A DNA stretch of 64,000 bases from Weissella diestrammenae (lineage in GTDB: Bacteria > Bacillota > Bacilli > Lactobacillales > Lactobacillaceae): positions 868,001 to 932,000 of the forward strand of contig NZ_CP060724.1 in NCBI RefSeq assembly GCF_014397255.1, read 5' to 3'. How positions within the stretch are numbered: position 1 is the first letter of the stretch; each line of letters begins with the position of its first letter. The position numbers and the translations under genes are program-made. Positions 1-64,000 of the stretch are shown here, piece by piece. The notes beneath the pieces were generated by a model. It had not been told where the DNA came from, did no database searches, and saw only the letters and a list, made by a program, of their open reading frames with translations.

Positions 1-2
1 GT

Positions 3-2009
3 GTTGGTGCTGGAAACGGAGCCGTTTACGTTGATGCAACTGCTGATGTAAAGCGCGCGGTTGAAGATTTGTTGCTTTCAAAGCGTTTTGACAATGGTAT
101 GATTTGTGCGACTGAAAATTCAGTTGTCATTGCCGCTGAAGTTTACGATGAATTTATGAAACAGTTACAAGAACAAGGCGCATATTTGGTGCCAAAGAAA
201 GATTATAAGAAGGTTGCTGATGCAGTCTTCGTACCAAATGCTGAAGGCTTTGGTGTACAAGGCCCTGTGGCTGGTATGTCAGGGCAATGGATTGCTGCAA
301 AGGCTGATATTAAGATGCCAGCAGATAAAGATGTTTTACTTTTCGAATTAGATAAGAAAAACATTGGTGAAGCTTTGTCATCAGAAAAGTTGAGCCCATT
401 GTTGTCAATTTATAAGGCCGCTTCACGTGAAGAAGGAATCGAGATTGTTCGCGCATTATTGAACTATCAAGGGGCTGGACACAATGCTGCTATTCAAATT
501 GGTGCACAAGATGATCCATTTGTTAAAGAATATGCTGACGCCGTTGAAGCTTCACGTATTTTGGTAAATCAACCTGATTCAATCGGTGGGGTTGGTGATA
601 TCTATACAGACGCATTACGTCCATCATTAACACTTGGAACAGGATCATGGGGGAAGAATTCATTGTCACACAATCTTTCAACTTACGACTTATTGAACAT
701 CAAGACTGTTGCGCGCCGTCGCAATCGACCACAATGGGTTCGCTTGCCTAAGGACATTTACTATGAGGCAAATTCAATTACTTACTTGCAAGATTTGCCA
801 GGTGTGAGCCGTGCATTTATCGTGGCTGACCCAGGTATGGTGCAATTTGGCTTTGTTGATAAGGTCCTTGACCAATTTAACTTGAGCGTAACACCAGTTA
901 AAACGTCATTGTATGGTACAGTTCGACCTGACCCAACAATGGGGCAAGCAGTTGAAATTGCGCGCCAAATGGCTGATTTTAAGCCAGATACAGTTGTTTT
1001 GCTTGGTGGCGGTTCAGCTCTTGATGCTGGAAAGATTGCTCGTTTCTTGTACGAGTATTCAGCATCACATGAGGGTATCTTAAATGACGATGACGCATTG
1101 AAGAGCTTATTTGAAGAGTTACAACAGAAGTTTATGGATATCCGTAAGCGAATTGTGAAGTTTGAACACCAAAGTTTGACTCAAATGGTTGCCATTCCAA
1201 CAACATCAGGAACTGGATCTGAAGTGACACCATTTGCGGTCATTACTGATGACGAAACACATGTTAAATATCCATTGGCAGATTACGAATTGACACCACA
1301 AGTTGCTATTGTGGATCCTGAGTTCGTTATGACTGTGCCAAAGCGGACAGTCGCCTTCTCTGGAATGGACGCTTTGTCACATGCCTTGGAGTCATATGTT
1401 TCAGTCATGTCATCTGAATTTACACGGCCATGGGCACTGCAAGCTATCCGTTTGATTTTTGAAAATCTTGAAAATTCATATAAATATGATCCTAAGCACC
1501 CAACTAAGGAAGGGCATGATGCACGGACAAAGATGCACTATGCATCAACTTTGGCTGGACAATCATTTGCGAATGCCTTCTTAGGAATTAATCACTCATT
1601 AGCCCACAAGACAGGTGGTGAATTTGGTTTGCCACACGGTTTGGCAATTTCAATTGCGATGCCACATGTCATCCGGTTTAATGCTGTGACAGGAAATGTT
1701 AAGCGGACACCATTCCCACGTTATGAGACCTACACAGCTCAAAAAGACTATGCAGACATTGCTCGTTTCTTGGGCTTGACTGGTAAAGATGACGCAGCAT
1801 TGGTTGATGCTTTGATTAAGAAGATTGAAAACCTTGCTGCTGCATTGGAAATCGATTTGACTTTGTCAGGTAATGGGGTTGCGAAGAAGGATTTGGACAG
1901 TTCAATTGATAAGTTGATGGACTTGGTTTACAACGATCAATGTACACCAGGAAATCCCCGTCAACCAAAGCTAGAAGAGATTCGTGAATTGTTGTTAGCA
2001 CAATACTAG
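3..2009 (+). CDS. adhE: Bifunctional aldehyde-alcohol dehydrogenase AdhE, 3' part (5' end outside window)
   Basis: AdhE reduces acetyl-CoA to acetaldehyde and then to ethanol, regenerating NAD+; in heterofermenters this is the main electron sink of the phosphoketolase pathway. The reading frame is open from base 3, so the gene begins upstream and about 668 residues are visible. The aldehyde dehydrogenase part keeps the catalytic cysteine context FDNGMICATE (Cys codon 105-107). The second half is an iron-dependent alcohol dehydrogenase with the GGGSALDAGK nucleotide-binding loop, TTSGTGSEVTPFA, and the metal-ligand histidines in HSLAHKTGGEFGLPHG. A terminator follows. Identity is certain; only the true start is unseen. 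Confidence 0.96.
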   Translation, partial: VGAGNGAVYVDATADVKRAVEDLLLSKRFDNGMICATENSVVIAAEVYDEFMKQLQEQGAYLVPKKDYKKVADAVFVPNAEGFGVQGPVAGMSGQWIAAKADIKMPADKDVLLFELDKKNIGEALSSEKLSPLLSIYKAASREEGIEIVRALLNYQGAGHNAAIQIGAQDDPFVKEYADAVEASRILVNQPDSIGGVGDIYTDALRPSLTLGTGSWGKNSLSHNLSTYDLLNIKTVARRRNRPQWVRLPKDIYYEANSITYLQDLPGVSRAFIVADPGMVQFGFVDKVLDQFNLSVTPVKTSLYGTVRPDPTMGQAVEIARQMADFKPDTVVLLGGGSALDAGKIARFLYEYSASHEGILNDDDALKSLFEELQQKFMDIRKRIVKFEHQSLTQMVAIPTTSGTGSEVTPFAVITDDETHVKYPLADYELTPQVAIVDPEFVMTVPKRTVAFSGMDALSHALESYVSVMSSEFTRPWALQAIRLIFENLENSYKYDPKHPTKEGHDARTKMHYASTLAGQSFANAFLGINHSLAHKTGGEFGLPHGLAISIAMPHVIRFNAVTGNVKRTPFPRYETYTAQKDYADIARFLGLTGKDDAALVDALIKKIENLAAALEIDLTLSGNGVAKKDLDSSIDKLMDLVYNDQCTPGNPRQPKLEEIRELLLAQY

Positions 2010-2064
2010 ACAGTATTAGGGGAGCAGATTGTTCTAACGATTGTCGTTGAATTGAAGAATTATT

Positions 2065-2093
2065 AAGGTGCCGAGTAATTGGCACCTTTTTTA
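2065..2093 (+). terminator. Intrinsic terminator after adhE
   Basis: The arms AAGGTGCC and GGCACCTT form a perfect 8-bp stem around an 8-nt loop, followed by a run of T. It lies 55 nt after the adhE stop. Confidence 0.9.
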
Positions 2094-2174
2094 ATACAAT
2101 GAGATCAAATATGCAAAACACAACTTAGAATGTATAATTAACATATAAAAATATTAACGAAATGAGAGTTTTGC

Positions 2175-2558
2175 ATGACACCAGCACGTGATTTTGAAAC
2201 GTATTTTAACGATCCGGCGTTGACTGGGAATCAACGTGAGATGATGCAATTTGTTCGACAAACTGTGCATATCCTTTATCCTGAAGTGCAAGAACGAGTT
2301 GCATATGCCATGCCCGGTTTTTTTCCTGTTGGGCATACAAAAGCAACAGAGACATTGATGCTCATCATGGCAAATAAGAAATGGCTAGGCATCTATGCTT
2401 TACCAAAGTTCAATCAAGCTTATGAACAACGGTTAGTTGAACTAGGATTGCACTTTGGCAAAGGCTCAATTCAAGTGCCGTATGATTTTCCAATTGATCA
2501 GCTGCAAAGCCTCTTGAAACAAATTATCGAGCTGAATTTGAAGCGAAATGTTGAATGA
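2175..2558 (+). CDS. DUF1801 (YdhG-like) protein
   Basis: A 127-residue soluble protein of the DUF1801/YdhG type, a small alpha/beta fold related to frataxin-like proteins; members have been suggested to act as iron chaperones, but the function here is unproven. The family signature is visible as a repeated 'Y/ARVAYAMPGFFP' style segment (about residues 40-53) followed by KKWLGIYALPKF. The ATG is preceded by a weak AATGAGAG ribosome site. It stands alone between the adhE terminator and ndh. No membrane segment or signal peptide is seen. Confidence 0.75.
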   Translation: MTPARDFETYFNDPALTGNQREMMQFVRQTVHILYPEVQERVAYAMPGFFPVGHTKATETLMLIMANKKWLGIYALPKFNQAYEQRLVELGLHFGKGSIQVPYDFPIDQLQSLLKQIIELNLKRNVE

Positions 2559-2679
2559 CGGCCGAAATCTTAAATGGATTTAATAACTGACCAGCGTTTT
2601 TAACATAAACTGGGGTTCAATAAGGTACAATGGATTTAAGCGTGAATATGAAAAGGTAAAAAATTATCGGAGAAATGAC

Positions 2680-4320
2680 ATGACAAAAAATATCGTCATT
2701 GTTGGTGCTGGCTTTGCCGGTGTCATGACCGCGCGAAAATTAGCGCGTCAACTATCAAATAAAAAAGAATATCAAATTGTATTAATCGACGAACATCCAT
2801 TTTTCACTTATCGGACAAGTCTGCACGAGGTTGCAACTAAACGGATTGAACCAAGTGATGTTCAATTTGACTTGCGTCAATTATTTATTCATCAAAAAAA
2901 TGTCAAGATTGTGACCGCCAATGTCACAGCAATTGATAAAACAACAAAAATTGCTGAAACATCAACTGGTAGTGTGCCTTTTGAGAAACTTGTCATCGCT
3001 ACTGGCGGACAAGCTGATGCAGATACACCTGGGGCAAGTGAGTTTGGCTATACTTTGTGGACATTAAATGATGCCGTTCGTTTACGAAGCCATATTGAAG
3101 AAACAGTTCGGCAAGCGGCGATCGAATTGGATCCAGTGGTCAAAAAAACGATGTTAAATATGGTTATCGTCGGGGCTGGTTTCACAGGGGTGCAATTAGC
3201 TGGTGATTTACTTGATGAACGCAAGGAATTAGCAGCTGCTAATAATTTATCTGAACATGACATTAAAGTAACTCTCATTGAAGCTGAATCAGATATTCTG
3301 CGTCAATTAGGACAGGTGAATCTTGCCAATAAGGCTGAGGCGTACTTGGCTAAGCAAGGCGCTAATGTTTTAAAGAACACACGTGTTGTTCAAGTCAAAG
3401 CACATGAAATTATCCTCTCAGATGGAACGATAATGCCAACTGAAACGTTAATGTGGGCAGCTGGTGTTAAGGCCAAAGATACGTTAGATTATTATGGTTT
3501 AGAAACGAATGAGCAAGGCCGTTTCTTTGTGGACGACTATTCCCGAATTGTAGGACAGGAAAATATATATGCCGTAGGTGATGTCGCAACATATCAAGAA
3601 TTAGCACGGACTAATCCGGATGACCCAACCACTGGATGGACCATTCAGAATGTGGACGGGGCAGTTTCAGGGGCTGATACGGCCGTTGCCAATCTCGTTT
3701 TTGATTTAACGGGTAAGGGTACTAAAAAGCGCTTTAAAGGGCGTTACAATGGGTTTGTTGTGACAGTTGGTGCGCATTATGGCGTTGCTTTTGTACGGCG
3801 GCATATTAGTTTGTCAGGTTTCTTAGCTAGTGAGTATAAACACTGGAGTAATATTGGCTTTTTGCTAACTTTGGGGTCATTTTACCAAGTCTTTCAATAT
3901 CTCCTACGAGAGTTTTTCCGAACGCCACATCAACGCACATCAACGCAAGGTAATTCTTCCAATATGGGGAACACGTTATGGACGGTGCCGCTGCGTTTGA
4001 TTACTGGTATTTATCTGATGATTACTGGTGCCGCAATTGGTGGTGGCTTTGGTATGCTTTTTGCTGGGGTTGGTGTCGCACTTTTCTTGGGATTTTTCAC
4101 GAGTATCGCTGGCTTTTTGACGATGCTGCTGTCATTTGTCATGATGGGGATGTCCTTTTCAATTTCAGCCCTCTTGTTGCCCTTTGTTGGTATTGCTCTC
4201 ATGAATGGGGTTGGTCGTTCATTTGGATTAGACCACTGGGTTATGCCATGGGTGATGAAAACAATTGGCACTTACTTGAATGGTGAAAGTAAATCAAGTT
4301 ACAACGATTTAAATGAATAA
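2680..4320 (+). CDS. ndh: Type II NADH dehydrogenase with C-terminal membrane extension
   Basis: Single-subunit FAD enzyme that oxidises NADH at the membrane and passes electrons to a quinone (if available) or oxygen. The N-terminal FAD loop is VGAGFAGV (residues 6-13), a second Rossmann loop VIVGAGFTGVQ lies near residue 163, and the late FAD site YAVGDVA near residue 308. Ordinary NDH-2 is about 400-450 residues. This one is 546 residues, and roughly the last 120 are hydrophobic with several predicted membrane spans rich in glycine and methionine. Such extended forms exist in other lactic acid bacteria. The start has GGAG at 2669. It is transcribed alone and ends in a shared terminator. Confidence 0.88.
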   Translation: MTKNIVIVGAGFAGVMTARKLARQLSNKKEYQIVLIDEHPFFTYRTSLHEVATKRIEPSDVQFDLRQLFIHQKNVKIVTANVTAIDKTTKIAETSTGSVPFEKLVIATGGQADADTPGASEFGYTLWTLNDAVRLRSHIEETVRQAAIELDPVVKKTMLNMVIVGAGFTGVQLAGDLLDERKELAAANNLSEHDIKVTLIEAESDILRQLGQVNLANKAEAYLAKQGANVLKNTRVVQVKAHEIILSDGTIMPTETLMWAAGVKAKDTLDYYGLETNEQGRFFVDDYSRIVGQENIYAVGDVATYQELARTNPDDPTTGWTIQNVDGAVSGADTAVANLVFDLTGKGTKKRFKGRYNGFVVTVGAHYGVAFVRRHISLSGFLASEYKHWSNIGFLLTLGSFYQVFQYLLREFFRTPHQRTSTQGNSSNMGNTLWTVPLRLITGIYLMITGAAIGGGFGMLFAGVGVALFLGFFTSIAGFLTMLLSFVMMGMSFSISALLLPFVGIALMNGVGRSFGLDHWVMPWVMKTIGTYLNGESKSSYNDLNE

Positions 4321-4324
4321 AATA

Positions 4325-4405
4325 AAAAACAGCCGTGGGCTGATAGTAAGCAAGTTTAGACAGCAAGAAGTGGTCTAAAAGGGTTGCCATCAGTGGCTGT
4401 TTTTT
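4325..4405. terminator. Bidirectional nested terminator between convergent ndh and trmH-like gene
   Basis: The outer arms AAAAACAGCC and GGCTGTTTTT pair; inside them CTGAT pairs with ATCAG, and within that TTTAGAC pairs with GTCTAAA. A T-run follows on both strands, as suits the convergent genes on either side. The nested form is larger than a usual terminator hairpin. Confidence 0.7.
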
Positions 4406-4415
4406 AGTAAAAAAG

Positions 4416-5018
4416 TCATTTTTTGTTCGGATGTTGGGCCGCATAGAAAGCCATGATAATACCGTGGGCAACGGATACATTGAGTGATCGCACACTGCCA
4501 GCTTGTGGAATATAAATCATGGCATCAGCAGCACGAATCAGGTCATCGGCCAGCCCAATCTTTTCTTCACCGAAAATAAAAGCTGACTTGGCGGGGAATT
4601 GGGTTTCAAAAAGGTTGGTTGGGTGATAGCTTTCAATATTATCAACCGCATAAATGGTATAACCTTCTTGGTGTAATTGATCAAAGACGGCTGCATAGTC
4701 TGTCACACGATGATGTTCAACGTGTTCATAATTATAAGTGCCAACTGATCCGCGTCGGTCCCATTTTTTTGCACCTTCTGTGCGATCGGGGAATGACGCA
4801 TTAACAGGATTTAAAAAGATTAATTTACGCGTCGCAAAAGCATTGCTATTGCGAACGGCAGTGGCCTTGTTAAAATCATGAGTGAGGTTTTGCATGATTG
4901 AAACCACGTCGCTTCTTTTGGTATCTAAATCCGCACGAATTGCCTCGTCAGACATATTTTTATAATAATCAGTGACGTTGCGATAGTCATTGGAATGCGA
5001 TAAATCAATTTCAGTCAT
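4416..5018 (-). CDS. TrmH/SpoU-family RNA ribose methyltransferase
   Basis: A 200-residue SPOUT-fold methyltransferase, expected to methylate a ribose 2'-OH in tRNA or rRNA using S-adenosylmethionine. The three family motifs appear in order: an early motif-1 asparagine/arginine segment (NSNAFATRK, about residue 57), motif 2 FIFGEEKIGL (about 147), and motif 3 IPQAGSVRSLNVSVAHGI (about 169), which forms the trefoil knot binding AdoMet. There is no separate N-terminal RNA-binding domain of the L30e type. The exact target cannot be read from sequence. It is the only gene on this strand between ndh and the ecf operon. Confidence 0.85.
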   Translation of the reverse strand: MTEIDLSHSNDYRNVTDYYKNMSDEAIRADLDTKRSDVVSIMQNLTHDFNKATAVRNSNAFATRKLIFLNPVNASFPDRTEGAKKWDRRGSVGTYNYEHVEHHRVTDYAAVFDQLHQEGYTIYAVDNIESYHPTNLFETQFPAKSAFIFGEEKIGLADDLIRAADAMIYIPQAGSVRSLNVSVAHGIIMAFYAAQHPNKK

Positions 5019-5214
5019 GAGAATGCCTCTTTTTTACATTTTTTCAAATAGTGAGCGGTTGTCAACCGGTTGTATCTTATGCTGCACTTTGGTTGGCAAC
5101 CAGCTATTGTATACTAATTGTAACAAGAAGCAACGGATATTTGGTAAAATAAAAACAGTATTTTAAAAGAGAAAACTTGAATCATTAATATTAACAAGTG
5201 AGAGAAGTGACAAA

Positions 5215-6057
5215 ATGGCAACAATGATTGAATTGAAAAATGTGTCATACACCTATCCTGAAGCAGAAACACCAGCATTACAGGATTTATCATTAACAAT
5301 AGATGCTGGCGAGTGGGTTGCTGTCATTGGACATAATGGTTCGGGTAAGTCGACATTAGCCAAATTATTAAATTACTTACTACAGCCTAGTGCTGGTGAA
5401 ATTAGAATCAATGGTATTTTGGCGGAACCTGTAAACGTCTGGACGATTCGTGATTTAGTTGGCATGGTTTTTCAAAATCCCGATAATCAGTTTGTTGGTG
5501 CTACGGTGGCCGATGACGTGGCATTTGGACTTGAAAATCGAGGCATCGCTCGAGATGTGATGCAACAAAAAGTTGAACAGGCATTGCGACGCGTGCATAT
5601 GTGGAAGTTTGCAGCGCGTGAGCCAGCACGTCTGTCAGGCGGACAAAAACAACGGGTTGCGATTGCGAGTGCTTTGGTATTGGCACCGCAAGTTTTGATT
5701 TTAGATGAAGCAACGTCGATGCTCGATCCAAAAGGTCGGCGGGAAATGGTGCAATTAGTTCGAGAATTGAAACAAGAATTAGGCTCGGCATTGACGGTTA
5801 TTTCAATTACGCATGATATTGAAGAAGCAGCGAGTGCTAATCGGGTGATTGTTATTAATGACGGGTCATTGATTGAAACCGGTGTACCGTCCGTAGTCTT
5901 TTCCGATGCCAAACGATTGCAGTCATTTGGATTAGATGTGCCGTTTGCTGAGCAATTAAAAGCAAAGTTGGCCGCAAAGGGTGTTGATGTACCTGATGAT
6001 TACCAAACGACAGAAGGGATGGTAAATTGGATATGGCAATCAATTTCACCAAAGTAG
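5215..6057 (+). CDS. ecfA1: Energy-coupling factor transporter ATPase EcfA1
   Basis: First of two ABC ATPases that, with EcfT, power uptake of vitamins and metals through exchangeable S-components. 280 residues with Walker A GHNGSGKST (about 40-48), Q-loop FQNPDNQ, ABC signature LSGGQKQR, and Walker B VLILDEATSMLDP. The reading frame overlaps the start of ecfA2, so translation is coupled. A candidate S-component lies far downstream in this window (62510-63013). Confidence 0.95.
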   Translation: MATMIELKNVSYTYPEAETPALQDLSLTIDAGEWVAVIGHNGSGKSTLAKLLNYLLQPSAGEIRINGILAEPVNVWTIRDLVGMVFQNPDNQFVGATVADDVAFGLENRGIARDVMQQKVEQALRRVHMWKFAAREPARLSGGQKQRVAIASALVLAPQVLILDEATSMLDPKGRREMVQLVRELKQELGSALTVISITHDIEEAASANRVIVINDGSLIETGVPSVVFSDAKRLQSFGLDVPFAEQLKAKLAAKGVDVPDDYQTTEGMVNWIWQSISPK

Positions 6058-6899
6058 GCTTTACATATCAAGTAGATACGCCGTTTGCAACGCCGGGGTT
6101 ATATGATGTGAATTTCACAATGCCAGAAAATCAATTCACCGCTGTTATTGGACATACTGGTTCAGGAAAATCAACAATGGTACAACTATTGGATGGTCTT
6201 GTTTTACCAAATCAAGGTCAGATTAAAATTGCCGAAATGACTTTGGATGCGAATACTAAAGCGTCAGCGACTAATCAGATTCGACGGCATGTGGGATTAG
6301 TTTTTCAATTTCCCGAAGCACAATTATTTGAACAGACCGTATTACAAGATGTGATGTTTGGGCCAAAGAATTTTGGAAAAACTGATGTGCAGGCTAAAGC
6401 TATTGCGATAGATGCGTTACGTACGGTTGGCATGGCCGAGAAATTTGATCAGCGCTCGCCATTTGAATTATCCGGTGGACAAATGCGCCGAGTTGCAATT
6501 GCTGGTGTGCTTGCGCTCGAACCAGAAATATTGATTCTAGATGAACCAACGGCTGGTTTAGATCCACAAGGGCAAAATGAATTGATGGCTTTGTTTGCAC
6601 GTTTGCAAAGGGAACGACAAATGACGCTGATTTTAGTTACTCATCAAATGGAGTTTGTGGCGCAATACGCTGACCACGTGGTTGTTTTTGAAAATGGCAC
6701 TGTGGTTAAAGAAGGTGACGCTAAATTGATTTTTTCTGATGCTGAATGGTTACAAAATAAGCAATTAGATGTACCGATGGCAAAAAAATTTGCTGATGCA
6801 TTAGCTGGTAAAGGGGTGCTCTTAGATAACGTTTTGAATATTGATGCGTTGGTAGCGCAACTTGTACCACGTTTAAAGGAGGCACAACATGTTCAATAA
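6033..6899 (+). CDS. ecfA2: Energy-coupling factor transporter ATPase EcfA2
   Basis: Second ATPase of the ECF module. Walker A GHTGSGKST, the EcfA2-type Q-loop VFQFPEAQLFE, signature LSGGQMRR, and Walker B ILILDEPTAGLDP are intact. I chose ATG 6033 because MAINFTKVGFTYQ matches the family's usual N-terminus; an in-frame TTG at 6027 sits at a better distance from GAAGGG (6013-6018) and is a real alternative. It overlaps ecfA1 by about 25 nt, and its last 11 nt overlap ecfT. Confidence 0.94.
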   Translation: MAINFTKVGFTYQVDTPFATPGLYDVNFTMPENQFTAVIGHTGSGKSTMVQLLDGLVLPNQGQIKIAEMTLDANTKASATNQIRRHVGLVFQFPEAQLFEQTVLQDVMFGPKNFGKTDVQAKAIAIDALRTVGMAEKFDQRSPFELSGGQMRRVAIAGVLALEPEILILDEPTAGLDPQGQNELMALFARLQRERQMTLILVTHQMEFVAQYADHVVVFENGTVVKEGDAKLIFSDAEWLQNKQLDVPMAKKFADALAGKGVLLDNVLNIDALVAQLVPRLKEAQHVQ

Positions 6900-7695
6900 A
6901 ATCATTATTGGACGTTTCATGCCCGGTAATTCTTGGATTCATCGACTAGATGCACGTACCAAATTAATCATAAGTATTTTGTTTATTTTTGTGATTTTTT
7001 TGGCAACATCGGTTCCCGCTTATTTATTGGCCGGCTTGTTGACTCTTGTAGTCATCATGATGACAGGGTTGGGATTTAAAACATTTCTGCGCGGTATTCG
7101 GCCACTTTTATTTCTGATGTTGCTAACGACATTTCTGCAGATTTTTTTCGTGACCACGGGGACTGTACTGTGGCAATTTGGTTGGATTAAAGTAACGACT
7201 GACGGCCTGATTAATGGGGCGGCAATTTTTGTCCGTTTTATGTTAATCATTATTTTTTCTACTGTGTTGACGTTGACGACGCAACCGCTAGAAATCGCTG
7301 ATGCCATGGAGGCTTTGATGAAGCCGTTGAAACGAATTGGCGTACCAGTCGCTGAACTAGCCTTGATGATTTCAATTGCTTTACGGTTTGTGCCAACGTT
7401 ACTAGATGAGGCTGAAACGATTATGAATGCACAGCGTGCTCGTGGCGTTCTTTTTAATGAAGGACATCTAATTCATCGCATTAAAGCTTTTGTGCCACTA
7501 TTGATTCCGCTTTTTATTAATGCGATAAAACGGGCCATTGAGTTAGGTGATGCAATGGAAGCACGAGGGTATCGTGGTGATACTGAGCGTACGAAGTATC
7601 GTGTGCTCACTTGGCAACGGCAGGATACAATCGCGATGGCTGGCTTTTTATTGTTTGTCGTGATATTGATTGGAATGAAATTTATTTTTGGCTGA
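6889..7695 (+). CDS. ecfT: Energy-coupling factor transporter transmembrane protein EcfT
   Basis: Membrane scaffold of the ECF transporter (268 residues) that links the two ATPases to the S-component. Multiple hydrophobic spans occur in the first 130 residues and at the C-terminus. The two conserved Ala-Arg-Gly coupling motifs, in AQRARGVLF and AMEARGYRG, sit in the cytoplasmic coupling helices that touch EcfA1 and EcfA2. AAAGGAGG lies inside the end of ecfA2 eight bases before the ATG. Confidence 0.95.
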   Translation: MFNKIIIGRFMPGNSWIHRLDARTKLIISILFIFVIFLATSVPAYLLAGLLTLVVIMMTGLGFKTFLRGIRPLLFLMLLTTFLQIFFVTTGTVLWQFGWIKVTTDGLINGAAIFVRFMLIIIFSTVLTLTTQPLEIADAMEALMKPLKRIGVPVAELALMISIALRFVPTLLDEAETIMNAQRARGVLFNEGHLIHRIKAFVPLLIPLFINAIKRAIELGDAMEARGYRGDTERTKYRVLTWQRQDTIAMAGFLLFVVILIGMKFIFG

Positions 7696-7737
7696 AAATT
7701 TAGTTTGTAAAGTGAGTGGGTTGAAGGAGTGGGTGAG

Positions 7738-8487
7738 ATGCCAAGATATCGTGCAATAATTGCATATGACGGAACAGACTTTTATGGCTGGCAGGTTCAG
7801 CCAGGAAAGCGAACGGTTCAAGGAGAATTAGAAAAAGCAGTTAATCAAATGGCTAAGAATCCTGAGATACCGATTCGTGTGCAGGGCTCAGGTCGTACTG
7901 ATGCGGGGGTGCATGCGCTTGGACAAGTCGTACATTTTGATTTACCTTATCAGATTCCCGCTAATGGTGTACGCAAAGGGTTGGCAACTATGCTACCTTT
8001 TGATATTGGTATTGAACAGGTTGATATTGTGGCAGATGATTTTCATGCGCAATATAGCGCGCATACGAAAACATATCGTTATCAATTATCAAATCGTGAA
8101 TTCCGAGCGCCATTTCGTCGGAATTATACTGGTTATTGGCCAAGACGCTTAGACTATGACAAAATGGCCCAAGCGATACCTGATTACTTAGGTGAACATG
8201 ATTGGATTAGTTTTGCTGCATCTGGTTTTCAAGCGAAAACGACGGTTCGAACGGTAACTGACGTTAAAATCAGTCAGGAACCAGCAACCCAAGAAATAAC
8301 ATTCGAATTTACAGGCACCGGTTTTTTGTATAATCAGATTCGAATTATGGTGGGTGTCTTATTGGAAATTGGTATGGGCACTCGGCCGGTTGACGATATT
8401 CCACGACTACTTGCAGCTAAGGATCGACAACAAGCACGTTTAACAGCACCGGCAAGTGGTTTGTATTTAAAGTCGGTTGATTATTAA
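7738..8487 (+). CDS. truA: tRNA pseudouridine(38-40) synthase TruA
   Basis: Makes pseudouridine at positions 38-40 in the anticodon arm of many tRNAs. The catalytic aspartate lies in GSGRTDAGVHALGQ, and the N-terminal IAYDGTDFYGWQ is typical. ATG 7738 was chosen over the in-frame GTG 7729 because GAAGGAG (7723-7729) is 8 nt before the ATG. About 249 residues, normal for the family. Following ecfT is the standard Lactobacillales order, although here rplM-rpsI, which often follow truA, are about 31 kb away. Confidence 0.95.
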   Translation: MPRYRAIIAYDGTDFYGWQVQPGKRTVQGELEKAVNQMAKNPEIPIRVQGSGRTDAGVHALGQVVHFDLPYQIPANGVRKGLATMLPFDIGIEQVDIVADDFHAQYSAHTKTYRYQLSNREFRAPFRRNYTGYWPRRLDYDKMAQAIPDYLGEHDWISFAASGFQAKTTVRTVTDVKISQEPATQEITFEFTGTGFLYNQIRIMVGVLLEIGMGTRPVDDIPRLLAAKDRQQARLTAPASGLYLKSVDY

Positions 8488-8526
8488 AGAACCACGTTAG
8501 AAAATTTATTGGTGGTTGAATGATTG

Positions 8527-8555
8527 TTGCCACGAATTGTCGTGCGTGCTATACT
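8527..8555 (+). promoter_or_regulatory. Promoter of the SRP RNA gene
   Basis: TTGCCA, 17 nt, TATACT, with an extended -10 TG dinucleotide. Initiation near 8562 would start the transcript at the SRP RNA. Confidence 0.75.
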
Positions 8556-8561
8556 ATATAT

Positions 8562-8650
8562 TGTCGAAAGACAAGGCAAGTGTGCACTTCGAACCGTGTC
8601 AGGGTCGGAAGGCAGCAGCACTAAGAAGATCGTATGCTGTGCCTGATTAT
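8562..8650 (+). ncRNA. ffs: Signal recognition particle RNA (small bacterial 4.5S type)
   Basis: The conserved Ffh-binding domain is visible: GTGTCAGGGTCGGAAGG, then GCAGCA, and the closing helix formed by AGGCA (8574) with TGCCT (8640). The RNA is of the short form (about 90 nt) without an Alu domain. It lies upstream of dnaX, as in many Firmicutes. The ends are estimated from the promoter and the helix, so they may be off by a few bases. Confidence 0.9.
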
Positions 8651-8660
8651 AGAACTTAAA

Positions 8661-8702
8661 AAGCGTCAGTTATTCTATCGAGTAGCTGACGTTTATTTTA
8701 TT
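8661..8702 (+). terminator. Terminator of the SRP RNA gene
   Basis: GCGTCAGTTA pairs with TAGCTGACG(T), followed by TTTATTTTA. Confidence 0.8.
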
Positions 8703-8943
8703 TTTATTTAAAGTTGGTTTAACGATCAAATGGTCGAGACAGTTGTCCAAATTTTGTCATGATTAAAATCAAATACCTAATTGAATTAGTGCGTTTTTTA
8801 ATGTTTTTTTGGTAAGATATAAATAAGCGTTTAAAACGATTAGCGCCATCTCACATCAGATTGAGATGGTCATCTCAATTAACGTTTTCAATGAAAAAAA
8901 TTCAGTTAATGAGAGAAAAAATAACAATTGAAAGGGGTGCAAT

Positions 8944-10734
8944 ATGGCATATCAAGCGCTTTATCGGACATGGCGACCACAAACATTTGGAGATATGGTT
9001 GGCCAAGAAGTTGTTACCCGTACCTTACGGAATGCTCTCGTTACAAATCAAATGTCACATGCCTATTTATTTACTGGACCACGGGGAACAGGTAAAACGT
9101 CTGCAGCAAAAATTTTTGCTAAAGCGGTGAATTGTTTACATCCCATTGATGGTGAACCAGATGGTACCTGTGAAATTTGCCAAGCTGCCGATAATGGGAC
9201 GCTTGGTGATATCATCGAACTGGACGCAGCCTCGAATAATGGGGTTGATGAAATTCGTGAGATTCGAGAAGACGTTAACTATGCGCCGACGATGGGGCAG
9301 TTTAAGGTATACATTATTGATGAGGTTCATATGCTGTCAACAGGGGCATTTAACGCGCTCCTTAAAACGCTGGAAGAACCACCAGCAAATGTGATATTCA
9401 TTCTTGCCACCACTGAACCACAAAAAATCCCAGCTACTATTATTTCGCGAACGCAACGTTTTGATTTTCGACGAATTGATGCCAACGATGCCTATCAACG
9501 AATGGTATATATTCTGAATGAACGTGGTGATACTTATGATGAAACTGCTTTGCGAGTCATTGCAAATGCGGCTGATGGTGGGATGCGTGATGCGTTAAGT
9601 ATCCTTGATCAAGCATTGTCGTTTGGCAATGGACAAGTGACACTTGAAAATGCGTTACTTGTGACGGGATCAGTCACGCAGGCATTGTTAGGTGAGTATG
9701 TGCAAGCTGTTGTAAACCACGAATCACAAAAAGCATTGGCTAAGCTATCGGAGGTTTTAACAGCTGGTAAAGATGCAGGTCGATTTATTGAGGACTTAAT
9801 TAGCTATGCACGCGACCTATTGCTCAGCACAGAAGCACCCGAATTGATTTCTTTAGTACCAGATAATAATTTTAATCAATTAGCAGCTGAACAAGCACCA
9901 GAGGTGTGGTATCACATGATTGATATTTTGAATGAAACGCAACAACAAATTCGTTATACTAATCGACCTAGCATCTATTTGGAAGTATTAACTGTTAAAT
10001 TGAGTCGACCAGCTACGACTAATCTTGCTGCAAAAAGTCAGCCAGTTACAACAGAATCCGCACAGCCTGTAGGGATAGTTGGTAGTCAAGCAGTTGTATC
10101 ATCCGATTCAAAGGCGGAGCCGATAAAGACTGTTGAGTCGACAAAGAGTACCCCAATCGCAGAAAGCACGCCTGTGGTACCCGAAGCAGAGAAGATACGG
10201 GTTGCTGACCGAGCTAGCACAGAAACGAAAGACTTGTTTGCTGTTTTGAATCAGGCAACACGCGGTGATTTAAATCGCGTGGTTGGTGTTTGGGCTGATG
10301 TGATTGCAACATTACCGGTATCGAGCCAAGCAATGCTCAATACAGCTAAGCCTATCGCAGCATCAGAAACTGGTATGGTCTTAGGCTTTGATTTTGAAAT
10401 TTTCCGGGACAATACGAAACGTAATGCGGAATTAATCGCAACCCTTACTGAAAAAGTACAAGCATTGACTAATGCACCAGCTGAACGGCAATTAGTCTTA
10501 ATAACGAATGAAGAATGGCCGGCTTTGCGTACTGAGTGGGTAAATGAGCATCATCATGCTAGTTCACAAGCTGTACAGCCTGAACAAACAGCAGTGCAAC
10601 AGGTCACAGAATCATCCGTGGCAGCAATTGTTGATGAACCAACAACTGATGCAGAAGTTGACACTCAGGCACCAGTTGTCAAAGAAGCCTTAAATCTGTT
10701 TGGTACGGATATCGTCGAAGTTGAACACGATTAA
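8944..10734 (+). CDS. dnaX: DNA polymerase III subunits gamma/tau
   Basis: Clamp-loader ATPase that loads the sliding clamp and ties the replicase together. 596 residues: Walker A GPRGTGKTSAAK (about 45-56), zinc-module cysteines around residues 64-79 (CLHP...CEIC), Walker B YIIDEVHMLS, and sensor ATTEPQKIP. A low-complexity Ala/Ser/Thr/Glu linker follows after about residue 360, then a tau-type C-terminal domain. ATG has GAAAGGGG upstream. It leads an operon of replication and repair genes. The ybaB/ebfC gene that normally sits between dnaX and recR is absent here (20-nt gap). Confidence 0.96.
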   Translation: MAYQALYRTWRPQTFGDMVGQEVVTRTLRNALVTNQMSHAYLFTGPRGTGKTSAAKIFAKAVNCLHPIDGEPDGTCEICQAADNGTLGDIIELDAASNNGVDEIREIREDVNYAPTMGQFKVYIIDEVHMLSTGAFNALLKTLEEPPANVIFILATTEPQKIPATIISRTQRFDFRRIDANDAYQRMVYILNERGDTYDETALRVIANAADGGMRDALSILDQALSFGNGQVTLENALLVTGSVTQALLGEYVQAVVNHESQKALAKLSEVLTAGKDAGRFIEDLISYARDLLLSTEAPELISLVPDNNFNQLAAEQAPEVWYHMIDILNETQQQIRYTNRPSIYLEVLTVKLSRPATTNLAAKSQPVTTESAQPVGIVGSQAVVSSDSKAEPIKTVESTKSTPIAESTPVVPEAEKIRVADRASTETKDLFAVLNQATRGDLNRVVGVWADVIATLPVSSQAMLNTAKPIAASETGMVLGFDFEIFRDNTKRNAELIATLTEKVQALTNAPAERQLVLITNEEWPALRTEWVNEHHHASSQAVQPEQTAVQQVTESSVAAIVDEPTTDAEVDTQAPVVKEALNLFGTDIVEVEHD

Positions 10735-10754
10735 TCGCTTGAAGGGAGTTTTAA

Positions 10755-11354
10755 ATGCAGTATCCAGAACCAATTGCAAAATTAATTGATAGTTATACAA
10801 AGTTACCTGGGATTGGGATTAAAACTGCTACTCGCTTGGCGTTTTATACAATCGATATGCAAGAAGCAGATGTGACCGGCTTTGCTCAGTCATTGATTTC
10901 AGCAAAACGTGATTTAAAATTTTGTTCAATTTGTGGTAATTTAACTGAAACGGACCCGTGTGTCATTTGTACTGATACGTCACGTGATCAGACGACGGTT
11001 TTGGTTGTTGAAGAAGTTAAAGACTTAATGGCCATTGAAAACACAAATGAATTTCATGGGCTATATCACGTATTGCACGGTGTTTTATCGCCTTTAGCTG
11101 GGAAAGGCCCCGATGATATTAATATTGAATCATTGGTGACCCGCTTACAACAGCATGAAGAAATTCACGAAGTCATTGTTGGTACGAATGCGAATGCTGA
11201 GGGTGAAGCAACGGCCATGTATCTTAGCCGTTTGTTGAAACCAGCTGGGATTAACGTATCGCGTTTGGCAACTGGTTTAGCAGTCGGAAGTGATATTGAT
11301 TATGCTGATGAAATTACACTGATAAAATCAGTTGAAGGAAGGACGCAAATGTGA
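10755..11354 (+). CDS. recR: Recombination mediator RecR
   Basis: RecR works with RecO/RecF to load RecA on gapped DNA. 199 residues with an N-terminal helix-hairpin-helix ([14 protein letters not shown]), four zinc-binding cysteines in [16 protein letters not shown], and a Toprim domain ([29 protein letters not shown]). GAAGGGAG precedes the ATG. Its stop overlaps the next start. Confidence 0.96.
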
Positions 11355-11611
11355 TGTTTAATCTTTCTAAACGATCAAAATGGGACTCAACTGTTTTTGA
11401 TCACCAGTTAATTGACGCAATCGATAATGCAAAATATGATTACGAAAAAGCTAAAATGTCAGAGGAAGCATTATTTGAAAGTAATATTGATCCGCGTTTG
11501 ATTAAAGCACAGACGGCTTTTGCGAAACAGAAATATTTCTTTTTGCTTCGTGCCTCGCGTGAACGTCAAATGAAAGGCCATTGGCAAAACGTTTTTATGC
11601 GTCCAGAGTAG
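11354..11611 (+). CDS. yaaL: YaaL-family protein (DUF2508)
   Basis: An 85-residue, charged, mostly helical protein of the DUF2508/YaaL family, found after recR in Bacillus and lactic acid bacteria; its role is not known. ATG 11354 overlaps the recR stop (TGATG) and is preferred over GTG 11351. The C-terminal half, KYFFLLRASRERQMKG, is the most family-like part. No cysteine, signal peptide or membrane span is visible. Confidence 0.8.
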   Translation: MFNLSKRSKWDSTVFDHQLIDAIDNAKYDYEKAKMSEEALFESNIDPRLIKAQTAFAKQKYFFLLRASRERQMKGHWQNVFMRPE

Positions 11612-11669
11612 GAATGGGGAAAACCTAATAATGTTTTAAACGATGTTTGGCAATTGAGTAGGGAGTATC

Positions 11670-12314
11670 ATGACAGGGAAATTTATTAGTTTTGAAGGAC
11701 CAGATGGCGCAGGGAAAACGAGTGTCTTAGCTGCGATTGTTGAGCGGTTAAGTTCGTATTATGGTGATGATTTATTATTGACACGTGAGCCAGGTGGCCG
11801 TGATAATGTGGTTGCTGAAGCGATTCGTGATTTGGTATTGAGCCCAGACTATCCGGAGATGGACCCAAGAACTGAGGCCCTTCTATATGCGGCCTCAAGA
11901 CGTGAGCATATTCAAAAAACGATCAAGCCAGCATTAGTCGCTGGAAAATTGGTGATATCAGACCGTTACGTTGACAGTTCAATTGCCTATCAAGGTGCAG
12001 GACGTGAAATTGGATTTGAGGCTGTGTTGCAGGTGAACCAATTTGCTATCGAGGATTTTTGGCCAGATAAAACGATTTATTTAGATATTCGTCCTGAAGT
12101 GGGATTAGCTAGAATTAATCAGTATCGAACAGATGAAATTAATCGATTAGACATGGATCCTTTATCTTTTCATCAGCGAGTGAGTGCGGGATATCATCGT
12201 TTGGCAAAGATGGCACCAGACCGGATTGTTGTCATTGATGCTGAACAACCATTAGAACAGGTAATTGAGGATGTGTGGCAGGTGTTAAGTCAAGAATTGA
12301 AAGTTGAGGACTAA
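11670..12314 (+). CDS. tmk: Thymidylate kinase
   Basis: Phosphorylates dTMP to dTDP. 214 residues, with P-loop GPDGAGKTS (10-18), the DR(Y/H) motif SDRYVDSSIAYQGAGRE (about 92-107), and the TREPGG substrate loop. It sits within the replication operon and ends 4 nt before darA. Confidence 0.96.
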   Translation: MTGKFISFEGPDGAGKTSVLAAIVERLSSYYGDDLLLTREPGGRDNVVAEAIRDLVLSPDYPEMDPRTEALLYAASRREHIQKTIKPALVAGKLVISDRYVDSSIAYQGAGREIGFEAVLQVNQFAIEDFWPDKTIYLDIRPEVGLARINQYRTDEINRLDMDPLSFHQRVSAGYHRLAKMAPDRIVVIDAEQPLEQVIEDVWQVLSQELKVED

Positions 12315-12318
12315 GTCG

Positions 12319-12648
12319 ATGAAGATGGTGTTAGCAATTGTACAAGATAAGGACGCAAATAAATTAGGGTCGGTATTTGTTAAGCATAATATTCAAGCAA
12401 CACGGACAGCAACATCAGGTGGATTTCTTCGTTCAGGTAATACGACTTTTATGATTGGGATCGAAGATGAACGAGTACCAGAAGTTTTAGAATTGATTAA
12501 AGAGACGGCGCATGCGCGCAAACAATTTATGACACCCGCTGCCAGTCTTGATTTATCGCTTGAAGCAACTTCATCAATGCCAATGGAAGTGCAAATTGGT
12601 GGGGCGACAGTCTTTATTCAAGATGTTGAGCAATTTCACCAATTTTAA
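12319..12648 (+). CDS. darA: Cyclic di-AMP receptor DarA (PII-like)
   Basis: A small PII-fold protein that binds cyclic di-AMP in Firmicutes; its downstream partner is not settled. The 109 residues begin MKMVLAIVQDKDA and include the ligand loop region TRTATSGGFLRSGNTT, the classic DarA/YaaQ signature. ATG 12319 follows TTGAGGAC and is preferred to TTG 12304, which lies inside tmk. The usual neighbour yaaR is missing between darA and holB. Confidence 0.93.
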   Translation: MKMVLAIVQDKDANKLGSVFVKHNIQATRTATSGGFLRSGNTTFMIGIEDERVPEVLELIKETAHARKQFMTPAASLDLSLEATSSMPMEVQIGGATVFIQDVEQFHQF

Positions 12649-12703
12649 AGCAAGCGCTAATTGAGTGTAATGAATTAAGTTAATGGGAAAGGCGGCAAGT
12701 GCA

Positions 12704-13717
12704 ATGGAGCCAACTGAAATGATTGCAGAAATTAAACGGCAACAGCCAAAATTAGTTGAGCAATTTAAACAAGCAGTGGCGAGCAAGCAATTAGCGCACG
12801 CCTTTTTGTTTACGGGTCCAAAAGGACACGGTCAAAAAATGTTCGCCGAGTGGTTGGCGATGCGTTTAATGTGTGAACATGTGAGTGAAGATGGCGAGCC
12901 TGATGGCACATGTTCGCAATGTCTTCGAATTGCGAAACATGAGCACCCAGATGTGATTGAGGTTGAACCAGATGGGCAGTCAATTAAAATTGAACAAATT
13001 CGATTTTTGCGTGATGAATTCACCAAAACGGCGGTTGAAGGTGATCAAAAGATATTTATCATTTCAGCAGCCGATACGATGACTGACAATGCAGCTAATG
13101 GCTTATTGAAATTTATTGAGGAACCAGTTGGTCAACAGTTGGCCATCTTAATTGCCGAGAATCGACAACAAGTTCTACCAACCATCGTGTCGCGAACACA
13201 AGTGGTTGATTTTTATGAACAATCACCAGAAGCCTACCGTGCAGCGTTGCGTGAGATGGGGTATGACGCATCAGTCATTGAGTTGGTGAGCCAATTGACA
13301 GATAGTGTGACAACAGCATCTGAATGGTTAGTCGATGATTGGTTGATGTCAGCCCGGATGGCAATGGTGGATTTGGTTGGAAAAATTGTTCGATTAGATT
13401 CGCAAGCCTTTTTAACAGTGCAAACAACGTTGATGCCTTTAGCTACCAATAAAGCATTAAATCGGATATGGCTGCAATTATTTGCCGCAGCTTGGCGTGA
13501 TATTTTGTTGCTTGTTAATCAAGAGAATATTGTGCCGTATTTTCCAGAGTCCAAAACATGGGCACAAGACGCTCAGCGTTATTCGTTTGAGGCAATCTTG
13601 AAGGTACAAGAGAATCTATTAAAAGCACCACAAATGTTGGATATGAATATTAGCTTGCAAACAACACTTGAAACGCTTGTTTTGCAGAGCCAGTTTGAGC
13701 TAGCGGGGAAAATTTGA
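12704..13717 (+). CDS. holB: DNA polymerase III delta' subunit
   Basis: Non-catalytic clamp-loader subunit. The fold parallels DnaX (FLFTGPKGHGQKMFAE, with an altered P-loop; four zinc-site cysteines in the CEHV...CSQC region; SRTQVVDF). ATG 12704 is chosen because AAAGGCGG lies at the right distance; an ATG at 12683 would add seven residues. The stop TGA overlaps the next gene's ATG. yabA, often between holB and rsmI in Bacillus, is not present. Confidence 0.92.
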   Translation: MEPTEMIAEIKRQQPKLVEQFKQAVASKQLAHAFLFTGPKGHGQKMFAEWLAMRLMCEHVSEDGEPDGTCSQCLRIAKHEHPDVIEVEPDGQSIKIEQIRFLRDEFTKTAVEGDQKIFIISAADTMTDNAANGLLKFIEEPVGQQLAILIAENRQQVLPTIVSRTQVVDFYEQSPEAYRAALREMGYDASVIELVSQLTDSVTTASEWLVDDWLMSARMAMVDLVGKIVRLDSQAFLTVQTTLMPLATNKALNRIWLQLFAAAWRDILLLVNQENIVPYFPESKTWAQDAQRYSFEAILKVQENLLKAPQMLDMNISLQTTLETLVLQSQFELAGKI

Positions 13718-14589
13718 TGCAATCACAAAAAAGTTTTAGTCAACAATCATTTGGGACGTTATTTCTTGTGCCAACACCAATTGGCAATCTAAACGATATG
13801 ACGCAGCGTTCAATTCAGACGCTACAAACGGTAGATTTAATTGCAGCTGAGGATACACGACATACAGCGCACCTACTGACTCAATTTTCAATTACAACGA
13901 AACAAATTTCGTTTCATGAACATAATAAGGTCACGCGAATTCCAGAGCTGATTGCCCGATTAAAACAAGGTGAGAATATTGCACAAGTTTCTGACGCTGG
14001 TATGCCGTCAATTTCTGATCCTGGTCATGAGCTTGTCAAAGCTGCGATTAGCGAAGATATTGCGGTTGTCCCAATTCCTGGCGCTTCAGCCGGTATTACA
14101 GCACTAATTGCATCTGGCTTGGCGCCGCAACCATTTACTTTTTATGGCTTTCTTCAGCGGAAACAAAAAGACCAAGTCGCTGAGTTAGAAAAACTGGCAA
14201 AGCATACGGAAACAATTATTTTTTATGAATCACCACATCGTTTAAGCAATACTTTAGCTAACTTAGCTAAAGCATTAGGTAATGAACGGCCAGTTGTTTT
14301 GGCCCGTGAATTAACTAAACGCTATGAAGAGTTCCTACGAGGAACTGCTGGTGAACTTGCAACGTGGGCTGATCAAAATGAAATTCGCGGCGAATTTGTG
14401 GTCATTGTTGGGGGCGCGTCGGAACGAGAGACGACGGTAGCTGACGATCCATTGGCACTATTATCACCAATCGAAGCAGTCGATGCACTTGTGGATGATG
14501 GTATGAAAGCCACGGCGGCAGTGAAACAGATTGCTAAAACACGCGGGCTTGATCGACAGACATTGTATCTGGCATATCAAGCAAAATAG
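13717..14589 (+). CDS. rsmI: 16S rRNA (cytidine(1402)-2'-O)-methyltransferase RsmI
   Basis: Methylates C1402 ribose of 16S rRNA with AdoMet; a tetrapyrrole-methylase fold protein. Motifs LVPTPIGNLNDMTQRSI, AEDTRHT, VSDAGMPSISDPG, and the FYESPHR segment are intact. ATG 13717 overlaps the holB stop; TTG 13714 is the alternative. About 290 residues, full length. Confidence 0.95.
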   Translation: MQSQKSFSQQSFGTLFLVPTPIGNLNDMTQRSIQTLQTVDLIAAEDTRHTAHLLTQFSITTKQISFHEHNKVTRIPELIARLKQGENIAQVSDAGMPSISDPGHELVKAAISEDIAVVPIPGASAGITALIASGLAPQPFTFYGFLQRKQKDQVAELEKLAKHTETIIFYESPHRLSNTLANLAKALGNERPVVLARELTKRYEEFLRGTAGELATWADQNEIRGEFVVIVGGASERETTVADDPLALLSPIEAVDALVDDGMKATAAVKQIAKTRGLDRQTLYLAYQAK

Positions 14590-14645
14590 AAAGGTAATGT
14601 TGACGCTAATGTATGAGTCATTAGAGCAATATTGATAGGAATAAC

Positions 14646-15380
14646 ATGAAAGTTTATGAAATTGAACATGAAGTTTTGTATTACGAAGGTGATATGACCG
14701 GTAAATTAAATTTACCAACTATTTTGAATTTAGCTATTTTAAGTTCAACCGAACAAGCGATTGATTATGGCGTAGGACCTGAATATACTCATAATTTAGG
14801 ACTAGGTTGGATTATTCTTCAGCACATTATCGACATCAAACGCCGGCCAGAAATTGGTGAGAGGATCAAGGTGAGCACGCATGCCAAAGAACTTAACCCG
14901 TTCTTCTGTAAGCGTGATTATACGTTTGTTGATGCGCAGGGAATTGAAATTATTAAAATTGATACGTTGTATGCCATGATTGATATGACAAAGCGGAAAA
15001 TGGCTCGTATCCCAGAGGATATTGCGGCAGCTTTTGACCCGACAATCGTCAAGAAAATCGCACGGCAAACAGCCCCCTTGACGATGACGGATGACATGTC
15101 GAGTCAACAACAGGATTATCGCGTTCGATTTACTGATATTGACTCAAATCAGCATGTCAATAATTCTAAATATCTGAATTGGACGCAGGATATTTTAGGC
15201 CCTGAATTTTTATTGGCCCATGAACCGCGACACGTTAATATCAAATTTGAACACGAAGTACGTTTGGGTGAAATAGTGACTTCGCGCGTTGCTGTCATAG
15301 GTAATCAATCTCGACACCAGATTATAGCTGGCGATGAATTGGCCGCAGAGGCTTCAATCGATTGGACGGAAAATCAATAG
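14646..15380 (+). CDS. Acyl-ACP thioesterase (FatA/B-type)
   Basis: Double hot-dog protein of 244 residues that releases fatty acids from acyl carrier protein. The N-terminal half has the substrate region GLGWIILQHIIDIKRRP, and the C-terminal half has the catalytic-type segment DIDSNQHVNNSKYLNW (Asn/His pair) typical of bacterial acyl-ACP thioesterases. It is preceded by its own short intergenic gap after rsmI. Chain-length specificity cannot be read. Confidence 0.88.
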   Translation: MKVYEIEHEVLYYEGDMTGKLNLPTILNLAILSSTEQAIDYGVGPEYTHNLGLGWIILQHIIDIKRRPEIGERIKVSTHAKELNPFFCKRDYTFVDAQGIEIIKIDTLYAMIDMTKRKMARIPEDIAAAFDPTIVKKIARQTAPLTMTDDMSSQQQDYRVRFTDIDSNQHVNNSKYLNWTQDILGPEFLLAHEPRHVNIKFEHEVRLGEIVTSRVAVIGNQSRHQIIAGDELAAEASIDWTENQ

Positions 15381-15457
15381 AAGTTTATAATAAAAAGAAC
15401 AATTAGTATGATAATTAATTTATAAATGATGATTCGTTAGACCAAAGGAGAATGTTA

Positions 15458-16450
15458 ATGAGTACATTGGTTTTAGGTGGCGCAGGCTATATTGGTTCGC
15501 ATATGGTAGACCTTTTGTTGACGCAACATCGTGATGTCGTTGTTGTTGATAATCTAGCAACTGGTCATCGACAAGCCGTTCCGGCTGGCGTGCCATTTTA
15601 TGAAGTGGATATTCGTGACAAACAAGCTTTGTCGGATGTTTTTGGACAGGAAAAAATTGACCAGGTTGTTCATTTCGCAGCATCTTCGATTGTACCGGAG
15701 TCAATGGCTGATCCATTGAAGTATTTTGACAATAATACGGCTGGTATGATTACGTTACTAGAAGTCATGCTAGAACATGACGTGAAACAAATTGTCTTCT
15801 CATCAACGGCAGCAACTTATGGTGAACCTGAAGAAAGTCCAATTAAGGAGACAACGCCGCAAAAGCCAATTAACCCATATGGTTTGTCGAAATTACAAAT
15901 GGAACAAATTATGGCTTGGGCCGATAAGGCTTACGACTTGAAGTGGGTAGCTTTGCGTTACTTTAACGTTGCAGGGGCAAAAGCTGATGGTTCAATTGGA
16001 GAAGATCATCCAACGGAGACCCATCTTGTCCCAATTATCTTACAAACAGCTTTGGGTGAACGTGATGAAATCATCATGTATGGTGATGATTATCAAACGC
16101 CAGATGGCTTCAATGTGCGTGATTACGTCCAAGTTATGGATTTGGTTGATGCACACGTCTTAGCTCTAGATTATTTGGCAAAGGGTAATGCTTCCAATCA
16201 ATTTAATCTGGGTACAGCAAATGGATACTCGGTAAAAGAAATGGTTGAAGCTGCCCGTGAAGCCACAGGACAACCTATTCCAGCTAAGATTGGGCCACGG
16301 CGAGCTGGTGATCCAGACTCGCTTGTGGCAGATTCAACAAAAGCTCGTGAAGTTCTCGGTTGGGCACCAAAGTATGAATCTGTGCAAGAGATTATTAAAA
16401 CTGCCTGGACTTGGCATCAAACACATCCAAATGGTTATCAGGACCGGTAG
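15458..16450 (+). CDS. galE: UDP-glucose 4-epimerase
   Basis: Interconverts UDP-glucose and UDP-galactose using bound NAD+. An extended SDR enzyme of 330 residues: [12 protein letters not shown] loop (residues 6-14), SSTAATYG, the catalytic YGLSK (Tyr/Lys), and [12 protein letters not shown] 15458 is chosen because AAAGGAG (15444-15450) is 7 nt upstream; ATG 15452 would be too close. It may feed UDP-galactose to wall polysaccharide, since no Leloir gene is adjacent. Confidence 0.95.
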
Positions 16451-16550
16451 GAAAAGGATAAATGTGATTGTTGGGTGTTGTAAGATAGCCATTGACGTCG
16501 AATTTATGCGTTTGGTGGATAGGGTTTAACACGGAAGAAAGTGTGAGAAA

Positions 16551-16895
16551 ATGTCGGAAGTGGACCATGTGATTCAACGCTTTTTGTCGGCGAATGGTGG
16601 GTACCTCGCGTATCCGTTTAATCAACCAGGACGACAACAAACGGTACTATGGCATGTCTTAAAACATCGCTCTAATCAAAAAATGTATGCTGCGATCTTT
16701 GAAAAAGATCAGCATATTTTGATTAATATCAAGTTAACACCTGCGCATGTTGATGAAATGGTGCAACAACGTGGGATTGAACGTGGCTTTCATATGAATA
16801 AACGGCATTGGGTGACCATTGATTTGATGGTTGCTTCACTTTCTGAAGCCGAACTTGACCACATGGTTGCGGAATCAGCACAATTAACCAGATAA
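16551..16895 (+). CDS. MmcQ/YjbR family protein
   Basis: A 114-residue protein of the MmcQ/YjbR (CyaY-like fold) family, with double-wing DNA-binding-like topology but unknown function. Typical elements are YPFNQPGRQQTVLWHVLKH, KMYAAIFEK, NIKLTPAHVDEM, and GFHMNKRHWVTIDL near the end. It is followed immediately by a terminator. Confidence 0.78.
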   Translation: MSEVDHVIQRFLSANGGYLAYPFNQPGRQQTVLWHVLKHRSNQKMYAAIFEKDQHILINIKLTPAHVDEMVQQRGIERGFHMNKRHWVTIDLMVASLSEAELDHMVAESAQLTR

Positions 16896-16925
16896 AAAAG
16901 CATCATGATACATGATGCTTTTTTT
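16894..16925. terminator. Bidirectional terminator
   Basis: AAAAAAGCATCATG pairs with CATGATGCTTTTTT around a 3-nt loop. A-run and T-run on both sides let it serve the convergent genes on either side. Confidence 0.92.
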
Positions 16926-17451
16926 GATGTGTATGACGCTGAATTGTTTGACGAAATAGACGTGAACGATAGGCTAAGGTGGCAGTATAACCGAAACCAG
17001 CGCTGGTGGATAGCGCATATAGAGGCCACCAATTTTCACCACCAATGCGTCTGAATGGTAGAATCTCCTCAAGTATAAGATTACGCAGTGTGTCGATTGG
17101 TGAGAATGCTTCGTGGGCCAGATAACTAATAATTAATAGCTGCATGCTAAAAATAATCAGCCAACCAAGTAAGTATGGCCAACCACCTTTGATTAGAATC
17201 GTCTCGGGTCGGTTATCAGTGGCATCAGGAATTTTAAATTGGGCAAAAACACCTTGGAATGTTCCGATTAAAGCACCGATGATGAAAATTAAACTAACGC
17301 TTAACCAAGCGTGTGGACGATGGGGTAAGCCGGTAAATAGGAGGTAAGCAGTGATGATGGGTAAAATTAAATATTGGAATCGTTTGGGATACTCAAATTT
17401 AAATTGTTTACGAATAAAGTAGATGAGAATGATGAAAAAAGTTGCTGACAT
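16903..17451 (-). CDS. Integral membrane protein, unknown function
   Basis: 182 residues with about four hydrophobic spans (near residues 3-12, 27-50, 91-113 and 147-160). A charged loop between spans contains GTFQGVFAQFKIPD, resembling the loop of CcdC/DUF1453-like membrane proteins, but I do not recognise the family with certainty. The C-terminus is basic and histidine-rich. Its 3' end runs into the bidirectional terminator. Confidence 0.6.
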   Translation of the reverse strand: MSATFFIILIYFIRKQFKFEYPKRFQYLILPIITAYLLFTGLPHRPHAWLSVSLIFIIGALIGTFQGVFAQFKIPDATDNRPETILIKGGWPYLLGWLIIFSMQLLIISYLAHEAFSPIDTLRNLILEEILPFRRIGGENWWPLYALSTSAGFGYTATLAYRSRLFRQTIQRHTHQKKHHVS

Positions 17452-17510
17452 ATTAATGCATTCCTATTAGTTTTTAAATGACAAAGTGACATTTTTTTTG
17501 ACTTAAAAAG

Positions 17511-17543
17511 AGATAAAAGGTTCGATAATCTATCGAACCTTTG
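17511..17543 (-). terminator. Terminator of the aldo/keto reductase gene
   Basis: AAAGGTTCGATA and TATCGAACCTTT form a perfect 12-bp stem; read on the minus strand it is followed by TTTTATCTCTTTTT. Confidence 0.85.
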
Positions 17544-17568
17544 CTTTGAGATTAAGTTGTTTATTTTT

Positions 17569-18522
17569 TTATGGTAGATCATTGCCAGCAGCAAGATAAA
17601 TATCATACCATTCTTGATTAGTTAATTGAACAGTATTATGAGCTGTCATTTCAGATAGCCGTTGGCGATTCATTGAACCTACGATGACTTGCATTTTTGC
17701 TGGATGATACGTTATCCAAGCAACCGCGACCGCATTTTTAGTGACGTTATATTTGTCAGCAATCGCTTGAAGCTTAGCATTAACTTCGGGGAACTTTGGG
17801 TTGTCAATAAATGGGCCTTCAAAGAAACCATATTGGAAGGGTGACCAAGCTTGAATGGTCATGTGATGTAGACGTGAGTAGGCTAGAATACCGCCATCAT
17901 GGTCAATTGAACGGGCATCTTGCATATTGACGTGGAATTCAGCATCAATCATATTTGTGTGCATGATACCAAACTGTAATTGGTTAGCAATGAGTTTTTG
18001 GTCAAGTGCTTGTTGTAAGAATTCAACTTGCCAAGGGTTCATGTTTGACACCCCAAAATGTCTGACCTTGCCGGCTTTGGCTAAAGTTGTAAATGCCTCG
18101 GCAATCGCATCTGGTTCTTGTAATGTGTCTGGTCGATGGAGTAAGAAAACATCGAGATAATCGGTTTGTAGGCGTTGTAACTCAGCGTCAACGGCTGCAA
18201 TCAGGTGAGATCCTGTAAAATCATAGCGTGGGCCCGTCCAGCCATCACCATTGATTTGGCCATTTTCTAAGATGATACCACCTTTAGATTGGATAAAAAT
18301 TTGATCACGAGCCACACCAACTGTTTTTAATGCTTGGCCTAGAACGGTTGATGATTGGCCAGCAGCATAAATGTCAGCAGTGTCAAAAAAATTAACGTCA
18401 TGTGCCAAGACAGTTTCCACGATGGTTTCGGCTTCTTTTGCCGATTTATCTGCAATACGCATCACACCAAGAGCAACGTCCGGTACAATTAAACCGCTTT
18501 GTCCTAAATCAATTTTTGCCAT
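17569..18522 (-). CDS. Aldo/keto reductase (YdhF-like)
   Basis: NADPH-dependent carbonyl reductase of the TIM-barrel AKR family. About 317 residues: the catalytic Asp/Tyr in FFDTADIYAAG, the catalytic Lys in QSKGG, the His in FLLHRPD, HFGVSNMNPWQ, and a C-terminal cofactor-binding IVGSMNRQRLSEM. On the minus strand AAAGGA lies 6 nt before ATG 18522, so the five-residue longer form (18537) is less likely. Substrate unknown. It has its own terminator. Confidence 0.9.
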   Translation of the reverse strand: MAKIDLGQSGLIVPDVALGVMRIADKSAKEAETIVETVLAHDVNFFDTADIYAAGQSSTVLGQALKTVGVARDQIFIQSKGGIILENGQINGDGWTGPRYDFTGSHLIAAVDAELQRLQTDYLDVFLLHRPDTLQEPDAIAEAFTTLAKAGKVRHFGVSNMNPWQVEFLQQALDQKLIANQLQFGIMHTNMIDAEFHVNMQDARSIDHDGGILAYSRLHHMTIQAWSPFQYGFFEGPFIDNPKFPEVNAKLQAIADKYNVTKNAVAVAWITYHPAKMQVIVGSMNRQRLSEMTAHNTVQLTNQEWYDIYLAAGNDLP

Positions 18523-18619
18523 GAGCCTTCCTTTCAATGCTAAATTTATACGATAGTTACAGCTTCATTATAACATTGACTATTAAGTACTAACAATTCA
18601 TGGTCAAATAACATGCTGA

Positions 18620-18647
18620 TTGTCTAGTGACTTGCTTTCTGTATAAT
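18620..18647 (+). promoter_or_regulatory. Promoter upstream of lactate permease
   Basis: TTGTCT, 16 nt, TATAAT, about 80 nt before the start codon of the permease gene. Confidence 0.6.
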
Positions 18648-18727
18648 ATAGATTGAACGCACGATAGAAAACTCAAGGGAGTAAAGGATAAATATAAACA
18701 TTAATTAAACGACATGGAGGTAGTGTA

Positions 18728-20335
18728 ATGATTATTATTGCCTTATTGGCAGTTATTTTACCAATGTTCTTTTTAGCAATTTTAAATATGCCAGCAATTA
18801 AAGGAATGACATATAGTGCAATTATAGTGCTATTTGGCGCATTTATTTTTTGGCAAATGCCAATTAAAGTTCTGAGCGCTTCAATCTTGCAAGGAATTCA
18901 CAAAACGTTACCGATTTTATGGATTTTATTTGGGGCACTTTTGATGTTAGCTGTGCTGAGAACGACAGGTGCGATTGAGAGAATTAATCGGGGGTTTGTT
19001 GCGGTAACTGGTGACTTGAGAGTATTAACCGTGATCATCGTTTTTTTGTTTGGCGGATTAATTGAAGGTGTATCCGGGTTTGGTACGCCGGCGATGGTGA
19101 CAGCCCCATTATTGATGGCACTTGGTTTTCGGCCAATTGCTGCGGTAACTTTGGCGCTGGTTGGTGATTCGACCTCAGCTTCATTTGGCGCGGTTGGGAC
19201 GCCATTGACCGTTGGTCTCAGTAATGTCGCAAATGGACCTGATTTTATGCAGCATGTTGGTCGGACAATTACACAATTAGATTTAACGGCTGGTGCCATT
19301 GTACCGACTTTGATCGTTTTCTTGCTGGTTAGATTTTTTGGCCGTGAAAAAAAGAATCACCAAGCATGGGTAGAAATGCTGCCATGGACATTATTGATTG
19401 GTATTGTGTATGCATTAGTGGCATGGTTAACGGTGCATTGGATTGGTTATGAATTTGCATCAATACTAACCCCATTAATTATGTTAATTGTTGCTATTGT
19501 AACGGTCCGCTTTAAATTATTGTTACCTGCGTCGGTTTATGTGACACCGTGGTCAGACGCCTTGGAAAATCCCGGTTCATCTGATTTAAAGCAAGAGACT
19601 AAGCAAGCTGAGACGATGTCATTATTTAAAGCTTGGGTGCCATATTTATTGGTCGTTGTTTTGTTGCTGTTAACACGCGTTATTCAACCACTACAACATC
19701 AATTACTACATCTCGCCGATTTATCGTGGCATAATATCTTAGGGTTCAAGACGATTAGTTCGGATTGGCAACTGTTATATTCACCTGGCACAATTTTGGT
19801 AGTAGCGGCAATTATCGGATTGGCGATTCAAATGCGAAGCCTTAAACCACTTAGAAAACAGGCAAGAACAGTCGTTGGGAGTATGGTGTCAACAGGATTA
19901 ACTTTGGTCGTAACGCTAATTATGGTTCAAATATTTAGCAATTCTGGTATAAATACGCAAGGCTTGGTTAGCATGCCGATTTATATTGCGAATTCATTGG
20001 CACAATTTACGGCGCCTATTTGGGTATTTATTGCACCATTCTTGGGTGAATTAGGGGCCTTTATTACGGGTAGTGCAACTGTTTCAACGCTGACATTTGC
20101 CCCAATTCAATTTCATGTCGCACAGCAATCTCATTTGGAGCCACAAATGATTTTAGCGATGCAAGTGATTGGTGCTGCGGCAGGAAATATGGTTTGTGTG
20201 CATAATATTGTTGCTGCAAGTGCGGTGGTTGGATTAGGTGGTCAAGAGGGTGCTATTTTGCGTAAGACAGCTATACCGGCAGTCATATACGCTATTTTGT
20301 TAGGTATAACTGGCTTCGTCTGGTCAATTTTTTAA
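18728..20335 (+). CDS. lldP: L-lactate permease family transporter
   Basis: 535-residue polytopic membrane protein of the LctP family (proton/lactate symport). Family motifs include FGGLIEGVSGFGTPAMVTAPLL split by a short gap, SASFGAVGTPL, and the late SGSATVSTLTF-like segment GSATVSTLTFAPIQ followed by NMVCVHNIVAA. GGAGG precedes the ATG. It is monocistronic with its own promoter and terminator; whether it imports or exports lactate is not readable. Confidence 0.88.
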   Translation: MIIIALLAVILPMFFLAILNMPAIKGMTYSAIIVLFGAFIFWQMPIKVLSASILQGIHKTLPILWILFGALLMLAVLRTTGAIERINRGFVAVTGDLRVLTVIIVFLFGGLIEGVSGFGTPAMVTAPLLMALGFRPIAAVTLALVGDSTSASFGAVGTPLTVGLSNVANGPDFMQHVGRTITQLDLTAGAIVPTLIVFLLVRFFGREKKNHQAWVEMLPWTLLIGIVYALVAWLTVHWIGYEFASILTPLIMLIVAIVTVRFKLLLPASVYVTPWSDALENPGSSDLKQETKQAETMSLFKAWVPYLLVVVLLLLTRVIQPLQHQLLHLADLSWHNILGFKTISSDWQLLYSPGTILVVAAIIGLAIQMRSLKPLRKQARTVVGSMVSTGLTLVVTLIMVQIFSNSGINTQGLVSMPIYIANSLAQFTAPIWVFIAPFLGELGAFITGSATVSTLTFAPIQFHVAQQSHLEPQMILAMQVIGAAAGNMVCVHNIVAASAVVGLGGQEGAILRKTAIPAVIYAILLGITGFVWSIF

Positions 20336-20339
20336 ATCA

Positions 20340-20376
20340 AAAGACAAAGGAATCTTGTGACCTTTGTCTTTTTTTG
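20340..20376 (+). terminator. Terminator after lactate permease
   Basis: AAGACAAAGG pairs with CCTTTGTCTT, then TTTTTT. Confidence 0.92.
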
Positions 20377-20581
20377 GCCATTTTTAGGCTTGCTGGCCAA
20401 AAAATACGCTGTGTCGAACGCGTTGCCATTTATGCGTCAGTTTGTCTGATAGGTGATAATTTGGGATGTATGCTTTATTTTTTTGCTTTTTATTCGAAAG
20501 GTTAGTGAATGCTTTGTGAAAATGATTGAATTTAATGTTAATCATCTGTATGTTTTAAGAAAATGAAAAGTAGGTGATTTT

Positions 20582-22484
20582 ATGAAGCGATACAAAAGCG
20601 CGTTTATGCTGGCAACAATTCTTTTGAGTGTGGCTAGTCCAGTGGTAGTGAAGGCTTGTGACACACAGGACATCAATTACGAGACAGATGACAAATCCCT
20701 GACTACTAACCAATATAATCCTAAAGTACCTATTGACGAGGCAAAGCATATTGATGAATTTAAAAGTTATTTATTAAATCAATATGTCACACAACCAGGG
20801 TTGCCCCATGCATATTCTTTGGCTGATGCACATCCAGACTGGGTGACACCAGTTCGAACACAAGGTATAAAGTCTTTTCCTTATCATATTCAAACGCCAA
20901 CAGGTACGTGTTGGGCACATGCGATGACCGAAAATATGGCAGTACAGTATGCAAAAATGTTTAGTCAAGCTAACCATAAAATAACGCCAGAATTGATCCA
21001 ACAAAGCCCGTCTTTTCTGATGAATACAGCTGTCAATCAGCAAGCACATCCAACTTTTCCAGTGGGTACGTATACGATTCCCGGATTAGGAATTAATGTT
21101 CCGACGAATCCGGTTTTATCAATTGACGCAATTGCCACTCAAGGTGCAAAGGATGACTCGTTTACTGCTAGTGTTTTAAGCTCTGGTAAAGGGGTTGCCC
21201 CCCGAAGTGAATTTTCCGTATTTCGGTGGTAAACAGGGGACGGGTATTTATGACTTGAAGGATAGATGGAGCAATCAATATGATCAGCAGCATCATAATA
21301 TCAAAGATAATACAACGGATTTGACAAAATGGTCAGAAGAAAAAGCACAAGCATTTGCAGATTTTTTAACAAATGAATGGCATACAATGTTGAGGTATTC
21401 TAGTGGCATAACAAATACGCTTAAACAACCGTATTATTTTGCAAATTGGTTGAATGTTCCCGGTTATGCACAAATCTTTAATAAAGATGAACGTAATGAT
21501 GGAAGTTTTAAGAGTTACAACAATTTAGTTAAGAGCTTGTTAATTAAAAACGGTAATTTAACGGCTTCAGTTGATGCGAATGAGTGGTCTTTCTATGTGA
21601 GTCAATATTATAATAGTGAGACAGATGCGGCATTCTCAAGTGAAGAAAGTAAAGCAGACCATGCTGTTACAATGGTTGGCTATAATGATGATTATCCAGT
21701 GACCAATTTTAATGCTAATTGTCGGCCTAAGCATCCTGGGGCTTGGTTAATGAAAGATAATTTTGCTGACGTCCACACGGCGACAAAAAACATCGGAGAG
21801 CATAAAATTAATAGTAATGGTTATTTTTGGGTGTCATATGAAGATTGTGGTTTGGGTGAGTTTTCGACTTTTCAAGCGAATAATTCGGCCTATGACCATA
21901 TCGATATGCTCGATAATGGTGGGTTTGGGAACACGTTTACGGCCGAGAAATCTGATACTGTGACCTTGGCCAATATTTTCCCAGTTAATGGCACAAATCA
22001 AAAAGTGGCAGGAATTAACATTGCAACGCCTCAGGATGGCGCGAAAATAAGTGCAAAAGTCTATACAGAAGTTGATCCGAATAAAGGGCCAACCGCTGGT
22101 CATCTTGAGACAATCGAGGGGGTCAATCATGCCGTTATTTCTAAAAAAGTGGGCTTGGCTGGGTACACAACGTTATATTTGCCAAAACCAGTTAATCTTA
22201 AAAGTGGGTCGAAATATGCTGTCGTTGTGACGTATAAAGCGCCAGATAATAAACCGGTTCGTTTTTCAAGTGAAGAAACATTTAGTACACGCTTGGGTGA
22301 GTTTGCCTTTGATGCAAGCATTCAGCCCAAAGAAAGTTGGCTATCGTTAGATGGTGGAAGAAGTTTCCAAGATTGGGCGGGAACACAGGCAATTCCAGGT
22401 GTCAAAGATTCAATCCTAGCAGGAGATATAAAATCCACTTGTCAGCGCGGAAATTTTAATCTTAAAGCAGTTATTACCAAGTAA
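20582..22484 (+). pseudogene. Secreted papain-like (C1) cysteine protease, frameshifted
   Basis: Two overlapping frames encode one protein of about 633 residues. The N-terminus is a Sec signal peptide (MKRYK, then a hydrophobic stretch, cleaved near VVVKA). The catalytic cysteine is in TGTCWAHAM (Cys codon 20909-20911) in the first frame, while the histidine segment ADHAVTMVGYNDD and WLMKDNF/GYFWVSYED are in the second. The C-terminal ~170 residues look like the lectin-like domain seen in clostridial and lactobacillar C1 proteases. The shift is a +1 at a run of six C (21198-21203): five C would read V-A-P-E-V-N continuously. It is either a recent mutation, phase variation, a read error, or +1 recoding at CCC-C. 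Without the shift the product lacks the active-site histidine. Confidence 0.85.
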
Positions 22485-22940
22485 TATGCGCTTAAATTTA
22501 ACGATTAAACATGATGACATGTGATTAAGGTGTATTAGTTTTAAAAAAATAAAATTATTCAGATACTTAATTTCTGGTGCATTCGGGTCATTGTGATGGT
22601 AAGACGGTTTGTAGGTGTGCTGAGTAGTGGTATTAAAAATTGGTTTCATTCCGACGGACTAATCGGATGAAACTTTTTTTATTTTCAGAATGAGTCATCT
22701 GACTGCTGATTATTAGATGAGAGGATGATTAAAGACGCGGACTAAAATCTCAATAAAAAGTGAGGCGATATGGGTGATCATTAGTATTGAATTAGTTTAA
22801 GCCGTGATTATGCTTGTGCAGATAGTATTAAAGAATTCTTATCAAAATATGAAAAGTGGTCCTTTGTTAACGGTAACTAAAGGATGATGTGCGATAATAA
22901 AAAGATATATTATAAATTAAATGATGAATGGAGCAACGAG
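22485..22940 (+). other. Intergenic stretch of 456 nt
   Basis: No convincing gene. It holds a terminator at 22643-22684. The rest is AT-rich; it presumably carries the promoter for the glycosyltransferase pair, but I see no clear -35/-10 pair. Confidence 0.5.
22643..22684 (+). terminator. Intrinsic terminator
   Basis: GTTTCATTCCGA pairs with TCGGATGAAAC (one bulge) followed by seven T. It lies 160 nt after the protease stop and is presumably its terminator. Confidence 0.75.
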
Positions 22941-24554
22941 ATGATTTTTCATATTAATGCCACAATGCCTGATCATAAATCGGGGATTGAACATGCTGAA
23001 ATCAAACGATTTAATTTGTTCAAACATTTTAATGTGGCACAACGCCTTGTTTTGCGTGAATGGGACCCTAACGGCCATGTGAATGTGAATGCAGCCGGTA
23101 TTTCAGATGATGAATTAATCAATATGTTTGATTATTTTCAAGGGACTGCACATGTTGAAGCACAACAATTAACAGCAGAAATGCTAGATTTTGGTGTCTC
23201 ACAAGTCTCGTTTGTCAACGAGGATGAACAGAGTCGATTTTTGGTGATGAGTGCGCAAGGTCAGTTGGTTGCACGGGTTAATTACGATAAATTGCGTCAT
23301 CAGCAAGTGCGCTCAGTTGAATTATTTGACGGGTACAATAATTTATTCCGCGTTGATCATTATGATTCACGAGGTTTTCGGTCATTATTACAATGGTATT
23401 CTCCCGACAATAAAATTGAACTTGAAAGCTGGGTAACACAAGATGGCACACCAGTCCTAGAAGCGTACTATAAACATACAATGGCTGACCAAACTGGTTT
23501 GACAAAAACAAGTTGGCATTTGCATCAAGTTGACGGACAAGTGTATCAATTCGACACAATTGAAGCGTTAACAACGCATTTTTTTGATTTAATTAATCGT
23601 GATTTTTGGTCAATTGATCACCCCAATATCTTTATTCTTGATCGTGCGCATCTAGGCGATGAAGGCCTATTGCGATTGAAACAGCCAGCCTATACAGTGA
23701 TGCATTTGCATAATTCACACGCTGGTGATGCACAAGAACCTATGCACTCAATCTTGAATAACAACTACGAGTACGCTATGAATGCCCTCAATCAGTATGA
23801 TTCAGTCGTATCGGCTACGCCGCAACAAACACGAGATGTGAAGGCACGTTTTGTACCAACAAATGCCTTGTTCACAATTCCAGTTGGTATTGTGGATGAC
23901 GCGCTATTGAATGCTAAACGGGTACCAGTTAAGGCACGGACATTTGGTAAAGTGATTGCTTTTGCGCGAATTGCATGGGAAAAGCATTTAGATGATTTGG
24001 TACGTGCAGTTGGGATTGTGAAAAAAGAATTCCCTGAAGTGACATTGGACTTATATGGTTATGCTGACGGCACAGATAATTTTAAGGCACGGCGTGCAGT
24101 TGAAGCAGCCATTGCTGAATATCATTTAGAAGATGCAGTTTCGATGAAGGGGTATACAACCGATATTGATGCTGTCGAAAATGACGCGATGATGTATGGT
24201 TTGACGTCACGCATGGAAGGGTTCAATTTGGCCATCATGGAAGCAATTTCGCATGGGCTTATTTCGTTCACCTATGATGTTAATTATGGACCAAATGAAA
24301 TTGTGCAAGACGATGTGAATGGGCGTATTGTACCGTATGAAAACTATCAAGCAATGGCAGATGCAATGTTGCAGGTTTTGCGTGATGAACAGTTGGCACA
24401 ACGCTATTCTGATGGGGCTTATGATTCAGCACAACGTTATTCTGAAAAAAATGTGATGGCAGCTTGGCAGGCGTTAATTGATGATGCAGCCATGGTTTGG
24501 CCAGCTAAATTAGCCGCTTCGCCAGCGATTGCTAGTCAACGTGAGGGAGAATGA
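22941..24554 (+). CDS. GT4 glycosyltransferase, TagE/TarM-like (first of tandem pair)
   Basis: About 537 residues. The N-terminal ~300 residues form the beta-rich extra domain found in TarM/GtfA-like and poly(glycerol-phosphate) glucosyltransferases; the C-terminal ~230 residues are a GT-B donor domain with GKVIAFARIAWEKHLDDLV and the EX7E motif in RMEGFNLAIMEAISHG. Such enzymes add glucose or GlcNAc to wall teichoic acid or serine-rich proteins. ATG 22941 (MIFHINATMPD) follows TGGAGC and is preferred to the upstream ATG 22884, because residues 1-19 of the longer frame do not resemble the family. It ends 1 nt before the next gene's start. Confidence 0.82.
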   Translation: MIFHINATMPDHKSGIEHAEIKRFNLFKHFNVAQRLVLREWDPNGHVNVNAAGISDDELINMFDYFQGTAHVEAQQLTAEMLDFGVSQVSFVNEDEQSRFLVMSAQGQLVARVNYDKLRHQQVRSVELFDGYNNLFRVDHYDSRGFRSLLQWYSPDNKIELESWVTQDGTPVLEAYYKHTMADQTGLTKTSWHLHQVDGQVYQFDTIEALTTHFFDLINRDFWSIDHPNIFILDRAHLGDEGLLRLKQPAYTVMHLHNSHAGDAQEPMHSILNNNYEYAMNALNQYDSVVSATPQQTRDVKARFVPTNALFTIPVGIVDDALLNAKRVPVKARTFGKVIAFARIAWEKHLDDLVRAVGIVKKEFPEVTLDLYGYADGTDNFKARRAVEAAIAEYHLEDAVSMKGYTTDIDAVENDAMMYGLTSRMEGFNLAIMEAISHGLISFTYDVNYGPNEIVQDDVNGRIVPYENYQAMADAMLQVLRDEQLAQRYSDGAYDSAQRYSEKNVMAAWQALIDDAAMVWPAKLAASPAIASQREGE

Positions 24555-24555
24555 T

Positions 24556-26076
24556 ATGAATTTATTTGTTAGTGAAAATATTTTTGCATTTAACTCTGGG
24601 ACTGAGCATGCACAAGCACGTCGGACACGGTTATTTAATGAGCAGGGTGAAAAAGCATTGTATGTGACTCGTGATTATAATCGTTTTTTGGATCGCGACT
24701 TGCATGATATTGGATTATCTTCTGACCAGGTTTTGAATATGTATGATTTTTTTCAAGGAACGACTCAGGTGGTTCGACAAGAACAGAATCTACGCTTGAT
24801 ACCTGAATTACCTTTGGATACCTATCATATTACGGGACAAGGGCCAAACTATTCGACCCTTGATCGCTTTGGGCAACAGATTGCACGCATCAATGTCATG
24901 CCGGCAACTGTTGGCTTAGTCAATGATATTACTTATAATGACCGGGCAGGTAATCCAACCATTCGCGAAAACTGGGATTGGCGAGGATTCAAATCATCGA
25001 TTGATACCTTCCATGCAGATGGTCAAGTTGGTGTCCAACGCTTTTTGAATCAGGCGGAGGTACCAGTTCTTGAGGTTTTGCACATGAACGTTAATGGTCA
25101 GTTATTCCCAACGATGTGGAAATTACTCGATTATCAGGGTAAACAATGGCGTTTTAATACAGAAAATGAATTGTTTGTGTTCTTTTTAGAAGCGCTAACT
25201 AAACAGTATCCGAATAGCGTGTTGATTTCGGATCGTCGCTCGCTTGATGGCGTGATTAGCGAGGTTTCAGGTGCTGGTCAAAAAATGGCCTACTTCCATG
25301 ATATTCACACGCCAGACGCTAAGAAGCCGAGAACGGGTAAACCATATCCAGCATATGAATTAGCTTTGGATCAACGAAAACATGCTTATGACATGATTTT
25401 GGTGCCAACTAAGGCACAAAGAGATGATTTGAAAGCGCGTTACCCAGACTTAACAGTTAAAGCGGCGCCAAATACGTTTGTCTCAGCTGATTTATTAGCA
25501 AATAATCGTGCACGCGTTGATTCAGGTATTACAAATCGCGTCTTGTATCTGGGCCGTTTGAGTCCTGAAAAAAGGCCAGAAGATGCAATTCGTGCTTTAG
25601 CAGCCTTGCGAAAAACTGTGCCTGATGCAACGCTAGAATTAATGGGTTACGCGACTGATGCTGAATATGAAAAGAAATTGCAACGGCTTGTTGCTGAATT
25701 ACAGTTAACCCCAGCGGTTATTTTCACACCTTATGGGCATCAAGCAGAAGTTAGTGCCGCGCTTTCACGAGCACAGATCTTAGTCCAAACGTCTGTTGGT
25801 GAAGGACTTGGCATGAATTTGGTTGAGGGCTTGAGTTATGGGCTGCCAATTGTATCATATGATATCAATTACACGACTAATGATACGTCGATTGTTGAAG
25901 ATGGGGTCAATGGCTTTGTTGTTCCTAATGCAGCTTATGGCACATTGGGAGCTAAGGTTGCGATAATTTTGCAGGATGCAATCTTAGCAAAGCAAATGAA
26001 ACAAGCATCGTTTGATAAGGCAGAAGCAATGACAGCCGATAAAATGTTTGCAGAATGGCAAGCAGTATTGGGCTAG
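24556..26076 (+). CDS. GT4 glycosyltransferase, TagE/TarM-like (second of tandem pair)
   Basis: About 506 residues, paralogous to the preceding gene: both share an opening N-S/KSG-x-EHA-x-x-R pattern, a F-Y/D-FFQGT element near residue 65-70, and a WRGFKS or SRGFRS segment near 140. The donor domain has RVLYLGRLSPEKRPEDAI and EX7E in GEGLGMNLVEGLSYG. Start TGATATG overlaps the upstream stop with GAGGGAGA before it, so the two are translationally coupled and may form a heteromer like GtfA-GtfB. A terminator follows. Confidence 0.82.
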   Translation: MNLFVSENIFAFNSGTEHAQARRTRLFNEQGEKALYVTRDYNRFLDRDLHDIGLSSDQVLNMYDFFQGTTQVVRQEQNLRLIPELPLDTYHITGQGPNYSTLDRFGQQIARINVMPATVGLVNDITYNDRAGNPTIRENWDWRGFKSSIDTFHADGQVGVQRFLNQAEVPVLEVLHMNVNGQLFPTMWKLLDYQGKQWRFNTENELFVFFLEALTKQYPNSVLISDRRSLDGVISEVSGAGQKMAYFHDIHTPDAKKPRTGKPYPAYELALDQRKHAYDMILVPTKAQRDDLKARYPDLTVKAAPNTFVSADLLANNRARVDSGITNRVLYLGRLSPEKRPEDAIRALAALRKTVPDATLELMGYATDAEYEKKLQRLVAELQLTPAVIFTPYGHQAEVSAALSRAQILVQTSVGEGLGMNLVEGLSYGLPIVSYDINYTTNDTSIVEDGVNGFVVPNAAYGTLGAKVAIILQDAILAKQMKQASFDKAEAMTADKMFAEWQAVLG

Positions 26077-26123
26077 ATGTCGCGTAAATTAAGCGTGTCG
26101 TATAAGATGAATTTGTTAGATAG

Positions 26124-26158
26124 AAAAAAGTAGCAGACACCCGTCTGCTACTTTTTAT
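26124..26158 (+). terminator. Terminator after glycosyltransferase pair
   Basis: AAAGTAGCAGAC pairs with GTCTGCTACTTT, loop of four, then TTATTT. Confidence 0.92.
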
Positions 26159-26267
26159 TTACGCTTAAAAAAATTGGTCTGACCCTTTGTTACCATGACG
26201 ATAGGTTATTGGGATGAGACGTAATCTGGACTGCAGAGCAGACTCAGGACTTGAAGGAATTTAGTAA

Positions 26268-26338
26268 AGGTAGTGACCGGAATCGAACCGGCGATCACGG
26301 TTTTGCAGACCGATGCCTTACCGCTTGGCTACACTACC
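26268..26338 (-). tRNA. tRNA-Cys (GCA)
   Basis: On the minus strand the acceptor arms GGTAGTG and CACTACC pair, discriminator is U, the anticodon loop is CTGCAAA (GCA), and the T-arm is GCCGGTTCGATTCCGGT. CCA is not encoded. It is divergent from the rest of the tRNA cluster. Confidence 0.95.
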
Positions 26339-26473
26339 ATAAATTATTTCAACAATTATCAATTATACGGTAAAATGTAAATGAATTCAACGCTCTCGGT
26401 TGATGACATGGTTGGTTGGTATACACAAACGTCTAATTATGGCGAAGTTTGACATTTAATGCGACGTAAAGGG

Positions 26474-26502
26474 TTGCAATTGTAAAAAATATTCTGTATA
26501 AT
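26474..26502 (+). promoter_or_regulatory. Promoter of the tRNA cluster
   Basis: TTGCAA, 17 nt, TATAAT, 37 nt before tRNA-Val; a strong consensus stable-RNA promoter. Confidence 0.85.
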
Positions 26503-26538
26503 AATTTTTGTTGTTGCGAAAGAATTTTCAAACAATAT

Positions 26539-26611
26539 GGACGTTTAGCTCAGCTGGGAGAGCACCTGCCTTACAAGCAGGGGGTCACAGGTTCGATCCC
26601 TGTAACGTCCA
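26539..26611 (+). tRNA. tRNA-Val (TAC)
   Basis: Acceptor arms GGACGTT and AACGTCC pair, discriminator A; anticodon loop CTTACAA gives UAC. T-arm ACAGGTTCGATCCCTGT. Confidence 0.96.
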
Positions 26612-26613
26612 TT

Positions 26614-26687
26614 GGTCGCATGGTCTAGGTGGTTAGGACGCCTGCCTGTCACGCAGGAGATCACGGGTTCGAGTCCCGTTGTGACCG
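26614..26687 (+). tRNA. tRNA-Asp (GTC)
   Basis: Acceptor GGTCGCA pairs with TGTGACC (one G-U), discriminator G. Loop CTGTCAC gives GUC. T-arm ACGGGTTCGAGTCCCGT. Confidence 0.96.
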
Positions 26688-26692
26688 TTAAT

Positions 26693-26765
26693 GGCTCGGT
26701 AGCTCAGTTGGTAGAGCATACGATTGAAGCTCGTAGTGTCGGGGGTTCGATTCCCTCCCGCGCCA
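26693..26765 (+). tRNA. tRNA-Phe (GAA) with an acceptor-stem mismatch
   Basis: Anticodon loop TTGAAGC gives GAA with a perfect 5-bp stem. The acceptor strands GGCTCGG and CCGCGCC pair at six of seven positions, leaving a U4-C69 mismatch. The T-arm GGGGGTTCGATTCCCTC is shared with the next tRNA and is the breakpoint of the duplication. It appears to be the only tRNA-Phe in the window. Confidence 0.88.
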
Positions 26766-26791
26766 TTAGAACAAGAAATAACTTGTTCTAA
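26766..26791 (+). repeat. Perfect inverted repeat in tRNA spacer (copy 1; copy 2 at 26872-26897)
   Basis: TTAGAACAAG and CTTGTTCTAA form a 10-bp stem with a 6-nt loop. There is no T-run, so it is probably a processing or spacer hairpin and not a terminator. It is duplicated with the 106-bp unit. Confidence 0.8.
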
Positions 26792-26800
26792 ACATTAATT

Positions 26801-26871
26801 AGGGGTATAGTATAACGGTAGTACGACGGTCTCCAAAACCGTTGGTGGGGGTTCGATTCCCTCCCGCGCCA
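26801..26871 (+). pseudogene. Chimeric pseudo-tRNA: tRNA-Trp body with tRNA-Phe 3' end
   Basis: The 5' acceptor, D-arm and CCA anticodon arm are identical to the real tRNA-Trp, but after the T-arm the sequence switches to CCGCGCCA from tRNA-Phe. AGGGGTA cannot pair with CCGCGCC (two of seven pairs), and the discriminator is A where tRNA-Trp needs G, so processing and charging should fail. A scan by covariance model would probably call it tRNA-Trp with a lowered score. Confidence 0.88.
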
Positions 26872-26906
26872 TTAGAACAAGAAATAACTTGTTCTAAACA
26901 TTAATT

Positions 26907-26977
26907 AGGGGTATAGTATAACGGTAGTACGACGGTCTCCAAAACCGTTGGTGGGGGTTCGATTCCCTCTACCCCTG
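26907..26977 (+). tRNA. tRNA-Trp (CCA)
   Basis: AGGGGTA pairs perfectly with TACCCCT, discriminator G. Loop CTCCAAA gives CCA. This is the intact copy. Confidence 0.96.
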
Positions 26978-26988
26978 CTTTATATAAT

Positions 26989-27062
26989 GGCGGATGTGGT
27001 GAAGTGGTTAACACATCGGTTTGTGGTACCGACATGCGTGGGTTCGATTCCCATCATCCGCC
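26989..27062 (+). tRNA. tRNA-His (GTG)
   Basis: GCGGATG pairs with CATCCGC; G-1 (26989) faces discriminator C (27062), the histidine identity pair. Loop TTGTGGT gives GUG. Confidence 0.95.
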
Positions 27063-27119
27063 CTCGAGATTGTTAATCTCATTATATATAATCTCGATTG
27101 CTGAACACACAGTAATCAA

Positions 27120-27203
27120 GCCGTTGTGGCGGAATAGGTAGACGCGCGGGACTCAAAATCCCGTTCTCGCAAGAGAGTGTGGGTTCGATTCCCACCGACG
27201 GCA
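27120..27203 (+). tRNA. tRNA-Leu (CAA)
   Basis: GCCGTTG pairs with CGACGGC (one G-U), discriminator A. Loop CTCAAAA gives CAA. The long variable arm (GTTCTCGCAAGAGAGT) marks a class II tRNA. Confidence 0.95.
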
Positions 27204-27216
27204 TAAATAGTTAAAG

Positions 27217-27264
27217 AGCGCTGATGGGTCAAGTAATTACTTGAACACATCGGTGCTTTTTTTA
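27217..27264 (+). terminator. Terminator of the tRNA cluster
   Basis: GCGCTGATG pairs with CATCGGTGC (two G-U), with inner arms CAAGTAATTACTTG, then seven T. Confidence 0.85.
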
Positions 27265-27484
27265 TATTTGAAAACACGTTGACTTCCGTTAAATAGTGCA
27301 TTGACGTACTATTGCTTCTAATTGCGATAGATTTATCGCTGTTTTTGCATGATTTCATATTTGTAAAGGGATACCTTTTTTGTTCGTATAAAAAATACAG
27401 AATATTAATTAGCTAGGTAGCATTTCTTCTAATTTGGTAGATAAGCTTAAAAGTATATTGAAGAAAGGAAGGTGGGTATCAATG

Positions 27485-28006
27485 ATGATTAATGCATGGT
27501 AAGAATTTTTCCGACATTATGTCGATTTTTCGGGTGTTACATCACGTAAAAATTATTGGAGTGTTGTGCTAAGTGCTGTGGTCTTTTATTTGATTTGGAT
27601 TTTGGTAGCTATTTTATCGTTATGGTCAAAATTGGTAGCAATTAGTCAACAGGAATTACATGAAAAGCTAAGCGACCAGCAACAATGACAGCAATTTTTT
27701 CATGAATTCGCGCAAAGTAGAGGAGTAGTGATTGTCATCTTAGTTGTACTACGGGTGGTCTTTTATTTAGCGACATTCGTACCATTTCTAGCGATGACAG
27801 TTAGAAGGTATAACGATGCCGGTTTGCACGTGTGGGCATCATTATGATTGATGATTGGTTACAAGGCAGCTTTTATTGGCCGTTATTGGATTGATCAATC
27901 AGTCATTCATGTTATTTTGACAATATTCTTTTTTGTGGGAATTACATTACTAGTGACACCAACACGACGCTTTATATCATTACCAGTAGTCGGTAAGCAA
28001 AATTAA
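27485..28006 (+). pseudogene. Dead DUF805 membrane protein gene
   Basis: One frame can be read through three in-frame stops, TAA 27500-27502, TGA 27686-27688 and TGA 27845-27847. The translation is a recognisable DUF805 inner-membrane protein: FSGVTSRKNYW near the start (family form F-x-G-x-x-S-R-x-x-YW), two hydrophobic hairpins, RRYNDAG in the middle, and a hydrophobic C-terminal pair of spans ending at TAA 28004-28006. No frameshift is needed, so the decay is by point mutation. GAAAGGAAGG still precedes the start. Too broken for the usual ORF length cut-off. Confidence 0.85.
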
Positions 28007-28246
28007 GTTTATATCAGGCAAATATTGTTGTCTGTTTTTTATTTACAGCAATGATACGTAAAAGCTACTTAAGTCATTACATTAATGGCGAATAATGATA
28101 GATGAAAGCTAGTATTAAGCATGTCAAATGAAAACAGCAATGGAGCGCTTCATAATTGTGTCGCATTATGGAAAAGGTTGGTGTTGAACATGAAGTAAGT
28201 GGATACGAGCATTTCTAATAATGATTTAAAGTGAAGGTGAAGGATT

Positions 28247-29197
28247 GTGAAAACACAGGATTTTCAAACAACAGCAGGTGAACGACGTGTTATTGGTAGC
28301 TTAGTTTTAATCGGGTTTATCATCTTAGGAATGGCAACTTTTTTTGATCAAGCTGTGAGTGGCTTTTTGATGAATCAACGTTCAATTTTCGGGAATATAT
28401 TTCAAAATTATGCCGATACAGGTGCACAAACGATTGTTTTTGTGGCTATGCAAATAATTGCATGGGTGAGTTTTGAACATTTGAAAGGTGATTTAACTCG
28501 ATATGGCGTGGTATTGGGCGCGCTCATTTTCTCATTTATTGAGATGTTAAGCGCATTGCAGGATATGTTGAGTTATACCTTCTCAATGGTCAGCAATTTA
28601 AAGCAAGGAATTCCGATGGGGGTAGCTAATAATACAAGTGCAGTTGTTAATTACCCAGAAAGCTTGCGTTGGTCGCTTGCAATTGTGTTAACGTTGTTAT
28701 TATCGATGATTTTTAAAATTTGGGTGAGCCGGCAGGATTTAGCAACGCAGACATATTTAGTTCAGGCAGCGCTTGGTGGTATTGTGTTAGTTTTAGTGGC
28801 CACAACGACGATAAATGATATGAAAACACTATGGGGACGGTATCGACCATATGAAATGACAACAATGGGCCATCTCAGTAATTTCACGCCTTGGTACCAT
28901 TTGAATGGGGCCAATGGCCATAATTCCTTTCCTTCCGGGCATACGATGTCAGGGTGGCTATATTTGTATCTGACTTTTTTTGTCCCGCGTCAAACGGTGA
29001 AATGGCAATTGAGATTGACATGGTTTGGATTGGCAATGGGCATTTTAACAGCGTTGAGTCGTGTTCGAATTGGGGCCCATTGGTTGAGTGATGTGACGGT
29101 ATCCAGTTTATTAGTTGGACTAATGATTGTGCTAATCAGTCGGGTTATTCAAGCGCACTTTGTGGAGTCAAATCAGTCATTGCTGATAAGTAGGTAG
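28247..29197 (+). CDS. PAP2-family lipid phosphatase
   Basis: Membrane phosphatase of the PAP2/undecaprenyl-pyrophosphate phosphatase superfamily. 316 residues with several spans and the three active-site motifs: KTLWGRYRP (about 194), FPSGHT (about 226), and SRVRIGAHWLSDV (about 272). The start is GTG with AAGGTGAAGG upstream. The first ~190 residues, before motif 1, are longer than in small PAP2 enzymes. It may recycle polyprenyl or phosphatidate phosphates. Confidence 0.9.
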   Translation: MKTQDFQTTAGERRVIGSLVLIGFIILGMATFFDQAVSGFLMNQRSIFGNIFQNYADTGAQTIVFVAMQIIAWVSFEHLKGDLTRYGVVLGALIFSFIEMLSALQDMLSYTFSMVSNLKQGIPMGVANNTSAVVNYPESLRWSLAIVLTLLLSMIFKIWVSRQDLATQTYLVQAALGGIVLVLVATTTINDMKTLWGRYRPYEMTTMGHLSNFTPWYHLNGANGHNSFPSGHTMSGWLYLYLTFFVPRQTVKWQLRLTWFGLAMGILTALSRVRIGAHWLSDVTVSSLLVGLMIVLISRVIQAHFVESNQSLLISR

Positions 29198-29283
29198 TCG
29201 TGGTAACAGTTTTAGATAGCGCTGTGATTAGATATGAGGGATATTAATATCATTTGGCTTGGAAGATAGACAATTATCACTCG

Positions 29284-29312
29284 CCGTTGCAAGTTAATGC
29301 AGCGGTTTTTTT
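29284..29312 (+). terminator. Terminator after PAP2 gene
   Basis: CCGTTGC pairs with GCAGCGG (one G-U), followed by TTTTTTT. Confidence 0.75.
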
Positions 29313-29436
29313 ATTTACACTAATTAGGGCGAGAGAACATTTATCTTCTAACATGCGATAATATGTGTAGCGGAATGAAAAAAATAATCGATACAATATC
29401 GGTAGAAGAAATGATTTGAATCAGTGGAGAAAATGA

Positions 29437-30474
29437 ATGGAACATTGGGATCAGGCAACAATTGAAGCATTTCGAGCAACATTACTGACTTGGTATGATC
29501 AAGCGGGGCGTAAACATCTCCCGTGGCGACAAGATCAAGCGCCATATCGTGTCATGGTTTCTGAGATTATGTTGCAGCAAACACAAGTTGAGACGGTGAT
29601 TCCTTACTTTAATCGCTTTATGGCGGCATTGCCAACGGTTGAAGCATTAGCGAATGCGCCGGAAGCGCAAGTATTAAAATTATGGGAAGGATTGGGGTAT
29701 TATTCACGAGCCAGAAATTTACAAAAAGCGGCTAAATATGTGGTTGAACAGTTAGATAACCAGTGGCCAAGAACGAGTGCAACCTTACAGGCGTTACCAG
29801 GTATTGGTCCATATACAGCCGCTGCGATTAGCTCAATTAGTTTTGGGGAAGTCGTCCCTGCAATTGATGGCAATCAATATCGTGTTTTTAGCCGATTATT
29901 AAAAATTGATGCTGATATTGCTCAAGCAAAGTCTCGGCAAATTTTTTATGATGCGATTGCACCAATTGTCGATCCTAAACGTCCAGGTGATTTTAATCAA
30001 GCAATTATGGACTTGGGTACAAGTTATATGACAGCAAAAAATCCAGATACGATTAATTCGCCTGTACGACAATTTAATGCTGCTTATCGGGACCATGTCG
30101 AAGCCAATTATCCAGTTAAGACACCAAAAGCTAAACCTGTGAAACAATTATTTGTGGCTGAAGTGATTGAAAACGAGGGGCGGTTGTTAATGGCTAAGCG
30201 ACCAGCGACAGGTTTGTTGGCAGATTTTTGGACATTTCCACTACAAGAAATTTCAACGATTGAAGCAATTGCGGGTGAACAGCTTACGATTAAACCTGTC
30301 GTTCATGTTTTCACACATCGTCGATGGGAAATTTGGTTGGTTCGACGTCAGCAGCGTGGCCTTCAAGCTAATGAAAAAATGATGTCGCGTGATGAGCTTC
30401 AAGCACTTAGTTTACCAAAAGTACAACATAAGTTAATGGACGTGCTAGACTCATTAGATTTAGATGCAAATTAA
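29437..30474 (+). CDS. mutY: A/G-specific adenine glycosylase MutY lacking the Fe-S cluster cysteines
   Basis: Removes adenine mispaired with 8-oxoguanine. 345 residues: helix-hairpin-helix LPGIGPYTAAAI, catalytic Glu in SEIMLQQTQVET and Asp in AIDGN, and a C-terminal Nudix-like 8-oxoG recognition domain (RPATGLLADFWTFP). Where the family normally has four cysteines of a [4Fe-4S] cluster, this protein reads DLGTSYMTAKNPDTINSP with none. Clusterless MutY proteins are known in lactic acid bacteria, so this is a lineage trait, not decay. Start ATG follows TGGAGA. Confidence 0.94.
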   Translation: MEHWDQATIEAFRATLLTWYDQAGRKHLPWRQDQAPYRVMVSEIMLQQTQVETVIPYFNRFMAALPTVEALANAPEAQVLKLWEGLGYYSRARNLQKAAKYVVEQLDNQWPRTSATLQALPGIGPYTAAAISSISFGEVVPAIDGNQYRVFSRLLKIDADIAQAKSRQIFYDAIAPIVDPKRPGDFNQAIMDLGTSYMTAKNPDTINSPVRQFNAAYRDHVEANYPVKTPKAKPVKQLFVAEVIENEGRLLMAKRPATGLLADFWTFPLQEISTIEAIAGEQLTIKPVVHVFTHRRWEIWLVRRQQRGLQANEKMMSRDELQALSLPKVQHKLMDVLDSLDLDAN

Positions 30475-30653
30475 ATCGGTTAAATATACAGAATTTTGAT
30501 AAATTTATTTAAAAATAGTATTTTCAACTTAAAGAATAGTGTACAATTTTCTATTGTGTGTTGCGACTACTGTTCGATAATTTTGAAACTGTGTGACGCA
30601 TCATTTAAGAATAATTGTAATTAAACGCTATTGGGGAATTTAAGGGGAATATC

Positions 30654-32153
30654 TTGGCTTCAAAACAAACTACCGCACAGAGGAAAATCACACTGACGAC
30701 GTTGGTGATGATGATTTTTTCAACTATTTTTGGTTTTTCAAATACACCAATTGCCTTTCTGCAAATGGGTTACGCTAGTATTATTTGGTATGTCGTTGCC
30801 GCAGTGTTGTTCTTTTTACCGATTGGTATCATGATGGCGGAATATGGCGCCGCGTTTAATCAAGCACAGGGTGGCATTTATTCATGGATTGAGGGGGCGG
30901 CCGGGCCAAAGATTGCTTTTATTGGTACATTTATGTGGATGGCATCGTGGCTGACTTGGTTGGTAGCGACCTCGTCAAAAATTTGGATACCATTATCGAC
31001 TTTTATTAATGGATCAGATCAAACCCAACGGTGGTCTTTATTTGGGTTGAATGCAACGCAAACTATCGGTATTTTAGCTGTTTTTTGGATTATCGCTGTG
31101 ACTTTTTTCGCGTCACAAGGTATTAATTGGATTGCTAAAGTATCGTCGTTTGGTGGCATAATGATGGTCATATTAAACGGTGCCTTTTTCCTGCTTAGTT
31201 TTTTTATTTTATTTAAAACTGGATTTAAAACAGCTGAACCTATTCAGGGATTGACGACATTTATCCATAGTCCCAATTTAGCATTTGATTCGCCTGTGTC
31301 GATGATTGGCTTCATTGTTTTTGCGATTTTCGCATATGCTGGTATGGAAACTATGGGTGGTATCACGGACAGCATGGCACAACCTAAGCGTGATTTTCCA
31401 CGAGGTATTCTGATTGCGACAGCAGTCATTGCCATCTTATATGCGCTATCAATCTTTTTATGGGGTGTCAGCGCCAATTGGTCACAGCTTTTAGACGATC
31501 ATGATGTGAACTTAGGGAATGTAACCTACATTATGATGCATAATTTAGGTGTGACGTTTGGACAGCAATTAGGACTAAGTACAACAATGCAAACGACAAT
31601 CGGGTCGTGGTTTGCTCGTTTTGTTGGTCTAGATATGTTTATTGTCTATGTGGGATCGTTTTTTGTTTTGATATATTCACCATTAAAATCATTTGTGTTA
31701 GGGACGCCCAAGAACTTATGGCCAGATCATATTGTCCGCTTGAATAAGCAAGGGATGCCTAGTAATGCAATGTGGTATCAAGCTGGTGTTGTGATTGTTT
31801 TGATATTAGCGATTTCATTTGGTGGTGCATCTGCACGTGGATTTTATAATATCCTAACACTGATGGGAAATGTGTCCACGGCTTTACCGTATTTATTTTT
31901 AGTGGGTGCATATCCATTCTTTAATCTTAACGAGAAAATTGTTAAGCCGTATTCGTTTTTCAAGCATCGTTTGAGTATGTGGTTGGTGTCTGGTGTGTCA
32001 TTTTTTGTATTAGCATTGAGCGTGCTCTTTACCTGCCTTGATCCACTATTAAAACATCATTGGCATGATGCCTTTTGGACTATTTCAGGGCCAGTTGTGT
32101 TTACGTTATTAGCTATTTTGCTTTATCGTCGGCGACAACGTAAAATGGTCTAG
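30654..32153 (+). CDS. yjeM: APC-superfamily amino acid permease, YjeM type
   Basis: 499-residue, about 12-span transporter of the glutamate/GABA family. The layout matches E. coli YjeM closely by eye: IFSTIFGFSNTP, MMAEYG, GGIYSWIE, FIGTFMWMASWLTW, AIFAYAGMETMGG, and YSPLKSFVLGTPK. The start is TTG 30654, with AAGGGGAATATC upstream. Substrate not established. Monocistronic. Confidence 0.85.
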   Translation: MASKQTTAQRKITLTTLVMMIFSTIFGFSNTPIAFLQMGYASIIWYVVAAVLFFLPIGIMMAEYGAAFNQAQGGIYSWIEGAAGPKIAFIGTFMWMASWLTWLVATSSKIWIPLSTFINGSDQTQRWSLFGLNATQTIGILAVFWIIAVTFFASQGINWIAKVSSFGGIMMVILNGAFFLLSFFILFKTGFKTAEPIQGLTTFIHSPNLAFDSPVSMIGFIVFAIFAYAGMETMGGITDSMAQPKRDFPRGILIATAVIAILYALSIFLWGVSANWSQLLDDHDVNLGNVTYIMMHNLGVTFGQQLGLSTTMQTTIGSWFARFVGLDMFIVYVGSFFVLIYSPLKSFVLGTPKNLWPDHIVRLNKQGMPSNAMWYQAGVVIVLILAISFGGASARGFYNILTLMGNVSTALPYLFLVGAYPFFNLNEKIVKPYSFFKHRLSMWLVSGVSFFVLALSVLFTCLDPLLKHHWHDAFWTISGPVVFTLLAILLYRRRQRKMV

Positions 32154-32230
32154 GATTTAAAATGGGCCTTTAAATTGGAACAAATTGAATCCTTCATTTA
32201 CAATAAATAAAAATGAAGGATGGCGAGAAT

Positions 32231-33370
32231 ATGGATTTTGAAACACGTGTGATGCATAGCGGTATTCAAGAAGATGCGACAACTGGGGCTATTAATGTCC
32301 CAATCTATCAAACATCAACTTATCATCAACAAACGTTGGGTGGGGATGCACAATATGAATATACGCGAGGCGAGAATCCGTCGCGTTTTGCTGTCGAGTC
32401 AGTTATTGCAGCATTAGAGCAAGGTCAAGCTGGCTTTGCCTTTTCATCGGGGATGGCAGCGATTCACGCCACAATGGGATTATTGCAATCAGGTGACCAT
32501 ATTGTTATGGCTAATGATGTCTATGGTGGGACATTCCGGTTGGTAGAAAAAATCTTAAAACCGCTAGGAATTACAGCAACCATGGTTGATATGGCTGATA
32601 TAAATATTGTTTCACAAGCGATTGAACCGGCAACAAAAATGCTTTATCTTGAATCGCCGTCAAATCCGTTGTTGCATGTCTTTGATATCAAAGCATTATC
32701 TCAATTGGCGCATCAGCATCAACTGATGATGGTGGTTGATAATACTTTTGCTTCGCCATATAATCAAACACCGATTACCATTGGCGCAGATATTGTGATT
32801 CATTCAGGTACGAAATATTTAGGTGGGCATGGTGATTTATTAGCTGGTTTTGTGGTTGTTAATTCGCAGAAATTAGCTGACCGGATTAAGTTCATTCAGA
32901 TGTCGACTGGTGCGGTCTTGTCGCCACAAGATAGTTATCTGATGCAACGTTCAATTAAAACACTAGCTGTTCGCATGGCTAAACACAATCAGAATGCGCT
33001 TGAATTAGTGGCGTATTTAGAGCAGGAAGTCAAAGTGGGACGAATTTATTTTCCAGGGTTGATCGACACGGCTGACTATGAGATTGCTAAAACGCAGATG
33101 CATGGATTTGGCGGTATGATTTCAATTGAATTGCAAAGTGGGTTAGACACAAAGCGCTTTGTTGAACAACTGAAAATCTTTAAATTAGCCGAGTCATTAG
33201 GTGGGGTTGAGTCATTAATTGAAGTACCTGCAGTGATGACCCATGCGTCGATTCCAAGAGCTATTCGAATTGAAAATGGCATTACCGATGAATTGATTCG
33301 AATTTCGGTTGGCATTGAAAGTAGTCAAGATTTGATTCGTGATATGCAACAAGCCTTTGCTGGTATTTAA
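32231..33370 (+). CDS. Cystathionine gamma-synthase/lyase family PLP enzyme
   Basis: Trans-sulfuration enzyme of 379 residues. The PLP lysine is in HSGTKYLGGHGD; other marks are YEYTRGENPSR, FSSGMAAI, YGGTFRL, YLESPSNP, and VDNTFASP. The family covers MetB, MetC and cystathionine gamma-lyase, which sequence alone does not separate; no methionine or cysteine gene is adjacent. ATG 32231 with GAAGGA about 10 nt before it is preferred over ATG 32213. Confidence 0.88.
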   Translation: MDFETRVMHSGIQEDATTGAINVPIYQTSTYHQQTLGGDAQYEYTRGENPSRFAVESVIAALEQGQAGFAFSSGMAAIHATMGLLQSGDHIVMANDVYGGTFRLVEKILKPLGITATMVDMADINIVSQAIEPATKMLYLESPSNPLLHVFDIKALSQLAHQHQLMMVVDNTFASPYNQTPITIGADIVIHSGTKYLGGHGDLLAGFVVVNSQKLADRIKFIQMSTGAVLSPQDSYLMQRSIKTLAVRMAKHNQNALELVAYLEQEVKVGRIYFPGLIDTADYEIAKTQMHGFGGMISIELQSGLDTKRFVEQLKIFKLAESLGGVESLIEVPAVMTHASIPRAIRIENGITDELIRISVGIESSQDLIRDMQQAFAGI

Positions 33371-33387
33371 TACAATCTAATTGAGTG

Positions 33388-33415
33388 AACGCTAACAATT
33401 TGTTGGCGTTTTTTT
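33388..33415 (+). terminator. Terminator after the PLP enzyme gene
   Basis: AACGCTAAC pairs with GTTGGCGTT (one G-U), then six T. The remaining 280 nt to mupG hold only the promoter listed next. Confidence 0.88.
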
Positions 33416-33610
33416 GTGGCTATTTTGGATGCTGGTGGGTTTGATAGCAATTATGAACATGGCAGTGGTTGCTTGATTATATACTTAAATAAAAACACGG
33501 AGATGCGTTCTGTCATTTTTTTTGAATGCTGACGATAGTTATTATGGATTTGAAGGTATATCTCAGAAATTTGAAATAATAATTTAATGCATAAATATAA
33601 AACATTAAAA

Positions 33611-33638
33611 TTGAAATCATATTTTGATTAGGTATAAT
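33611..33638 (+). promoter_or_regulatory. Promoter of the MurNAc operon
   Basis: TTGAAA, 16 nt, TATAAT, about 58 nt before the mupG start. A MurR operator is likely nearby, but I cannot define it. Confidence 0.65.
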
Positions 33639-33696
33639 TAAAGTGATAATAAGTAAGTAACAGGTTAGTCATTAAATGTGACAGCGAGGAAGAGTA

Positions 33697-34778
33697 ATGT
33701 TTGGATTTTCAATTTTTTTAAACCAGTCGCTTGACGTACAAACAAGATTGTATGTACAGCAAATGGCTGAGGCTGGTTTTTCTGGCATATTTACATCACT
33801 GCACATTCCCGAAGATGATCAGACACAATATCGTGAGCGCCTAATCGCATTAGGCCAATTAGCACAGGAACATCAATTAGACGTAATGGTTGATATTTCG
33901 GGTCAAGCACTTGAAAATATCGGCTTTGATATGGCTCGTTTAGATGAATTGCGTCGTTATGGGATTAATGGTCTTCGAATGGATGATGCTATTGATATGC
34001 CACAAATCGCATTGGTGAGTCAAGCCATGAATGTGAGCTTAAATGCTAGTACGTTGACGCGAGAAGAAGTTGAGGTCTTGAAGGCAAACGATGCGAATTT
34101 TGAAAATATTCAAGCTTGGCATAATTACTATCCGCGGCCTGAAACGGGACTGGATGAACAGTTATTCAAACAAAAAAATCAAATACTGAAGCAATTAGGA
34201 ATTGCAATTGTGGCTTTTGTCCCTGGGGACGATAATTTGCGCGGTCCACTATTTAGTGGTTTACCCACTTTAGAACGAGATCGATATCAACACCCCCTAG
34301 CAAGTGCGTTAGCGTTATTGATTGAGTGTCAAGTTAGTGGTGTTTATATTGGCGATGGTGGTTTATCGATGGCCGTTCGGGATCAATTTGCGCATTGGAT
34401 TCATGAACAGGTGATTACGTTACATGCAACAAAAGTGAGCCCAAATTATTTCCATTTGGTGACACGTCAACATCGTAATCGACAAGATGCAGCACGTGAT
34501 GTACTGAGGAGTGCTGAGTCACGTTTATGGCAATTACCCAATATTATTCCAGGCCCAATGTTTGAACGACGATTGGGGCAATTACCATCGATAATCAGCA
34601 CTATCAAAGGTATATGGGCGAAATTCAAGTCATGCGACGCGATTTACCAAATGATGAAAAGACCAACGTCGTGGGGTATGTGACGGCAGTTGATTTACCA
34701 TTGATTAATCAGATTGGACCCGGTCAAGTATTTGAAATTGTGGCACAACAAGGAGAAAATGAAAATGAACGAAATTGA
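33697..34778 (+). pseudogene. mupG: MupG 6-phospho-N-acetylmuramidase (DUF871), frameshifted near the 3' end
   Basis: TIM-barrel enzyme that hydrolyses 6-phospho-MurNAc from peptidoglycan fragments. The first frame runs to 34683 and reads normally to residue ~293 (FSIFLNQSL, FTSLHIPE, GLRMDDA, HNYYPRPETGL, FVPGDD, RGPLFSGLPTLE). After a run of four G (34575-34578) the frame is lost: with five G it would continue AITIDNQHYQRYMGE, ..., DLPNDEKTNVVGYV, ending at TGA 34776-34778 for 360 residues, the family length. The shifted tail overlaps murQ. The 293-residue product may be inactive because the C-terminal beta domain is missing. Confidence 0.85.
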
Positions 34779-35661
34779 TTTAGCGGGACTAACGACCGAA
34801 CAACGAAATGTTAAGACAATGAATTTAGATGAACTATCAGTGCATGATGCGGCTGTGATTATGAATCAAGAAGACCAAGGCGTCGCCGTCGCCGTGGCGC
34901 GTGCTTTGCCAGAAATTGAAATTGCGATTACGAAAACAATTGCAGCATTTCAAGCGGGCGGCCGGTTAATTTATATGGGCGCTGGGACTAGTGGTCGGTT
35001 GGGTGTTTTAGACGCCGCCGAGTGTGTGCCAACATTTGGCGTTGACGCGTCAATGGTCATTGGGTTAATTGCTGGTGGACCAAGTGCGATGACGGTGGCG
35101 GTTGAGGGTGCAGAAGATGATGCACAGCTTGGCGCACAGAACTTAAAAGATTTACAATTACAAGCGCAGGATATTGTTGTTGGTATTGCAGCAAGTGGGC
35201 GGACACCATACGTCATTGGTGGGTTGGACTATGCTCAAAGCGTTGGCGCACAAACGGTTAGTCTAGCGTTGAATCGGCCATCTGTCATTGGAACGCATGC
35301 TCAAACGGCGATTGAGATTGAAGTTGGTCCTGAATTTTTAACAGGTTCAACACGCTTAAAGTCTGGTACGGCGCAAAAATTAGTGTTAAATATGATTTCT
35401 ACGCTTTCAATGATTGGGATTGGAAAAGTTTACAAAAATTTGATGGTTGATGTTCGTCCAACGAATGAAAAATTAGTTGAACGAGCAAAACAAATTATTA
35501 TTTCAGCCACAGGTGTTGATTATCATGAAGCAAGTGTTAAGTTAGAGTTAGCCGGTGGCGAAGTTAAAACTGCCATTGTGATGATTTTAACTAATAGTAA
35601 TCGCCAGGAAGCGGAACAAAAATTAGTAGAAGCAAAGGGTTTTGTCAAGCGAACACTATAA
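34765..35661 (+). CDS. murQ: N-acetylmuramic acid 6-phosphate etherase
   Basis: Cleaves the lactyl ether of MurNAc-6-phosphate to GlcNAc-6-phosphate and D-lactate in the cytoplasm. 298 residues, a SIS-domain protein with [33 protein letters not shown], and the [14 protein letters not shown] segment. ATG 34765 sits 9 nt after AAGGAG; ATG 34759 is too close. It overlaps the end of the ancestral mupG frame, so the two were coupled. Confidence 0.95.
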
Positions 35662-35678
35662 TTTGGAGGCAAGGACGA

Positions 35679-37631
35679 ATGACTGAAGATCAAAATGCAG
35701 CATTGGGACGCGCGATTTTCGATAATATTGGTGGGCCAGAAAATGTTGAGAAATTAATTCACTGTATGACACGCGTACGTTTAACAATTCGCGATGATTC
35801 AAAAATTGATTTTGATAAATTACGAGCAATACCGGGTGTTTTAGGGGTAGTTGAAGACGAAACGTTACAAGTTGTCGTTGGCCCTGGAAAAGTGAACAAG
35901 GTAGCTCAAAGTATGGTAGATATGGTTGGCGTTAAGCTGGGGGAAGAATTCCCTCAGACGAAAGGGACAACGTCTCTGGTTGATGAAACGGCTCAGAATA
36001 AAGCCGCAGCCAAAGCCAAGTATAATCGACCATCACGCTTTAAAAATGTGCTCAAATCGATTTCAAATATTTTCGTACCAATGATTCCGGCTTTTGTTGG
36101 CGCTGGTATGATTGCAGGTATTGCATCCATTTTGCAAAATATGATGACGGCGGGTCAATTAGATGCTGGTCAATGGACACAAATTATTGCAGTGTTGAAC
36201 ATCATTAAGAATGGTATTTTCAGTTATTTAGCAATTTATACTGGTATCAATGCGGCGACAGAGTTTGGTGCGACTCCCGCTGTTGGTGGCGTCGTTGGTG
36301 CAGTCACATTGCTGACAGGAATGGATCCTGAATTACCACTTAAAAATTTGTTCGATGGGCAGGCCTTATTGTCTGGGCAAGGTGGCATTATTGGTGTCAT
36401 CTTTGCAGTTTGGCTCTTATCCTTGTTGGAAAAAAGACTACATCGGTGGATTCCTGATGCATTGGATATTATCGTCGTACCGACAATTAGTCTTTTGATC
36501 ATTGGCTTAATGACAATCTTTGTGATTATGCCAATTGCGGGTGTTATTTCCACACAATTAGTGGGTGCGATTAATTTTGTCTTGCACGTTGGTGGTGGCT
36601 TCTCAGGCTTTGTGCTTGGCTCGCTCTTTTTACCAATGGTTATGTTTGGATTGCATCAAATTCTCACGCCAATTCATTTGGAAATGATTGAAAAGACGGG
36701 TAGTACCCAATTGTTGCCAATTCTGGCGATGGCGGGCGCGGGACAAGTCGGGGCGGCTTTAGCGTTATGGGTAAAATTACGGCATAATCATTCTGTCGTT
36801 GAAAAGGTGAAAGGGGCATTGCCAGTTGGCATTTTAGGTATTGGTGAGCCATTAATTTACGGTGTGACATTACCAATGGGGCGACCTTTTATTACGGCTT
36901 GTTTAGGCGGTGGTATTGGTGGTGCTATTATTGGTGCTTTGGGCCATGTGGGTGCCATCGCAATTGGACCATCAGGAATTGCGCTCATACCATTGATTGC
37001 TAATGGTAAATGGCTGATTTATGTCTTTGGTTTGCTAGGCGGCTATGCGGGTGGTTTTGTCTTGACCTATTTCTTTGGGATTCCAAAGGAAGAGCTTGCA
37101 TTAGCACAGGCAGCTAAGACCGCACAACAAGAAAAAATTGAACAGAGTACACCAGCATCACCAGTTATAGATAGTGATCAAAATTTTATCTTTGCACCAT
37201 TTAATGGTGAAGCATTACCACTCTCGGCACTTTCAGATGACGTTTTTGCAACTGGCATGATGGGACAAGGCGTCGCATTTGAGCCAGCTGATGGCCAATT
37301 GATGTCTCCAGTGACAGGTGTTGTTGAAACAATTTTCCCGACCCGACATGCGATTGGATTGAAGGCCGATTCAGGTGCTGAAATCTTGCTGCATGTTGGC
37401 ATGGATACTGTTAAGTTAAATGGCGCAGGTTTCACACCGCACGTTATCGAGGGTCAGCGGGTTCAAGTTGGCACATTATTGATGACCGTTGATTTAGATG
37501 CGATTAAGGCAGCCGGGTATCCAACGACAACACCGATGATTATTTTAAATACTAGCGATTACCAAGTCGTAAATGTTATCAAAAATGGGCAAATAATAAC
37601 TGGTGAAGCGGTCTTGGAGTTGGTAAAATAA
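35679..37631 (+). CDS. murP: MurNAc-type PTS transporter, EIIBC fused to EIIA
   Basis: Takes up and phosphorylates N-acetylmuramic acid (inferred from context). 650 residues: EIIB (about 1-85, phospho-cysteine in LIHCMTRVRLTI), EIIC with about ten spans (about 115-455; the GIGEPLIYGVTLPMGRPF segment is typical), and a glucose-type EIIA (about 500-650, phospho-histidine in ILLHVGMDTV and an upstream His in FPTRHAIGLK). Many MurP proteins lack EIIA, so the fusion makes this one self-sufficient. GGAGG lies before the ATG. Confidence 0.88.
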   Translation: MTEDQNAALGRAIFDNIGGPENVEKLIHCMTRVRLTIRDDSKIDFDKLRAIPGVLGVVEDETLQVVVGPGKVNKVAQSMVDMVGVKLGEEFPQTKGTTSLVDETAQNKAAAKAKYNRPSRFKNVLKSISNIFVPMIPAFVGAGMIAGIASILQNMMTAGQLDAGQWTQIIAVLNIIKNGIFSYLAIYTGINAATEFGATPAVGGVVGAVTLLTGMDPELPLKNLFDGQALLSGQGGIIGVIFAVWLLSLLEKRLHRWIPDALDIIVVPTISLLIIGLMTIFVIMPIAGVISTQLVGAINFVLHVGGGFSGFVLGSLFLPMVMFGLHQILTPIHLEMIEKTGSTQLLPILAMAGAGQVGAALALWVKLRHNHSVVEKVKGALPVGILGIGEPLIYGVTLPMGRPFITACLGGGIGGAIIGALGHVGAIAIGPSGIALIPLIANGKWLIYVFGLLGGYAGGFVLTYFFGIPKEELALAQAAKTAQQEKIEQSTPASPVIDSDQNFIFAPFNGEALPLSALSDDVFATGMMGQGVAFEPADGQLMSPVTGVVETIFPTRHAIGLKADSGAEILLHVGMDTVKLNGAGFTPHVIEGQRVQVGTLLMTVDLDAIKAAGYPTTTPMIILNTSDYQVVNVIKNGQIITGEAVLELVK

Positions 37632-37644
37632 AAACAAGCACATT

Positions 37645-37671
37645 AGGCTGGGGGAATCTCAGCCTTTTTAT
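37645..37671 (+). terminator. Short hairpin with T-run between murP and murR
   Basis: GGCTG(GGG) pairs with (TCT)CAGCC followed by five T; probably a partial terminator that lowers murR expression. Confidence 0.55.
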
Positions 37672-37688
37672 AAAATCGGAGGTGGGCG

Positions 37689-38546
37689 ATGGACTCATTA
37701 TTGGCACGTCTAGCAGACGAATCAAATTTCACAAAAGGTGAACAAAAGATTGCCACATATTTAATCAAGAACCATGTTGAGGCACTGAAATTAACGGCTG
37801 AAGAATTAGGAAAAGTTACTGGGACTAGCGGTGCGGCGACGGTTCGTTTTGCAAAGAAAATGGGCTATCGTGGCTTACCTAGTTTAAAATTGGATTTGGC
37901 TTCTGAGATGGCAAGTACCAATTTTGAGGATTTATCTGAGATTACTAAGGGTGAAAGTGTCAATGCCATTTTTGGTAAAATGGGGACCCGATTCAAATTG
38001 ATTCCTGATGCAATTCAACAACGTAATTCTGACGTAACAATTGAACGTGTGATTGATAAAATTGAGTCCGCTGAACGAATTTTTGTGTATGGTATTGCCG
38101 CTTCATCACTGATTGCACAAGACCTCCAACAAAAATTTATGCGTATTGGGTTGTCAGTTATTTTTAATCCGGATTTTCATCAGATGGTGACGACTTTACA
38201 GGCGCTAGGAAAAAAAGGCGACTTAGCAATCAGCATCTCTGAGTCGGGTAAGACCCCTGAAATTTTGCTGTTCCAGAAAATAAGTCAAGAATTGCAATTA
38301 ACAACGGTTGCACTGACCAGTGATAAAAATAGTTCACTGGCTAAACGTTGTGATTTGGCACTCTTTTCATTCTCACAAATTTTTAGTAATGTCCGTTCGG
38401 CATCAACAACGGGACTGGCCTCGCAATTTTTCTTAGTTGATATTTTATTCTATAGTTATTTGAGTCGTAATTTTGATGATGGGATTGCGCATGTATTAAA
38501 CACGCGAAATCGGATTGATGGTGAGTTACGGCATTTGGATAAATAA
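37689..38546 (+). CDS. murR: MurR/RpiR-family transcriptional regulator
   Basis: Local regulator of the MurNAc operon by context. 285 residues: N-terminal RpiR-type helix-turn-helix (ELGKVTGTSGAATVRFAKKMGY, about 38-60) and a C-terminal SIS sugar-phosphate domain (ERIFVYGIAASSLIAQD; AISISESGKTPEIL). It presumably senses MurNAc-6-phosphate, as in the E. coli counterpart. GGAGG before the ATG. Confidence 0.9.
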   Translation: MDSLLARLADESNFTKGEQKIATYLIKNHVEALKLTAEELGKVTGTSGAATVRFAKKMGYRGLPSLKLDLASEMASTNFEDLSEITKGESVNAIFGKMGTRFKLIPDAIQQRNSDVTIERVIDKIESAERIFVYGIAASSLIAQDLQQKFMRIGLSVIFNPDFHQMVTTLQALGKKGDLAISISESGKTPEILLFQKISQELQLTTVALTSDKNSSLAKRCDLALFSFSQIFSNVRSASTTGLASQFFLVDILFYSYLSRNFDDGIAHVLNTRNRIDGELRHLDK

Positions 38547-38571
38547 TTGAACGAGTTAGGTGGTCATTAAA

Positions 38572-39231
38572 ATGAAACATAATAAACCAGCTGGTAAACG
38601 TATTGTTGGCGCACTTCTAATCTTGGTTGCCATTGGCATTGCATTGGTGAACACTGGTGTGTGGCACGTTACTTTTGTATTGCCGATTTGGCAATATGTT
38701 TTGATGGCAGTCTTAATGTTTATTGCTCTGAGCGGGTTAGTTAAAGGGCAGTGGTTCGTCTTTTGGATACCATTAGCAATGTTAATGACAATTCATCAAA
38801 ACTTACTCAATGTGTGGCTACATCTCTCGTTGAATTCGGGATTGATCTGGGGCGTAGCCATTTTGTTGGCATTCGGGTGTACTTTATTATTTGCACAAGC
38901 ATATGGCGAAAAATCAGAAGTGGCAACGACCTTTGATAATCATTCGATTGAATTGACAGTTGATGAGATTAAAGGGCAAACTTTGCGTACAAAATTTGGT
39001 GACTTGACCGTCACCATTCAGCCAGGCATCGCTGCGTCGCCGGTTACGTTGAATTTAGATGTTCGATTTGGAGGCTTAGTGCTCCATGTACCAAAAGACT
39101 GGGAAGTGACTGATGCAACATCACATTCATTTTCACAGGTAAAAATAATGAATCAACAGCTTGAATCAAAGCAAGTCTTACGGTTAACCGGTCAGGTTGC
39201 ATTTGGTGAGGTTAAAGTCTGGCATCAATAA
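38572..39231 (+). CDS. LiaF-like membrane protein
   Basis: 219 residues: about four spans in the first ~115 residues and a cytoplasmic beta-rich domain with two FGD/FGE-type repeats (TKFGDLTVTI, VRFGGLVLHVP, VAFGEVKVW), the pattern of the LiaF C-terminal domain. LiaF keeps the LiaSR cell-envelope stress system off, but no liaS/liaR is next to this gene. Its start codon is ATG 38572 after TTAGGTGG (GTG 38560 is the alternative). It follows murR by 25 nt, so it may be co-transcribed. Confidence 0.7.
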   Translation: MKHNKPAGKRIVGALLILVAIGIALVNTGVWHVTFVLPIWQYVLMAVLMFIALSGLVKGQWFVFWIPLAMLMTIHQNLLNVWLHLSLNSGLIWGVAILLAFGCTLLFAQAYGEKSEVATTFDNHSIELTVDEIKGQTLRTKFGDLTVTIQPGIAASPVTLNLDVRFGGLVLHVPKDWEVTDATSHSFSQVKIMNQQLESKQVLRLTGQVAFGEVKVWHQ

Positions 39232-39265
39232 AATGAATTCTTTCTTGAATTTAACGCTAAAATCA

Positions 39266-39392
39266 TTGACGGCACGGCAAAAAAAAGGTAAGATAATCAT
39301 CGGTATTGTTTACCACGCCACATGTGGGAATGTCCTGGTACGACTTTTTATTATTGGTAAAGTAAACAAACAGAATATTGGAGGAAATTTCC
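39266..39392 (+). promoter_or_regulatory. Promoter and structured leader of rplM-rpsI
   Basis: TTGACG, 16 nt, TAAGAT opens a leader of about 95 nt. The leader (39300-39375) has complementary blocks such as GTTTACCA with TGGTAAAGTAAAC (one bulge). An autoregulatory L13 leader is known in Firmicutes; whether this matches that Rfam family needs a covariance search. Confidence 0.5.
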
Positions 39393-39836
39393 ATGCGTAC
39401 AACTTATATGGCAAAGCCAGGTGAGATCGAGCGTAAGTGGTACATCGTTGACGCAACTGACGTACCTTTGGGTCGTTTGTCAACGGTCGTAGCAACAATC
39501 TTGCGTGGTAAGAACAAGCCTACATTTACCCCTCATATCGACACTGGTGATAACGTTATCGTTATCAACGCAGCCAATGTTGCATTGACTGGTAAGAAGG
39601 CAACTGACAAGATCTATTATCACCATTCAAATCACCCAGGTGGTTTGAAAGAGCGCAAAGCCGGTGACCTTCGTGAAAAGAACCCTCAACGTTTGATTGA
39701 GCTTTCTGTTCAAGGAATGTTGCCAAAGGGTACTCTTGGTCGCCAACAAGGTTTGAAGCTTCACGTATTTGCTGATGCAAATCACAATCACGAAGCACAA
39801 AAGCCTGAAGTGTTGGATATCACTAACCTAATCTAA
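39393..39836 (+). CDS. rplM: 50S ribosomal protein L13
   Basis: 147 residues, normal length, starting [20 protein letters not shown] with conserved DVPLGRLST and [16 protein letters not shown] is 8 nt before ATG 39393; the TTG at 39378 overlaps that ribosome site and is not the start. First gene of rplM-rpsI. Confidence 0.98.
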
Positions 39837-39861
39837 TTAGCAGAAAGGAGAAATAAGTATT

Positions 39862-40254
39862 ATGGCTACTGTACAATATTACGGAACTGGTCGTCGTAAA
39901 AACTCTGTTGCGCGTGTACGTTTAGTACCTGGTAACGGTGCAATTACTATCAACGGCAAGTCTGCTGAAGACTATATTCCTTTCGCTAATTTGCGTGAGG
40001 TTATGATTCAACCATTTAACGCTACTGAAACTCTAGGAAACTATGATGTATTGGTTAACGTTAACGGTGGTGGCTTCTCAGGACAATCAGGTGCGATCCG
40101 TCACGGTATCTCACGTGCATTGTTAGAAGTTGATCCTGAATTCCGTGGTGCATTGAAGTCAGCAGGATTGTTGACTCGTGACTCACGTATGAAGGAACGT
40201 AAGAAGCCTGGTTTGAAGAAAGCCCGTAAAGCTTCACAATTCTCAAAGCGTTAA
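39862..40254 (+). CDS. rpsI: 30S ribosomal protein S9
   Basis: 130 residues with [19 protein letters not shown] at the N-terminus and the basic decoding-site tail [19 protein letters not shown] precedes the ATG. The 3' end marks the left edge of the AT-rich island. Confidence 0.98.
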
Positions 40255-40277
40255 TCTTATTAACCAATTTGAGTTGG

Positions 40278-40312
40278 AAAAGCCAGACACAGAAATGTGT
40301 CTGGCTTTTTTA
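40278..40312 (+). terminator. Terminator of rplM-rpsI
   Basis: AAAAGCCAGACAC pairs with GTGTCTGGCTTTT, then TTTATT. Confidence 0.95.
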
Positions 40313-40350
40313 TTATGTTGGCGTATTACTTGAAATTAGCGCTCAGAACG

Positions 40351-40379
40351 TTGTTGAATGCATGTTATTTATATATAAT
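40351..40379 (+). promoter_or_regulatory. Promoter of the sigma-helicase island
   Basis: TTGTTG, 17 nt, TATAAT, giving a leader of about 105 nt before the sigma gene. Confidence 0.6.
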
Positions 40380-40409
40380 ATGTATTGGTAACTCACAAGT
40401 AGTTTGATG

Positions 40410-40454
40410 TATGACGATTTTGTATTAGATGTACGATAATTAAAAATCGTCATA
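40410..40454 (+). repeat. Perfect 12-bp inverted repeat in the leader of the sigma gene
   Basis: TATGACGATTTT (40410-40421) and AAAATCGTCATA (40443-40454) are perfect complements around a 21-nt loop. It lies between the promoter and the ribosome site. It could be an operator for a dimeric regulator, an RNA hairpin, or both. No T-run follows, so it is not a plain terminator. Confidence 0.8.
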
Positions 40455-40492
40455 GAATTGAACTTCATTTTTTCGATTGGGGGATGATTTTC

Positions 40493-41850
40493 ATGGAACA
40501 TGGGGCTAGTGATAGATTAAAGGAGATTATTTGGTATATGAATGGTGAATTGATATACGGGACATCAATTCACCAGAGTAAAATCAATCAATTCATTGAA
40601 AAACTGGAGTATCGATACTATGGTATATTGACGGTTTATAAGGAAATAGATGAACTAAATTTAAGCGTTGTAAAAGACGAAGAGCCCGTTTTAGGTAAAT
40701 TATGGAAGAAAGAAGAATACGATTGGAAAAGAAATTTGCAGATTATAATTGATGGATTTGTGGATGATTTTTCAGTAAAAGATTTATATTATTTCTCCTT
40801 CGATTTAGGGTACGCTCATCCTTTAAACCAAAATGTGAAAGCTAAAATAAGGCAAATTTTACAACAGCTAAGAGATGAAAATTTCATTGTATCAAAATCG
40901 TCTAGTGTATATGCTAAAAAAAGTAAGGTAATTGAAGATGTCAACTCCATGAAAACTAAAACAGCTGAAATTGATGACGAATATGATTTAGATAAACTAA
41001 TAAATTCCAGTAAATTTATAAAAGAGCTATCAAACATTAAGGAAGAACCAAATTTTGAGCTTAATAAGCAGTACATTTCTAGTTATCAAGAAAATGAAGA
41101 TGATATTCAAGCACTAGAGAATGTATATTTAGCAAATCAGAAACTAGTTTGGAAAATAGCGAAGCAGTATTCATATTTAAAATCTCCAGGGCTTAGTATC
41201 GATGATATGTTTATGGAAGGAATTTTGGGGCTAAAAAAGCAATAGATAAATTTGATGTTGGCATGGGTTATGAATTTTCTACATATGCTACTTGGTGGAT
41301 TAGGCAGTCAATTAAAAGAGCTATCGCTGATAAAAGTAGTGTTGTTCGTTTGCCAGTTCATATGCATGAAAAAATAAACAAACTAATTCAAATTAAAAAT
41401 AAATTTCAAAGTGATTTAGGTAGAGAAATAACTGCAGAAGAACTTTCAGCTGAAATGAATAGTGATTACGAAACAATTCATAAGTTGTTAGAGATTAATA
41501 ATAAATTTGGGAAAAATTTAGTTTCATTAGAAACACCAGTGGGAACTGATAATATAGGTGGGTATCTAGGGGATCTCATCTCTGATTCAGAAAGTGAAAC
41601 AGCTTTTGAAATTGTAGCTAATGAGGAACGACTTCTTATATTGAAAAAATTAATGAATAATATATTAAATGAAAGAGAACGAGAAATAATATATCTTAGA
41701 TTCGGATTTTCTGACAATAGAGTGGAAACCTTAGAAGAAGTGGGAAAACATTTTGGAGTTACGCGTGAAAGAATAAGACAAATTGAAGCTAAAGCATTAA
41801 TAAAATTAAAGCGTTCAAAGCAAATTAAAAGTTTTCAAGCTTGGCAATAA
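40493..41850 (+). CDS. Sigma-70-like factor with N-terminal winged-helix extension; requires -1 frameshift
   Basis: If joined, 452 residues. Residues ~90-142 read FSVKDLYYF...[23 protein letters not shown], which resembles the winged helix of Dam-replacing/DpnI-C proteins. From ~205 on there is a full sigma-70: region 2.1-2.4 ([12 protein letters not shown] ... [21 protein letters not shown]), region 3 ([13 protein letters not shown]), and region 4 ([14 protein letters not shown] ... [18 protein letters not shown]). Zero frame stops at TAG 41243-41245; frame -1 resumes with A-I-D-K-F-D exactly at the slippery site 41233-41239. Start ATG 40493 follows GGGGGAT. Sequence is AT-rich compared with neighbours. 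It is either recoded or recently inactivated. Confidence 0.8.
41233..41239 (+). other. Candidate -1 ribosomal frameshift site A_AAA_AAG
   Basis: The zero frame reads CTA AAA AAG CAA TAG, so the heptamer is in the correct phase. A -1 slip continues GCA ATA GAT AAA, restoring sigma region 2. AAGGA lies 11 nt upstream (41217-41221), similar to the stimulator of E. coli dnaX. I see no strong downstream stem by eye. Loss of one A from a run of seven would produce the same sequence. Confidence 0.5.
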
Positions 41851-41860
41851 TCAAAAATAA

Positions 41861-44800
41861 ATGCGATATTTCAAAAAATTTGGGAGTAGTATAAATATTA
41901 AAAATCGTGTGAGTGAATTAATTTCAAAAAATGAATTACAGCGTCCATTAATTATAACAATAGGCTTTGATGAAATTGAGATGGATAATTATTTGATTAG
42001 TCCAATTGACAATAAATTAGATCTAATAAATCTTGACGATGTAAAGAAAAGCATACCTTCTCAATTTATGGAAAGTGTGGCGCGTAATTTACCATTCTAT
42101 ATTATACGTCCTGAGGAAATGAGTATATTAGTTGAAGTGATGGATATAGATACATTCTATCGGGATGATATCATCATATTACGAAATAACTTATTTGACA
42201 AAACGTTTACATATAAAAATACGCTGAGTGATATTTCAAAAGCTTTTGAAATGCTCTATCTTAGTGAGGACTCTGAATTACAAGGAAATGAGAGGGTACG
42301 GATTGAAAGAATAAACACTTTCTACGGGAAAGTTAATTTTTCAAAAAAAAGTGGTAATTATTTTGTGACTTATAGTGAAGACCTATGGGGTAAATACAAA
42401 AATTATGACTATTATGAGATTCGAGAGTCAAGTAATCCAGAATTAGTAGATGAAGTAGTAGCGGATATCACTATACCCTTGGATGAAGAAGAGATTTTAT
42501 TTCTAGATTTTGTGAGTGAAAATAATCTGAATAATTCAGTGAATTTTATTATTGATAGTTTTGAACAGATGCCACATAGATATACAGAAAGAATTCAAGT
42601 ATTAAAAAAACTGCATCCAAACTTAAATATTACTTTTTCTACACCGTCAATAAAAAGGCAGAGTATTGACAAACTCGAGGACTATCGTAAAATCTTGGAG
42701 AATGTTTGGGGATATTCTAAATTTAGGGAGTTAGATATGTATTCCCATATTGAAAAAAGAGATAAGAATTTATTAAAAATTTCTCAGGCACAAATCATAG
42801 ATGACATAGTTCAACAAGTTGAAAACGCTAGAGATGGGCAATCGTATAGAGATATATATATAACTGCATCGACTGGTGCTGGAAAGTCTGTGATGTTTCA
42901 GGTGCCAACGTTATATCTAACTGAAAAATACAAAGACGATAAACCGTTAATCTTAGTTATTTCTCCATTAATTGGATTAATGAATGATCAAGTCGATAGC
43001 ATGAAACGAAAAGGTGTCGATAACGCTGAAACAATTAATGGTAATACGCCGCCATATGAAAAACAATCTATATTACAGCGAATCAATGATGGAAAAGTTG
43101 ATATGTTGTACCTATCACCAGAGACATTACAAGCTAGAGGCGATATAAAAATGTTGATTGGTAGTAGGAAAATTGGAATGGTTATTGTCGATGAAGCTCA
43201 TATTGTAACCACTTGGGGTAAATCCTTTAGAGCGGACTACTGGTATCTAGGAATATATCTGCAGAAGTTACGAAAAGAATATCAATTTCCGATAATAACG
43301 TTCACGGCCACTGCTATTTATGGTGGGCGTGAGGATATGTATATGGATACCAGAAATAGTCTAAACATGATTAGACCAATAGCTTATTTCGGTCTAGTTC
43401 GAAGAAACGACATCGAGATGAAGATTCGTTCCTCTAATAAATTTGAAGAAGGAAGGGAAAAAGATTATCGTAAAACGAAGAATTTGTTAGCTTTTAAGCA
43501 TCTTGAAGATGCATATAGGCAGAAACAGAAGTCTTTAATATATTTTCCTACTATTAAATTGTTGAATAATTTTTATTCATTTTTAGAAGAAAATGCTAAA
43601 TATATAGTTGATGTCAGTGGAAAATATTATGGATCTTTGACAAAAGAAGAGAAAGATACTGTTTTAGAAGGGTATAAAAATGGTGACATTCAATTTGTGA
43701 TGGCAACAAAAGCGTTTGGGATGGGAATTGACATTCCTGACATAACAAATGTATATCATTTCAATCCAACAGGAAATGTTGTTGATTATGTTCAAGAAAT
43801 TGGGCGAGTTGCACGGAATCACAAGTTAGTTGGTAAGGGCTATGGAATTCTTGATTATTTGCCTCAAGATTTTAATGCTGTGCAACAATTGCAAGGTATG
43901 AGTAAAATCAAAAAAAATCAAATTCAAGGCGTTATGCAAAAGATATTAGATATATATAGAAATAAGGGATATAACCGTAACTTAGTGGTAAGTGCCGACG
44001 ATTTTAAATATATATTTTCTGAAAATATTGATGATGATAGCGGTAGTTTAGATAATAAAGTAAAAACTATTCTATTAATGATTGAAAAAGATTTCTCATC
44101 TAGTAAAAAATTAGGATACTCACCATTTGTTGCACGTCCACGAAGTATTTTTGGGAATGAATTAATAATAGTTTCAAAAGATGTGGAGAGTAAATTGAAT
44201 AACTCATCTTTAAAGCATTATTTCGAATTTTTGACCTCGATTTCTGGTGGAGATTATTCATCAGTTATTTCGGTAAATCTTTCAGGAATATGGGAAAAGC
44301 ATTATAAAACAATGTCATTTCCAGAATTTAAATACCGGCTGAATACTCCCGAAGAACGCGATAAGATGCAACATGCAAAAATTTTCGGATTATTTAATTT
44401 TGCTAGCGGCGTCCAATACTCTTTTGATAATGAAAATGGAACTAGGTTATCGAAATATAAGGAAATACTTGAGTCCTATCAAATTTTTCTTGATGAAATG
44501 CAACGTCAGAATAAGCAATTTGAAGTGAAAGACTTAGGTAAGTTTATAAAGAATTCATTACACATTAGTGATGGATTTGAAGCACGTAGTATGGCACAAG
44601 TTTTGATAAACGCCACATTTGAGTTTCAAAAGTTAAAGGATATCAAAGTCCTTCGTGAACGTGAAGCAACGGAGAAGACATTATTTTCTGTTGTTAGGTC
44701 TGCGGATACCTTTGCAGAATTCGTTTCGTTAGTAGCAGGTAAATTGTATAATCCTAAATATAATTTTGTTAAAGATGAAAATGCCATGAATATCTTTCAT

Positions 44801-45169
44801 TATCGGAATTCGCAGAATTTGGATGAAGAAACAATAGTTTTGGGCATTGGCGAAGCCTTTGGACTAGGTAATTTCACGACCTTGGGAGGATATAACCCTC
44901 AAATATATATTCGTATCAACTCAGTTTATCCGGTAGAACAAGCAATTAAACAAGATCAGAATTATCGGAATTTGATATTGGAAGATGTTGTTTTTAAGCA
45001 CCGAATAGGTGTCGCAATGCAAAAATACCTTTTCACGCATAAAGAAAATGGAATGAATGCACAAGAAAAAATTACAAATTATACAAAATGGTTTTGGGAC
45101 AAAATAGAGGATTATTTTATGGGACGATTACCCTCTGAAGTCGAAGAAAGTCTTTTTTCCAAAAAATAA
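41861..45169 (+). CDS. Large RecQ-like DEAH helicase
   Basis: 1102 residues. The SF2 helicase core is at ~330-660: Walker A TASTGAGKS (335-343), Ia VISPLIGLMNDQ, II DEAH (444-447), III FTATA (481-485), and VI QEIGRVARNHK (645-655). The ~330-residue N-terminal and ~430-residue C-terminal regions match nothing I recognise; the RecQ-Ct zinc cysteines and HRDC domain are not seen, and I notice no cysteine at all. It starts 10 nt after the sigma stop with no clear ribosome site, suggesting coupling to sigma translation. It is probably the effector or processor of a two-gene module; a defence role is inference only. Confidence 0.88.
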   Translation: MRYFKKFGSSINIKNRVSELISKNELQRPLIITIGFDEIEMDNYLISPIDNKLDLINLDDVKKSIPSQFMESVARNLPFYIIRPEEMSILVEVMDIDTFYRDDIIILRNNLFDKTFTYKNTLSDISKAFEMLYLSEDSELQGNERVRIERINTFYGKVNFSKKSGNYFVTYSEDLWGKYKNYDYYEIRESSNPELVDEVVADITIPLDEEEILFLDFVSENNLNNSVNFIIDSFEQMPHRYTERIQVLKKLHPNLNITFSTPSIKRQSIDKLEDYRKILENVWGYSKFRELDMYSHIEKRDKNLLKISQAQIIDDIVQQVENARDGQSYRDIYITASTGAGKSVMFQVPTLYLTEKYKDDKPLILVISPLIGLMNDQVDSMKRKGVDNAETINGNTPPYEKQSILQRINDGKVDMLYLSPETLQARGDIKMLIGSRKIGMVIVDEAHIVTTWGKSFRADYWYLGIYLQKLRKEYQFPIITFTATAIYGGREDMYMDTRNSLNMIRPIAYFGLVRRNDIEMKIRSSNKFEEGREKDYRKTKNLLAFKHLEDAYRQKQKSLIYFPTIKLLNNFYSFLEENAKYIVDVSGKYYGSLTKEEKDTVLEGYKNGDIQFVMATKAFGMGIDIPDITNVYHFNPTGNVVDYVQEIGRVARNHKLVGKGYGILDYLPQDFNAVQQLQGMSKIKKNQIQGVMQKILDIYRNKGYNRNLVVSADDFKYIFSENIDDDSGSLDNKVKTILLMIEKDFSSSKKLGYSPFVARPRSIFGNELIIVSKDVESKLNNSSLKHYFEFLTSISGGDYSSVISVNLSGIWEKHYKTMSFPEFKYRLNTPEERDKMQHAKIFGLFNFASGVQYSFDNENGTRLSKYKEILESYQIFLDEMQRQNKQFEVKDLGKFIKNSLHISDGFEARSMAQVLINATFEFQKLKDIKVLREREATEKTLFSVVRSADTFAEFVSLVAGKLYNPKYNFVKDENAMNIFHYRNSQNLDEETIVLGIGEAFGLGNFTTLGGYNPQIYIRINSVYPVEQAIKQDQNYRNLILEDVVFKHRIGVAMQKYLFTHKENGMNAQEKITNYTKWFWDKIEDYFMGRLPSEVEESLFSKK

Positions 45170-45353
45170 GTATGAAAAAAACTATATCTATTTTTAAAGA
45201 TTAGAGATATATGGTCAAGTTGATTTTTTTGGTCGATAGTACTAGAATTTTGTTTTATATAAGTGGAGAGTGAGACATATAAGTTAGTTAATATCAAGCA
45301 AGTAAAAAGACTATTTTATTATATTTAAAATAAATACCGAGGGAGTTTAATGA

Positions 45354-46106
45354 ATGTCACGCATAGATGATTTAGGGGCGAAAGTTAAATCTTTGTCCAG
45401 TAAAACAGGTCAAATTTCTGAAGAGACAATGTCACAAGCGCTTGATTGGGCATATGACAAAACGCTGAATGGAATTCCTGGTCAAAAAAGTATCGATGAT
45501 TTAATTGATGATTATTTGTCAAAATATGATAAAGAAACGGCAATTGATAAACTTATTAGTTATCAAACAACTAAGGCCGCGGTTTCGGGATTTGTCACTG
45601 GGTTTGGTGGTGTGATTACCATGCCAGTTACGATTCCAGCTAATATAACAACAGTTATTTTGTTTCAAATGCGCATGATTGCAGCGATTGCAAAAATTCG
45701 AGGCTATAATTTAAACAGTGATCAGGTACAGACCTTTGTTTATGCAACTTTGGCTGGTACATCAGTGGCAGATATGATGAAAAAGTCAGGTATCGTTATT
45801 GGTAATAAACTGGCAATTAATGTTGTTAAAAAAATACCAGGTAAAACCTTAACCAAAATTAACCAGGCAGTTGGGTTCCGATTAGCGACAAAATTTGGAA
45901 CCAAGGGAGTTGTCAATCTAGGGAAAATGGTACCAGTCTTGGGGGCCGGTATTGGAGGTGTTTTCGATATGACAACGACGCGAACAATTGCGAAGTATGC
46001 CAAACAAACATTTACTGAATCAGGTATTGATTTGGGCGATGGTACAATTATTAGTCAAGGGGAAAATGATATGATTACCTTAAACCCCACAATCGACGAA
46101 GCATAA
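45354..46106 (+). CDS. EcsC-family protein
   Basis: 250 residues of the EcsC family (function unknown; ecsC lies in the B. subtilis ABC transporter operon ecsAB). Typical features are the hydrophobic Gly-rich centre FVTGFGGVITMPVTIPANI, followed by FQMRMIAAIAKIRGY and a second Gly-rich hydrophobic stretch VPVLGAGIGGVFDM. GAGGGAG precedes the ATG. Not next to ecsAB here. Base composition returns to that of the host, so it marks the right side of the island. Confidence 0.8.
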   Translation: MSRIDDLGAKVKSLSSKTGQISEETMSQALDWAYDKTLNGIPGQKSIDDLIDDYLSKYDKETAIDKLISYQTTKAAVSGFVTGFGGVITMPVTIPANITTVILFQMRMIAAIAKIRGYNLNSDQVQTFVYATLAGTSVADMMKKSGIVIGNKLAINVVKKIPGKTLTKINQAVGFRLATKFGTKGVVNLGKMVPVLGAGIGGVFDMTTTRTIAKYAKQTFTESGIDLGDGTIISQGENDMITLNPTIDEA

Positions 46107-46112
46107 TATCAT

Positions 46113-46147
46113 AAAAAACAGTTTTCCAAATGGAGGACTGTTTTTTA
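46113..46147 (+). terminator. Terminator after ecsC-like gene
   Basis: AAAAAACAGT-TTCC pairs with GGAGG-ACTGTTTTTT; T-run on the plus strand. Confidence 0.85.
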
Positions 46148-46227
46148 TCTGGAATAAGCATAGAATGGATATGTAAACGTAATTGTTTTAATATAAAAAA
46201 TATAGAAGTCACGAAGGAGGATTCATG

Positions 46228-46872
46228 ATGAGAATTTTAATTATTGGTGCTAGCGGACGCGTTGGACGGCTGTTAAGTCAAGTTTTGATGGCACAGGGAC
46301 ATGAAGTAATTGGAACAGTGCATGCGGCACACGCTGAACAAAATGGGATGCAGACTGTTTCCCTCGATTTAGCAACGGCTTCGGTAGCAGAGATGGTAGC
46401 AACTATTAAAGCACTTGGTCCAATCGATGTCGTGTACTTTGTGTCAGGGTCACGAGGAAAACAGCTCCTTAAGGTCGATTTAAATGGTGCGGTTAAAGTC
46501 ATGCAATCCCTTGAAATAGTGGGAACAAAACGTTACATTCAGTTAAGTTCTGCTTTTGCTGATCGCCAGGAGAAATGGTCAGAAGGCTATTTATCTGACT
46601 TGACAGATTATAATATCGCAAAGTTTTTTGCTGATAAATGGCTTCAAGAGAATACGTATTTAGACTATACGATTCTTCAGCCAGGTATTTTGGTTGATGC
46701 AGAAACGGTTGAATCCGTTCAATTCAATCCAGAACACGCCGGTAAAAATAATATTGGGACGGTGGCACACGTATTAGCAGCACTTGCCATGCACAAACAA
46801 ACAATCGGCCAAACAATTGTCATGTCATCAGGAGCGATGACAATTGAAGCAGCAATCAACAATCTCCGTTAG
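46228..46872 (+). CDS. NAD(P)-binding SDR-like protein
   Basis: About 214 residues of the atypical SDR/NAD(P)-binding type. The N-terminal loop is IIGASGRVGRLL, with LSSAFADR at the usual serine position and YNIAKFFADKWL carrying the Tyr-x-x-x-Lys. It resembles YwnB/NmrA-like proteins. Substrate unknown. ATG 46228 is 7 nt after AAGGAGG; the ATG one codon earlier is the alternative. Confidence 0.82.
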   Translation: MRILIIGASGRVGRLLSQVLMAQGHEVIGTVHAAHAEQNGMQTVSLDLATASVAEMVATIKALGPIDVVYFVSGSRGKQLLKVDLNGAVKVMQSLEIVGTKRYIQLSSAFADRQEKWSEGYLSDLTDYNIAKFFADKWLQENTYLDYTILQPGILVDAETVESVQFNPEHAGKNNIGTVAHVLAALAMHKQTIGQTIVMSSGAMTIEAAINNLR

Positions 46873-46901
46873 GCCTTCGATAATCAGCATAATAACAACA
46901 G

Positions 46902-46932
46902 GCGGGTACGTATCATGTACCCGCTTTTTTTA
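46902..46932 (+). terminator. Terminator after SDR gene
   Basis: GCGGGTAC(G) pairs with GTACCCGC, then seven T. Confidence 0.9.
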
Positions 46933-47105
46933 TGTCATTATGCTGCATGTGGCGTCATTTAAGTGGAGCCAATAAATTAAGAAAAAAATGAATTTTTAAA
47001 ATGGGGCACAATCATTTATGGACATTTCTGACATATGAAAGGTAGGTTTCTGACGGCCTATCTGGAAAGACTTGCGAAACCGGTTAAGCATGCTAGACTT
47101 ACAAA

Positions 47106-47119
47106 TGTAAGCGCTTACT
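47106..47119 (+). promoter_or_regulatory. Catabolite-responsive element (cre)
   Basis: TGTAAGCGCTTACT matches the CcpA consensus at 13 of 14 positions and lies 57 nt before the symporter gene, so the locus should be glucose-repressed. Confidence 0.8.
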
Positions 47120-47175
47120 TTTTAAAAAGGTTTATTATGACATGAATTTAAATAGATTTTTGGAAGGACAGTATG

Positions 47176-48576
47176 ATGGAAAAAAATCAGGTGAAATGGC
47201 CTGAAAGGCTCGCCTATGCGATGTCTGATTTCGGGTGTAATACCATTTTTCAAATAGTTGGGACTTATTTTCTAGTCTTTAGTACTGATACGATGGGAAT
47301 CAAGGCTTCTGTTGTGGCTGGATTGTTTGCAGTGACAGCGATTATTGATTCAGTCGACGGTGTGATTTGGGGACAGTTTATTGACCGTACACACACTAAA
47401 TGGGGGAAGTCACGACCTTACTGGCTCTGGTTTTCGATTCCATTTGCCCTATTTTGTATTATGTCGTTTTCGGCACCTAATCTACCGGGGCCATGGAAGG
47501 TTGTCTGGATTTACGTGGCATATATCGGTGCGAAAGTACTTTACTCAGGTATTAATATTCCAGTCACATCAATTTTGCCTGCGTTAACTTCAGATCCTCA
47601 AGAACGAGTAACACTTTCGACGGTTCGTCAATTTTTCGGTAATTTTGGCGCTGCAATATTTTTGCCACTGACATTACCAGCAGTTGCATTCTTTGGACAA
47701 TTATTTGGTGCAACCGGGAAAAATGCATCGACGTCAGCCATTGGATGGTTCATTTGGGCCGTTATTCTGGGCATTATTACCGTGATTTGTTTACTCACCG
47801 CATTTGCTGGGACTCGAGAACGCGTTGTAACAAAAGATTCAACGCGTTCAGTACCAATGCGTGAGTCAGTTCGAGCATTAAAAGGTAATTATCCGTGGGT
47901 GATTATTATTTTCATCAACTTTATTTACTGGGGTGGTTTCGCAGTCAGATCAAGTTCACTGCCGTATTACTTTAAATACGTTTTGCATAATGAAGGACTA
48001 GGTAGTTTGGTGCTTGCTGGGACTGTTATTACGCTCTTCTCAACCGCTTTAGTTCCGTTTATTTCACGGCATATTGGTAAGCGAAATACAATGTTAGTAG
48101 GAATGGTTGGTACAGCGATTTCACAGTTGATCTTATACCTGGCTGACAAAATGAATGGTAATGTACCCATTATTTTAGTAGGTATTGTCTTGTACTTTAT
48201 TAGTTATGGGTTAACAGGTGCTTTGATAGCGGTGATGTTGTCAGATGCAGTTGACTTTGGTGAATGGAAAAATGGCGTTCGAGCAGAAGGCTTTGTCACG
48301 TCATTTAGTTCATTTAGTGCCAAATTAGGTATGGGCTTAGGTGGTATGGTCTTATCAGCTGTTCTTGCTCATGGTGGATACATTGCTGCTACAGCCGGAC
48401 ATACAGTTGTTCAATCTGATGCTGCACTGAATGCGATTCGAATCGGATTTATCTGGATTCCTCTTTTTGGGTATGTTGCATCATGTGTCGCACTACTCTT
48501 TAACAACGTTGATAAATTAGAACCACAAATGGTACGTGACTTACGTGCCAAACATGCGGCAGAAATTAATGACTAA
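47176..48576 (+). CDS. GPH-family sugar:cation symporter (xyloside/isoprimeverose type)
   Basis: About 466 residues with 12 spans, of the glycoside-pentoside-hexuronide family. Marks are YAMSDFGCN at the start, DSVDGVIWGQFIDRTHTKWGKSRPYWLW, and SDAVDFGEWKNGVRAEGF near the end. XylP imports isoprimeverose in lactobacilli; pairing with an alpha-xylosidase here supports an alpha-xyloside substrate, by inference. GGAAGGA before the start; ATG 47173 is equally in frame. Confidence 0.85.
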   Translation: MEKNQVKWPERLAYAMSDFGCNTIFQIVGTYFLVFSTDTMGIKASVVAGLFAVTAIIDSVDGVIWGQFIDRTHTKWGKSRPYWLWFSIPFALFCIMSFSAPNLPGPWKVVWIYVAYIGAKVLYSGINIPVTSILPALTSDPQERVTLSTVRQFFGNFGAAIFLPLTLPAVAFFGQLFGATGKNASTSAIGWFIWAVILGIITVICLLTAFAGTRERVVTKDSTRSVPMRESVRALKGNYPWVIIIFINFIYWGGFAVRSSSLPYYFKYVLHNEGLGSLVLAGTVITLFSTALVPFISRHIGKRNTMLVGMVGTAISQLILYLADKMNGNVPIILVGIVLYFISYGLTGALIAVMLSDAVDFGEWKNGVRAEGFVTSFSSFSAKLGMGLGGMVLSAVLAHGGYIAATAGHTVVQSDAALNAIRIGFIWIPLFGYVASCVALLFNNVDKLEPQMVRDLRAKHAAEIND

Positions 48577-48592
48577 TTGAAAGGATGAACTT

Positions 48593-50737
48593 ATGAAATT
48601 TACAAATGGTTACTGGCTGGCTAAGGATGAATATTTAATTAATTCCCCTTTAGAAGCATATGATGCGCAGACAATTGCTGCTGATGAGAGCGATTATGTT
48701 AGTGAAACCCTCGAAGTGAGTGCAAGTTATCAGCGGATAAATTCACGGAGTGATATGTTAGATGTTGGTAACAGTACTATCTCAATTTTTTCACCCGCTG
48801 AAGATATTATTGGAATTAATTTAAAACATTTCGATCAAGATGATCACAACCCACTATATGAATTAACGACTGAAAGCGTCACGCCTTTGATTGAACAGAC
48901 GGATGAGTATGTTTCGTTTCAGAGTGGGCAACTCACGGCAAGAATTAAAATACATGACCGATTTAATTTAGACTTCTTATACCGTGGACAACGAATTACT
49001 GGCTCTGAATATCAAGCACAAGGGTCCATTGATGATTTGTCAAACCAGGTATTAGGGCGAGTGATGCATCCAAATACCGTGACTGGTGCGCAAGCAATGG
49101 CACCGTCTGGCACGATTCAGCGTGCGGATCATTATATGCGCGAACAGTTGAGCTTATTGCCAGGCACCAAGGTATATGGGTTTGGTGAATCATTTGGTGC
49201 CTTCGTGAAAAATGGTCAAAGTATTGATATTATTAATCGAGACGGTGGGACTGGTTCAGACCAAAGCTATAAGTCAATTCCATTTTATTTGGCCGCTAAG
49301 ACTGGTATCTCAAAGGATGAACAAACAGGCCTGTATTATGGCGTTTTCGTGAATGAAAGTCAACCAACAAGTTTTGAAGTTGCCAGTGAAGTTGTTGACC
49401 GAGTCAGTTTTTCAACATTGGGTGAACAACTGGAATATTATGTCATTGCTGGCGAATCGCCCAAAGCTGTGATTGGAAAATATAATCGTTTAACTGGCGG
49501 GTCAGCTTTGCCACCGGAATGGACCTTTGGACTATGGTTATCGACCTCATTTACGACCGATTATTCTGAAAAAACGGTGATGAAGTTTATCGATGGCATG
49601 TTTGAACGTGACATCCCATTATCAGTTTTCCATTTTGACTGTTTCTGGATGAAGGGTTTTGAATGGAGTAATTTTGAATGGGATAAGGCTCAATTCCCAG
49701 ATCCAGAAGGTTTGATTCAACGGTTGCACGATCGGGGATTAAAGGTGTGTGTTTGGATTAATCCGTATGTGTCACAAAAATCACCGCTCTTTAAAGTTGG
49801 GAAAGCCCATAATTACTTTATAAAACGTCAAGATGGTAATGTTTGGCAATGGGATTTGTGGCAGCCAGGAAATGCAATTGTTGATTTTACAAATCCTGAA
49901 GCAGTTGCCTGGTATCAAGGGTTATTGAAGCGGCTCCTCGATATGGGCGTGGATTGTTTTAAGACTGATTTTGGAGAACGTATTCCAATGCACGATGCGG
50001 TTTACTATAATGGAAATAACCCAGCTGGAGAACATAATTTCTATACACATCGATATAATGAAGCAGTCTTTGAGCTTCTTAAGGCTGAAAAAGGGGCAGA
50101 CGACGCAGTAGTCTTTGCACGGTCGGCGACTGTTGGTGGTCAACAATATCCAGTCCATTGGGGTGGGGATAATTTAAGTCAGTTCCATTCAATGGCTGAC
50201 AGCTTGCGTGGCGGACTGAGCTTGATGTCTTCTGGCTTTACTTTTTGGAGTCATGATATTGGCGGCTTTGAAGAAAATGCAAGTCCTGCTATCTATAAAC
50301 GCTGGACCCAATTTGGCCTATTATCAAGTCACTCCCGTTATCACGGTAACATTGAATATCGGGTACCTTGGCTCTTTGACGAAGAAGCAGTCGAAGTGAC
50401 CCGAAAGTTTGCTAAGCTCAAGCAAAACCTCATGCCATATATATATGAGGAAGCAAAAGTATCTGTATCTGCAGGTATTCCATTGATGAGGCCGATGTAT
50501 ATGGAATTTCCAGATGATCCAAATTGTGCTGATTTAGACCGACAATATATGTTTGGCTCAGATATTTTAGTTGCCCCAATTATGTCTGAAACAGGAGATG
50601 TCGATTATTATTTGCCAGAAGGTCATTGGGAACATGTGCTTGATCAACGACAGGTGACGGTTGATCATCGTGGTCAATGGTTAAATGAAAACTATGATTA
50701 TCTGAGTCTACCGGTTTGGCGCCGGATAAACAAATAA
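48593..50737 (+). CDS. GH31 alpha-xylosidase (YicI type)
   Basis: 714 residues. N-terminal beta-sandwich (to ~250), then the (beta/alpha)8 barrel with nucleophile Asp in KTDFGERIP, acid/base Asp in HWGGDNLSQF, and FWSHDIGGF. The KTDFGE form, in place of the alpha-glucosidase WxDMNE, points to alpha-xylosidase. Releases xylose from isoprimeverose or xyloglucan fragments. 16 nt after the symporter, same operon; GAAAGGATG before ATG. Confidence 0.88.
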   Translation: MKFTNGYWLAKDEYLINSPLEAYDAQTIAADESDYVSETLEVSASYQRINSRSDMLDVGNSTISIFSPAEDIIGINLKHFDQDDHNPLYELTTESVTPLIEQTDEYVSFQSGQLTARIKIHDRFNLDFLYRGQRITGSEYQAQGSIDDLSNQVLGRVMHPNTVTGAQAMAPSGTIQRADHYMREQLSLLPGTKVYGFGESFGAFVKNGQSIDIINRDGGTGSDQSYKSIPFYLAAKTGISKDEQTGLYYGVFVNESQPTSFEVASEVVDRVSFSTLGEQLEYYVIAGESPKAVIGKYNRLTGGSALPPEWTFGLWLSTSFTTDYSEKTVMKFIDGMFERDIPLSVFHFDCFWMKGFEWSNFEWDKAQFPDPEGLIQRLHDRGLKVCVWINPYVSQKSPLFKVGKAHNYFIKRQDGNVWQWDLWQPGNAIVDFTNPEAVAWYQGLLKRLLDMGVDCFKTDFGERIPMHDAVYYNGNNPAGEHNFYTHRYNEAVFELLKAEKGADDAVVFARSATVGGQQYPVHWGGDNLSQFHSMADSLRGGLSLMSSGFTFWSHDIGGFEENASPAIYKRWTQFGLLSSHSRYHGNIEYRVPWLFDEEAVEVTRKFAKLKQNLMPYIYEEAKVSVSAGIPLMRPMYMEFPDDPNCADLDRQYMFGSDILVAPIMSETGDVDYYLPEGHWEHVLDQRQVTVDHRGQWLNENYDYLSLPVWRRINK

Positions 50738-50760
50738 ACGATAGAAAAAGTGGAGATGGT

Positions 50761-51594
50761 ATGCGTGAAATTGATGATGGACAGTATGAAATCGTCACGG
50801 ATAATCAAGATGTTGAAGTTAAAATCTACTTGTCCGATGAGCCGGCTGGATACGTACCATTGCATTGGCATCGACATTTAGAAATTGTGCTTGTTTTATC
50901 GGGGGAAGTGACATTTGAGTATGAACAACATCAAACAAACTTAACGTCTGATGAATTCATAATTTTAGGTTCTGGTATCTTACACCGTTCAGAGAACACT
51001 GCTAATCAATCAATCGTGATTCAAATTCCAATTTCTTTTTTGTCACGATATTGTATAAATCCAGAACTGGTCCAATTTGATCAGATGAAAATCAAACAAT
51101 GTCAGCACACCGCAGCCTATGCTGATATCGTGACGTCGATTCATACGATGTATCGGATATATGTTGAAAAAGATAGCTGCTATCAATTACAATTTGCTGA
51201 ATATTTAATGCGTTGTTTGTACACAATGCTGAAAAATTTTACGCAACCGCAGTTGGCAATTGAAGAAACTGATGATCAACGGCTAAAAACGTTATTGGGT
51301 TATATCAATCAACATTATGTTGATAAACTCAATGTCCATGATTTAGCGCTTCAATATCATTATCATCCTGATTATCTCAGTCGCTACTTTAAGAAAAAAA
51401 CGGGCATTGCTTTAAATCGCTATATTTATTTAGTGCGATTGGCATATGTGCATCGTGAGATAATTCATACTGAAAAACATATACATCAAATCTTTTTAGA
51501 AAATGGCATTACCAATATTCGACTTGGTACACGCTTATTCGAGCAATATTATGGCCAGTCACCACATCAAATTCGCAAGTTTCATCAGAAATAG
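50761..51594 (+). CDS. AraC-family regulator (first)
   Basis: 277 residues: N-terminal cupin (LHWHRHLEIVLVLSGEVTFEY, about 30-50) that should bind a sugar ligand, and a C-terminal pair of AraC helix-turn-helices (LNVHDLALQYHYHPDYLSRYFKKKTG). The second HTH is less typical. ATG 50761 follows GTGGAGATGG; an upstream TTG (50716) would overlap the xylosidase gene and is rejected. Likely activator of the upstream operon. Confidence 0.88.
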   Translation: MREIDDGQYEIVTDNQDVEVKIYLSDEPAGYVPLHWHRHLEIVLVLSGEVTFEYEQHQTNLTSDEFIILGSGILHRSENTANQSIVIQIPISFLSRYCINPELVQFDQMKIKQCQHTAAYADIVTSIHTMYRIYVEKDSCYQLQFAEYLMRCLYTMLKNFTQPQLAIEETDDQRLKTLLGYINQHYVDKLNVHDLALQYHYHPDYLSRYFKKKTGIALNRYIYLVRLAYVHREIIHTEKHIHQIFLENGITNIRLGTRLFEQYYGQSPHQIRKFHQK

Positions 51595-51700
51595 GCTTTT
51601 AACCAAAAGAGAAATATTTTGGTTTTTTATTGAACTTAACCATTATAAGTAATTAAATTGATATGTAATTGTATTAGATATAACTTGATGTTACACTGAA

Positions 51701-51714
51701 TGAAAGCGTTTCCG
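51701..51714 (+). promoter_or_regulatory. cre-like site upstream of second AraC gene
   Basis: TGAAAGCGTTTCCG resembles the CcpA consensus except at the last two positions; 35 nt before the start. Confidence 0.55.
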
Positions 51715-51748
51715 CAGAAATAAATATGAGAGTGTGAGTATTTAGCCG

Positions 51749-52645
51749 ATGATAACTGATTTTCAACTTAATCTAGATGAAGAAAAAGAGCCAAATTATT
51801 TACCGGTTTTAAATACACATTTCACTTTGTTTGGTGGGCATCAAGAAGAAGTCTTGCCGGGTTGGCAATGGAAAACAGAGGCACATCCGGCCTTTGAATT
51901 GATATATATTTTGTCCGGTCAACAAAAAACAGTCACAGAAACACAAGAAATGATTGTGCATGCAGGTGAATTTATATTGATTCCAATTGGCGAGTATCAT
52001 ACAAATTCGGTCTATGGTGATGAGCCATGCTCGTACTTTTCAATGCACTTTAATATGGATGATTTATCGATTAAATACTTATTGTCAGAAAGTTATGGAC
52101 ATCGCATTATTGGACCGCAATGGCAACAGTATCCAAGAGTGATGAAACAGCTAAAGATGATTGTTTCAATGATTAAACCTGAATATGGTTTGGCAGACCG
52201 ACTAAATCTACAAATGGCAGTGATTCACTTGATTCTGATTTTGGTGAAAGCCACCCAAGATGAAACCAACTATATCGGGAAATTAAAAGAATTGGACCAC
52301 TATATGTTGGCTCAGCAATTATCGGTTGCCATTAAAGAAAAGGTCGACCGAGAAACCTATCATCAAAAAACCGAACAAGTTATTTCAATCAGTGAAATCA
52401 TCAATCAATTTCATATTAGTCAAAGCCAAGCTTTAAAACTGTTCAAGAAGTTCTTTCAGAAGACACCACAAGCGTATTTGATTGAGCTCAAAATGACACA
52501 GGCCAAGCAATTATTACTACAGCCTAATATGTCAATTCGAGCAGTTTCAGAGAAATTAGGATACTCTTCGCCTAGTCATTTTTCACGAGAATTCAACAAA
52601 CAATTTCAATTGTCACCACGCGATTATGTGAAAAAATGTAATTAG
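51749..52645 (+). CDS. AraC-family regulator (second)
   Basis: 298 residues: cupin region (HPAFELIYILSGQQKTVTE, HAGEFILIPIGEYH) and a C-terminal double HTH (SISEIINQFHISQSQALKLFKKFFQKTP; MSIRAVSEKLGYSSPSHFSREFNKQF). It is divergent in sequence from the first AraC gene, so it probably senses a different sugar and controls the GH43-GH5 operon that follows. Weak ribosome site. Confidence 0.88.
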   Translation: MITDFQLNLDEEKEPNYLPVLNTHFTLFGGHQEEVLPGWQWKTEAHPAFELIYILSGQQKTVTETQEMIVHAGEFILIPIGEYHTNSVYGDEPCSYFSMHFNMDDLSIKYLLSESYGHRIIGPQWQQYPRVMKQLKMIVSMIKPEYGLADRLNLQMAVIHLILILVKATQDETNYIGKLKELDHYMLAQQLSVAIKEKVDRETYHQKTEQVISISEIINQFHISQSQALKLFKKFFQKTPQAYLIELKMTQAKQLLLQPNMSIRAVSEKLGYSSPSHFSREFNKQFQLSPRDYVKKCN

Positions 52646-52717
52646 TCATACGAATTAGGGGCATTTCTATCCGAATTGTCCTATTTTTTTTATTTTAAAT
52701 CAATCTATAATCATATT

Positions 52718-52744
52718 TGTAAGCGGTTACAGAAAACGTTTACA
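52718..52744 (+). promoter_or_regulatory. Two adjoining cre sites before the GH43 operon
   Basis: TGTAAGCGGTTACA (52718-52731) is a full CcpA match; AGAAAACGTTTACA (52731-52744) differs at one base and shares its first A with the end of the former. They sit about 60 nt before the GH43 start, suggesting strong catabolite repression. Confidence 0.8.
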
Positions 52745-52802
52745 TAATTTATAACTATAGCAATTTTATGTAATTATTAATTACTAAGCTAAGGAGAAAT
52801 AT

Positions 52803-54458
52803 ATGGATAATATGATTACTAATCCGATCATCCCTGGCTTTGCACCAGATCCTTCAATTATTCGCGTTGGGGATGACTACTATATCGCCACGTCAACTTT
52901 TCACTTAAATCCAGGCATTTGTATTTATCATTCAACTGATTTAGCGCATTGGGAAATGATTGATCATGGATTGAAGCAAAGTGAAGTTGATTTGCGCGGT
53001 ACCAATACGCCGGCTGGTATTTGGGCACCACATTTATCGTATGATGTAGCGACTAAAAAGTATTGGCTTGCTTACTCACATATGTTGAATATGGAGGGAC
53101 GTGAATTTAACGCTGATAATTATGCTATTTCGGCTGATAATATACACGGACCATGGTCAAAACCAGTCTATTTAGGATCGTTAGGATTTGACCCATCGCT
53201 ATTCCACGATACTGATGGTCGTCATTATATGACCATTCTTGAATGGGAAACACGTGATGGTTATCGGCATCCAGGACACATTGTGATTCAAGAGATGAAT
53301 CTAGATACTGGTGAATTTATTGGTCAAGAAGTTCGGGTGACACAAGGATTTACAACGCGCGGTTGTGCTGAGGCACCACAGATTTATAAACATGATGGGG
53401 CGTACTATTTGATGTTAGCATCAGGTGGGACTGGCTATGCGCATGGTGTTGAAATCGGGCGTGCTCAAAATATTTTCGGACCGTACGAGCCGAACCCAAC
53501 ACTTGAGCCAATCATAACCTCGGCGCCAGAACATATATTTAGTCTTGGCAATCCAGATGCTGGACATTTTGAGGCCTATAACCCACATTCGAGATTACAA
53601 AAATCAGGGCATGGATCGTTAGTTGAAACGTCTGATGGGGAATGGTACATTGCGCATCTAATGTCACGACCATTACCAGGGACAATGTTAAATCCTTTGG
53701 GGCGTGAAACATCATTGCAAAAAATGCGCTGGAATCCTGATGGTTGGTTGGAAATGGCTGATGGCTCAAATCTAGCGAAGGACAGAACACCAGGACTTGC
53801 GGGAATTGATTATAGTCAACCGATTGATCATTCGTTTTCGGCTGATTTTAGTCAACCGGAATTAGATGTGCATTGGATGACCCCATATCGTGAGCAAGAT
53901 GTGACATGGGTCACGCAACAAAATGGTCAGTTACAGATTAAGGGTGAGAATTCATTTTTTTCACGTATGAACCCAGCGATGGTGACGGTTGCGGCAACTG
54001 CTTTTGATTTCACAATGGAAACCGAAGTGGCATTTCAACCAACTCATTATTCTCAGAGTGCGGGCATGTTAATGTACTATGATGCCCAAAATTGGCTATA
54101 TGCGCGGTTGTATTTTTCAGAATCATTGCAAAGCATTGCACTTGGCATTCTACAAGCGAAAAATGGTGAACGCATTGAATATGTTCATGACCGCGTGGCG
54201 ATTCCAAATGGGCAAGTGAAATTACGATTTGCAACTGAAAATGGGCACACGAGTATTGGTTATGCCGTGGCTGATCATTGGCAACTACTGGCATCGACAA
54301 TTGACACAAGTTATTTGTCTGATGAAGGCGTTGGTGGTTCAGAAGGTGAAATTGGTGGGTTTACGGGGCTGTTGTGTGGACTTGGCGCAGTCGATGCATA
54401 TCGGCATACGTCAAAAGCAACGTTTAACTATTTCAAAATGATTAATAATGAGGAGTAA
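52803..54458 (+). CDS. GH43 beta-xylosidase
   Basis: 551 residues. Five-bladed propeller with the three catalytic acids: Asp in PGFAPDPSI (about 17), Asp in GFDPSLFHD (about 125), and Glu in GCAEAPQIY (about 192), followed after ~330 by a C-terminal beta-sandwich typical of the XynB subgroup. Releases xylose from xylo-oligosaccharides; no signal peptide, so cytoplasmic. AAGGAG before the ATG. Confidence 0.92.
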   Translation: MDNMITNPIIPGFAPDPSIIRVGDDYYIATSTFHLNPGICIYHSTDLAHWEMIDHGLKQSEVDLRGTNTPAGIWAPHLSYDVATKKYWLAYSHMLNMEGREFNADNYAISADNIHGPWSKPVYLGSLGFDPSLFHDTDGRHYMTILEWETRDGYRHPGHIVIQEMNLDTGEFIGQEVRVTQGFTTRGCAEAPQIYKHDGAYYLMLASGGTGYAHGVEIGRAQNIFGPYEPNPTLEPIITSAPEHIFSLGNPDAGHFEAYNPHSRLQKSGHGSLVETSDGEWYIAHLMSRPLPGTMLNPLGRETSLQKMRWNPDGWLEMADGSNLAKDRTPGLAGIDYSQPIDHSFSADFSQPELDVHWMTPYREQDVTWVTQQNGQLQIKGENSFFSRMNPAMVTVAATAFDFTMETEVAFQPTHYSQSAGMLMYYDAQNWLYARLYFSESLQSIALGILQAKNGERIEYVHDRVAIPNGQVKLRFATENGHTSIGYAVADHWQLLASTIDTSYLSDEGVGGSEGEIGGFTGLLCGLGAVDAYRHTSKATFNYFKMINNEE

Positions 54459-54462
54459 GGAC

Positions 54463-55704
54463 ATGGATGCAACAAATATGAATGTTGAAAAGTCAACCAA
54501 GATGCCTAAAAAATTGGCCATCGGATTGTTAATTGGATGTATGAGCTGGATGGGGCCTTATACTGCTTTAAGTGGTACGCTATTACCAGCCAAAATCGGT
54601 GTTTTGGATGAGGCACATAAGGTGATGTGGGTTTCAACCTTTGCTTTGATTGCAATGGTTGTCGCAACCATTGCTAATATTATTGAAGGTGCATTATCAG
54701 ATCGGACGCGGACTAAAATCGGGCGGCGTAAGCCTTGGATTATTGGTGGTACGATTGCATCAGTTATCATGTTTTTCTTTATTTCATGGGCACCAACTGT
54801 GCAATTATTGTTAACTTTTTGGGTCATTTACCAGATTGGGTTGAATGCAATTGTGGCACCAATGGTGGCCATCATTTCTGACTCAGTTTCAAAGAAGCAT
54901 CGTGGGACGGCATCAGCCTTTTATGGGGTTGGAATGTCAGTTGGTGCCTATGGTTCAGCTGCGATTGCTGCACCATTCCTAGGTAATATCACAGGTGGTA
55001 TTTGGACAATGGCAGGGATACAAGTTGTATTAGCAACGATCTCAATGCTATTGATCAAGCAAAAATCAAGTAAAGATGATGTCTTATTGCCATTGAAGGG
55101 TAAGGATATTTTTAATCAATTTATTTTCCCAGTGACTAATGCGCGTGACTTTTACTTAGCAGCGGTTGGTAAATTGTTATTCCAAGTCGCAACCGGAATG
55201 TTTATTGGGTACCAACTATATATTTTGACTGATTACATGTTATTAAGCACTGGTAAGACCGCCTCAATCTTGAGTATGATGTCACTTTTGATGATGGTTA
55301 TTTCAATGGCAATGGGTGCACTAGCTGGTCCATTAGCAGATAAACTAGGGACTTTGAAAATTCCAGTGATGGTTGCGAGTGTCTTGGTTGGAATTGGTGG
55401 TTTCATGCCATTTATTTCAAATCAACCTTGGACAATGTTGGCATATGCGGTGATCGCAGGTGTTGGAACTGGTATGTACTTGTCAGTTGACCAAGCATTG
55501 AATATTGCAGTTCTGCCAAACCCAGCGACTGCTGCAAAGGATCTTGGAATCATTAATTTGTCAGCAACACTTGGACAAATCATTGGACCGATTGTTGCGG
55601 GAATCATTATTAGTTCAATTGGATACCGTTATATGTTTATTGCTGTTGCTGTTTCAGCTATTCTCGGCGGTATCATGATTCTATTCATTAAAAAAGTAAA
55701 GTAG
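54463..55704 (+). CDS. MFS sugar transporter
   Basis: About 413 residues with ~12 spans. The loop 2-3 motif GALSDRTRTKIGRRKPWII and GPLADKLGTLKIP mark the SLC45/GPH-like sugar branch of the MFS. ATG 54463 with AGGAGTAAGG, 4 nt after the GH43 stop. It probably imports the oligosaccharide cut by the neighbouring hydrolases. Confidence 0.82.
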   Translation: MDATNMNVEKSTKMPKKLAIGLLIGCMSWMGPYTALSGTLLPAKIGVLDEAHKVMWVSTFALIAMVVATIANIIEGALSDRTRTKIGRRKPWIIGGTIASVIMFFFISWAPTVQLLLTFWVIYQIGLNAIVAPMVAIISDSVSKKHRGTASAFYGVGMSVGAYGSAAIAAPFLGNITGGIWTMAGIQVVLATISMLLIKQKSSKDDVLLPLKGKDIFNQFIFPVTNARDFYLAAVGKLLFQVATGMFIGYQLYILTDYMLLSTGKTASILSMMSLLMMVISMAMGALAGPLADKLGTLKIPVMVASVLVGIGGFMPFISNQPWTMLAYAVIAGVGTGMYLSVDQALNIAVLPNPATAAKDLGIINLSATLGQIIGPIVAGIIISSIGYRYMFIAVAVSAILGGIMILFIKKVK

Positions 55705-55714
55705 AGGGATGATT

Positions 55715-56884
55715 ATGGGACAAGTTAAGGGCGTAAATCTTGGTGGTTGGTTAGTCTTAGAAAAGTGGATGGCACCGCAATTATTCGCGGGAACTGATGC
55801 TGAGGATGAATATTATTTGCCACAAGCACTTTCAAAAGATGTTTATGAAGCACGAATGATGATGCATCGTGCGAACTTTATTACTGAGGCGGACTTCTTG
55901 CGCATTGCATCATTAGGCATTAACACTGTTCGCTTGCCAGTGCCTTACTTTATTTTCGGGGATCGGCAACCATTCCTTGGTGGTATTGACACACTGGATA
56001 ATGCCTTTAATTGGGCAGAAAAGTATGGCTTACAAATTCTATTAGATTTGCATACAGCTCCAGGTAGTCAAAATGGCTTTGATAATGGTGGCCTAACAGG
56101 CGTTGTGACTTGGGCGCAACAACCTGAAGAGGTTGATTTTGAATTGTCTGTTTTGACCCGTTTGGCTGAACGCTATGGTCAACGACAAGGATTGTATGGG
56201 ATTGAAGCGCTAAATGAACCGGCAACCCAGCGTGCGTTTGATATGGTTTCAAATCGTTATCAAGCCAAAGAACCTGCAATGGCTGCAAACAATCAAGCGA
56301 TTTCATTTGAATTCTTATATGAATTCTATACGCGTGTCTATGCAGCGTTACGCCCCATTTTGGCGGATGATAAAATCATCATGTTCCATGATGGTTTTGA
56401 TTTGACGAAATGGGCGGACTTCTTCACTGCACACGAATTTAAAAATGTTGTGATGGATACACATCATTATTTGATGTTGGCTGAGTTAGCTATCGGTGGT
56501 AGTTCGTATGAAAACTATGAACAAGCAATGGCGGTCATCGGCGACAATATTGCAAAATTAGATGCAGTGGTTCCAGTTGTGGTTGGTGAATGGTCACTCT
56601 TTAATTCAATGGCTTTGGGTCAAGACTCACAAGGTGGTGTGAACCCAACGCAGGCTGAGTTTAAAGATGAAAAAGGTGATGATCGTGCTAGTGAAGCCGA
56701 TTTACGTCAAATTTATAATCGACTATGGGAATTACAAATAAAAACTTGGGGAAATGCCAGTGTTGGCTATTTCTACTGGAGTTATAAGATGAATATTGAC
56801 ACGGTGAATGACTCAGCCTGGTATGGTTGGGATTCATGGTCGTTAGATCGCGCAATGAATAAGCAATGGGCGACCACACTTTAA
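55715..56884 (+). CDS. GH5-like glycosidase (exo-beta-1,3-glucanase type)
   Basis: 389 residues. GVNLGGWLVLEKWM at the N-terminus is typical of the exo-1,3-glucanase branch; catalytic Glu in GIEALNEP (acid/base, about 169) and VVGEWSL (nucleophile, about 292). No signal peptide, so it acts on imported oligosaccharides. ATG 55715 after AGAGGG; ATG 55709 is too close. Last gene of the GH43 operon. Confidence 0.87.
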   Translation: MGQVKGVNLGGWLVLEKWMAPQLFAGTDAEDEYYLPQALSKDVYEARMMMHRANFITEADFLRIASLGINTVRLPVPYFIFGDRQPFLGGIDTLDNAFNWAEKYGLQILLDLHTAPGSQNGFDNGGLTGVVTWAQQPEEVDFELSVLTRLAERYGQRQGLYGIEALNEPATQRAFDMVSNRYQAKEPAMAANNQAISFEFLYEFYTRVYAALRPILADDKIIMFHDGFDLTKWADFFTAHEFKNVVMDTHHYLMLAELAIGGSSYENYEQAMAVIGDNIAKLDAVVPVVVGEWSLFNSMALGQDSQGGVNPTQAEFKDEKGDDRASEADLRQIYNRLWELQIKTWGNASVGYFYWSYKMNIDTVNDSAWYGWDSWSLDRAMNKQWATTL

Positions 56885-56943
56885 TGCGCATTAAGTTTGA
56901 ATGCTGATTAAGATAGTGTCAAAAGTGGATTCGAGAAAAAAGA

Positions 56944-56985
56944 CGAAATGATTTGTCATGTGACAAGCATTTGGCCTTTTTTTGT
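56944..56985 (+). terminator. Terminator after GH5 gene
   Basis: AAATGATTTGTC pairs imperfectly with GACAAGCATTT around ATGT, then GGCC and seven T. Confidence 0.75.
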
Positions 56986-57091
56986 ATCAAAATAGATGAG
57001 ATTGGTGCATTTTTTAATCATGAAAATGTCGAAAAATGACACGAATTATGCGGTATACTGGGGATAATTAAATGTTGAGAGGGGTAGTGAG

Positions 57092-58582
57092 ATGGTCGAG
57101 TCAAAGTTATTTGGGGTTATTTTAATCGGTGCCACATCGGTTGATTTACAGATTGTTAATCGTAAAAGTGGTAATAAAATCGAAAAAGTACACCATGATA
57201 CGATTTTGAATGATGAATTATACGATGTTGGCGTTGTGGCACAGGATCAAATCGAACGGGTCATTGTTCAACTACAGGGCTTTCAACAATTATTACGAGA
57301 TTATGCAGTGACAGATATTCGAATATGGGGCGCCTATTCTTTGGCGAGTGCATCCAATGCGGTCTATGTTGTGGCACAGATTAAGCAAGCGACCGGCTTA
57401 AAGATTGAATGGTTAAGTGCCAGTCAAGAAGCATATTATGGACAGTTATCAATGCGCTATGGTGAATCTGACTTAGATTTATCAGTGAATAACCGATTAT
57501 TTTTGGTGTCGTTGAGCTCTGGCCGTTTGTCTTTAGGCTATTATGAGACTGGCGATCTGAAATGGACCCGTAGTATTAATCTTGGTCCCATGCGTCTAGC
57601 CAGTGATTTAGACACATTAGTTGATGAATTTATTGATATTCAAGGGCTAACGCGTGAATTTATTCATAGTAAATTAGCAGACTACACGACGCTGTTACCA
57701 ACATTTCCACCAGCTAATTTATTAGTCGTGAGCGGGTCACTGGCATTAGGGCAATTATTGAAAACGCCCATTGTATCACGCGATGAATTTTTTAAAACCA
57801 ATGCACATCTTTTGCGCGCGCCAATTCAAAAATGGTCAGAAAAATTAAATGTCACAGCTAACCAGTTACCAGCTGTGATGCCAGAATTATTACTTTTGGA
57901 GGAATTGGTTGCTATTACTCAGGTCGATCAAGTCGGGGTCAGTGAACAACATATGCTACCAGGATTAGTGATGGACGCATTGGGGCAACTTCCCGGAGAT
58001 GAGATTTTAGCACAAGCGCAAGAATTAAGTCAGCGATTTGGTGTTGAGCCAAAACATCAACAGGCGGTACGTCACTTTTCAGAGCAATTGTTTGACCGCT
58101 TAAAAAAGGTGCATGGTCTTGGTAAACGTGAGCGTATATTATTGCAAGTGGCAGCATTAGTGCATGATGTCGGGTCATATCTCAATACTTATCATCACTA
58201 TGAATATTCTGAAACCGTCATTTTGGCGGCCGAAATGGAAGGCTTAACGCCGGTTGAAAATCGAATGGTAGCCATGATTTCAAGATATCATTCACATGCT
58301 GTACCAGGAGATGGGTTGCAAACCGTCAAGCAATTGACCGAAAGTGAATGGATTGTGGTGGTTAAATTAACAGCAATTTTACGACTAGCTGATGCTTTGG
58401 ATGATAGTCGCTTGCAAAAAATTGAAAAAATAGCGGTATCGACAAAAGCCTATCAAATTGTCGTCACTGGTTACAGTTTGGATAAGCTTTATTTAGAGCA
58501 ATCAACTTTTGAGGCAAAGGCCAATTTATTTGAGGACGTTTTTGGTCGGCTCATTATTTTAAAACGAAAGGGGCATAACTAA
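57092..58582 (+). CDS. Ppx/GppA-like protein with C-terminal HD domain
   Basis: 496 residues. The N-terminal ~300 residues follow the Ppx/GppA ASKHA fold, but the active-site loops are changed: ILIGATSVDLQI in place of DxGSNS, and SLSSGRLSLGYY in place of the D-x-GGGS segment. The C-terminal ~170 residues are an HD phosphohydrolase (VAALVHDVGSYLNTYHHYEYS, with SRYHSHA). It may be a regulator or a ligand-binding relative and not an exopolyphosphatase. Stop overlaps the ppk start. Confidence 0.85.
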   Translation: MVESKLFGVILIGATSVDLQIVNRKSGNKIEKVHHDTILNDELYDVGVVAQDQIERVIVQLQGFQQLLRDYAVTDIRIWGAYSLASASNAVYVVAQIKQATGLKIEWLSASQEAYYGQLSMRYGESDLDLSVNNRLFLVSLSSGRLSLGYYETGDLKWTRSINLGPMRLASDLDTLVDEFIDIQGLTREFIHSKLADYTTLLPTFPPANLLVVSGSLALGQLLKTPIVSRDEFFKTNAHLLRAPIQKWSEKLNVTANQLPAVMPELLLLEELVAITQVDQVGVSEQHMLPGLVMDALGQLPGDEILAQAQELSQRFGVEPKHQQAVRHFSEQLFDRLKKVHGLGKRERILLQVAALVHDVGSYLNTYHHYEYSETVILAAEMEGLTPVENRMVAMISRYHSHAVPGDGLQTVKQLTESEWIVVVKLTAILRLADALDDSRLQKIEKIAVSTKAYQIVVTGYSLDKLYLEQSTFEAKANLFEDVFGRLIILKRKGHN

Positions 58583-60693
58583 TGGTAGTGCAGCAAGGAG
58601 AACCTTATATTAACCGTGAAGTGAGCTGGTTGGCATTCAATGGACGGGTGTTAGATGAAGCTAGAGATAAGACGAATCCGTTGTATGAACGTGCAAAATT
58701 TTTAGGCATCACACAATCAAATATGGATGAGTGGTTCCAAGTTCGTGTAGCATCATTATTTCAACTTCGGCATGTCAAAGATAAAGTTGATGCGACTGGA
58801 ATGACGCCGCATGAACAGTTGAAGTTGGTTTCAAAACTCGCTGGTGAACAAATTAATGAACAATACCATGTGTTAAATCGGTTAATTATGCCAGCCCTAA
58901 AAAAGGATGGCTTACAACTGGTCTTAGCCAATGAATTAACAGTAGCGCAACGACAAGAATTATTACATTATTTCCAAACGTCAGTCTTGCCGATTTTAAC
59001 GCCCATGGCTGATGATCAAACGCGGCCGTTCCCATTTTTAGCGACGGATACCCTTAATTTAGCGGTTAAATTACGCCGAAAGGGGCAAGAGCGTTTTGCG
59101 ATTGTGCAAGTGCCACTCATTTTAAATCGGGTGATTCCGATTCCTGAAAGCACGAACCAGTATATTTTATTGGAAGAGTTAATTAAAGCGTTTATTGAAG
59201 CGCTATTTGTTGGTTATTCAGTTGAGGCCGTCTATCACTTCCATATTCTACGCGACATGGAGTTAGATATTGCAGATGATGAGGGACCAAATCTACTGGC
59301 TGAAGTACAACAAAAATTATTCGAGCGGGAACGTGGGGCAGTCATTCGCCTAGTCCATGAAAAGGGCATGACTAAGAAAATATTAACGCGATTAATTAAG
59401 GCGTTGCATGTTCACGAAGAACGTGTTTACAGTGTTTCTGGTCCGGTTGACTTAGGTTACTTAAGTGAGTTAGTTAAATACGGTCAAAATGATGCCGAAC
59501 GTTTTACACCTTTTAAGGGCTTTTTAGATGAACGATTAGCGGATGAGCGTATCTTTGAAGCAATTGATGCTGGTGATATTTTACTGCATCATCCTTATGA
59601 TAGCTTTACACCGGTTGTGAATTTAATTCATCAAGCAGCCAAGGATCCAGATGTTCTAGCAATTAAAATGACGCTTTATCGGGTTTCAGGAAATTCACCG
59701 ATTATCGCGGCATTGAGTGATGCGGCTCGTGCTGGGAAACAAGTGACAACGCTAGTCGAAGTGAAAGCGCGTTTTGATGAAGAAAATAATGTGCACTGGG
59801 CACAAGAATTGGAACGACAAGGCGTCCACGTCATTTATGGCTTGAAGGGGTTAAAGACCCACGCAAAGATTGCATTAGTTGTGCGTCGCGAAGGTGACGA
59901 TATTAAACGTTATGTGCATATGGGTACTGGTAATTATAATGATGTGACCGCCCATTTTTATACAGATATGGGCTTGCTGACGACTAATGCAGAAATTGGT
60001 CTTGATGTCGCGGCAGTTTTTAATGTTTTAACGGGTTATTCTGATCCAGATTACTTTAATCATGTGTATATGTCGCCAGATGGCATTCGTGATGCATTGG
60101 TCGATCAATTACAAGCTGTTAAAAAAGCGCATCAAAATGGGCAATCAGTTAAAGTGCGTTTAAAGACAAATTCGCTTTCTGATTTAAAGATGATCGATGA
60201 AATTGTAGCCACGAGCCAATCAGGCGTACCGGTTGAGATGATTGTTCGGGGTATATCGATGGTGGAACCCGGTGTTGCTGGTAAAACAGAGAATTTAGCG
60301 ATTCATTCTATCGTTGGTCGATTATTAGAGCACAGCCGAATTTACATTTTTGAGATTGCTGGGCAACAACAAGTTTTCTTGTCATCGGCAGACTTAATGT
60401 CACGGAATTTAGATCGCCGGATTGAACTCATGTTTCCAATTCTAGATGAAGCATTAGCTGCACAGGTTGTGGCTGACTTTGATTTAATGTGGTCAGATAA
60501 TGTTAAAACGCGGGTCTTACAAGTTGATGGGACATGGAAGAAAGTGAATCGTCGGAATGTCGCAGCAATTGATGCACAAGAGCAACTCATTCAGCAATCA
60601 CTTGAACGACAAAAAAATCAAAAACGGGCTTATGTTGATCAATTAAATAATCAGACACAATTTCAACCAATGAATAACCCCTTTCAAAAATAA
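58582..60693 (+). CDS. ppk: Polyphosphate kinase 1
   Basis: Makes polyphosphate from ATP. 703 residues, four-domain PPK1: N-terminal INREVSWLAFNGRVLDEA, ALPHA-DISK-like middle, catalytic His in KTHAKIALVVRRE, HMGTGNYND, and LYRVSGNSPI. The start codon shares its A with the upstream stop region, so expression is coupled to the Ppx-HD gene. Confidence 0.96.
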   Translation: MVVQQGEPYINREVSWLAFNGRVLDEARDKTNPLYERAKFLGITQSNMDEWFQVRVASLFQLRHVKDKVDATGMTPHEQLKLVSKLAGEQINEQYHVLNRLIMPALKKDGLQLVLANELTVAQRQELLHYFQTSVLPILTPMADDQTRPFPFLATDTLNLAVKLRRKGQERFAIVQVPLILNRVIPIPESTNQYILLEELIKAFIEALFVGYSVEAVYHFHILRDMELDIADDEGPNLLAEVQQKLFERERGAVIRLVHEKGMTKKILTRLIKALHVHEERVYSVSGPVDLGYLSELVKYGQNDAERFTPFKGFLDERLADERIFEAIDAGDILLHHPYDSFTPVVNLIHQAAKDPDVLAIKMTLYRVSGNSPIIAALSDAARAGKQVTTLVEVKARFDEENNVHWAQELERQGVHVIYGLKGLKTHAKIALVVRREGDDIKRYVHMGTGNYNDVTAHFYTDMGLLTTNAEIGLDVAAVFNVLTGYSDPDYFNHVYMSPDGIRDALVDQLQAVKKAHQNGQSVKVRLKTNSLSDLKMIDEIVATSQSGVPVEMIVRGISMVEPGVAGKTENLAIHSIVGRLLEHSRIYIFEIAGQQQVFLSSADLMSRNLDRRIELMFPILDEALAAQVVADFDLMWSDNVKTRVLQVDGTWKKVNRRNVAAIDAQEQLIQQSLERQKNQKRAYVDQLNNQTQFQPMNNPFQK

Positions 60694-60829
60694 GATAGAT
60701 TATTGTTAAATTGATGATAAAAGATGCAATCATGTATGATAAACGATAAAATAGAATAGAAATCACGATGTGATCGGACATTAATTAGTAAATCAGATAT
60801 GAGTATCAGGCAGAATGAGGGGCATTGAA

Positions 60830-61438
60830 ATGAAGACGCGTAGCTCAAGATATGAAAAAAGTGAATCAACTTATTCAACTGAAAAAGTCGTGGCGTTGGC
60901 TGAAAAACTTGGATTTTCATATCCACTTTGGCGTTCAGTGTTTTTTGGGCAAAAGCTAGAACTGCGAAAGGTAGCAGATCCAACGGTTCTTGACCACGAA
61001 GAAAAAATATTAGATATGGCACCGGTACGATTTAATGGGGCTAAAGCATTATTAGTCGTTACAGACGTCGCAGTGCATATTTTGAATTATGGTTTGTTTG
61101 GCAAAGTTGGTGCCAATAATGAAACGGTCTATTGGTCACGAATTATTGGTTCTAATCCAACGCATCACCTGATTAGAGGTGAAATTGAATTAAATACTGG
61201 TACGGCTAATGAAAATGATTACCATCTCACACATGTGTGGCATGGAGATCTCGATCGCGTGACACAAACGATTCACCATCAATTGCAACTCGTGAATCAA
61301 ACCAATCATAAAGCAGCGGCACAGAGTGAGACAGCCATTTCATTGGCCGAACAATTGGCTCAAATCAACGCAGCAGTGGCAAATGGTACGATTACGAGTG
61401 AAGATGCTGCACGTGCAAAAGATAAATTACTTTCGTGA
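60830..61438 (+). CDS. PH-like domain protein with SHOCT-type C-terminus
   Basis: About 202 residues, between ppk and ppx. The centre (ALLVVTDVAVHILNYGLFGKVGANNETVYWSRI) resembles bacterial PH (YokE/bPH) domains, and the C-terminal SLAEQLAQINAAVANGTITSEDAARAKDKLL resembles the SHOCT tail. Role unknown; the place in a polyphosphate locus suggests a link. ATG 60830 after GAGGGG; ATG 60815 overlaps that site. Confidence 0.65.
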   Translation: MKTRSSRYEKSESTYSTEKVVALAEKLGFSYPLWRSVFFGQKLELRKVADPTVLDHEEKILDMAPVRFNGAKALLVVTDVAVHILNYGLFGKVGANNETVYWSRIIGSNPTHHLIRGEIELNTGTANENDYHLTHVWHGDLDRVTQTIHHQLQLVNQTNHKAAAQSETAISLAEQLAQINAAVANGTITSEDAARAKDKLLS

Positions 61439-61490
61439 TGATAGTGATGTCATCATGAAATTAGTCTGGTTTAGAAAGAGGGCTAAGTCA

Positions 61491-62468
61491 ATGGCAGTAA
61501 TAACAGTGATAGATTTGGGTTCAAATTCAACTCGAATGACGATTAGTCGCGTTCATCATGATGGGTCGTATGAGGCTCTCTATCGTGATCAATCGATGGT
61601 GCGTTTGTCTGAAGGCATGGGTATCGATAAGACCTTGCAGAAGCCGGCTATGGCGCGCACAATTAAAATCATGCAAACGTTTATGGCGGCGGCCAAAAAA
61701 TATCAAACGGATCAATTAATTGCGGTGGCAACAGCAGCCGTCCGACAGGCACAGAATGCGGATGCTTTCAGTAAGCTCCTTAAAAAAGAAACGGGGATAA
61801 CTTTACGGATTCTTTCAGGCGATGAAGAAGCGTATTATGATTATCTAGCGGTAATTAATACTCTGCCAACCGAGGATTTTGTGATTATGGATACTGGTGG
61901 TGGTTCAGTTGAGTTGGTTCAGGTACAAGGACGAAAAGCGATGCAAATGCTATCCGTTCCGATTGGGGCGGTTAATCTTTCTGAGACCTTTTTTAAAGGG
62001 CAAACCGTATCAGCAACTGAATTATTTCGTGCGACAATCAGCGTTGAAAAACGATTTGATAATATTGCCTGGTTACAGAATGTTAAAAACCTGCCCATTG
62101 TCGCGTTGGGTGGTTCAAATCGAACGTTTGCTAAAATTGCTCGCCGTCAACGGCAAGAAACGGACTTACCAGTGCATGGGTACCGGTTAAGTGCTGAAGA
62201 TTGTTATACTATTTTTGCTGATGTTATCTCTAAAAACGTTAGTTCGCGTGGCAAAATACCTGGTCTTGCTAAAGAACGTGCTGATATTATTGTGGGGGGA
62301 ATGTTGCCACTCATTACAGGTCTTCGAACGATTGATGCACCACATGTTGTTTTCTCTCAGGCATCGCTGCGAGAAGGAATTGTTTTTGAATATATTATGC
62401 AAAAGACTGGGCAAAAAATTATTGCACCAATGCCAGGTGCAATGACACAAGATGATGATGAAAACTAG
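61491..62468 (+). CDS. ppx: Exopolyphosphatase
   Basis: 325 residues, the canonical Ppx/GppA: VIDLGSNSTRMTIS, ATAAVRQA, and MDTGGGSVELVQV intact. Contrast with the degenerate version at 57092. AGAGGG is 8 nt before ATG 61491; the upstream ATG 61326 and 61455 have no ribosome site and overlap the previous gene or read atypically. Confidence 0.93.
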   Translation: MAVITVIDLGSNSTRMTISRVHHDGSYEALYRDQSMVRLSEGMGIDKTLQKPAMARTIKIMQTFMAAAKKYQTDQLIAVATAAVRQAQNADAFSKLLKKETGITLRILSGDEEAYYDYLAVINTLPTEDFVIMDTGGGSVELVQVQGRKAMQMLSVPIGAVNLSETFFKGQTVSATELFRATISVEKRFDNIAWLQNVKNLPIVALGGSNRTFAKIARRQRQETDLPVHGYRLSAEDCYTIFADVISKNVSSRGKIPGLAKERADIIVGGMLPLITGLRTIDAPHVVFSQASLREGIVFEYIMQKTGQKIIAPMPGAMTQDDDEN

Positions 62469-62509
62469 ACCTAGATGGGTTAAGAAATAAAGAGATGAGT
62501 AGGAATTAA

Positions 62510-63013
62510 ATGCGATTAACGACGAAAAAAATTACCTTAATGGCTATGTTGACAGCTTTATTGGTGACAATGCAATATGTATTAGCACCATTTCCAAATA
62601 TTAAGCCATTAACGGCAATTTTGATGCTCTTAGTGTTGTTCTTGGGACGAACTGAGGCGGTGGTTGTTAGTATACTTACGATATTGTTAAATGGCTTATT
62701 AAATGGGTTTGGCATCTGGATTTTAGGTCAGATTATAGGCTATGTGGTGATCCTTTATTTATTTTCTTGGCTAAGCCGTTTATCGCAGTCAACTCTTATT
62801 CAAAGTATTTTTGTAACGCTGCTTCCTTTTTTGTATGGGTTGATTAATACAATCTTCATGCTGGGCTTGTTTGGGCACCAAACATTTATCGCTTTGTGGT
62901 TAGCCGGTTTACCGTTTGATGGGGTACATGCGCTATCAACACTATGTTTTTTCATTCTTTTGAAACCAATTTTTCAAAAGCTCCCCTTTTTTCAGGGTAA
63001 TTCGATACAATAG
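62510..63013 (+). CDS. ECF transporter S-component-like membrane protein
   Basis: 167 residues with five or six spans. MRLTTKKITLMAMLTALLVTMQYVL is the usual S-component opening, with LFLGRTEAVVVSI and LLNGFGIW later. It would bind a vitamin or related ligand and use the shared EcfA1A2T of this window. Substrate unknown. No cofactor gene is adjacent. Confidence 0.75.
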   Translation: MRLTTKKITLMAMLTALLVTMQYVLAPFPNIKPLTAILMLLVLFLGRTEAVVVSILTILLNGLLNGFGIWILGQIIGYVVILYLFSWLSRLSQSTLIQSIFVTLLPFLYGLINTIFMLGLFGHQTFIALWLAGLPFDGVHALSTLCFFILLKPIFQKLPFFQGNSIQ

Positions 63014-63094
63014 AAGAAGTGAATAATCTCAATTAGAAAATGAAATGATAAAATCGATTAGATAATTAATGAACGAATGAAGCGAGGAACAGCA

Positions 63095-63481
63095 ATGGCG
63101 AATAAAGAAGATAAGGTCGATGCAAAACAATTTTTAGCAATGCTTTTGCAATATAGTCGTGATGAGCATTTTAATCATATTAACTTTAGTGTGCGCTTGA
63201 ATCGTAATCCCGCTTATACGCGTCAGGTGCTCAATGTGAATTTAAAACGCGTATCAAAAAAATATGGTAACGATGAGCGTGTTTATACAAGTATGACGGC
63301 TGAGGTAGGTAGTCAAATTCTATCCCTCTTGAATCAATTAAAAGAAGAGATGTATGGTAGTGGTGCGGATAAAATTATTTGGCAAACCGCGTTGTTAAAT
63401 CGAACAGATCAAGAATTTGGGTATCGTCAGATTCGAGAACGAGATCAGTATAATAATTTGGAATTTGAGCTATTACTATAA
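63095..63481 (+). CDS. Conserved hypothetical protein
   Basis: 128 residues, soluble, basic in the middle (NLKRVSKKYGN), with LSLLNQLKEEM. I do not recognise the family. ATG 63095 (MANKEDKVDAK) has GCGAGGA before it; ATG 63077 adds six residues. Precedes a small membrane protein. Confidence 0.6.
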   Translation: MANKEDKVDAKQFLAMLLQYSRDEHFNHINFSVRLNRNPAYTRQVLNVNLKRVSKKYGNDERVYTSMTAEVGSQILSLLNQLKEEMYGSGADKIIWQTALLNRTDQEFGYRQIRERDQYNNLEFELLL

Positions 63482-63506
63482 AGAATGGCGATAGTAGGAA
63501 GAGGTA

Positions 63507-63848
63507 ATGAAGTACATGCAAACTCGGCATAAAAAAACCAAACGTCGTCTGGTGTTTGAAAATATTGCGTCAGTTGTGTTAATGATCATTACTGTTTTCT
63601 TTGCTGCCAGCGCTTTAACGGCACTTATTATTAGCATCGAACAAGTGACGGTGTTTGTGATGAAAGGGCGTTGGATTAATACGTATACTAATGTTTATGG
63701 CAACGCATGGGGCGTGGTCTTGTGGCATTTTCTAATGATTTTTTTAATCATTTCTTATTGGTCGCTGCTTGAAGTCTTTCATCCATTAGTTGAGCCGGGT
63801 TCATACCCAATCAATCAATATTTAAATGAACAAAATGAAGACCAATGA
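63507..63848 (+). CDS. Small membrane protein, unknown function
   Basis: 113 residues with two clear hydrophobic spans (about 20-45 and 66-87) and a basic N-terminus (RHKKTKRR). Resembles small two-span proteins of lactic acid bacteria. GGAAGAGG before the ATG. Family not recognised. Confidence 0.55.
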   Translation: MKYMQTRHKKTKRRLVFENIASVVLMIITVFFAASALTALIISIEQVTVFVMKGRWINTYTNVYGNAWGVVLWHFLMIFLIISYWSLLEVFHPLVEPGSYPINQYLNEQNEDQ

Positions 63849-63972
63849 TGTGTTGTCAAACAATCGTTGGTTTTTATTTTTTGATTCTTAAGACGGAATA
63901 TTAGGTTTTATTTAATTTTTGACATAATTTGTTATACTTAGTGTATGAATAAAAATGAAAAGAGGGACGATG

Positions 63973-64000
63973 ATGGCAAGTGAATGGATTACAATTCATG
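63973..64000 (+). CDS. Start of a gene cut by the window end, possibly uvrA
   Basis: ATG 63973 after AGAGGG; the nine visible codons read MASEWITIH. The spacing and the I-x-I-H residues match the opening of UvrA, where a G-A-R segment follows, but so little is visible that this is only a guess. An ATG at 63970 is the alternative start. Confidence 0.4.

Follow-up and report, generated by a model that had tools for sequence, protein, structure and literature searches.

Why does a sigma-70 factor gene lie directly in front of a RecQ-like helicase gene, in an AT-rich stretch behind the ribosomal protein gene rpsI of Weissella diestrammenae? The locus is part of a 64,000-nucleotide window, the whole stretch of DNA that was analysed here (bases 868001–932000 of a genome assembled as a single 1.66-Mb contig). 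A preliminary description of this DNA had raised the idea that the two genes form a defence system. The reading that we favour, at a probability of roughly 0.6, is that the pair constitutes an undescribed two-gene module of defence islands, in which the sigma protein would act as a regulator or as a sensor/DNA reader and the RecQ-like helicase as the effector. The features of the locus are collected in Table 1.

Table 1. Features of the sigma–helicase locus; positions are those of the window.
Feature	Position	Strand	Remarks
Intrinsic terminator of the rplM-rpsI operon	40275..40312	+	17-pair stem followed by a T tail
Perfect inverted repeat TATGACGATTTT / AAAATCGTCATA	40410..40454	.	12-bp arms, 21-nt loop; candidate operator of the pair
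Sigma-70 gene, 5' part (253 aa)	40484..41245	+	Region 1.1-like segment, DpnI-type winged helix, start of region 2
DpnI_C winged helix (PF17726) in sigma, residues 79–144	40718..40915	+	46.2 bits against a cut-off of 23, 5e-12
A_AAA_AAG run	41233..41239	+	Point at which a -1 shift brings the sigma frame back; probably one lost nucleotide, a sequencing error or a site of slippage
Sigma-70 gene, 3' part (-1 frame)	41239..41850	+	Rest of region 2 (-10 recognition), region 3, region 4 (-35 recognition)
RecQ-like SF2 helicase (1102 aa)	41861..45169	+	Core about residues 305–700; conserved N-terminal (1–260) and C-terminal (700–1102) regions
EcsC-family protein (PADLOC candidate PDC-S29)	45354..46106	+	Accessory neighbour; module membership uncertain

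The left edge of the island is sharp. The stop codon of rpsI ends at 40254, and in comparison with nine sister genomes in this genus synteny is lost at 40254–40262, directly after rpsI; the edge is marked by the operon terminator, which is the strongest inverted repeat in the leader. The following 5.9 kb, containing the sigma-70, helicase and EcsC-family genes, are AT-rich between flanks with a GC content of 0.42–0.44. The GC content falls from 0.435 in rpsI to 0.301 in the sigma gene and 0.319 in the helicase gene, in agreement with the AT-richness reported earlier for the pair, and rises through 0.38 in the EcsC gene to 0.424 in the next gene. Since the EcsC gene is present in only 2/28 genomes of the genus, the whole stretch looks acquired. 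A protein of the same family, with 50% identity, is encoded near the sigma–helicase pair of another locus, L005. The strong terminator upstream suggests that the pair forms a separate transcription unit. The promoter that had been assigned to it is less convincing, however, as the TATAAT at 40374–40379 has no good -35 element and promoter-like matches in the region number 30 against 31.8 in shuffled sequences.

Relatives of the helicase were collected by a scan of GTDB contigs, from surveys of Lactobacillaceae, Bacilli and Bacillota genomes and by a plasmid search, and the long ones are 36–68% identical within the aligned set. A sigma-70 gene adjoins the helicase gene in 30 of the 34 non-viral long relatives outside the window: 7/7 in the Lactobacillaceae survey, 10/11 in that of Bacilli, 5/8 in that of Bacillota, and all of the further named genomes (6/6) and further plasmids (2/2). 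As a genome has only a handful of sigma genes, we infer that this adjacency did not arise by chance. The sigma gene usually lies upstream on the same strand, with the two genes overlapping or almost touching. Other layouts occur, namely divergent genes with 50–85 bp between them (L081/L082, L084, L090 and L091; also L083, where the starts are ambiguous) and, at L095, a sigma gene downstream of a broken helicase gene. The helicase tree requires several such switches of orientation with the pairing retained throughout, and the full-length helicases that have an upstream sigma gene make up one side of a supported branch (100/98). The two proteins have also diverged together, the sigma and helicase distances being correlated with a Mantel r of 0.77 (0/2000 permutations). 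Seven distant or truncated relatives have no adjacent sigma gene: L096–L098, L099 at a contig end, and L104–L106 on viral contigs. L096–L098 and the viral relatives imply that a helicase of this kind can act without the sigma factor, which counts against the module reading. The layouts speak for different relations between the partners, the divergent one favouring a regulator and its target and the overlapping co-directional genes favouring a complex, and neither is decisive.

The helicase gene starts 10 nt behind the sigma stop codon and its product has the stated 1102 residues and the long flanks of no known family that had been described for it. These N- and C-terminal regions are conserved in alignments of the relatives. 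The core is of the RecQ type, with DEAD and Helicase_C domains, an aromatic-rich loop (WGKSFRADYW) and RecQ as its best structural match, and in both core and loop it resembles the family of bacterial RecQ, BLM, WRN and RECQL5. Unlike these, it carries extensions of its own, about 260 residues at the N terminus and 400 at the C terminus, and gives no Pfam match at E<=1 to RQC, zinc-binding or HRDC domains; its scores against recQ_fam TIGR00614 (174 bits against 219.8) and against the recQ model (184.6 bits against 640.2) are both below the cut-off. The only library model to span the protein is PADLOC C3a193 (PDLC01089; residues 81–1089, 447 bits), labelled a 'possible alternative Cas3'. The match is full-length, but Pfam finds no HD nuclease domain in the helicase, no Cas proteins were seen by eye among the ORFs between 36000 and 50000, and the label is silent on a sigma partner; the protein thus differs from Cas3, and that label is as close as it comes to a known defence or replication protein. 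Core similarity extends to PsyrT (1e-49) and DpdF (4e-57), the RecQ-like proteins of the PsyrTA and Dpd defence systems, but is confined to the core (residues 332–695 for PsyrT). The other Dpd proteins are absent from this locus, as are PsyrA and a full-length PsyrT, the partner here being a sigma factor.

The sigma protein, read across a frameshift that is discussed below, matches Pfam models for sigma-70 regions 2, 3 and 4, as do its homologues. Its family determinants are intact: the residues of regions 2.4 and 4.2 that read the -10 and -35 elements, and the core-binding regions, are as in the genome's own SigA. The protein is therefore predicted to bind core RNA polymerase and to read SigA-type promoters, and its recognition residues make it unlikely that it serves a regulon of its own with a distinct promoter consensus. 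The equality of these promoter contacts with those of SigA leaves unexplained what the sigma protein would gain over SigA, and this counts against the module reading. It is not a primary sigma factor by the TIGR02393 model (rpoD equivalog), against which its C-terminal half scores 198 bits for a cut-off of 354, and SigA is encoded separately in the genome. The first 60–70 residues align with region 1.1 of that SigA and have a confident small predicted fold, with a weak BLAST match in L009 (28.6% over 49 aa); there is no Pfam r1_1 match, and region 1.2 is not recognisable. The extra N-terminal domain of the preliminary description follows this stretch and can now be named as a DpnI_C winged helix.

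That description had taken the sigma gene to be complete. Instead it consists of two ORFs in different frames, split by a single-base frameshift at 41233–41245, and no single intact sigma reading frame is present in the W. diestrammenae genome, an observation that counts against the module reading. The frame is restored only by a -1 shift at A_AAA_AAG, which yields a 455-residue sigma protein with an unbroken region 2; the intact relatives that were read are in frame at the corresponding place. Most simply, one nucleotide has been lost from the run of A residues, either in reality or through an error in sequencing, and the copy here is either inactive or low in full-length product unless the apparent shift comes from such an error or slippage at the heptamer circumvents it. 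A programmed -1 frameshift, by which the heptamer would purposely give both a short protein (region 1.1 and winged helix) and the full-length sigma factor, is very improbable. In its favour, the heptamer has the correct phase, a -1 shift there yields a flawless sigma region 2, and neither half shows any other damage. The shift is, however, missing from relatives with as little as about 40% identity, and no stimulatory structure lies downstream, the RNA fold being weaker than those of shuffled sequences (z = +2.0). Moreover, the loss of one A from CTA AAA AAA GCA makes the heptamer automatically, so its presence is not independent evidence for programming; we rejected this as the default reading.

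The broken sigma gene also bears on whether the pair could be a guard or toxin–antitoxin system. In such a system the sigma protein would hold a toxic helicase in check until infection, perhaps as a decoy target of SigA-attacking phage proteins. The helicase ORF is intact despite the break, a state incompatible with a strict antitoxin role unless the sigma protein is supplied by slippage, and the divergent (five loci) and downstream (one locus) layouts would be unusual for such pairs. The lasting adjacency of coupled or overlapping genes would suit this arrangement, the region 1.1-like segment and SigA-like surfaces would make a good decoy, and PsyrT, which matches the helicase core, is itself a RecQ-like defence toxin. 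Weighing these points, we think it distinctly improbable that the sigma protein is an antitoxin or decoy of this sort.

The surroundings of the relatives favour the reading of the pair as a defence-island module. Known defence genes do lie near the pair when flanks are read and scanned with PADLOC, and many of these neighbours belong to modification-based defence. They include type I restriction-modification genes, HsdR and HsdM among them (L075, L085, L086 and the plasmid locus L041), type II methylases (L084, L089), a type III system (L090), BREX genes (BrxC and PglX in L078, BrxC in L092), Wadjet JetABC (L080), PbeA (L094) and HNH or type IV-like nucleases (L076, L083). These named neighbours were chosen by eye; in the unpicked comparison of flanks with controls at 1e-20, 121 flanking ORFs from 14 pairs match 259 PADLOC models and 137 control ORFs taken from the same genomes at arbitrary positions match 5, figures that are not gene counts because the models are redundant. 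The earlier proposal is in part supported, by the co-occurrence of the homologues and by the defence genes beside them, but not in its premise of a complete sigma gene in the W. diestrammenae genome. Neighbours of this kind could also reflect co-residence in islands and not a common function, a point against the module reading. The pair is found alone in an IS-flanked plasmid region, in Erysipelothrix, in Enterococcus and in the window, and it is consequently not an obligate subunit of any single neighbouring system.

Similar evidence could be taken to mean that the sigma factor regulates the island. In such a scheme it would maintain or turn on the transcription of defence operons nearby, for example once SigA has been disabled by phage proteins, the helicase would remodel RNA polymerase or DNA, and the pair itself would not block phage. 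Consistent with this, BREX or type I genes follow the pair co-directionally, 0.05–1 kb away, in L078, L085, L086 and L092, and in L041 the pair itself lies 36 bp behind HsdR; promoter-reading residues like those of SigA would suit a SigA substitute, and the common 50–85 bp intergenic promoter region of the divergent loci is typical of a regulator and its target. Against it stand the pairs that occur on their own and the helicase, more strongly conserved than the sigma protein and without an obvious part to play in regulation. Overall we consider island regulation unlikely.

Distribution raises a further alternative. The helicase is rare, occurring in about 2–3% of Bacillota genomes (survey counts of 12/398 and 17/398 genomes, the latter taking in more distant helicases), and the pair is also plasmid-borne, the L. 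plantarum plasmid copies, among them an intact pair in NZ_CP016271, lying between IS elements. The pair might serve the replication, transfer or transcription of plasmids or integrative elements and reach defence islands by hitch-hiking, and its plasmid copies do adjoin IS elements, recombinases and mobilisation genes. Many chromosomal copies, however, have no visible mobility genes, and the enrichment of defence models over controls from the same genomes is very large, making an upkeep function for mobile elements highly unlikely.

If the pair is indeed a defence module, the sigma protein would associate with core RNA polymerase. Aided by the DNA-binding module at its N terminus, it could direct polymerase or helicase to certain promoters or stretches of DNA in the course of an invasion, whereupon the helicase might unwind or disrupt the invading DNA or its transcription. 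In one subclade the DNA-binding module would be the DpnI-type winged helix. This domain is recognised only in a small group of Lactobacillaceae (the window, L003 and L040 with 79.7 and 66.5 bits, and a weaker version in L075 of genome G118), a confinement that again counts against the module reading, and across 397 Lactobacillaceae genomes PF17726 was found in three, always inside the sigma protein of a pair. It scores 1.8e-22 in the Pediococcus stilesii sigma and 2.4e-18 in that of L. plantarum. The winged helix of R.DpnI (PDB: 4esj, 4kyw) belongs to the same domain family, but in DpnI it follows a PD-(D/E)XK nuclease, whereas the present copy is joined to a sigma factor and has no nuclease with it. 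The DpnI winged helix has Gm6ATC specificity of its own, and residues K229 and R231 matter in DNA binding (PMC4117772). In an alignment to PDB 4esj, with the correspondence counted by hand, these equal K121 and R123 of the sigma protein, and all three sigma proteins, from the window, P. stilesii and L. plantarum, retain them. The AlphaFold model of a sigma homologue has a pLDDT of about 40 over the winged helix and was left unused for that domain.

These residues raise the possibility, a distinctly unlikely one in our estimate, that the sigma protein of this subclade reads Dam-type Gm6ATC in foreign DNA and steers polymerase and helicase there to destroy or silence it, which would make the transcription machinery the targeting device of a defence mechanism. 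No MethyltransfD12 (Dam-like) methylase is found in any of the three reader-bearing genomes (G000, G230 and G118), and the W. diestrammenae genome has none. Gm6ATC could accordingly mark foreign DNA in such hosts, and the absence is compatible evidence only: 13 of the 17 other pair-bearing genomes searched are also without MethyltransfD12, so a link between reader and Dam absence is not discriminating.

The nearest precedent for a sigma factor in immunity is mzaA, within the validated mzaABCDE anti-phage system (PMC9523054). MzaA (NCBIfam NF041931) is likewise a sigma-70 protein with an N-terminal extension in a defence locus, and the C-terminal sigma half of the present protein aligns with it. 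The score of 182 bits is nevertheless far from the cut-off of 800 and below the match of the same protein to RpoD (214.6 bits), MzaB–E partners were not seen among the neighbours, and pairing with a helicase is not described for MZA. We found no description of a sigma–helicase pair in the full-text literature searched, which leaves out most subscription journals and preprints, in line with the earlier statement that no such pair is known to have been characterised. The association of the two genes is demonstrated, and their role and mode of action are inferred. NCBIfam (June 2026) has no specific model above cut-off for either protein, and this, with the 'possible alternative Cas3' label in PADLOC, means that standard defence annotation probably misses or misnames the pair. 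Were the module reading true, the constant pairing of a sigma factor with a helicase in the defence islands of Bacillota would tie transcription initiation directly to anti-phage immunity, a tie so far known only as the loose association of mzaA. A DpnI-type reader on a sigma factor would be an unusual and directly testable way to discriminate self from foreign DNA by methylation.

Some further observations concern the DNA itself. No known RNA element was found in the region. The perfect inverted repeat described earlier in the leader is present, and a repeat as good occurs in one of 300 shuffles; it is absent from the leaders of relatives, and a conserved operator was rejected. GATC occurs 6 times in the island where 16–18 would be expected, a depletion that exceeds that of the remaining window by no more than a modest margin.

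Downstream of the helicase gene in the window, after 185 bp, lies an EcsC-family gene which is accessory within the genus and matches a candidate system in the PADLOC library of defence models (see table). Another EcsC gene, 50% identical to this one, is found near the sigma-helicase pair in L005, a locus outside the window. An HNH endonuclease gene adjoins the pair in two separate lineages (loci L076, L077, L083 and L042); its product, which has a type IV-like or EVE-like N-terminus as judged by eye, may be an optional third component. The Schlafen-type helicase genes that adjoin the pair in L006 and L003 are possible defence genes. Within L085 and L086, which belong to two different genera and carry the pair beside type I restriction-modification, a protein of 527–534 aa sits between the helicase and HsdM; it resembles a type I component that has been split or that has a regulatory role.

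Features in and around the pair and its relatives
Locus	Positions	Feature	Remarks
Window	45354-46106	EcsC-family gene	PADLOC candidate PDC-S29, 283 bits
L042	4329-5162	HNH endonuclease gene	adjoins pair
L006	4555-6330	GIY-YIG/Schlafen-group-3 helicase gene	adjoins pair
L003	5412-6884	AAA/Schlafen-like helicase gene	adjoins pair
L085	12230-13834	N6_Mtase fragment + half HsdS domain	
L086	4902-6485	N6_Mtase fragment + half HsdS domain	
L104	7209-10391	helicase relative without sigma	viral contig

The sigma and helicase genes of L084 and L090 are divergent and share a single AT-rich intergenic stretch of 66–83 bp, so their promoters must overlap; the stretches of the two loci have a GATAAATTAATA-type core in common. 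The sigma-less helicase relative of L104 is positioned between phage tail genes as if it were phage cargo, and adjoins an ADP-ribosylglycohydrolase-like gene (called by eye).

Another AT-rich stretch of the window (50900-52700), with GC skew near zero, contains two side-by-side AraC-family regulators (identified by eye) next to glycoside hydrolase genes.
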